IMG/VR virus record: IMGVR_UViG_3300047471_000149
Location: 1 to 27,485 of that record
Length of the DNA: 27,485 bases
Direction: 5' to 3' (one strand)
Origin: a virus
The number at the start of each line of letters is the position of its first letter. Within the stretch, counting starts at the first letter, position 1. The notes below the pieces were generated by a model. The model searched no databases, was not told where the DNA came from, and saw only the letters and a program-made list of their open reading frames with translations. Positions 1 to 27,485 of the stretch are shown one piece after another. Position numbers and translations under genes: made by a program.

Positions 1-946
1 CGAGCGCCGCGCCGCCGAGGATGTTTCCAGCCGTGCTCCCGTTGCCGACATCTGGCAAGCCGTGATTCGGACTCATCTGCTCCTGTAACTGTTGGGCGAT
101 GATCTGCTGGGCCAAGGCGCGGGTGTCAGGACTAATGTCCTGCGGTCCCAGCGAGTTCGTGAAGTGCGGCATCGTGGATCCAGCCGGCGCGTGTGCGAAC
201 GGCGAGGGTCCGGTCGTGATCTGGACGGGCTTCGCATTCGCGGCGATCGAGGCGCGGACGGACGTATTCAACCGCTGCTGTGGCGCCTCCAAGCCGAGTT
301 GGGCCAAGCGCAACTGCAACGAGTCATTCGCCTGCTGACTCTGATTCGCTCCACCAGCCGCACCGCCGAGAACCGGCGAGAGTGCCTTGCTGATGGCCCC
401 GGCTTTCCCGAGTACGCTTCCGACCTTCCCTGCCGTCCCGAGGATGCTTCCTGTGCTGCCTGCCGTGCCCGCCGCACCGCCAGCCCCACCCGCAATACTG
501 TTTGGGACACCCGCCGCGCCGATGCCTGGATCCGCGATGGTCGCGCCCGTCGCGGCTCCTGCACCGCCAGTTCCCGCAGCGGAACCGCTTCCGACGGTGC
601 CGCCCAACGATCCCGTCGCCCCAAGGCCAGCCGCCGCGACACCCCCGAGCGCCCCACCGAAACCGAGCTGTAACCATGATTCTGGATGGGAGAAGAACCC
701 GTGATGTTCTGTTCGATCCCACTGTCCCGTCTGTTGGTTGAACTGGTAGAAGTAGTCGCTGTCAGTCGGATCTTCCACGCCGTTTTTGACGACGTTCCAC
801 GCCTCGGGATTCTCTTGCGCGAGACCCGTCATGTTGCCGCTGATGTCGTTCTTCTCTTCAGGCGTCAGCGACGCGGCGGGCTTGTGCCGAATGGCGTACC
901 ACTTCTCAAGCGCGTCTTTCGCGGAGAGTCCTGCGTAGAGGGCCAT
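1..946 (-). CDS. Partial Gly/Ala-rich virion protein, C-terminus beyond left edge
   Basis: An open frame starts at ATG 946 and runs off the left edge without a stop, giving 315 codons. A strong ribosome site (AAGGAG) lies 8 bases upstream of the ATG. The first ~75 residues are polar and look folded (MALYAGLSAKDALEKWY...). Next comes a long stretch of Gly/Ala with small hydrophobic residues, including FGGALGGVAAAGLGATG, which resembles a glycine zipper. After that is a Gln-rich helical part (QQANDSLQLRLAQLGLEAPQ). Membrane-active glycine-zipper segments are common in podovirus internal virion or ejection proteins. Its place at the end of the tail/fibre genes would fit that role, but this is inference. 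The C-terminus is missing, so length and family cannot be judged. Confidence 0.85.
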   Translation of the reverse strand, partial: MALYAGLSAKDALEKWYAIRHKPAASLTPEEKNDISGNMTGLAQENPEAWNVVKNGVEDPTDSDYFYQFNQQTGQWDRTEHHGFFSHPESWLQLGFGGALGGVAAAGLGATGSLGGTVGSGSAAGTGGAGAATGATIADPGIGAAGVPNSIAGGAGGAAGTAGSTGSILGTAGKVGSVLGKAGAISKALSPVLGGAAGGANQSQQANDSLQLRLAQLGLEAPQQRLNTSVRASIAANAKPVQITTGPSPFAHAPAGSTMPHFTNSLGPQDISPDTRALAQQIIAQQLQEQMSPNHGLPDVGNGSTAGNILGGAAL

Positions 947-958
947 GACTAATACTCC

Positions 959-1300
959 TTACACGACGTACTGTTCGCCCATGACCGTGATCACGAGCGA
1001 GGATCCGGCACTGGCGAGACCAGAGAGAAAGTCCGTCGAGACCATTTTCAGACCAGGCGAGAAGTATTTATCCCAATCGCTGTTGGCGGCGATGGAATAG
1101 GCTTTCTCCAGTTCCGTGCCGCCCGCCGAGCCCGCAGTCGCACCGACGTACAGCGTGAAGGTCACGGCCCCGGCCGTCACGTTGGCGATGTGGATATGCT
1201 TGATGTTCGTATAGATCGTGGACGCGGGCGGCGTATAGATGTCGGCCGCTGCGTTCGCGAGGTATGCCGGTCCTGCAATCCGTTTGAGTGTGCCTGCCAT
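959..1300 (-). CDS. Small beta-rich virion protein (fibre-associated)
   Basis: A 113-residue protein with a GGGAG ribosome site just upstream of ATG 1300. It has no signal peptide or membrane segment. The sequence alternates Thr/Val/Ala strands (GAVTFTLYVGATAGSAGG, SSLVITVMGEQYVV), typical of small beta-sandwich phage structural proteins. It resembles the 107-residue protein at 2691-3014 in length, strand pattern and a closing hydrophobic strand (LVITVMGEQ against VVTVTVFGDE). The two flank a pair of Gly-rich tip proteins, so the four genes may have arisen by duplication of a two-gene unit. A role in the fibre or host-contact structure is inferred from position only. Confidence 0.8.
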   Translation of the reverse strand: MAGTLKRIAGPAYLANAAADIYTPPASTIYTNIKHIHIANVTAGAVTFTLYVGATAGSAGGTELEKAYSIAANSDWDKYFSPGLKMVSTDFLSGLASAGSSLVITVMGEQYVV

Positions 1301-1309
1301 GCGGTCTCC

Positions 1310-2011
1310 CTATGCAAACTCGTAGATGATCATCACGCCCTGCCCGCCAGCCGCGCCAGCCGTCGCCGCGCCGCCACTCAGCGTGAGCGCCCCAGAGCCA
1401 CCGCCCCCGTAGAGCGTGCCCGCTGCGCCTGCGCCTTGGGCAATCACCTCGCGGCCCGATCCGCCCCACGGCCCATCCGCCCCACGGCCTGATGTTCCAA
1501 TCGCCGCCGTTGCCACGTAACTCGCGCCGCCTGAGTTCCCGTCAAAGACCACATCTCCAGCACCCGATGCTGACGATCCGCCCGCACCGCCGAGAATAAA
1601 GAGCGGACCCGTGCCACCCGCGCCACCAGACAGTCCCTTGACGCCACCTTTAGCAATCACCGTCGTGCTCGCAAAGGTCGTGTCGTTCCCGTCATTCCCG
1701 TTGTTATTCCCCGCCGTTGGGGCCGTGCCGCCCGCGCCCACCACCACGGTATAGGTGCCCGTAATACCCGTGATGAACTTGATCGACAAGGCGCCGCCGC
1801 CACCGCCGCTGCCAGCCGCCGCATTGGACGCGCCCACCGCGCTGCCACCAGACGCGCCGCCGCCGATGGCATACACCAAGATCGCCCGCGTGCCAGAGGT
1901 CGGGGTGTACGTGCTCGAACCCGTCGCCGTGACCACTTGCATGCCCGTGATGGCATAGCCGGTCGGTCGAGATGTGGCCAGCGTTCCATCGGTGTTGTAG
2001 ACGTTCTGCAT
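1310..2011 (-). CDS. Glycine-rich fibre-tip-like protein, copy 2
   Basis: A 233-residue protein starting at ATG 2011, with the start in a TAAATG junction with the gene before it. The N-terminal ~50 residues form a short beta region (MQVVTATGSSTYTPTSG). The rest is dominated by Gly clusters (GGGASGGSA, GSGGGGGAL, GGAGGTGPL, LYGGGGSG). It ends in a hydrophobic strand (QGVMIIYEFA). This is the layout of Gly-rich tail-fibre tip or receptor-binding domains found in many phages. It is clearly paralogous to the upstream neighbour at 2012-2689: both have a VVTATG/LVTATG..STYTP segment, a GPWGG block and a QGV..I.EF ending. It probably contributes to host recognition; the receptor is unknown. Confidence 0.85.
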   Translation of the reverse strand: MQNVYNTDGTLATSRPTGYAITGMQVVTATGSSTYTPTSGTRAILVYAIGGGASGGSAVGASNAAAGSGGGGGALSIKFITGITGTYTVVVGAGGTAPTAGNNNGNDGNDTTFASTTVIAKGGVKGLSGGAGGTGPLFILGGAGGSSASGAGDVVFDGNSGGASYVATAAIGTSGRGADGPWGGSGREVIAQGAGAAGTLYGGGGSGALTLSGGAATAGAAGGQGVMIIYEFA

Positions 2012-2689
2012 TTAGTAAAATTCCGACACAATCACGACGCCTTGCGCGCCAGCCCCGCCCGCCGCTGCCCCACCAGCATTCACGGACATCCCACCGGAGC
2101 CGCCCGCGCCGTAATTCCCACCGGCTACCCCGACGCTCTGTGATTTCACCGCCGCGCCGCCGCCACCCCAAGGGCCATGCGCGCCCTGCCCTGAAACCCC
2201 GACCGTACCTGAGATGCGATGTCCGACGCCACCGGCGTTCCCACCGAAGCGCACGTTGCCCTGTCCGCCAGCCGCCACGGTGTTATTGGCTGCGACAAAG
2301 GCTTCGGTCGTCCCGGTCGCCAAGGCATTCCCGCTCGTCCCCCCAGCAGCCGTGACCACCACCGTCGCCCCGACCGCCGCAGCAAGCTGCACTTGCGACA
2401 ACGAGGCCGCGACACCCACCGTCACAGTCAGCGATTGCGCCGCGAGATAGATCGCAGAATAGGTGCCTGAGCCGCCTCCGCTCCCCAGCGTAATCTGGCC
2501 CGCCGAGGAGTTTGCGGCGGAACCGCCATTCCCACCGCCCGCGACCACTTCGACGAGCAGAAACTTGCATCCGGCAGGAGGCGTGTACGTGCTGACCCCT
2601 GTCGCCGTCACAAGACTGCGCGATCCGAGCAGATAGCCAGTGAAGGCCGTCTGAACCGGCACGCCGTTCTTGTTGAGGACGGTTTGCAC
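2012..2689 (-). CDS. Glycine-rich fibre-tip-like protein, copy 1
   Basis: A 225-residue protein with a GTG start at 2689, directly after the TAA of the preceding gene (TAAGGTG); GGTGAG lies upstream as a ribosome site. Architecture matches the next gene: a short N-terminal beta part (SLVTATGVSTYTPPAGC), a central strand-rich part (TVTVGVAASLSQVQL), then Gly-rich loops (FGGNAGGVGH, GPWGGGGAAV, GAGGSGGMS) and a C-terminal strand (AQGVVIVSEFY). Gly-rich repeats of this kind form polyproline-II bundles in known phage adhesins. I infer a receptor-binding or fibre-tip role. Having two diverged copies side by side suggests broadened or switchable host range. Confidence 0.85.
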   Translation of the reverse strand: MQTVLNKNGVPVQTAFTGYLLGSRSLVTATGVSTYTPPAGCKFLLVEVVAGGGNGGSAANSSAGQITLGSGGGSGTYSAIYLAAQSLTVTVGVAASLSQVQLAAAVGATVVVTAAGGTSGNALATGTTEAFVAANNTVAAGGQGNVRFGGNAGGVGHRISGTVGVSGQGAHGPWGGGGAAVKSQSVGVAGGNYGAGGSGGMSVNAGGAAAGGAGAQGVVIVSEFY

Positions 2690-2690
2690 C

Positions 2691-3014
2691 TTAACTCACC
2701 TCGTCCCCGAAGACCGTCACAGTCACGACCGTCGCCGCACTCGCCCCGCCGGCAATCGTCTGCGCGGCCTCCAGGGTCCACCCGGGCGAATCATCTTCCC
2801 AGCCACCGCCAGCCGGGATGCTGATCGCGGTCGGTGTGACCGCATGCGAGGCGGTCGTGCCGCCGATATACAGGCCCATCGTGCGCGCCACCGAGTCCGT
2901 ATTCACGGCTTTGACGCGCGACACGATCCACGTCTTCCCCCCGCCCACCGTAGCGAGTGTGGCGACACTGTTCCCGAGTTGGCCCTGATAGAGGACTTTC
3001 CAGGTATCCGCCAT
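2691..3014 (-). CDS. Small beta-rich virion protein (fibre-associated)
   Basis: A 107-residue protein whose ATG at 3014 overlaps the stop of the preceding gene by one base (TAATG), implying translational coupling. The sequence is strand-rich (KTWIVSRVKAVNTDS, RTMGLYIGGTTAS, ATVVTVTVFGDEVS) with few charged residues. It has no cysteine and no membrane segment. Similar ~100-residue proteins occur beside phage fibre genes, where they act as trimerisation, tip or attachment subunits; that role here is inferred. It looks like the partner of the 113-residue protein at 959-1300. Confidence 0.8.
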   Translation of the reverse strand: MADTWKVLYQGQLGNSVATLATVGGGKTWIVSRVKAVNTDSVARTMGLYIGGTTASHAVTPTAISIPAGGGWEDDSPGWTLEAAQTIAGGASAATVVTVTVFGDEVS

Positions 3015-3595
3015 TAACTCAAACTCACGCCAGCAAAATAGGAGAACGTCGGAGACGCGACTCCTGTCCCGCCACCAGAGGAAATCGCCACGTTTGAGGC
3101 GGCGGTAAGGCGACCATCTTGAGCGACGGTAAACTGACCGACCTGTGTACTGCTGCCATAGGTGCCAAAGACCACGGGCGTGCTGGTGAGGCCCAGAAAG
3201 CCGCCGTCGTCGCCAGGATCGCCGTCTAACCCTGGAATAGCCGATCCCGATCCTGATCCGGCTGGCCCTGCTGGACCGGTCGGACCCACCGGCCCCGTGA
3301 TGCCTACCCCTGGAATCCCCTCTGCCCCGTCTTCTCCCCCTTCACTCGGCACCAGTACTTGGGTAATCAGACTGCGTGGCGAGACGAACTGACCCGTGCC
3401 GCTGAGAAAGAGCGTCGGATCATCTGGAAGTGTTGGCGAGAACCCAGGCGAGCGATGGGACGCGACGTAGCCTTCCGGCCGCGCATTGAAGATCAACTGC
3501 AAGCACGAGACAAGATTCTCCAATTCCGCTCGAACGGCGGGGTCTTGAATCTCTGCGCTGTGATGCAGCGCCAGCCGCACGGACATGCCAGACAT
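3014..3595 (-). CDS. Tail-fibre-like protein with collagen-type repeat
   Basis: A 193-residue protein starting at ATG 3595, five bases after the previous stop. A helical N-terminal half of ~50 residues (HHSAEIQDPAVRAELENLVSC) is followed by a linker. Then comes a short collagen-like Gly-X-Y stretch (GPVGPTGPAGPAGSGSG) and a second one (GLDGDPGDDGG). The C-terminal part is beta-type (GQFTVAQDGRLTAASNVAI), like fibre segments that read '..V...GRLTAA.N..I'. Collagen-like repeats form triple helices in phage fibres, so a trimeric fibre shaft or connector is likely. It precedes the Gly-rich tip proteins, in keeping with shaft-before-tip gene order. Confidence 0.8.
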   Translation of the reverse strand: MSGMSVRLALHHSAEIQDPAVRAELENLVSCLQLIFNARPEGYVASHRSPGFSPTLPDDPTLFLSGTGQFVSPRSLITQVLVPSEGGEDGAEGIPGVGITGPVGPTGPAGPAGSGSGSAIPGLDGDPGDDGGFLGLTSTPVVFGTYGSSTQVGQFTVAQDGRLTAASNVAISSGGGTGVASPTFSYFAGVSLS

Positions 3596-3600
3596 CGTGC

Positions 3601-4830
3601 TTAGCCGCCCATCGCGCCGACGAGTTGGGCGTTCAAGAGGGCTTCCTGTTCCGCTGCGGTCAACCCGAGTTGGTCGTAGAACTGATTATTCTGGTTCGTC
3701 ATCTGCTGGTTGCTGAGCTGCGCGTTGATCGCCGCAATCTCCGCTTGGAGTTGTCGCGCCTGCTCCGAGGTCAACTGATTGCCGTAGAGCGAGAGCGTCT
3801 GCTGCAGGTAATTGCGACGCTGTACGCGCTCTTGATTCATCTGCTGCGCTTGGAAGTTGCCCGTATTCAGCGCGGCGGCTTCGTAGCCTGCGGCGGTGCC
3901 TGCGTCCTGACTGCCAGTCGGCACACCCTTATAGGCGTTCGCCTCCGCTTGTGCCGCTTGCCCCTGCTGTGCGCCTCGTGTCTGCGCGGCCGAAAACGCG
4001 TCCACCTGACCCTTGATGACCGGATCTTGCGCGGTGACGGGTTGCCCGTACTGACCCGCGAGTCCTTGGAGTTGGTCGAAGAACGCATTCTGCCGCCCCT
4101 GATCCTCACCGCCCAGCAGTTGGGCCAGCAAGGCTTGGAGGTCGGCCCCGCCCGTGCCGGCGCCCTGACCGGCCGTCGTATTCCCGCCGCCACCGTTGCC
4201 AGGACCGCCCCACGCACTCCAGTTCCCATCATCTTTGACGAGGGTCCAGCCATCGTGGGAGTCCACAATGCGATAGAAGTCGTTTCCCACGTACATGCTG
4301 TCCTGCCGACCGTATTGGTCGATCGGACCAGGACGCGCATCGAAGCCCAGTGTCTTCAACTGGCTGATCATCGAATTCAAGGGCGCGTGATCGGTTTGGC
4401 TGGGCTTTGGCGCGCCAGCCCCGGTCAATTTGGCCCACGTATCTTCGAGGCTTAAGCCCTTGAAGGGACTGGTCGCGTTAAACCCGCCCGTGCCAGCCGT
4501 GGGAGATGTCGTGCTCGTGGTCGGCGTGGTGCTGGTTCCAGGCCCCGGCTCACTCGTGACTGGTCCCGGTTCGTTCTGGTTCTGGATCGGCCCATTCGAC
4601 CCATACCCACCAGGACGGACGCCGCTGCTCGCGGTCGTGTTATAGGACGTGTTGTCCGTGGTGTAGTTCGTGCCGTACGGGCTACTGGTCGGCGCGCCGC
4701 TGCCACGATTGCCTGTCGTGGGATTCGTCAGGTCGAGAGATGGATCTTGCGTAGGGTCCGGCGAATCGGGAATATATTCCTGCGGCGGATTATTCGGATC
4801 GTCAGGGTTGTAGAGGGCCGTGTTTGGCAT
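3601..4830 (-). CDS. Gln/Gly/Thr-rich structural protein, possible internal virion protein
   Basis: A 409-residue protein whose ATG 4830 overlaps the stop of the nozzle-like gene by one base (TAATG). Residues 1-135 are disordered and rich in Pro, Asn, Thr and Gly. Residues ~140-210 contain a compact part with SMISQLKTLGFDARP and DDGNWSAWGGPG. The C-terminal 180 residues are Gln/Ala-rich and helical (QLQGLAGQYGQPV, EQARQLQAEIAAINAQLSNQ), likely coiled coil. No enzyme motif is visible. Long Gln/Ala-rich helical proteins after the nozzle gene in podoviruses are often DNA-ejection proteins. That would fit, but I do not recognise a specific family. Confidence 0.85.
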   Translation of the reverse strand: MPNTALYNPDDPNNPPQEYIPDSPDPTQDPSLDLTNPTTGNRGSGAPTSSPYGTNYTTDNTSYNTTASSGVRPGGYGSNGPIQNQNEPGPVTSEPGPGTSTTPTTSTTSPTAGTGGFNATSPFKGLSLEDTWAKLTGAGAPKPSQTDHAPLNSMISQLKTLGFDARPGPIDQYGRQDSMYVGNDFYRIVDSHDGWTLVKDDGNWSAWGGPGNGGGGNTTAGQGAGTGGADLQALLAQLLGGEDQGRQNAFFDQLQGLAGQYGQPVTAQDPVIKGQVDAFSAAQTRGAQQGQAAQAEANAYKGVPTGSQDAGTAAGYEAAALNTGNFQAQQMNQERVQRRNYLQQTLSLYGNQLTSEQARQLQAEIAAINAQLSNQQMTNQNNQFYDQLGLTAAEQEALLNAQLVGAMGG

Positions 4831-6869
4831 TATTTCTGTCCGTGATCCGAGAGCGGGATCGTCATCTGATCAATCGTCCAATCCGCCGCTTGGGCGAACT
4901 CGTCACCGATCGTGATCTGCACCGTATCGAAATCCGCGTCTTCTAATCCGTCAACCTTCCGCACGACGCGCGTTTCGCCGTTGCCAGAGGGCGTAAGGTC
5001 AATGTTGGCGTCTCGCGTGTTGTACCCAAAGTTCGTCACGCTATCGACGTGAATGACAATGCCCTGCTGTGCCGTCGCCACGATGATGGGTGACTCCATG
5101 CCGAAGATCCGACCACCCTTGTTGGTTGCCATCAGCGGCCTGGTGGTCACGTACCCTTGATAGATCGTGCCATCGTCATCGAGCGCGGACGTGGAGGCAT
5201 CGCACTTGAGGATCTTGGCCGTCGCCCCGGAGCGTCCCACGTAGGGCTTGAGGTCGCGGCTCATCGACGTGGCAACGGTATTGGCGAACAGGGCCGAGGT
5301 GCGGCACTGACAGGAGAGGCCGTTGTGTTGGGACCATCCATATCGGACTTCTCCCGCCGCCACGGTGCGACCCTTGCGAACGTCGAACACGACTTTCAGG
5401 GTAGGCTCATTGTCGGTGTCCACCGAGAGGAACCACCAGACCTGCATGAGTTTGGGATAGAAGATACCATGTCCGACCTTCGTCGTCGCGGACAAATTCA
5501 CGCGCGTGGCGAGGTCTCGGACGTCCCAATAGCACCGCTCCAAGCCCGCTTGCCCCAAGCGATACGCGCCGGTTTCCGCCCAGAAGTAGACCGCCGCGTT
5601 CCCGGCGTCATCGAAGGACTCGATGATCATGGACGCATCGACGTTCCCGATGCCGCCAGCCCCGTCAGGCCCACCGCCCGTCAGTTTACGAAAGAGGTAC
5701 GGGACCACCGGATCGCCCGTCGGCGTGGCCTGGTGGATTTCTCGATATTTGAAGATGAAGATCCGGCTTCCTGAGACTGGCCCGCCAAGGCCCGTAATAC
5801 CCCCGCCATTGCGTTCGCCCACGTCGTCATAATTCCGCAGCCCAGAGGTCGTCTGCGTGGCGGCAGTGACCGGCACGCGCTCATCGTCGGCGGTTCCTGA
5901 GCCGAGCACGGGAGACCACCAGATCCGCGAGGTATTCCCAGTCGTGGCGTAGGCGCCACCTCCCAGGAGTCGATTCCCGTCGCTCCTGAGATAGCGGACT
6001 GAGGTCCAGAGCGTGTACGTCCCTAAGAGGGCCGACAGGGGCATGGCCGAGTACGTGGACGGATTCACGGAATCGTCATAGGTGGTCGTCCCGATGACGG
6101 TTCCAGAAATCGCGACGAGCGTGGCGTTCAGTTCATAGAACAGGACGTTATCGGTCGAGCCTTCCACAATCCAATGCGTGACGGTTTCTCCGGTCGGCAC
6201 GGATGGGCGCGTAATGGTTGCGGCGGCTTTGGCCCCACTCGGCGTAAAGGACACACTCGGCGTCGGCTCCGACAATGCGGCGCGCGTGGTGATGCCATTG
6301 ATGGTCTCAATCAGCGCAAAGCGCACGCGGTAATAACGCAGTACGGCCGGATACGTACCACCGCCAGCCGAGTTCGCCACGGTCGGCGCGTTGGTGCCAG
6401 GGGCAATCCCCACACGACGAATGGTCGGTGACGAGAGGTTCGGGTCGTAACAGTGGAGCCGATCGACCGCAGACTTGTAGGCGATGAACAGCTTCCCGTT
6501 AAGCGTGGCCGTCTGGATGTTCTGGGCTTCCCCCGTGATGTTGTCCGTCATCGTGACGTCGGCCCAGGTCGTTCCGGCCGCAAGCCGCTTGACGACTGGT
6601 GTGGCGGCGCTGTCCACGAGCCAGAGTTCCGCTAACCCTTCATCGGTGCCTGGTTGGTAGCGTGCGATCTTCTGAATGGGCGCCGTGGGTGCCGTGCCGC
6701 CTGTTAGGGAGAGCGCCGTGGCCCCATGCCTCCGATTCGCGATCTGCCCGATTTCCCAATCGACATTTACGGCTTCGACACATTGATTCTGCGGAACCGC
6801 CAGCGGCGAATCGCCGCCATTCCGTCCTCCGGTGAGGTCGAGCAGAATCGGAACGGACTCGCCCGCCAT
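4830..6869 (-). CDS. Tail nozzle / stabilisation-like protein
   Basis: A 679-residue protein starting at ATG 6869 in a TAAATG junction with the adaptor gene. It begins with LLDLTGGRNGGDSPLAVPQNQCVEAVNVDWEIGQ, a pattern I associate with phage stabilisation or tubular-tail proteins that open with a 'G..N..D.P..l..nq...a.Nv' motif. Beta-strand sectors follow (LWLVDSAATPVVKRL, LFIAYKSAVDRLHCYD, RIFIFKYREIHQATPTGD), consistent with a beta-propeller of the P22 gp10 / T7 gp12 type. It directly follows the head-tail adaptor gene, as expected for a portal-adaptor-nozzle stack. It should form the end of the short tail through which DNA leaves. The family call rests on pattern and gene order. Confidence 0.82.
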   Translation of the reverse strand: MAGESVPILLDLTGGRNGGDSPLAVPQNQCVEAVNVDWEIGQIANRRHGATALSLTGGTAPTAPIQKIARYQPGTDEGLAELWLVDSAATPVVKRLAAGTTWADVTMTDNITGEAQNIQTATLNGKLFIAYKSAVDRLHCYDPNLSSPTIRRVGIAPGTNAPTVANSAGGGTYPAVLRYYRVRFALIETINGITTRAALSEPTPSVSFTPSGAKAAATITRPSVPTGETVTHWIVEGSTDNVLFYELNATLVAISGTVIGTTTYDDSVNPSTYSAMPLSALLGTYTLWTSVRYLRSDGNRLLGGGAYATTGNTSRIWWSPVLGSGTADDERVPVTAATQTTSGLRNYDDVGERNGGGITGLGGPVSGSRIFIFKYREIHQATPTGDPVVPYLFRKLTGGGPDGAGGIGNVDASMIIESFDDAGNAAVYFWAETGAYRLGQAGLERCYWDVRDLATRVNLSATTKVGHGIFYPKLMQVWWFLSVDTDNEPTLKVVFDVRKGRTVAAGEVRYGWSQHNGLSCQCRTSALFANTVATSMSRDLKPYVGRSGATAKILKCDASTSALDDDGTIYQGYVTTRPLMATNKGGRIFGMESPIIVATAQQGIVIHVDSVTNFGYNTRDANIDLTPSGNGETRVVRKVDGLEDADFDTVQITIGDEFAQAADWTIDQMTIPLSDHGQK

Positions 6870-7850
6870 TTAGGAGCCTGGCGGGTAGTAGACACCCGTC
6901 TGCTGCAAGGTGGTGAACCGTGTGGGCCGTCGTGAGTTGGCCGTCGATCCGCTCGTCTGCCGCACGAAGGAGCGCATATCCGCAATGCCCTTCTGGAATC
7001 GCTGCTGCTCCAGTTGGACGAGCGCGACCTTCTCACGCTTCGTGTATTCGCGAATCAACGCGCCGGATTCGACCAGCCAATGGAAGTCTTCAGGAATCAG
7101 CGGCTCATCGCTCGCAATCGCCATGTCATTGACGTGCAGTTCGACATCGGCGTGGTAGGTGACAATGCCAGTGGGCGTCGGATGCAGGGCGATGCGCGTG
7201 TATCTGGCGGTCAGGTTTTGAGGAGCGATGATTGCCAGCGGAATCGTCTCCAAGAGGTCTCCGTAGAGGCTGACCGTCCCGATGGGAGCCGCCGTCAGGT
7301 AGAACTTCGTGACCTTGATCCACGTGGAGATATTGCTATCGACTTGCGTGGCCGTCGTGCCGTTCAAGGCGACTTTTCCGCGCCGATACGCACCGTCTGA
7401 CGTCACGCCTTCGACATACGCCCATGTGCCAGAGCCATCGCTGGCAGAATCAGACGCCACCCAGACACCAGAGGCCGACGGCGGGTCTTGACTCACCGGC
7501 GCCGCGTAGCTATCCACGTAATATTCGTACGGATAGGCCGTGATGGCCGTCAGGCCAGGATCAGAGTAGCGGACATCCTGAATGCTCACTTCACGGAGGA
7601 GCAACTTGCGCGTCCGATCCGCAATGCCGTGAATCTTGACGGCCGCTTCAGGTAATGACGCAAACCCCACATTCGCGATCGAGTTGAACGCCAGCACCGC
7701 CCGTCGGAGCCGTTCAAAGCCTCGCATGCCGAGGATGTTCCGATGTGTCTCGTTAATGGCTCTCCGAATCCTGTTCACCACGATCGGATCTGGGTTCGTC
7801 TGGTAATTGAGCCGTTCATAGACGGTCGCTTCAAGGTCTACGAGTCTCAT
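6870..7850 (-). CDS. Head-tail adaptor (connector) protein
   Basis: A 326-residue protein whose ATG 7850 overlaps the previous stop (ATGA). The N-terminal helices (MRLVDLEATVYERLNY, IVVNRIRRAINETHRNIL) and the C-terminal helical part (FHWLVESGALIREYTKREKVALVQLEQQRFQKG) bracket a beta-rich middle. This is the usual layout of phage adaptor proteins that sit under the portal (P22 gp4 / T7 gp11-like). It is longer than those because of a beta insertion at roughly residues 110-190. Genes on either side (fibre-tail adaptor and nozzle-like) support a role in the neck. I am confident it is structural and fairly confident of the adaptor role. Confidence 0.82.
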   Translation of the reverse strand: MRLVDLEATVYERLNYQTNPDPIVVNRIRRAINETHRNILGMRGFERLRRAVLAFNSIANVGFASLPEAAVKIHGIADRTRKLLLREVSIQDVRYSDPGLTAITAYPYEYYVDSYAAPVSQDPPSASGVWVASDSASDGSGTWAYVEGVTSDGAYRRGKVALNGTTATQVDSNISTWIKVTKFYLTAAPIGTVSLYGDLLETIPLAIIAPQNLTARYTRIALHPTPTGIVTYHADVELHVNDMAIASDEPLIPEDFHWLVESGALIREYTKREKVALVQLEQQRFQKGIADMRSFVRQTSGSTANSRRPTRFTTLQQTGVYYPPGS

Positions 7851-8140
7851 CGGTTCACCACTTCCACGCGAAAGGTGCGGTCGTCAATGCGCCCTTCATT
7901 CGTTGTGATTTCACAGGTCACATCGTAGGTGGTCCCGTCGCTGCCGCCTGTCAACCAAATGGTCGCATCGGTGGTCGAGAAACTGCTGGCAGAGTTGGTC
8001 AATCCCGACGGACTGATCGTCCAACTCACGTTCACGATGCGATCGTTGGGCGGCATCCACGGTTCCCAATCGATCGTGTAATCGAGTTCCGCGCTGGGGT
8101 CTTTCGGAATGACGGCAATCGGATTCGCAGATGTGGTCAT
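7847..8140 (-). CDS. Fibre-tail adaptor-like small Ig-type protein
   Basis: A 97-residue protein. The ATG at 8140 is chosen because it overlaps the stop of the fibre-like gene (ATGA); the frame stays open far upstream, but that part lies over the coding frame of the larger gene. It reads KDPSAELDYTIDWEPWMPPNDRI... then ...TIWLTGG..GTTYDVTCEITTNEGR...RTFRVEVV. This matches my memory of a common phage family annotated as fibre-tail adaptor (LDY..DW.. WL ... G..Y.V.C.I.T..GR...RT). It has one Ig-like beta domain and no membrane segment. Its place between the modular fibre gene and the head-tail adaptor gene agrees with joining fibres to the tail. Confidence 0.85.
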   Translation of the reverse strand: MTTSANPIAVIPKDPSAELDYTIDWEPWMPPNDRIVNVSWTISPSGLTNSASSFSTTDATIWLTGGSDGTTYDVTCEITTNEGRIDDRTFRVEVVNR

Positions 8141-9948
8141 GTGCGTTTCTTCGAGACCTTCATAATCCGATTGGGTGGACGTTCTGGCGCGACGGGGAAC
8201 ACGCGGTCCTCTTCGCGGACCTTCATAATATAGCGATACCCGATGCGTGGCGCGACAATGACGGCGCAGTCCGTGACACCGTTCGCGATGTTGCACTGCG
8301 GACTCGTCGCCGCCGCGCCGACGTTGACCGTGACGGTAATCGGCGGATAGGAGGCTCCCGGCGCGAGCACGTCTGATCGTGTGCAGACGTTCGCGATGCA
8401 GACCCAGCCCGTTCCCGCCATTGAGACGAGCGTGAGACCAGACGGAATCGTGTCGGTCACTGTCTGCACGCCCACCGTGTCGGCGTCTCCCGTGTTGGTC
8501 GCGACGATTGTAAATGTCGCCCCACCCTGTCCTTGATAGAACGGGTCCGTATGGCTCTTGATGACCGTGAGGTTCGGCGCAGGCGTCGTGGAGGCGAGCA
8601 TCAGCCACGCCCAGCCGACGTGACCAGAGGTGGGAGTCCCGCTGGCGACCGCTTGAATGGACAGACGGTCTGAGACCGTGGCGAATGCGACCGTGCCGTT
8701 CAATGGGTCCGTATTGAGGCGCGACCCTGGATCAGTCGCCGCCGTCATGGTAACGACTGGCGCGCTATTGGTGAAGGCTTTGCGCGTCGTGAAGAGATAG
8801 CTCTTCCCTACCCCAGGAGCCGTCCCGAGGTTGATACAGAAGCCTTCAAGCGTGAAGGGATCAATCGCCCCAGGTAACGAGACGAGCAATTCCGTCGAGG
8901 GCCATCGACTTGGGCGCCATGACGGGGCAGGGGTTGGAGACCGAGATGTCGTCCAGGCCCATCCAGAGAGCTGTGACCCCGCCCAATCTGTCGAGCCGTC
9001 CGCTATCGCGGTACCAGTGGCGCTATTGAAACAGAGCGCGGACTGTCCGTCTGTCGTCGCGCGGAAGCCGATCCCGATGTTGGCGAACGTGCTCTGCGGG
9101 CTTCCGCTGGTCGCGGTGCAGTTGATGGAGATCAGATCCAATGCCACGACAGGCAAGTCAAACGTCGCCACACCCACGAGCGTGGTATCGGCCATCACCA
9201 GCGTCGTATTGACTGTGCCGCCGCTGCCATCCTGCACGATGCCGTTTTTCACGAAATTGAAGGTGTAGGACTTTCCCGCTCCTGGTGCTCGCTCAAATTG
9301 GAGGTCGAATCGGTAGATCGACCCAGCCACCGGGACGATGCTGTGAATCTCCGTCTGGGCAATCGTGTCAGGAGCCGCGACAGGAATGAAGGCCGACTGC
9401 TGATTATTGAACGGCGCACACCAGGCCGTCGTGCCGCTGATCCGTGACCCTTGCGAGCCAGCGCCGTACCCGCTTTCTTTGACGTTCGTGCTCTCAAACG
9501 TCAGCGACCAGTCCACATGCGCGTATTCAGCATTGGTCTGTCCATGCAGTGTTTCGGCTGGACTCCGCTGAATCGCCAGCACGTCACCAGGTGCGACGGT
9601 CACGGAATGGGACGTATCCGTCGCCGCCGCATCGAATCCGTTCTGGGCAATCGGACCAGCCGCAGGCACCGTGACCGTCAGCGTGGTTGGCACCGCCACG
9701 CCAGCGACAATCTTGACCAACGTGAAGGTCGTATCGGTCCAAAAGATGGGCGCCGAGTTTTCGACCGGCGCGAGGATTTGTGCGTACAGATTCTTGAAGG
9801 TGCCAGCCACCGACCAGCACTGACTATGCTTGAAGACCGCGCTGGTTTCCCCGCCCAGCTCATTCGACCAGAGATTGCCACGGAGTGTCGTGACGGGCGT
9901 GCCGCTGCCCTTATCGCCGTAGGTCTTGCCGTGGATGATCTGTTTCAC
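8137..9948 (-). CDS. Large modular beta protein with DUF11-type C-terminal domain (fibre/appendage)
   Basis: A 603-residue protein with ATG 9948 overlapping the preceding stop (ATGA). Three similar ~130-160-residue beta modules can be seen: one near the N-terminus (SVTVAPGDVLAIQRSPAET), then FERAPGAGKSYTFNFVKNG...TFDLPVVALDLISINCTAT, then LGTAPGVGKSYLFTTRKAF...AFATVSDRLSIQAVASGTP. Residues ~475-570 match the DUF11 repeat pattern (NLTVIKSHTDPFYQGQGGATF, VTDTIPSGLTLVS, ACIANVC-type Cys pair, VNVG). The last ~40 residues are basic. DUF11 domains are typical of bacterial surface proteins and are less expected in a virion. Neighbouring adaptor genes make a fibre or appendage role most likely. Confidence 0.82.
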   Translation of the reverse strand: MKQIIHGKTYGDKGSGTPVTTLRGNLWSNELGGETSAVFKHSQCWSVAGTFKNLYAQILAPVENSAPIFWTDTTFTLVKIVAGVAVPTTLTVTVPAAGPIAQNGFDAAATDTSHSVTVAPGDVLAIQRSPAETLHGQTNAEYAHVDWSLTFESTNVKESGYGAGSQGSRISGTTAWCAPFNNQQSAFIPVAAPDTIAQTEIHSIVPVAGSIYRFDLQFERAPGAGKSYTFNFVKNGIVQDGSGGTVNTTLVMADTTLVGVATFDLPVVALDLISINCTATSGSPQSTFANIGIGFRATTDGQSALCFNSATGTAIADGSTDWAGSQLSGWAWTTSRSPTPAPSWRPSRWPSTELLVSLPGAIDPFTLEGFCINLGTAPGVGKSYLFTTRKAFTNSAPVVTMTAATDPGSRLNTDPLNGTVAFATVSDRLSIQAVASGTPTSGHVGWAWLMLASTTPAPNLTVIKSHTDPFYQGQGGATFTIVATNTGDADTVGVQTVTDTIPSGLTLVSMAGTGWVCIANVCTRSDVLAPGASYPPITVTVNVGAAATSPQCNIANGVTDCAVIVAPRIGYRYIMKVREEDRVFPVAPERPPNRIMKVSKKRT

Positions 9949-10109
9949 GAGGACACGGCGGCGGCGATCATCGCGAGATACTTCTTCGTCTCTTCATTGT
10001 GCGTCTGCGTAGCGAAGTAGAGACGAATGAGCGTGGTCAGATCGGTGCGCGTGGACGGCAGTGTGGTCTGCGCGTAATTCCGCTCACGAGTGTTCTGGTC
10101 ACGGGGCAT
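9945..10109 (-). CDS. Small helical protein of unknown function (54 aa)
   Basis: The frame is open upstream, but ATG 10109 has an excellent ribosome site (GGAGG four bases before it). It overlaps the end of the YkgJ-like gene by only 11 bases. It ends in an ATGA overlap with the large modular protein. The 54 residues are polar and then helical (TDLTTLIRLYFATQTHNEETKKYLAMIAAAVSS). I do not recognise a family. Tight coupling at the stop suggests it is translated and may affect expression or assembly of the following protein. Confidence 0.7.
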   Translation of the reverse strand: MPRDQNTRERNYAQTTLPSTRTDLTTLIRLYFATQTHNEETKKYLAMIAAAVSS

Positions 10110-10548
10110 CTGGCCTCCATCCGTGCGCGCGCGCCCACGGCATCGCCTTCGCCTGGATCTGCTTGGCCTGCCGGCGCACAATGCGGGACTGATCGAGTCT
10201 GTCTTCTCGATTCAGGCATCCATCCGACTCGCTCGTCTCCCACGGTTCCGTCTTCGGGTCCGGCCGCATACAGGCGAAGCGGCGGCAGTTGTAGGGGCGA
10301 ATGTCGTAGACGGTGCAGACCTGATACGTCGCATCGTAGAGCGGACAGGGCTGGGCTTTGAGCGCGACGAAGTTCTCCGAGGTCTTCCGAAAGTCGAGCG
10401 CCACGACGCCGGCTGTCTGTTGAAGAATCAGGGCGGCTTCCATCGTGGTCATCACCACATCAGCGGGGCGCGAGCAACAGTCACCCGATTGCTGGCAGCG
10501 CCACTTGGCCGTAATCGGCCGATCTTGGAGCACTGCCAGCATCTTCAT
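10099..10548 (-). CDS. YkgJ-type Cys-rich metal-binding protein
   Basis: A 149-residue protein with ATG 10548 overlapping the previous stop (ATGA). Cysteines occur as RCQQSGDCC near residues 18-25, then CPLYD..., CTVYDIRPYNCRRFAC. This is the signature layout of the YkgJ/UPF0153 family, described as putative zinc- or iron-chelating (CxxCxxCC with a later C...YxxRPxxCRxF). Those proteins are usually cellular, with functions poorly known; some act near modification or oxygenase chemistry. Finding it among virion genes is unusual. The C-terminal ~45 residues are basic and helical. It may be a metal-dependent modifier of a virion protein or a host-takeover protein; neither can be decided here. 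Confidence 0.85.
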   Translation of the reverse strand: MKMLAVLQDRPITAKWRCQQSGDCCSRPADVVMTTMEAALILQQTAGVVALDFRKTSENFVALKAQPCPLYDATYQVCTVYDIRPYNCRRFACMRPDPKTEPWETSESDGCLNREDRLDQSRIVRRQAKQIQAKAMPWARAHGWRPDAP

Positions 10549-10832
10549 ACGGACACGACATGCCGCTTCGTGAAGGTCGAGGCGCCGGTCTTGTAATACC
10601 AGCCGGCATCAATGCCAGCCGTCGCCGCGTCTGTGGAGTTCACGGCAATGGCCTGCTGGAGATCAGCCGTCACGGTCGCCGTATTCCAGGTGGCCGCGCC
10701 ACTCGTCACCGTCGTGGTGGTCTTCACGCTGACATCATTCAAGCTGAGCGTGCCGGTGATTTCCGCGTGTAACAAGCCCGCCGCTTGTCCAATCCGCTTG
10801 CGATAGCACTTGAACGTAACCGTCGTGGCCAT
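10545..10832 (-). CDS. Small beta-rich virion-like protein (95 aa)
   Basis: The start is placed at ATG 10832, which has GTAGGAG five bases upstream and follows the previous stop by 8 bases; longer frames would overlap the 213-residue gene. The product (TTVTFKCYRKRIGQAAG..., TGTLSLNDVSVKTTTTVTSG, ...GWYYKTGASTFTKRHVVSV) is strand-rich, with a central helix (ATVTADLQQAIAVNS). It resembles small phage structural subunits, but I do not recognise a family. It ends in an ATGA overlap with the YkgJ-like gene. Confidence 0.78.
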   Translation of the reverse strand: MATTVTFKCYRKRIGQAAGLLHAEITGTLSLNDVSVKTTTTVTSGAATWNTATVTADLQQAIAVNSTDAATAGIDAGWYYKTGASTFTKRHVVSV

Positions 10833-10840
10833 GCGGACTC

Positions 10841-11482
10841 CTACGCGGTCACGGCGAGTTCGCCGGCCGCAATCAGGGCTTCCTCTTCGTCCATCGAGAG
10901 CACCGCCGCCGCTTCGGCGTTCACGGCTTTGCTGTGCTGCTTGAGAATCTGACGGAGCCGGTCTACGAGGGGCGGTGCCGTCTTGTAGTTGTCGTTGTTG
11001 AACGCCGTCTCGTTCGTCATCGTGATGAGATTCGGCTTGCCGCTCAGGTTCGTCGTCAGCTTGATCTGTTCGACATACATCGAGCCGTCCGTGCGTCTGA
11101 CGCGGTACTCCCCCTGCTGCACGAGGTTCAGGAGTTGAATTTCTTCGCGGGTCAACGTGTTCTCGTCGGCTTCCCACGGAATATCCATTTTGCAGCGCAG
11201 ATGGACGGGGTAGTCGCGTCCACGCGGGTTGTAGACCGACCGCTCATGCACGACTTCGTTGGAGGGACGCGCCGCGCGCTTCGTTTCCGTGGCGATGCGC
11301 TCCGCACCCTGTTCCTGCACGACGGCCAGCCGCTCCATCGCTTTCGAGAGCGTTTCGACCAACGCAGGGTCGGTCCCGCCAGTGGGACGGCTCGCCAGCG
11401 CAGCCAGGGCTTGCTGGATGCCCTGCATGACGTCCCACGGGTCAGGTGTTTTCGGCGCGACGCTCTTGACGTTCTGATCCAT
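10841..11482 (-). CDS. Hypothetical phage protein (213 aa), helical N-terminus
   Basis: A 213-residue protein starting at ATG 11482. The N-terminal 75 residues are helical and probably coiled coil (DPALVETLSKAMERLAVVQ, ERIATETKRAAR). A middle region, ~78-150, looks folded with conserved-looking aromatic and basic residues (SVYNPRGRDYPVHLRCKMDIPW, LTREEIQLLNLVQQGEYRVR, DGSMYVEQIKL). A helical, acidic C-terminus follows (LSMDEEEALIAAGELAV). There are no catalytic motifs, membrane segments or Cys clusters. It sits between a Rossmann-type protein and small virion genes. Function is unknown. Confidence 0.82.
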   Translation of the reverse strand: MDQNVKSVAPKTPDPWDVMQGIQQALAALASRPTGGTDPALVETLSKAMERLAVVQEQGAERIATETKRAARPSNEVVHERSVYNPRGRDYPVHLRCKMDIPWEADENTLTREEIQLLNLVQQGEYRVRRTDGSMYVEQIKLTTNLSGKPNLITMTNETAFNNDNYKTAPPLVDRLRQILKQHSKAVNAEAAAVLSMDEEEALIAAGELAVTA

Positions 11483-11491
11483 AAATACTCT

Positions 11492-12379
11492 TTACCAGGC
11501 TGGTTCGCCGTTGGGGAGGACGGCGGGTTTGCCTTCCATCATCCGGCGCATGTTCACAAGGTCTTTCGCCATTTCGACGCCGGGATGCGCCGTGCGCTCC
11601 GATTCTTCGATCGTGAGGCCGACGCGGAGATGCAATCCGTCAATCTTCGCATCGACACGATCGGCGTGCTTCCGCGCCTTGCGTTTCTTCGCCGGTTCGC
11701 CTTCGGCGTGCGATTCGTAGGCGTACAGTTCCTTCGGTTCGTGACACAAGGGCGACGTCGGGGGAATGACGAGCTGCACGCCGCGCCCAGCCGCGATACC
11801 CGCCCAAAACTCCGCGCCGGCGCGCTGCTCCGCGTATTCCGATCCGAGTTGGTAGTGAATCCCGAAAAAGCCGAGATGCGACACGCCTTCGGTCAGCGCG
11901 AGCGCGACCATGTAGGCGGTATGCGACGTGAAATAGCGCGGAAACTCCGACAGAATCCGATCGAGCGGGTACCGCACCGAAGACGGCACTTCTTGACGCA
12001 GTTCTGCAAGAAAGATCGGCGCCTTTTCCCGCTTGAGCCACGACAGATAGCCTGGAGAGCCTTTCGACTCAATCCATGACCACGGATGGAGGTCGAAGTA
12101 GCGATCGACGCGCCGGCAGAGCGTGTGAATGGTCGCGTGCGCCCAGATTTCCCACGACGGATCGAACCACGGGGTCTGATCGATGGTGGGTGCCGATCCG
12201 ATGATGGCGATTTTGCGTTGGGTGCCGATGCCGAGATGCCGCTGCGGCAGAATGGTCGGGGGTTCGTAGGCGCGGTCCCCGTGGGCCACGAGGACGGCTG
12301 GCGTGATCGGCTGACCTGGACGCAGATGTCCCAAGGGGGTGATGGTATTGGAACGATCCTGTCCGTCCGTCCGACTCAC
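11492..12379 (-). CDS. Rossmann-type protein resembling sialyltransferase/MptE-like (DUF115-type) enzymes
   Basis: A 295-residue protein with a GTG start at 12379 behind a GGGAGG ribosome site. After a ~55-residue basic lead comes a first strand and loop KIAIIGSAPTID (~56-67), then WEIWAHATIH, RVDRYFDLHPWSWIE, and RYFTSHTAYMVALALTEGVSHLGFFGIHY (~148-176, shown for position). VQLVIPPTSPLC then closes the fold. This order resembles the GT42 sialyltransferase CstII (start of the fold AGNGPSL; later TSGVYMCAVAIALG, then IYLSGIDFY and CPNSPL) and related MptE/DUF115 proteins that many phages carry. The C-terminal 80 residues are charged and helical. A glycosyltransferase role would pair with the neuBCA cassette, but is inferred. 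A non-enzymatic phage role is possible. Confidence 0.85.
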   Translation of the reverse strand: MSRTDGQDRSNTITPLGHLRPGQPITPAVLVAHGDRAYEPPTILPQRHLGIGTQRKIAIIGSAPTIDQTPWFDPSWEIWAHATIHTLCRRVDRYFDLHPWSWIESKGSPGYLSWLKREKAPIFLAELRQEVPSSVRYPLDRILSEFPRYFTSHTAYMVALALTEGVSHLGFFGIHYQLGSEYAEQRAGAEFWAGIAAGRGVQLVIPPTSPLCHEPKELYAYESHAEGEPAKKRKARKHADRVDAKIDGLHLRVGLTIEESERTAHPGVEMAKDLVNMRRMMEGKPAVLPNGEPAW

Positions 12380-12398
12380 GCCAACCTCCCTACCTAGC

Positions 12399-12959
12399 TT
12401 ACGATGCGAGACCGAACCAGCCCGCCATGAACGGATAGTTCAGTTGGGCCGTGAACGGCGCGACGAGGGCCGAGGTACCAAACGCCGTCGAGGCGCAGGT
12501 ATTCGGCGCGGTGCGCGCGAGTGCATTGAAGATCGCCTGGTTCGTGTCGGCCGAGGTGGCCTTGTCCACGTACCCGACGTCCGTCGTGGCGATGGTGATC
12601 AAACCATCGGCCGTGGTGACGCCAGAGCTGCCGAGCGCGCCGGTGTGGACCCCGTAAATCTGGACCCATCCGTACCGCAAGGTGGCCGAGACCGTCTGTC
12701 CAGCAGAACCCGCCATGACGATGCCCACCCAGCCGCGCGCGCCGGTGGTCAGAATCGTCGCCAGAAAGTTCTGGTCGAACTGGACCCATGAGCCGTAGAT
12801 GAACCCCGTCGCTAACGGGGCCGCGCCGAAGTCCACGAACACGTACTCGTTGCCGTTGACGTCGGTTGCCCGCGTGCCGAGCGGGATGAACACCGACGAG
12901 AACAGTTCTGAGGTCTCGCCAGGAATGGCGGCGCCTCCGCGTCCTGAAATGACAGCCAT
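12399..12959 (-). CDS. Probable head accessory (decoration-type) protein
   Basis: A 186-residue protein directly after the capsid gene. ATG 12959 has a strong AAAGGAGG ribosome site, suggesting high expression. The sequence is rich in Gly, Ala, Thr and aromatic strands (NEYVFVDFGAAPLATGFIYGS, TLRYGWVQIYGVHTG, LITIATTDVGYVDKATS) and almost without basic residues. It has no signal peptide or catalytic motif. A highly translated small beta protein immediately downstream of the major capsid protein is most often a decoration, cement or head-fibre protein. I do not recognise the exact family. Confidence 0.82.
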   Translation of the reverse strand: MAVISGRGGAAIPGETSELFSSVFIPLGTRATDVNGNEYVFVDFGAAPLATGFIYGSWVQFDQNFLATILTTGARGWVGIVMAGSAGQTVSATLRYGWVQIYGVHTGALGSSGVTTADGLITIATTDVGYVDKATSADTNQAIFNALARTAPNTCASTAFGTSALVAPFTAQLNYPFMAGWFGLAS

Positions 12960-12976
12960 TGAGTTGCCTCCTTTCC

Positions 12977-13951
12977 TTACGTGATTGCGGTGATCACGCC
13001 GAGACGGCGTGGGTTATCCGACACCAGGTTGAACACCGTGAGAATCTTCACGACGTCCGCGAACTGGTTGGCGGGGTTGACGGCCGGTGACGCCTTCATC
13101 CAGTACATCCAGCGGATGAACAGGTTGCGCCGGTTGAGGAGATACATCAGGCTGGCCGGTGCAGCCCGATCGTACGCGATCGGGATGTCCTTGAACATGA
13201 TGTGATCGCCAGCGTAGCCGGAAATCAGTTTATCGGAGGCCGAGGTCCGGTTGAGGCGTTCCAGGGTGACGCTGAGCGATTCGTACCCCTCGAAATCCGT
13301 CTGATCGGTCACGCCGAAGTCCGGTGTCTGCATCGCCGCGCCGGACGAACAGTTGTTGTACACCGTGCGCATGGTCGATTTCAGGTTGTCGAAGGCGGTC
13401 GAGGACTTCGCGCCCGAGGACTGCTGGTTGCGCCAGAACGAGTAGGTCACGCGGCTGATCGCGCCCACGGTGCCGGTCGTCGGCGTCGAGGACACGATGT
13501 ACTGGAGACCGCCTGCCTGTTTGCTGCTGGTGCCGGTGCCGTCCGAGAACAGGTCGGTGTTGATCTGGGACTGCATGGAGTTCTTGAGGTTCTCCATCTT
13601 CGCCGCTTCCAGATCGAACTTGCCGGCCGCGCCTGCCGTCTGTCCGCGCTCGAAGTCGGACATGACGATCAAGCCGCCGACGAGTTTCCACGGGTACTCG
13701 TAGCGGTCGAACACATCGACGCGCGTGACGTCGAGGGTTTCGAGTTCCGACATGCTCTTGGTGGTCGTGTTGGTCTGGTACTCGATGGTGCCCGTGATGG
13801 GATCGCCGGCGCCCTTCTTGAAGGTGTCACCGATGCGCAAGTTTTCCAACAGCCAGAAGTATTGAAACACCTGGTCAGCCGGATCTTGCTTTACGTAATC
13901 CTCCCACGCGGACGCCACTACCTGCCCTTTGTTCGGGCCAGGAATGGACAT
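12977..13951 (-). CDS. Major capsid protein
   Basis: A 324-residue protein starting at ATG 13951 with a GGGAGA ribosome site. It follows the scaffold gene and precedes a decoration-type gene, the standard place for the major capsid protein. Sequence features agree with an HK97-fold capsid subunit: an N-terminal arm (GPNKGQVVASAWEDYVKQDPAD), a long helix region (GKFDLEAAKMENLKNSMQSQIN, near the expected spine helix), a mixed A-domain (YSFWRNQQSSGAKSSTAFDN) and a strand-rich end with IMFKDIPIAYDR...NRRNLFIRWMYWMKASPAVNPANQF. The block DIPI..D....A......LN...L..R is typical of phage capsid proteins of this type. No protease domain is fused. Identification is strong from context and good from sequence. 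Confidence 0.85.
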   Translation of the reverse strand: MSIPGPNKGQVVASAWEDYVKQDPADQVFQYFWLLENLRIGDTFKKGAGDPITGTIEYQTNTTTKSMSELETLDVTRVDVFDRYEYPWKLVGGLIVMSDFERGQTAGAAGKFDLEAAKMENLKNSMQSQINTDLFSDGTGTSSKQAGGLQYIVSSTPTTGTVGAISRVTYSFWRNQQSSGAKSSTAFDNLKSTMRTVYNNCSSGAAMQTPDFGVTDQTDFEGYESLSVTLERLNRTSASDKLISGYAGDHIMFKDIPIAYDRAAPASLMYLLNRRNLFIRWMYWMKASPAVNPANQFADVVKILTVFNLVSDNPRRLGVITAIT

Positions 13952-13979
13952 GGGGAGTCTCCCTTAACGGAACAGGCGA

Positions 13980-15020
13980 TCAGCCAAGGGTCTGCGCGAG
14001 CGATTCCATATGCTTCGCCAGTTCCGAGACATTCTTCGGAGATTGGCGCGTGGCACTGGAGCCGGTCGCGGCCGAGACTGACCCGTGTTCCGCGTTCGCT
14101 TTGCGTTGCAAGTCAGCGAGGTTGACCGTTCCCGGTGGCGGCTGTTGCAGTGACGGCAAGACCTTCGCCGCGTACAGGCGGTTGTACACCAGCATCATCG
14201 TCCCGACCGCGCCGCGCGTTTCAATCATCTTTGGATTGGTCTGCGCGATACGGGCGAGTTCCGCCGCAATCTCCGGTTGGAGCGTATCCCAACTCGGCAG
14301 GGTGCGGGCGTCCGTCAGCGCGTCCTTGGCAATGCCCCCGTAGTGAGCATTGACCGCAGCTTGCTGACGTTCTGATGCGACCTGTTCGACGGTTTGGAGC
14401 GCGGGACGATACCGCTCATCCATCTGCGCGGTCATAAATTCCGCGAAGTTCTGGAATGCCTGGACGACGGCGCCTTCCGAGAAGGCTTTCTTGCCGTCTT
14501 CCGACACGAGGTCGGCCGCTGGGAAGATCGACTCGATCGTCCGTGGCGGGGCAGGCTGAGCGGGGGCTGGTTGCGGCACACCAAGCTCTCGCCCGAGCTG
14601 CTGATAGAACCCATTGGCATCGCCGTTGAGACGACGGGCAAGCCCGATCGCCGTTTCGACGTCCTGCTGGTTGTATCCGTTCGCCCAGGCGTATTGCTTG
14701 ATGGCTTCAGCCGCAGCAGTTTCCCGTGCGTTTTTGAGGGCTTGTTCGTGCCGGTCAAAGGGAATGGGACCGCGCGTCTCCACGGGTGCCGCCGCCCCTA
14801 TCGCGGGCGTGGTCGGATCGGCGTGTGCCGATGCAGGAACCTGTGGGGGTGCGGCTGACGAGGCCGCTGCGTCCGCTTTCGCTAAGGCTGCTGCGGCCGA
14901 CGGAGGCCCAGACGGCGCTGACGGGGCCGCTGGAGCCGACGACGGGGCAGAAACCGGCGCAGAAGAGGCGGGTGCATTATCGGTCGTACCAGAGTCCAAG
15001 AGGTACCAGCTTGCTCCCAC
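13980..15020 (-). CDS. Scaffolding-like protein
   Basis: A 346-residue protein directly upstream of the capsid gene. The only start in frame after the last stop is GTG 15020; no clear ribosome site precedes it. Residues 10-85 are a disordered Ala/Pro/Ser stretch (SAPSSAPAAPSAPSGPPS). The rest is helical and charged (FDRHEQALKNARETAAAEAIKQYAW, EGAVVQAFQNFAEFMTAQMDERYRP, QTVEQVASERQQAAVNAHYGG), with a basic C-terminus (RQSPKNVSELAKHMESLAQ). Helical, disordered proteins just before the capsid gene are usually scaffolds that bind capsid subunits through a basic C-terminal helix. The start is uncertain because the frame also reads sensibly upstream to an in-frame TAA. Confidence 0.8.
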   Translation of the reverse strand: MGASWYLLDSGTTDNAPASSAPVSAPSSAPAAPSAPSGPPSAAAALAKADAAASSAAPPQVPASAHADPTTPAIGAAAPVETRGPIPFDRHEQALKNARETAAAEAIKQYAWANGYNQQDVETAIGLARRLNGDANGFYQQLGRELGVPQPAPAQPAPPRTIESIFPAADLVSEDGKKAFSEGAVVQAFQNFAEFMTAQMDERYRPALQTVEQVASERQQAAVNAHYGGIAKDALTDARTLPSWDTLQPEIAAELARIAQTNPKMIETRGAVGTMMLVYNRLYAAKVLPSLQQPPPGTVNLADLQRKANAEHGSVSAATGSSATRQSPKNVSELAKHMESLAQTLG

Positions 15021-15059
15021 CTGTATCGCACGGTGGGCCTCGACGGAATGGGCGCTAGT

Positions 15060-15092
15060 TTACGCCTGTAGAGCCAGTTTCGCAAGAATCAT
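15060..15092 (-). other. Ten-codon leader ORF in frame with the scaffold gene
   Basis: An ATG at 15092 overlaps the stop of the LamG-like gene (TAATG) and encodes MILAKLALQA before TAA at 15060-15062. It is in the same frame as the scaffold gene, 24 codons ahead of the GTG used there, and the codons between (SAHSVEAHRAIQ) read like normal protein. It may be a short leader that couples translation, or the true N-terminus of the scaffold interrupted by a nonsense change or sequence error. Confidence 0.35.
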
Positions 15093-15916
15093 TAACCAAC
15101 GCCCAACAGGGGCAGTCGTGACACCCTAGTGGTCGTCGCGGCTGGCACATGGAAGAACGTCCGATTGCTGGGCGTCCAATACAACTCATAGCGTGTCGGC
15201 GGGTTGTAGAGCCGCCAGATTTCCTCATTCGTCAGGAGGCGATTCCACTGCTGGACACTTTCCCATTGACAATCGGCATTCGACCCGCCACCAGAGGGAT
15301 TGTTGCCGAAGGATTCCGTGACCGAGCTGAAATCTGGGACCGCATTTCCGCCCGCCCCGCCTGTCCCCGTCAACACGCCATTCAAGTACCCATCTTCAAA
15401 GGCAGAGGTTGGGCTACCTAGTGGGTTATAGCCGCGCACGACAATATCCCAGCGTTTGCCAGCCGTCAGCGGATTAGTGCCCGCATTCGCAATGTTGACG
15501 GACTTCAGCCAGTTACCATCGAAGGAGATATTGCCGCTGGTGTCCACGAAGACCGAGTTCACACGGCCGGGATCATCGATCCAGGCCGTGAAGCCGCCAG
15601 GCCACGAGACCGGCGTGAACACAAAGCGCATCGTGCAGAAGCCTGCGGCATTGATGTTCCCCAAGCCGCTCGGCGGCAGGCTGAAGCCAGATCCGCCCGT
15701 GACGCGCAACGTCGATCCACCCACCGGATTCGGTTGCAGTGTCGGGCTGGAGGTCGTCGTGGCGACCAGTCCAATGGGGGCCGCATCCCGCAGGAAGCTG
15801 TTGGTGTTCGGCTCAATCCACGATTGCAGCCCCACCGACAGCGAGGAACTGTAATTGATCCGCGTCGGGCCAACAGGGCGCGATCCGCTGGAGCGGCTGG
15901 GGAGTCTCAGGAACAT
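15092..15916 (-). CDS. LamG/concanavalin-A-like lectin-fold virion protein
   Basis: A 274-residue protein. ATG 15916 lies one base after the previous stop; the open frame continues upstream but only over the preceding gene. After a basic N-terminus (MFLRLPSRSSGSRPVGPTR) comes a jelly-roll pattern: FCTMRFVFTPVSWPGGFTAWI, VNSVFVDTSGNISFDG, KRWDIVVRGYN, EDGYLNGVLTGTGGAG. It then has VQQWNRLLTNEEIWRLYNPP, the classic LamG ending in which the last strand is followed by 'R.Ls..Ei..ly..P'. Such domains bind sugars and are common in phage fibres and head decorations. Its position ahead of scaffold and capsid genes suggests a head-attached, sugar-binding decoration. Confidence 0.85.
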   Translation of the reverse strand: MFLRLPSRSSGSRPVGPTRINYSSSLSVGLQSWIEPNTNSFLRDAAPIGLVATTTSSPTLQPNPVGGSTLRVTGGSGFSLPPSGLGNINAAGFCTMRFVFTPVSWPGGFTAWIDDPGRVNSVFVDTSGNISFDGNWLKSVNIANAGTNPLTAGKRWDIVVRGYNPLGSPTSAFEDGYLNGVLTGTGGAGGNAVPDFSSVTESFGNNPSGGGSNADCQWESVQQWNRLLTNEEIWRLYNPPTRYELYWTPSNRTFFHVPAATTTRVSRLPLLGVG

Positions 15917-15917
15917 C

Positions 15918-16427
15918 TTAGACGCCCTGCCACTGCACGCCTTGGATGTCCACGGCGTGGTTGCCGCCCGTCGCGTGCAGGTTCGCGGCCGTGTTCTGGG
16001 AGACAAAGATCACGATTTTCTGCGGGAGGATGCCCCCAAAGAGCGCCGCCACCGATTCGTTGCTGAAGTAGTAGGTGCGGTTGCTGGTGGAGTCGATCAG
16101 CATCGCCTTCAGCACCTTCAGTCCCGCCGTCAGCACATTGGCAGAGGTGATGGTCTTCGCCGCATCACCCGCTCCGGTGATGGTATCGGGATAGGCGTTC
16201 GCTTGGGCATCCCACGCCGCCACATAGATATTGATCTGCGTGCTGACCGTGGGCGTGGTGCCAGTCGTAATCTTCCCCGAGATGAGCACATCATCGTAGA
16301 GATTCGTGGTGTTGTCGATTTCACTCGACTGCCGCCCTGCCGTCCAGTCTGAGGACGTGGCGAGCGAGGCCAACGTAATCGTAGCGGCGGCGCCAGCGGC
16401 ATAGACCGGCTTAAAAGTGGTGGCCAT
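15918..16427 (-). CDS. Beta-rich virion-like protein (169 aa)
   Basis: A 169-residue protein starting at ATG 16427 in a TAAATG junction. Sequence: TFKPVYAAGAAATITLASLATSSDW, EIDNTTNLYDDVLISGKITT, VSTQINIYVAAWDAQANAYPD, then LKAMLIDSTSNRTYYFSNESVAALFGG and PQKIVIFVSQNTAANLHATGG. It is all-beta, low in charge and lacks Cys. The TAGRQSSEIDNTTNLYDDVLISGK pattern (read as 'W.aG..S..vdN..n.y.D.lv.g.i') is one I associate with small phage head or tail structural proteins of unknown exact role. It belongs to a run of four such genes. Confidence 0.82.
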   Translation of the reverse strand: MATTFKPVYAAGAAATITLASLATSSDWTAGRQSSEIDNTTNLYDDVLISGKITTGTTPTVSTQINIYVAAWDAQANAYPDTITGAGDAAKTITSANVLTAGLKVLKAMLIDSTSNRTYYFSNESVAALFGGILPQKIVIFVSQNTAANLHATGGNHAVDIQGVQWQGV

Positions 16428-16787
16428 TTAGACTCCCTGCATGGTCCATGTCGTACCGTTGAAGAACGTCCCGTAGCGGACCCAGGTTGTCAGTGCCGTC
16501 ACTTGCGCCTGGTATGCGGCCTGACGGCTTTGCAGTTCGGATTCCACCTGTGCGAGCGTGTCACCAGGATTGCGGGTTAAGAGCAGCGTTTGTTCCGTTA
16601 CGGCGCCGGTCGTGAGGGCCGACGCATCTGGATCGGTGTCTGGGGAGATGGGCTGAAACGGGCTTTTGTACGACGCGTTCGCGTAGAGCGATTGACGCCC
16701 AGACGGCACATCGGCTCTCAGTAAGCAGATAAAGACTGGAGGCGCGGAGGACTGTTGCGTGAGAATCACGACGAGGCGTGCAGGCAT
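16428..16787 (-). CDS. Hypothetical phage protein (119 aa)
   Basis: A 119-residue protein with ATG 16787, following the previous stop by 13 bases that include AGGGAG as ribosome site. The first half is strand-rich (RLVVILTQQSSAPPVFICLLRADVPSGRQSLYAN). The second half has a helix with heptad spacing (TLAQVESELQSRQAAYQAQVTALTTWVRYG) and a short strand end. No family is recognised. It lies in the group of small virion-like genes between the zinc-ribbon genes and the scaffold gene. The helix could form a small coiled coil. Confidence 0.78.
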   Translation of the reverse strand: MPARLVVILTQQSSAPPVFICLLRADVPSGRQSLYANASYKSPFQPISPDTDPDASALTTGAVTEQTLLLTRNPGDTLAQVESELQSRQAAYQAQVTALTTWVRYGTFFNGTTWTMQGV

Positions 16788-16800
16788 GAAGGCTCCCTAG

Positions 16801-17238
16801 CTAAGTGGCGTCGTCGTCAAAGTAGGAAATCGACCAATACACGGTGTCCGTCGTATTCGTGTCGGCGGTCAATTTCTCGCCTGCCAACGTCGCGAAGATC
16901 CACGAGGGAGCCGCCGTGATCATGTTCGCGCCCATCACTGCTGACGCTTGTGATTGCAAGGCCACGGTCCAGACCAGCGTGCCGCTCGTGCCGTTGGATT
17001 TCAGCAAGATCGTCGTCGCGCTCGTCCCAAAGGTGAAGAATGCATAGCCAATCACCTTGATCCGCTTCGCCGCGACCAGTGCCACGAGGTCCGTATCGGC
17101 CGCGAAATTCCCGCTGAGTGATTTGATGGTTTTGGCGGCAGGCGTGCTCCCGCCGACTTGCACATTGACGTTGAGATTGCCGGCATCGTCGCAATGTCCC
17201 AGCAGATTCGCGATCGTCGTCGGCGGCGTAATACCCAT
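16801..17238 (-). CDS. Beta-rich virion-like protein (145 aa)
   Basis: A 145-residue protein whose ATG 17238 overlaps the previous stop by one base (TGATG). After a short lead (GITPPTTIANLLGHCDDAGN) it is almost entirely strands rich in Ala, Thr and Val (RIKVIGYAFFTFGTSATTI, GTLVWTVALQSQASAVMG, ADTNTTDTVYWSISYFDDD). The layout (a K.I.VIGY..F.. strand, then a Gly-X-Leu-V strand, ending in V....I.YF) resembles small phage beta-sandwich proteins, including the pair at 959-1300 and 2691-3014. A structural role is likely; details are unknown. Confidence 0.82.
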   Translation of the reverse strand: MGITPPTTIANLLGHCDDAGNLNVNVQVGGSTPAAKTIKSLSGNFAADTDLVALVAAKRIKVIGYAFFTFGTSATTILLKSNGTSGTLVWTVALQSQASAVMGANMITAAPSWIFATLAGEKLTADTNTTDTVYWSISYFDDDAT

Positions 17239-17600
17239 CAGGACTCCAAGGCGCCCGCGCGCCGATAGATCCAGCGTCCACCATCTTCAGCCACATGCTC
17301 ATACCGGCCCGACGGGACTCGGTACGCCTGCGCGACGTCATTGTGGACGATCAGCATGCGCGAGCCGTATGTGTAGAAAATTCGTCGTGGCAGACCGACG
17401 CCTTTCGTGTAATCCGCTGTCCGACCACCTGACGACACCGTATGCCACTGCAAGATCACCGGCTCGATGTCCTGATTCCGCTTCTCCGGTGGGGCAATCC
17501 ACTGGCGCCGAATGAACAGCGCCTCGCACCAGCCATGCATCCGCATCAGATGCGCCAAGCACCAGAGGGCGAGGTCTCGCTTCACGTCGGCGCGCGTCAT
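17238..17600 (-). CDS. Hypothetical phage protein (120 aa)
   Basis: A 120-residue protein with ATG 17600, one base after the zinc-ribbon gene stops. Sequence features are a basic helical start (TRADVKRDLALWCLAHLMRMHGWCEALFIRR) and then short strands (EPVILQWHTVSSGGRTADYTKGV, RRIFYTYGSRMLIVHNDV, GRWIYRRAG). It looks like a small alpha/beta protein with a basic surface. I do not recognise a family. Position next to zinc-ribbon genes and before virion genes gives no clear role. Confidence 0.78.
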   Translation of the reverse strand: MTRADVKRDLALWCLAHLMRMHGWCEALFIRRQWIAPPEKRNQDIEPVILQWHTVSSGGRTADYTKGVGLPRRIFYTYGSRMLIVHNDVAQAYRVPSGRYEHVAEDGGRWIYRRAGALES

Positions 17601-17601
17601 C

Positions 17602-17799
17602 TTAGGGGCGCTCGACTTTCGGCATCACAAAGAGCGCGAATCGGCCACAGGTCGTGCAAACGAGGTCTCCAGATGGTCTCAAATGCCATTCGACCGAACC
17701 ACAGGTGCAGGGATTCGGCTCAGGCTGGTCTCTGGACGCCCATATCGGCCTGCCAGACGCGACATCGACACTTGACGGCCCAGAGTCGTCCTTGTCCAT
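17602..17799 (-). CDS. Zinc-ribbon protein (65 aa)
   Basis: The start is set at ATG 17799 because AAGGTGA lies five bases upstream. An earlier ATG would lengthen the overlap with the neighbouring zinc-ribbon gene. The C-terminal half has CTCG...(about 16 residues)...CTTCGRFALFV, a C-x-C / C-x-x-C pair that should bind one zinc. The N-terminal half is polar and disordered (MDKDDSGPSSVDVASGRP). It overlaps the gene at 17720-17977 by 80 bases in another frame, which is unusual. Function is unknown; a small adaptor binding nucleic acid or protein is possible. Confidence 0.68.
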   Translation of the reverse strand: MDKDDSGPSSVDVASGRPIWASRDQPEPNPCTCGSVEWHLRPSGDLVCTTCGRFALFVMPKVERP

Positions 17800-17977
17800 C
17801 GTTATCACCTTGGAGAGGCGCATCGCACGCCGTACACACCACACAGAAGCCGTGCCGCTGTGCGACCTCGTGAAAGTTGGCCATCTGCATCATCTCTTGC
17901 GCCGTCACGGCGACGATTTCTTGACGGTTCGGGATGATCTGCCCGCCTGGCAGGTGAAGAAGTGGAGCGTTAGCCAA
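17720..17977 (-). CDS. Small Cys-rich protein, probable zinc-binding, TTG start
   Basis: The coding frame opens at TTG 17977, overlapping the previous stop by 8 bases with GAGA in front; the first ATG is far inside at 17893. The segment between (APLLHLPGGQIIPNRQEIV) reads like real protein, so the TTG start is preferred but not certain. The C-terminal part has CVVCTACDAPLQG...KCRCRVW, four to five Cys suited to a zinc ribbon. A helical lead precedes it (TAQEMMQMANFHEVAQRHG). The last 80 bases are shared with the next gene in another frame. Function is unknown. Confidence 0.6.
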   Translation of the reverse strand: MANAPLLHLPGGQIIPNRQEIVAVTAQEMMQMANFHEVAQRHGFCVVCTACDAPLQGDNDGQGRLWAVKCRCRVWQADMGVQRPA

Positions 17978-18473
17978 GTGATTCTCGCAATTTTCTGGCT
18001 TGGACGGGTTCCAAGACGTCATTGAACGTAGCGCCAAGGTCCAGTTTGATGTTTCCAACGTGGTCAGGCTCCTCGTGTCGCGGTTGCGAGGGACGTGAGA
18101 GCAAGATCCGCGCGTTGTCGAGCGTATAAGGGTCCATGTACCCCTTCGGGTTCGGAATCCCGGCCGGATCAAGGTCGGTGCCTGGCATCGGACTGAACTT
18201 TTCGCGCAATTCCAAGCCGGCGCGCGCCATCGCCTGTTTCCGTTCCGTGTGCGAGTACACCTTGATGGGATGTTTCCCGTAGTTCTCAAGGACCATCCCA
18301 CCTGGAATCTCATCCACGGCGATGAAATGGTGCGAATCGACCTGTTCCTTGGTCGAGCGCGTCAGCAAGCCGCAGTCTGGGCAGGACGTGAGGTCTCCGA
18401 CCTTCACGAACTGATCGCCAGACCAGCCACAGGCGCAGATCCGCCGTTCGATGATGGCAACGCGCGTCTTCAT
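17970..18473 (-). CDS. Zinc-ribbon phage protein (167 aa)
   Basis: A 167-residue protein whose ATG 18473 overlaps the previous stop (ATGA). The N-terminus has RRICACGWSGDQ...SCPDCGLLTRS, a C-x-C...C-x-x-C zinc ribbon resembling FmdB-type regulatory ribbons. The rest (~50-167) has YGKHPIKVYSHTERKQAMARAGLELREKF and ...ARILLSRPSQP... and looks like an extended, partly helical protein. FmdB-type ribbons followed by 'v.S..e...a...Gle....f.p' occur in many phages near portal genes, with unknown role. Its position right after the portal gene fits that. Confidence 0.82.
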   Translation of the reverse strand: MKTRVAIIERRICACGWSGDQFVKVGDLTSCPDCGLLTRSTKEQVDSHHFIAVDEIPGGMVLENYGKHPIKVYSHTERKQAMARAGLELREKFSPMPGTDLDPAGIPNPKGYMDPYTLDNARILLSRPSQPRHEEPDHVGNIKLDLGATFNDVLEPVQARKLRESLG

Positions 18474-18607
18474 GCCTTCGGCGCGTTCTGCTTCAGCGAG
18501 CCGATGATGAGATTCACGAGGGCTTCCACGAGGACGTCAGCCTGATCGGGGTGCGTTTCCAGGTACTTGATCAGGCTATCGAGCAACATCTTGACGACAG
18601 GGTTCAT
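18470..18607 (-). CDS. Micro-ORF, helical 45-aa protein
   Basis: ATG 18607 overlaps the portal stop (ATGA), and the stop at 18470 overlaps the start of the zinc-ribbon gene (ATGA). The 45 residues (PVVKMLLDSLIKYLETHPDQ, ADVLVEALVNLIIGSLKQN) form one amphipathic helical unit. The double overlap fills exactly the space between two sure genes, which is good evidence that it is translated. No family is recognised. It may be a small portal-associated helper. Confidence 0.75.
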   Translation of the reverse strand: MNPVVKMLLDSLIKYLETHPDQADVLVEALVNLIIGSLKQNAPKA

Positions 18608-20847
18608 TGAATCCTCCCGATGCCTGGCGCGGTCGGTCCAGGCGGTCCACTTTCGGCTTGTGCCGGATGAATACGTTCCAGGCGAGCCGTCGCCCCAGGC
18701 GCGTTCGGAATCCCGCCAGAATGCCCTGCCGCATGTTGATTCAGCGGCGAGGCTGGCGTCATCGGTCCCCCATGTTCCGGTTGTCCAGGAGGCGGTGGCG
18801 GTCCTGCCGGCGCATTGCTCACGGACATCTGCAACAGACCCATCAGAATCGGCGCCAGCACCGGATTGAGAAAGTCATCGCCCTTGAAGGCGAAGCTGAT
18901 ACTCGGTTTCTCTGGCGGCGGCGGCGGTGGTGGCGGCGGCGGCGGATTGATGGTCTTCGCCGGATCGTGGCCGAACGACCGCAGCACCGGCTTGAGGAGT
19001 TCCTGCCGATTCACCAGCGGGTCTTTCCCGGTCAGGTTGTAGAGCGTCAACTGCTGCTGGCGGTCACGCGCCGCGTCCACGAACAACTGCGAGTCCGGCT
19101 TGATGTCGTAGAGGTATCGGCCGCTGATCTTGCGCGCGTTCCACATCGCCAGCGTCCGCGCGCCATCATCGCCGGTAATCGCGATGTAGTCATCGTTGGT
19201 CGCATAGCGCATCAGCAGCGCGTCGAGTTTACGAGCGAGCGCAATATACCACTCCACGACGCGAGCTTGTTCCTTACCATTGCGAGCCGAGACGGCGGCA
19301 GCAACCGTAGCGGTTTCGGTAGCGGAGCGTACCGTGGATTCTGGAGTTCCTGCCTGGTTGCCGCCGATGCCGAGGGTTTCGTCAACTTCGTGCTTAATGG
19401 TTGATTCGGTACGATAGTCATCGGCCGTGCCCTGCACTTGGGCGGTCGTATCCAGGATGCGCTTGGAGCCGCCAGCCAATCGCCCCTCTTGCACGAGAAT
19501 CGTCGTGCCTGGTTCCCCGTTCTTGATTTGGTCGAGTTCTGTTTCTCCGAACGCGCCCTCATCCACGAGCAGTTTCCCGATCGCCGCGTCTCGCAGTTGA
19601 ATCTTCTGGCGCCGGAAGGTCGAGAGTTCCTTCTGGCTCGCATCGGTGAAGGCCGAGTCGGCTGGCGGGTACGGAGAATCCGCCAAGTCGCGCACGGTCA
19701 TCACGCAATACGGGAAGCCCAGCCGTGAATCGTCGGTGATGCGTCCACGGTTATCAAAGGACTGATCGGGATCATCCCGATGCACGACGGGCTTGTCCTT
19801 GATGCCGTCGATGAAGACCAACTGGCGCATCTTGAGTGGATGCTTCTCGTTCGCATCGAACAGACTCGCCTTGTAGGTCAGTTCCACGCCGTGAATCAAG
19901 CCGCCTGTTTTCGAGCGCGTGTTCGTGTCCGAGTCGTACTTGAAGAGACGGTCGTCTTCCGTGCCGCCGTTGCCGACCTCATCGGCCGTCAGATTGAACA
20001 GATCCATCGCCTGCTGCGGCGAGCAGAAGAAGTCCATGCCTTGCCACGCGGCATCTTCGTCGTAGCGCGTCGAGTGGAGATTCGCGTCGAACAGAAACTT
20101 CTTCGGCGACAGCCGACGCCCTTCCCACCATTCGTAGATCGGGACACGCACGGGCTTCCCGGTCATCGGATCGACTTGTCCTGGTACTTCCTGTGTCACG
20201 ACCTTGTAGCAGATTTTGGCGACACCGATGCCGGCCCACGCGAGGACATCGAACAGACACTCATCCACCAGCCGTACGCCATTGATGCCGTCCCGGCCAA
20301 GATACCAGTTCAGCACGGCTTGCTTGAGCGAGATGGTCGCTTCCGCCGTCTGGGTTGGTGTCGGCGGCATCGGTGAAGGGGGCGCACCGGCTGGAGGCAT
20401 CGGGCCGCTGGCGAGAGACGGCGGCGATGAGAGCGGCGGTGCGCCCGCCATTGGCGGCGCCGGCAGTTGGTCCGTCGAGGGACCACGCGGCGTCAAAATC
20501 ATCTCCGGCGAGCGATAGAACAACTGGCCGATCTTGGAATGCACGTTCCGAAAGTGCAGCATCACCTTCAGCAGCACGGGGCCGTCTTTGACCTTCGGCA
20601 GATAGGAGCGCAAGAGCACGTCCCAACTGATTTCTGTTTCCTTCCGGCGGTCGGTCGCTTGCTGGATGCGCTGCTGCCACTGGCCGACTTCCTCTTCGGT
20701 CATCGGAATGCTGACCAGGTTCTCCCCGTTCCCACCCTGCGGCAAGAGCGCACCTGTGCCGCTCTCGTTGTGCAGCTCCCCATCTAATTTTGAGATGGAG
20801 GGTTCGCCTGTGGGCGAGTCGCCTTGGCCGGTCATCGGCGGGTACAT
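18604..20847 (-). CDS. Portal protein
   Basis: A 747-residue protein starting at ATG 20847, one base after the upstream stop. This length is close to P22-type portals (about 725) and much longer than T7-type ones. Evidence: the early helix-rich part (MTEEEVGQWQQRIQQATDRR, LLRSYLPKVKDGPVLL), the clip/stem region (VDECLFDVLAWAGIGVAKICYK, YEWWEGRRLSPKKFLFDANL), the later crown helices (ELSTFRRQKIQLRDAAIGKLLVD) and LARKLDALLMRYATNDDYI. Polar, disordered ends and an eleven-proline run near residue 640 are unusual. It forms the dodecameric ring through which DNA enters and leaves the head. It follows the terminase gene with one small gene between. The call rests on size, context and general pattern. 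Confidence 0.82.
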   Translation of the reverse strand: MYPPMTGQGDSPTGEPSISKLDGELHNESGTGALLPQGGNGENLVSIPMTEEEVGQWQQRIQQATDRRKETEISWDVLLRSYLPKVKDGPVLLKVMLHFRNVHSKIGQLFYRSPEMILTPRGPSTDQLPAPPMAGAPPLSSPPSLASGPMPPAGAPPSPMPPTPTQTAEATISLKQAVLNWYLGRDGINGVRLVDECLFDVLAWAGIGVAKICYKVVTQEVPGQVDPMTGKPVRVPIYEWWEGRRLSPKKFLFDANLHSTRYDEDAAWQGMDFFCSPQQAMDLFNLTADEVGNGGTEDDRLFKYDSDTNTRSKTGGLIHGVELTYKASLFDANEKHPLKMRQLVFIDGIKDKPVVHRDDPDQSFDNRGRITDDSRLGFPYCVMTVRDLADSPYPPADSAFTDASQKELSTFRRQKIQLRDAAIGKLLVDEGAFGETELDQIKNGEPGTTILVQEGRLAGGSKRILDTTAQVQGTADDYRTESTIKHEVDETLGIGGNQAGTPESTVRSATETATVAAAVSARNGKEQARVVEWYIALARKLDALLMRYATNDDYIAITGDDGARTLAMWNARKISGRYLYDIKPDSQLFVDAARDRQQQLTLYNLTGKDPLVNRQELLKPVLRSFGHDPAKTINPPPPPPPPPPPEKPSISFAFKGDDFLNPVLAPILMGLLQMSVSNAPAGPPPPPGQPEHGGPMTPASPLNQHAAGHSGGIPNAPGATARLERIHPAQAESGPPGPTAPGIGRIQ
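18913..18945 (-). repeat. Trinucleotide (CCG/CCA) run coding eleven prolines
   Basis: Eleven consecutive proline codons (CCG x4, CCA x2, CCG x4, CCA) lie in the C-terminal third of the portal gene. The near-pure repeat could slip during replication and change in length by whole codons. In the protein it gives a stiff polyproline linker before the segment EKPSISFAFKGDDF. Confidence 0.8.
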
Positions 20848-20848
20848 C

Positions 20849-21508
20849 TCAGCGTCCCATCATCTGCGCGAGGAGAGCCTTGAGCATCGCCTGTTGTTTC
20901 GAGGGCATCGCTCTATTGCCAAGTTGGTAGATCGGCGCACGTCGGCCCATGCCGGATTGATTCAACTGCCCGCCACCGAGGGATTGCAGGCTGCCCATCG
21001 GTTGACTGATAAATCCGCCACCACTCGCAGGCATCGGGCCAGACTTCTGCGTGAATCGCGCCGCATCCTGTGGCGTCCACGTTCCACTAGGACCACTTCC
21101 CGGCACCATCGGCTGATTGATCGGCTGGCCGCTGCCACGCGTCAGCCCTGGCTGCGTTCCAGGCGGCAACATCCGCTGCTGCCAATCTGGCGCCCATGTT
21201 ATCGGCTGCGGCAACGGCGCATCGAGTCCAGGTGTCCCTGCATGTATGCCACCGTCATCAGGTGGCTGCATTTGCTGCGGCGGCATCCCCGGCACCGGCT
21301 GCGGGCTGTTCTGAAACTCAGGCGAAGGCGTGAAGCGTCCCGGAGGCATAGGACTCCCAGCCGTCCAATCACTTCCGGTATTCATAACCTGCGTGCCGCC
21401 CATGAGGGCATGGCCTAACGCTGGCTGAGCCGAGGTGTCTTGCATCCATGACATCGCCCCACCAGGGCCATTCTGACCAGCCGTGCCACTAAACGGATTG
21501 AATGCCAT
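20849..21508 (-). CDS. Pro/Gly/Gln-rich protein between terminase and portal
   Basis: A 219-residue protein with ATG 21508 immediately after the terminase stop (TAAATG). Nearly all of it is low-complexity and probably disordered (PVPGMPPQQMQPPDDGG, MVPGSGPSGTWTPQDAARF). A short helical C-terminus (SKQQAMLKALLAQMMG) could be the only folded, binding part. Met and Gln are frequent. No family is recognised. A disordered protein with a terminal helix placed between terminase and portal could help packaging or early head assembly; that is inference from location. Confidence 0.78.
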   Translation of the reverse strand: MAFNPFSGTAGQNGPGGAMSWMQDTSAQPALGHALMGGTQVMNTGSDWTAGSPMPPGRFTPSPEFQNSPQPVPGMPPQQMQPPDDGGIHAGTPGLDAPLPQPITWAPDWQQRMLPPGTQPGLTRGSGQPINQPMVPGSGPSGTWTPQDAARFTQKSGPMPASGGGFISQPMGSLQSLGGGQLNQSGMGRRAPIYQLGNRAMPSKQQAMLKALLAQMMGR

Positions 21509-23107
21509 TTACATCACCATCCCTGCTTCACGGCGAGGCGTTCGCCAATCATCCATCAACGCGCGTGCGGAGTCTTTCGGAATCGTCACCGACGCCGGCT
21601 TGAGAATCCGTGGCGATGGGCGTGCCATGAGTCCCAGTCTCACCGCATGGGCGGCTTGATCCTCTTGGCCGGCGTCGATGTCTTCGGGGTTGTCCTTGTC
21701 TTCGACCAATGACGCCAGCGTGCGAATCGCAAACTGACACCGAGGATGAATCAACAACCACGGGGCGCCGTCTGGGGCCATCTGCAACCAGTGTCGCACA
21801 CGTCCCCAGCCCTGCACGGGGTCCGTATCATCGCACCAGAGCGGCAGACCTGAGCGGGCGAACGTATCGGCATACGATTCGCCCGACAAGCCCGCGCCCT
21901 TTTCCATCTCGGTGTGCCCCACGGTGCGACCCAGTACGCCACGGACCTCATCACGGAGATACGCGGACTGGCGCTTGACGTCGTGGGCCACGGCCGAGGC
22001 GACGCGCTTGGCTTCAAAGAGCAGTTCATCCAGGAGGTAGATCCGCCCATTCGGGAAGACGAGCACGAACAGACAATAGGCTTTATCGCCCCAGCGTACC
22101 CAGCGTTCAATCTTGCAGCCGTGCGGCAGATCGGGAATCAGCTTGACGTGACCGGCTTCGGAAAACTCGTTGAAGAACTGGCCGACGATCGCAGACCAAT
22201 CGCCTTCAAGAAGCTGGCGCCGTCGATCCACGTCATACGCATACAGCCGTTTTTCGTAGTTGGTGTAGGTGCCGTCCGCGTCCATGAGGTACGGGTTGTC
22301 GTAGAGACTGGCCTTGATGAAGGTGTAGTCGTTCGGGTCATAGCGCGGGTTCTCGGCGGCGCTCACGTTCTTGTCGATGAAGTGTGAGACGCAGAACTTG
22401 TGCGATGGTCCCCCAGGATTGGTCGTGAGAATCATACGCGAGATGCGATGCAGGCGCTTCTCATCGTTGCGGAGTCGTCCCGCAATGCCCACGATCTGAT
22501 TCTTCAGGAGCCGCGTGGCTTCATCGCCGCCGAAGAGGTCGTATTCTTCCGAGAGATACCGCTCCTCGTCTCCGAGCGAGTTGACGTGCCCGAAGATGAT
22601 TTTGGAGCCGGTCAGTTCGCAGATCAGGGCGGGCGGCTGTTTGCCGAGCGACATGATCTTCCGACCGGCCGCGAGGTTGATGTTCTGCACCTCGCGTTCT
22701 AACTTGTCCAAGTGGGTGCGGCGCAGTTCTTCGAGTTCGCGCCGGACAATCAGTGTGCGGAAGTCTTCGTACGTGAGCGAGCAGCGCAAGGCTTCCCAGC
22801 GGAGACCAAACGATTTCGATCCGCCAGCGGCCCCGCCCCAGAGGATGTTGGGCGTCTGTGAGGCATGGAGCGTGACACCTTTCGGCGTGGGGTGGTAGAG
22901 CCACTTCGCGTCGGCCGCACTCGCGACGGTTGCGAGTGTGCCGTCTGGATTGAAGCCCACGCCATAGGCGTAACGGTCTTTTTTCAGGTAGCGCGTAATC
23001 TGTGCGTGCGTCCAGTGATGCGCGTGCAGCCAGCGGCGCCAGTGGCGTTCGGTCCATTCAGAGACGGCCGGCCAGACGTGCGTCCCCTTCGGCGGATTAA
23101 ATTTCAC
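21509..23107 (-). CDS. terL: Terminase large subunit (packaging ATPase)
   Basis: Motor that pumps DNA into the head. The start is set at GTG 23107 because it overlaps the 23-residue ORF's stop (GTGA); a longer frame from 23230 would overlap neuA. The resulting 532 residues fit the family. Walker A GGAAGGSKS is at ~91-99, Walker B LFGGDEAT at ~194-198, and the coupling motif TTNPGG at ~228-233. The C-terminal part follows the RNase-H-like nuclease layout (GLSGESYADTF, QGWGRVRHWL, HPRCQFAIRTL, EDQAAHAVRLGLM). The acidic residues expected in the three motifs appear replaced: RWG for DWG (~338), GHTE for ADP-type (~398), and AAHAVR for AADAVR (~487). ATPase assignment is firm; nuclease activity is doubtful. 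Confidence 0.85.
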   Translation of the reverse strand: MKFNPPKGTHVWPAVSEWTERHWRRWLHAHHWTHAQITRYLKKDRYAYGVGFNPDGTLATVASAADAKWLYHPTPKGVTLHASQTPNILWGGAAGGSKSFGLRWEALRCSLTYEDFRTLIVRRELEELRRTHLDKLEREVQNINLAAGRKIMSLGKQPPALICELTGSKIIFGHVNSLGDEERYLSEEYDLFGGDEATRLLKNQIVGIAGRLRNDEKRLHRISRMILTTNPGGPSHKFCVSHFIDKNVSAAENPRYDPNDYTFIKASLYDNPYLMDADGTYTNYEKRLYAYDVDRRRQLLEGDWSAIVGQFFNEFSEAGHVKLIPDLPHGCKIERWVRWGDKAYCLFVLVFPNGRIYLLDELLFEAKRVASAVAHDVKRQSAYLRDEVRGVLGRTVGHTEMEKGAGLSGESYADTFARSGLPLWCDDTDPVQGWGRVRHWLQMAPDGAPWLLIHPRCQFAIRTLASLVEDKDNPEDIDAGQEDQAAHAVRLGLMARPSPRILKPASVTIPKDSARALMDDWRTPRREAGMVM

Positions 23108-23175
23108 TTGAGGCGTATGCGCGCGGAGATCCACAGCAGGAACACGCCCACGGCGAACAGCTCCAGCGGAGTCAT
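23104..23175 (-). CDS. Membrane micropeptide (23 aa) between neuA and terL
   Basis: ATG 23175 overlaps the neuA stop (ATGA) and its TGA at 23104-23106 overlaps the terminase GTG (GTGA). The peptide is MTPLELFAVGVFLLW plus a short basic tail (ISARIRLK), i.e. one likely membrane-spanning helix with positive residues at the C-terminal side. Too short for normal gene finders, it is supported mainly by filling the 65-base space with perfect overlaps on both sides. Function is unknown. Confidence 0.5.
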   Translation of the reverse strand: MTPLELFAVGVFLLWISARIRLK

Positions 23176-23849
23176 GCACGAGCCATCGCCTCTTTCCAGG
23201 CGAGTCGTACTTCCGCAATAGCCCAATCATCAGGCGTGTCGAGTTCGCACGTCTCTGATTTCGGAACCATGAGTGGAACGCATGGTTGGAGATACCACGG
23301 CATCCACGCCTGATCTGTGTTCACCTGTCCACGCCGGAAGGCATAGACGGTGCCGTCGCGTCGGAATACGAGCCGTGCATCCTGACGACGCTCCTCCGTC
23401 GTTAACTGATCCCACGGGAAGACGCAGCCTTGGTTGAGTTCCATGACCTTCTGCGTCGATTCCGTTGGCGTCAGACTTACGACCGATGCGGCGCCACCGT
23501 CCATTAGGCGAATGGCTTCCGCGAGATGCTTTGGTTCTCGCAAGGGCTGTGTCGGTTGCACAATGAGAATGATTTCGTCTGGCGGTCCTGGCATCACCTC
23601 AAGGAAGTCGCGCACCACATCGATCATCGGCGTATCGTCTTGCGCGAGATGCGCCGGACGACGCATGGACAGCCAGTTGGTCGCGGTGGCGTGCTCGTAG
23701 TCCGTGCTCACGATGCAGCGGACGTGCGTAGCATTGCAGCAATCGACCGCGCGCTGCACCGGCGTGATGCCGTGCAGATGCGTGAAGTTCTTGAGTTGAA
23801 TCCCCTTGGACCCTGTACGCGCCGGAATGATCGCGAGGACGTCGCTCAT
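23172..23849 (-). CDS. neuA: CMP-nonulosonate (acylneuraminate) cytidylyltransferase
   Basis: Activates a nonulosonic acid with CTP to CMP-sugar. ATG 23849 is chosen because it overlaps the neuC stop (ATGA); the frame is open far upstream but lies there over neuC. The 225 residues match single-domain bacterial enzymes. Visible motifs: nucleotide loop AIIPARTGSKGIQLKN (~6-21), STDYE (~48-52), RRPAHLAQDDTP (~63-74), LIVQPTQPLREP (~95-106, the family LQPTSPLR), SVVSLTPTESTQK (~122-134), FRRDGTVYAFRR and LDTPDDWAIAEV (~203-214). All key parts seem intact. Third gene of a neuB-neuC-neuA set; whether the sugar is sialic, legionaminic or pseudaminic acid cannot be told. Confidence 0.85.
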   Translation of the reverse strand: MSDVLAIIPARTGSKGIQLKNFTHLHGITPVQRAVDCCNATHVRCIVSTDYEHATATNWLSMRRPAHLAQDDTPMIDVVRDFLEVMPGPPDEIILIVQPTQPLREPKHLAEAIRLMDGGAASVVSLTPTESTQKVMELNQGCVFPWDQLTTEERRQDARLVFRRDGTVYAFRRGQVNTDQAWMPWYLQPCVPLMVPKSETCELDTPDDWAIAEVRLAWKEAMARA

Positions 23850-24979
23850 GCCACGAAGGTCCGCTGCTTCGCCGCGCGATGACTCAGCACCGTTTGCGTG
23901 ATCGCATGGGCTACGAGGTCGCCCGATCCAGGCAGACCGTAGAGCGGTGACGACGCGAACGTGCGTGTCGCGTGCTGAGCGATCGCAAACTGAATCGCGC
24001 GGACATCGAAGGTCGGAATGTCGAGTACGTTCGACGCGCGCTCGCGCCGTTCCTGTCGCAGTCCGATGTTCACGACCGGGACGCCGAGAAAGGCGCACTC
24101 GCGAATCCCGACACTGGAATTCCCCACGAGACACGACGCCTGCGTGAGCAACTTCAGAAACCGTTCTGGCGGCAGATTCCGCACGGTGCGAAACGGAATC
24201 GCGGGATTGAACGTTCGCATCTGCTTCGACACGCTGTCGGCGTCGGCGTCTTCGCCAGGCCAGAAGCAGATCGTTGGATACCCAGAGGCTTCGCACGCCG
24301 TCAGCGTCGAGAGCATGTCGAACGCATTCGATTCGACGCGCGTATCGGTATGCTGCAACACGACGAGGAACGGCTGCGACAGGTCCATCGGATCGCCGCG
24401 CCCGCCGAGTTCTTCCAGCGTGACGCAATCCTCCTGGTCGATACCGCCCGCGAGGTCGATGGAGGGACAGCCCGTGAGCCAGACCGTCGCGCCAGGCAGA
24501 ATGCGCTTGACGTAATCCTGCGCGTCTAGGGTCGCGACACAATGCGCATCCGCGAGCTGCGTGATCGCGTGTCGAACACGGTTATCGATCGACCCTGAGT
24601 GCTCACCACCTTGCAGATGGACGAGCGGGATGTGCTGGTAGGCAGCGGCCATCGCGGGTGCCAGGACTTCGTGCCGGTCGGCAATGACGACGGCGGCGTC
24701 CGGCTTGACACGAGCGAAATGTGAGGCGCATTCGGAGAGCAGCGTGCCGGTTTCCTTTGCTGATGTCTCACGCGTGGCCCCTTCGTAGGTGCTCCAGAGT
24801 TCCGTGACCTCGCAGCGAAAATCTTTCTTGATGACGTCCGCGACACGGCCGTAGCGGTCGAGCAATGTGCTGGCGGCGCAGACGATGTTCACGTCCACGT
24901 CGCGGGTGTGGAGCGCCTGGATCGCGGTCTTCACGCGCGCATAGGATGGACGGGCCGTGATGACGACGGAGACGGTCAT
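23846..24979 (-). CDS. neuC: Hydrolysing UDP-sugar 2-epimerase, NeuC/LegG-like
   Basis: Makes free ManNAc (or a diacetamido analogue) from a UDP-HexNAc, the first committed step to nonulosonic acids. ATG 24979 overlaps the neuB stop (ATGA). 377 residues, the normal length (E. coli NeuC is about 390). Motifs: VVITARPSYARVKTAI (~5-20), DRHEVLAPAMAAAYQHIP (~101-118), LVHLQGGEHSGSIDNRVRHA (~119-138), VGNSSVGIRECAFLGVPVVN (~285-304) and IGLRQERRERASNV (~305-318). The GGE.SGSID..RHAI block marks the hydrolysing NeuC/NeuC-like branch over plain WecB. Second gene of the cassette; no frameshift or missing motif seen. Confidence 0.85.
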   Translation of the reverse strand: MTVSVVITARPSYARVKTAIQALHTRDVDVNIVCAASTLLDRYGRVADVIKKDFRCEVTELWSTYEGATRETSAKETGTLLSECASHFARVKPDAAVVIADRHEVLAPAMAAAYQHIPLVHLQGGEHSGSIDNRVRHAITQLADAHCVATLDAQDYVKRILPGATVWLTGCPSIDLAGGIDQEDCVTLEELGGRGDPMDLSQPFLVVLQHTDTRVESNAFDMLSTLTACEASGYPTICFWPGEDADADSVSKQMRTFNPAIPFRTVRNLPPERFLKLLTQASCLVGNSSVGIRECAFLGVPVVNIGLRQERRERASNVLDIPTFDVRAIQFAIAQHATRTFASSPLYGLPGSGDLVAHAITQTVLSHRAAKQRTFVA

Positions 24980-25731
24980 GCGAGCACCGGGACGTTGACG
25001 TGCTGCCAGCGGCCGATGAAGCGCGACGGGTTCTCGTCTGCGAACGCGCGCAGGGCGCGAAACTCTTCGATGGTCGCTTCGTACGGTTTAGCGGTGCGGC
25101 CCTGAAAGGGTAACTGCACATGCTTTTCGATCATGCGGGCGCCCTTCACGATGGCGAGTTGTGCGCCCTCCAACCCGACGCAGTGATCCGACCAGCCGTA
25201 GTGTCCCAGGTTCACGGTCGCCGCCATGACGGGACACGGATAGCGCGAGACGGTCGTCAGCGGATAGACCTTCGTGAGATTCCACTTCATGCGCGTGGCG
25301 CGGCTGGAGTCGAGTTTATTCACGCGCCAGAAGTTCTCTGGAGGATTCGACACGTAGATGCGCTGAAAGCCCTGTGCCATCACGGCATCGCGCACGGTGC
25401 GCTCATGCGACTCACCCGCGCCGATTTTCACGAAGGGCGAGAACGATCGCAGAATGGGCGCTTCGTCGGCATGGTTGATCGTGCAGAGGAATTTCACGCC
25501 GAGGTGCCCGCACAACTCTGCGAGCTGCGCGAGATAATCATCGGACAACTCGGCGCGTTGAAACCATGCGAACTGCGAATCGGAGGGCCGCAGATGCGCC
25601 ACGCGCGTCATCTGGAATTTGATCCAGTCGGCGCCGGCTTCTGCGAAGCGATAGCAAAACTCTTTCGCGAGCGACAGATCGCCGCCGTGATTCGAGGAGA
25701 CCTCTGCGACCAGTTCAATGCGACGAGTCAT
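24976..25731 (-). CDS. neuB: Nonulosonic acid synthase, NeuB-type, lacking SAF domain
   Basis: Condenses a ManNAc-type sugar with phosphoenolpyruvate. ATG 25731 overlaps the previous stop (ATGA). TIM-barrel motifs: VAEVSSNHGGDLSLAKEF (~8-25), AGADWIKFQM (~32-41), FVKIGAGESHE (~100-110), RYPCPVMAATVNLG (~163-176, family YP.P...vNL), YGWSDHCVGLEGA (~178-190) and GARMIEKHVQLP (~197-208). The metal-site histidines of SDH and EKH are kept. The protein ends at 251 residues, whereas usual NeuB is about 340-360 with a C-terminal antifreeze-like SAF domain, here absent. The usual GPDH segment after EKH..L is replaced by FQGRTAKPYEAT. So it may be a minimal variant. Function is inferred but well supported by neighbours neuC and neuA. 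Confidence 0.85.
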   Translation of the reverse strand: MTRRIELVAEVSSNHGGDLSLAKEFCYRFAEAGADWIKFQMTRVAHLRPSDSQFAWFQRAELSDDYLAQLAELCGHLGVKFLCTINHADEAPILRSFSPFVKIGAGESHERTVRDAVMAQGFQRIYVSNPPENFWRVNKLDSSRATRMKWNLTKVYPLTTVSRYPCPVMAATVNLGHYGWSDHCVGLEGAQLAIVKGARMIEKHVQLPFQGRTAKPYEATIEEFRALRAFADENPSRFIGRWQHVNVPVLA

Positions 25732-25994
25732 CGGCCGGCTTGCATGAGACGCAACAGCGCGGCGGAAATGTTCTGCTGCGCGTTGTTGACCAGTGGGCGC
25801 GCTTGCGCGGCGAGGGCTTGTGCTTTCGCTTTCGCAGCTTCAATCGCGGCGAGTGTGGACGATCCCGCGTCCTGAATCATGCCGGGGAGTTGTGGCACGA
25901 GATTCGACGCTTGCTGGCCGAGCGCACCGACCGCTTGCGGAATCCGCATGAACGGTTCGGACTGCGCGAGATTCTTCCCGGCCGGATCAGGCAT
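25728..25994 (-). CDS. Ala-rich helical small protein (88 aa)
   Basis: ATG 25994 lies two bases after the previous stop (TAGCCATG), and the gene ends in an ATGA overlap with neuB. The 88 residues are amphipathic and helical (STLAAIEAAKAKAQALAAQ, NNAQQNISAALLRLMQAG), with a Pro-containing lead (PDPAGKNLAQSEPFMRIP). No membrane span or enzyme motif. Coupled to neuB in translation, but a shared job is not shown. Small Ala/Gln-rich helical proteins upstream of terminase genes may include small-terminase-like proteins, though no DNA-binding motif is visible here. Confidence 0.75.
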   Translation of the reverse strand: MPDPAGKNLAQSEPFMRIPQAVGALGQQASNLVPQLPGMIQDAGSSTLAAIEAAKAKAQALAAQARPLVNNAQQNISAALLRLMQAGR

Positions 25995-25996
25995 GG

Positions 25997-26272
25997 CTAG
26001 TACTTGCCGACGTCGTTCGTGCCTTCCGCGATGTCGTTCGGCTTCTCGCCAGGCTTCGGCGGTTTCTTGATCATGTGCTTGAGGAGCGACGTCGCGATCG
26101 CGTGCTGTGGGTGCATGGGTCGCGCTTCACGTCGTAAGCCTGGCGTGGCCGCAAAGTCGTGGAGTTGCGTGTGGTTCATCGAGAGCATCCCGCGATTAGC
26201 GGGGTTGAGTTTCGATGGCTCGTGTTCTGCGATCGCAGCGGCGACACGCTGGTTGCGGCTCACGGCTGGCAT
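25997..26272 (-). CDS. Small protein resembling DUF3008-type phage proteins (91 aa)
   Basis: ATG 26272 with AAGGAG seven bases upstream. Reads MPAVSRNQRVAAAIAEH then ...GMLSMNHTQLHDFAATPG..., the layout of DUF3008 proteins (MPAVS..Q.......A ... M....L.dFA.T...GLP), which occur often in phage genomes with no known function. The C-terminal part is basic and Pro-rich (IKKPPKPGEKPND). First gene after the possible promoter at 26297-26326, so it may begin the late transcript. Confidence 0.8.
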   Translation of the reverse strand: MPAVSRNQRVAAAIAEHEPSKLNPANRGMLSMNHTQLHDFAATPGLRREARPMHPQHAIATSLLKHMIKKPPKPGEKPNDIAEGTNDVGKY

Positions 26273-26296
26273 ACAGACTCCTTGGGTGTGCGGAAG

Positions 26297-26326
26297 AGGT
26301 TACGGTAAGTCGTTGACGAAAGTCAA
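26297..26326 (-). promoter_or_regulatory. Possible sigma70-type promoter ahead of the late genes
   Basis: On the minus strand TTGACT (5 of 6 to TTGACA) is followed after 18 bases by TAACCT (a weak -10). It lies in one of the few intergenic spaces, 24 bases upstream of the 91-residue gene. The weak -10 makes it uncertain. Confidence 0.35.
26313..26326. promoter_or_regulatory. Dyad over the possible -35 box
   Basis: TTGAC-GAAA-GTCAA is a perfect 5-bp inverted repeat covering the proposed -35 hexamer. It could be a small operator, or a short hairpin at the end of the upstream gene. The stem is too short and lacks a T-run for a terminator. Confidence 0.3.
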
Positions 26327-26327
26327 G

Positions 26328-26570
26328 TTACTCTTTGTAGGGCATCCATTCAGGTTTCGCTTTCGCGAGCGCGGTCATGCGCGTGGTCGTCTGGTGCTTC
26401 ACCACGATGGGCGGTAAATCTGGCGGCGCCGGCCCTTCGCAGCTCGCACAGCGATGGAGCGGCCGGCGAATCTTCTCGCTCGTGATTTCCAACAACGGTT
26501 CACCAGCGTTGACGGTCTCGCCACAGTTCCCGCAGTAGCACGGCACGTCGCGTCTCACCCAGGTTCTCAC
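26328..26570 (-). CDS. Zinc-ribbon protein (80 aa)
   Basis: The start is set at GTG 26570, which overlaps the initiator-like gene stop (GTGA) and has AAAGGAA upstream; a longer frame would overlap that gene more. Residues ~11-16 CYCGNCG and ~42-45 CASC form a two-pair zinc ribbon around a strand part (GEPLLEITSEKIRRPLHR), much like ribbon proteins in which 'GE....i......r..HC..C' binds zinc. The C-terminus is basic (TALAKAKPEWMPYKE). Small ribbons of this kind occur beside phage replication genes; function is unknown. Confidence 0.78.
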   Translation of the reverse strand: MRTWVRRDVPCYCGNCGETVNAGEPLLEITSEKIRRPLHRCASCEGPAPPDLPPIVVKHQTTTRMTALAKAKPEWMPYKE

Positions 26571-27271
26571 GAGAGTTTCCTTTGCACGCGCGCTGAGTCG
26601 AGCGCGTTGTGGCAGACGGTGGAGTTGTAGGCGACGTGGTGTTCGACGCACTTGCGTTTGATGGCTTCCACGAGGTCGGCATCTCCGTCGCCGTTCGCTG
26701 TCGCTAAGACTTCGTGGGCCATCTTCGTGATGATCTTCTGGTTCTGCTCAGGCGTGGACCGTCCGAGTTCGATGCGCTTGATGCGGTCCTGAATCGTGGG
26801 TGCCGGTCTCCCGGCACTGCTCTTAGTTCTTGTTCTTAATTGGGATGGGATGGGATGGGACGCGCGCGCGCGCGAGGGGTCGTCAGGAATCTGCGCGGAT
26901 TCCGCACCGATTCTGTTCGGATTCTGCGCGGAATCTGCGTGGAATTTCCGCTTACGTTCAAGGTCTTTCTCGCGTTTTACTAGCATTTCTGCCCGACTCG
27001 GGTTGTATTCGAGGTAGTCATTGACGACGTATCCGGTACGAGTTTTTGTGTGAATTCTTTTCCACAAACCAACTTTGGTCAGTCTCAGCACACTCCGAGC
27101 GACGTTCTGTGAGACTCCGAGCTGCGTCACAGCGGCCTCAGAGATGAATCCGTCCGTCATCTGAGCCTGGCAGTGCATGAGGCCACACACCCACAACCAG
27201 GCCGCAGTTGGGCCTGCTTTGAGCAGTTTGTGATTGCGAGCGGCGGTGTCATCGAGGCGAACCCAGGCCAC
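26567..27271 (-). CDS. Winged-helix replication-initiator-like protein
   Basis: A 234-residue protein with GTG 27271. N-terminal ~95 residues: MAWVRLDDTAARNHKLLKAG, WLWVCGLMHCQAQMTDGFIS, EAAVTQLGVSQNVARSVLRL, VGLWKRIHTKTRTGYVVNDYL. This is the pattern of phage replisome-organiser / DnaD-like initiators with a winged helix-turn-helix. A basic helical stretch (AEMLVKREKDLERKRKF) leads to a disordered linker (~109-131 and beyond) encoded by 11-bp tandem repeats. The C-terminal ~80 residues form a second helical domain (QDRIKRIELGRSTPEQNQKII). By analogy with lambda O, which binds its origin inside its own gene, it is a good candidate to bind these repeats. Not proven. Confidence 0.8.
   Translation of the reverse strand: MAWVRLDDTAARNHKLLKAGPTAAWLWVCGLMHCQAQMTDGFISEAAVTQLGVSQNVARSVLRLTKVGLWKRIHTKTRTGYVVNDYLEYNPSRAEMLVKREKDLERKRKFHADSAQNPNRIGAESAQIPDDPSRARASHPIPSQLRTRTKSSAGRPAPTIQDRIKRIELGRSTPEQNQKIITKMAHEVLATANGDGDADLVEAIKRKCVEHHVAYNSTVCHNALDSARVQRKLS
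26821..26840. other. AT-rich patch beside the repeat array
   Basis: Fifteen of twenty bases are A or T in an otherwise GC-rich region, inside the initiator-like gene. Position next to the G-quadruplex motif and the 11-bp repeats suits a DNA-unwinding element, but the length is short. Confidence 0.35.
26842..26859 (+). repeat. Four-run G-quadruplex motif
   Basis: GGG-AT-GGG-AT-GGG-AT-GGG on the plus strand: four G-triplets with two-base loops, a textbook quadruplex-forming pattern. It codes the His/Pro/Ile/Pro-rich linker of the initiator-like protein on the minus strand. The repeat unit is 5 bp. Confidence 0.8.
26861..26874. repeat. Alternating (CG)7 tract
   Basis: Seven CG dinucleotides follow the G-quadruplex motif. 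Such purine-pyrimidine alternation can adopt Z-DNA under negative supercoiling. It codes part of an Ala/Arg-rich linker (SRARAS). Confidence 0.8.
26880..26945 (-). repeat. Six tandem 11-bp iteron-like repeats, candidate origin
   Basis: On the minus strand the units are ATTCCACGCAG, ATTCCGCGCAG, AATCCGAACAG, AATCGGTGCGG, AATCCGCGCAG and a weaker ATTCCTGACGA, with consensus A(A/T)TCCGCGCAG and exact 11-bp spacing. As 11 is not a multiple of 3, the repeats are read in changing frames, so the similarity is kept at the DNA level and not the protein level. One helical turn per unit suits cooperative protein binding. Being inside an initiator-like gene, as in lambda O, they are a good candidate for the origin. 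Confidence 0.7.
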
Positions 27272-27272
27272 A

Positions 27273-27446
27273 TTACGCCGCCGTTCCAGTGAGCTTGCGT
27301 GGACGGTTCCAGTAGGGAGATTTGCAGGTCCGAGAGGCGCACACCTTCGGAAGATGCTCAGTGCGTGGGTGCCATTCGTGGCCGCAGCGAAGACATTTGA
27401 GCTTCGGGAGTACCAGCGTGTCAGCTTCGGTAGAGGTAGTGGTCAT
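27273..27446 (-). CDS. Zinc-ribbon protein (57 aa), likely leaderless
   Basis: The start is set at ATG 27446 because the longer frame from 27482 would cover the promoter. Reads LKCLRCGHEWHPR...LPKVCASRTCKSPYWNRPRK, a zinc ribbon (C-x-x-C-x-H-x-W ... C-x4-C) ending in the SPYWNRPR tail seen in many small bacterial and phage proteins, often next to DNA-binding partners. The -10 box ends nine bases before the ATG, so the transcript should start at or within a base or two of it, without a ribosome site. Role unknown; possibly a regulator. Confidence 0.75.
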   Translation of the reverse strand: MTTTSTEADTLVLPKLKCLRCGHEWHPRTEHLPKVCASRTCKSPYWNRPRKLTGTAA

Positions 27447-27454
27447 GGCGCATG

Positions 27455-27482
27455 AGTATATACACACAACGGTGATTGTCAA
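27455..27482 (-). promoter_or_regulatory. Near-consensus sigma70-type promoter
   Basis: Minus-strand TTGACA (perfect -35), 16-base spacer, TATACT (5 of 6 to TATAAT). It lies at the right edge and points into the whole minus-strand gene series. Best promoter in the window. Confidence 0.7.
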
Positions 27483-27485
27483 TAG

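Follow-up and report, generated by a model that had tools for sequence, protein, structure and literature searches.

The DNA analysed here, hereafter the window, spans 27,485 bases and is a virus record from IMG/VR. At 23172-25731 its minus strand carries three consecutive genes, neuB (251 aa), neuC (377 aa) and neuA (225 aa), directly upstream of terL, the large terminase gene (21509-23179, minus strand; PF04466 31.7 bits against a cut-off of 23.2; phrog_979). In transcription order, these encode a predicted nonulosonate synthase consisting of the barrel domain only (NeuB, 25731-24976), a predicted hydrolysing UDP-GlcNAc 2-epimerase (NeuC, 24979-23846) and a predicted CMP-nonulosonate synthetase (NeuA, 23849-23172). 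Upstream of neuB lies an 88-aa ORF with no assigned function (25728-25994, minus strand), which is part of the same inserted block, followed by a 91-aa ORF that marks the upstream edge of the block (25997-26272, minus strand). The original prediction had positioned the three genes exactly, and the ATGA overlaps it described are real at three joins: 88-aa ORF/neuB, neuB/neuC and neuC/neuA. In addition, neuA overlaps the GTG start of terL at 23179 (GTGCATGA), a start common to the window and a sister phage. The micropeptide proposed between neuA and terL turned out to be a frame of 23 codons that lies within terL, at its 5' end, and no separate gene. The only sigma-70-like promoter found, at 27482-27455 on the minus strand, was no better than chance and was rejected. 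Since the sister record measures 40.6 kb, the window is probably a fragment, and the earlier surprise at a full pathway in a "phage of this size" was misleading. Overall, the original prediction was sound in its facts but overlooked three things that are central below: a candidate transferase, the recurrence of the cassette in other phages, and the absence of a SAF domain from NeuB.

Enzyme families and the likely sugar

All three products match their Pfam families above the curated cut-offs: NeuB matches PF03102 with 60.8 bits (cut-off 22.1), NeuC matches Epimerase_2 (PF02350) with 155.8 bits (cut-off 30.6), and NeuA matches CTP_transf_3 (PF02348) with 42.6 bits (cut-off 22.6). Such a three-gene match to named families is far beyond chance, and the family memberships first proposed are supported by Pfam, the NCBIfam NeuC equivalog and sequence searches of the PDB. 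NeuC passes this equivalog, TIGR03568 (249.6 against 235.9 bits), and its PDB relatives are GNE and other hydrolysing epimerases, with the GNE epimerase 4zht as the closest solved structure (E 1e-43). It contains the motifs ADRHE, GGEHSGSIDN and QH. The pattern GGE-x-[ST]-G-[ST]-ID is present in the window NeuC, in each phage NeuC where the motif search located it, and in GNE and bacterial NeuC, whereas a LegG-type structure in the PDB alignment has GGEITEGAYD at the same site. By this motif the window NeuC is of the UDP-GlcNAc/GNE type and not of the LegG type. NeuA contains the nucleotide motifs ARTGSKG..KN, QPT and RRQ; it scores under the NCBIfam PseF equivalog TIGR03584 (74.3 against 205.7 bits), and its closest solved structures are the CMP-Neu5Ac synthetases 6ifd and 1eyr. 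Neither LegB/LegC nor PseB/PseC was recognised among the annotated proteins of the window, which may itself be a fragment. Because of the GNE-type motif in NeuC, and because no LegB/LegC or PseB/PseC was recognised, a ManNAc intermediate and a Neu5Ac-type product are our best guess. The choice of sugar, described at first as not visible, is thus narrowed by a GNE-type NeuC.

NeuB reaches 68.9 bits with NCBIfam TIGR03569, far under the cut-off of 399.65, and lies far below both the NeuB and the PseI equivalog cut-offs, while a PDB sequence search returned SpsE, NeuB and PseI as its relatives. H15, K38, Q40, K102, S128, H183 and H204 are kept in all 21 aligned phage NeuBs, and to K38, K102, S128, H183 and H204 we assign metal-binding or PEP-binding roles on what is established for NeuB. 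After the metal-binding His at the barrel end, 47 residues follow in the window NeuB (38-65 across the 21 phage proteins) against 110-116 in four bacterial NeuBs. A search for the SAF domain in 12 contigs, the window among them, gave no match, and a C-terminal SAF domain is absent from every one of the 21 aligned phage NeuBs. In characterised sialic acid synthases, the SAF domain completes the active site. The barrel-only NeuB therefore departs from the characterised full-length enzymes, and because the SAF domain is missing we call the window protein a NeuB-family barrel protein, one that may work like NeuB, and not a standard NeuB. Loss of the domain need not mean an inactive enzyme, since the PDB holds a family member of only 290 residues (6ncs). 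If the proposed phage pathway is real, the barrel-only form would give enzymologists a compact NeuB.

Residence and recurrence of the cassette

The sister phage (L004/L005, TerL 87% identical), recovered as one and the same record from two samples, has this block at the corresponding position. Three further records of close relatives are free of the cassette (L006/L007 and L008, TerL 82-83%); L004 matches L005 without a difference along 12.8 kb, L006 likewise matches L007 along 12.2 kb, and each pair was counted once. In L007 and L008 the site is empty, with the homologue of the 91-aa ORF stopping a few bases short of terL. The 88-aa ORF, 75% identical in the sister, was not found between the same neighbours in L006-L008, and the whole 40.7-kb contig of L007 yielded no NeuB. 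Between window and sister, dN/dS (NG86) is 0.41 for NeuB, 0.14 for NeuC, 0.26 for NeuA, 0.19 for the 88-aa ORF, 0.10 for TerL and 0.07 for the candidate transferase, and the G+C and GC3 of the cassette are like those of the remainder of the phage. Judged by these ratios, the cassette is under purifying selection. The shared block in the sister, the empty site in relatives and this selection all support the cassette as a resident, selected part of the phage, in agreement with the initial view of a working part and not a passing insertion.

The idea of a one-off cassette is not supported. A viral scan with NeuA returned 16 further IMG/VR contigs besides the sister records, nearly all with NeuB and NeuC, and the order neuB-neuC-neuA on one strand recurs in about 15 further IMG/VR contigs from several phage lineages, sometimes with other genes interposed. 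Downstream of the cassette comes, in L050-L056, a terL whose product has 29-36% identity to that of the window (44% over one short fragment), in L057-L064 a portal gene (P22-like or other) or its homologue, and in L065 a major capsid gene. In a search of 50,697 deposited phage records, the relatives recovered were a contig of the bacterium Moritella, epimerases of distant kinship, and NeuB from two large uncultured viruses; no cultured phage carrying the gene set was found in these records. Searches of the open-access literature likewise gave no report of such a cassette in phages, and a Bacillus megaterium phage paper that came up had matched through words on other matters. Scans of genome contigs gave no bacterial relatives of NeuC or of the candidate transferase, and the NeuC tree, with only three bacterial rows on long branches that meet, is uninformative on origin.

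A candidate transferase among the head genes

A 295-aa ORF at 11492-12379 (minus strand), two genes after the major capsid protein gene (12977-13951, minus strand; phrog_9953 major head protein, E 1e-42), encodes a GT42/Maf-like transferase candidate that we propose as the last enzyme of the pathway. Between the two lies the gene of a 186-aa head-associated protein (12399-12959, minus strand), and L085, L086, L088 and L239 share with the window the order major capsid gene, small protein, transferase. The structure model of the 186-aa protein was too poor for interpretation. As a co-marker of the cassette this protein was dropped, a profile search having found divergent longer homologues in cassette-free relatives. 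The sister, which has the cassette, encodes a 92% identical version of the 295-aa protein, whereas the cassette-free L007 lacks it. In a viral scan, 232 stretches coding for relatives came to light. The family has no name in Pfam or NCBIfam, and PHROGs offers only an unnamed family, marginally matched by 2 of 52 members.

A structure model of the 295-aa protein, built from 52 family members, shows one core domain with confidence. In a Foldseek search of the PDB, the top 12 matches were all GT42-type sialyltransferases (CstII, CstI and the Pasteurella enzyme; E 1.5e-4 to 3.6e-3), at probability 1.00 and modest TM-scores of 0.36-0.48. Likewise, GT42-type sialyltransferases rank first to eighth when the family profile is compared with PDB sequences, with weak E values of 0.03-0.4. 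The best family member reaches 13.0 bits with CST-I (PF06002), below the cut-off of 25, and the window protein has no match to this model. Among the catalytic and CMP-binding residues of GT42, the Gly, Thr/Ser and Tyr positions are kept; the Asn of the W-x-LN motif is kept in 33 of 52 members and replaced in the subfamily of the window, and the GT42 catalytic base was not located.

The genomic association with the pathway runs in both directions. Contigs with a member of the transferase family carry a CTP_transf_3 domain in 28 of 39 cases and NeuB in 23 of 39, rising to 18 and 16 of the 20 contigs of at least 30 kb, whereas neither occurs in any of 36 random contigs drawn by an arbitrary 15-mer. 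Conversely, 13 of the 19 contigs with the cassette, among them all 11 that reach 16.8 kb or more, carry the transferase, against none of 11 cassette-free relatives and none of the 36 random contigs. Fisher p-values overstate this association because the contigs are interrelated, the family was found via similarity to cassette-linked members, and PF02348 also takes in other CMP-sugar synthetases such as KdsB. Eleven of the 39 transferase-family contigs, some of about 40 kb, show no CMP-sugar synthetase. A transferase homologue lies between neuB and neuC in L061, the transferase gene of L162 sits inside the cassette and overlaps neuB and neuC, and in L101, L118, L121, L149 and L154 a cytidylyltransferase gene either overlaps the transferase gene or lies flush against it. 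The cassette contig L065 carries a homologue too. Taken together, fold, profile ranks and co-occurrence make the 295-aa protein the probable transferase of the CMP-nonulosonate pathway.

Proposed pathway, alternatives and known systems

In the proposed pathway, NeuC would convert host UDP-GlcNAc to ManNAc, NeuB would use ManNAc and PEP to form a nonulosonic acid, most likely of the Neu5Ac type, and NeuA would activate it to the CMP-sugar. The GT42/Maf-like protein would then pass the sugar from CMP to an acceptor, most likely Ser/Thr of an adjacently encoded head protein. The enzyme activities, the identity of the sugar, the function of the transferase and the virion acceptor are what we infer from sequence and gene order. 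That the phage encodes a functional CMP-nonulosonate pathway is very likely. The entire chain, in which phage-encoded enzymes produce a sialic-acid-like sugar and link it to protein, with a head protein the most likely target, is on balance our preferred reading, and a virion protein as acceptor is favoured to the same modest extent. A head protein is the most likely choice because of the neighbourhood of capsid gene, small protein and transferase; both the major capsid protein and the 186-aa protein are speculative candidates. Among the uses first suggested for the cassette, coating of the virion is now the best supported, if indirectly. The recurrence of the gene set across many uncultured phages suggests, for some phages, a self-made sugar put on protein, most likely of their own capsid. 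More tentatively, and with the chances slightly against it, there may be a widespread class of phages that combine a barrel-only NeuB, NeuC and NeuA with a GT42-like transferase, often encoded beside the capsid gene, and whose capsids are coated with nonulosonic acid.

One may argue that the sugar instead alters the host surface (such as LPS, capsule or flagellin) against superinfection, with a phage or host transferase and a host glycan or protein as acceptor. Bacterial GT42 enzymes do act on lipooligosaccharide, the Pasteurella match 9c08 is annotated as an LOS sialyltransferase, and in L162 and L061 the transferase gene is part of the cassette instead of neighbouring the capsid gene. However, the transferase is fixed among the head genes in the window and several relatives while the cassette itself moves, and none of the cassette genes was recognisable as coding for a membrane or export component, so we regard this use as unlikely. 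Alternatively, the 295-aa protein might be another member of the same fold group, MptE-like or SteA-like, and no sugar transferase, leaving the CMP-sugar to a host enzyme. The fold likeness is moderate, SteA follows the sialyltransferases in Foldseek at probability 0.98, and a single family member matches MptE-like/Maf (PF01973) with 14.4 bits, slightly better than its CST-I match, with both sub-threshold (cut-off 34.6 for PF01973). Against this stand the best 12 fold matches and the best eight sequence-profile matches, all of them sialyltransferases, and a two-way co-occurrence with CMP-sugar genes that would be unexpected for an unrelated enzyme; this alternative is a little less likely again. 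It is improbable that the enzymes are real but produce a different 2-keto-3-deoxy sugar or serve some other purpose, for instance modifying DNA or depleting the host of a metabolite, with the barrel-only NeuB reflecting a changed reaction. A fast-diverged NeuB without SAF, far under its equivalog cut-offs, and the breadth of PF02348 would fit this, but NeuC passes its equivalog and has the GNE-type motif, and the four genes travel together as expected for nonulosonate synthesis, activation and transfer. Finally, the close relatives lacking the cassette might point to a chimeric assembly or to a non-functional passenger recently acquired from a bacterium. Either is hardly credible: the same junctions occur in a diverged sister phage, of which two samples gave identical records, the reading frames are open with dN/dS far under 1, starts overlap stops, the composition is phage-like, and the cassette recurs in distant phages.

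If synthesis and attachment by the phage is the correct reading, some phages build and attach a sialic-acid-type sugar themselves, beyond borrowing host glycans; a transferase family without a Pfam or NCBIfam name gains a testable function, covering more than 200 uncharacterised phage proteins; and nonulosonylation of virions becomes testable. Nonulosonate synthesis and protein glycosylation are each already known, while a phage system doing both was not found in the records and literature searched. The bacterial Neu5Ac pathway, for example in the Moritella viscosa capsule locus (L066), uses the same three enzyme families with the same expected chemistry. Its order, in contrast, is neuA-neuB-neuC instead of neuB-neuC-neuA, its NeuB has 347 aa with 112 residues past the metal-binding His (38-65 and no SAF domain in the phages), and in the phages the three genes are found amid genes for packaging and the head. 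For the last step, the GT42 enzymes (CstI, CstII and Pasteurella 9c08) align with the phage family at G-x-x-P-S and ym-x-A-x-A..g-x-x-e-I-x-l-x-G-v-d, although the phage family is unnamed, falls under the Pfam CST-I cut-off and has a partly different nucleotide-binding motif in its window member. The closest functional analogy is provided by the Maf flagellin nonulosonate transferases (PF01973), whose core resembles CstII and which attach nonulosonic acids, among them Neu5Ac, straight to Ser/Thr of flagellin, itself a surface protein that self-assembles (PMC11339370). Maf has three domains, whereas the phage protein, at 295 aa, has one confidently modelled core. Among phages, the mycobacteriophages Che8 and Rita have glycosylated capsids and their own glycosyltransferases (PMC11256854). 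The account there is of glycosyltransferases; in the system described here, production of the activated sugar would fall to the phage as well, and that sugar would be of a different class, a nonulosonate.

Reading frames within the phage window

At the junction of the neuB-neuC-neuA cassette with the terminase gene terL, a hydrophobic 23-codon frame (MTPLELFAVGVFLLWISARIRLK; 23105-23176, minus strand) begins at the neuA stop and is nested within the 5′ end of terL. The equivalent frame is likewise open in the cassette-bearing sister phage L004 (MMLRDGLAVLLLLLWIYARTRLK); it may be translated, or it may stay open only as a side effect of the conservation of terL. In the cassette-free relative L007, the major capsid gene is followed by a 305-aa ORF (L039:6768-7685, minus strand) in the place of the window's shorter 186-aa protein, and a weak profile match suggests that the two are divergent homologs. 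Elsewhere in the window, two neighboring, mutually related glycine-rich tail-fiber-like ORFs (1310-2689, minus strand; phrog_863, PF21722) look like a tandem duplication.

Genes accompanying the cassette and transferase family

In the portal-linked lineage, the cassette is accompanied by a methyltransferase-family gene (L057:4255-4995, L058:4192-5004, L060:2-958, L063:771-1643, and L064:1419-2333), whose product could add a methyl group either to the sugar or to its carrier. On five other contigs (L101, L118, L121, L149, and L154), a relative of the window's 295-aa candidate transferase gene overlaps or abuts a cytidylyltransferase gene, as in L101:6692-7471 and 7455-8720. NeuB was not found on those searched (L101, L118, L121, and L149), and this arrangement is possibly a variant that uses a different CMP-sugar or a host-made one.

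A relative of the candidate transferase in a deposited phage

Among deposited phage records, a relative of the candidate transferase was found in Microcystis phage Mvi-Yong1342-1 alone (PP496355.1; L163:8058-8861). There the gene immediately precedes the terminase genes, and its annotation, “type 11 methyltransferase”, may be wrong.
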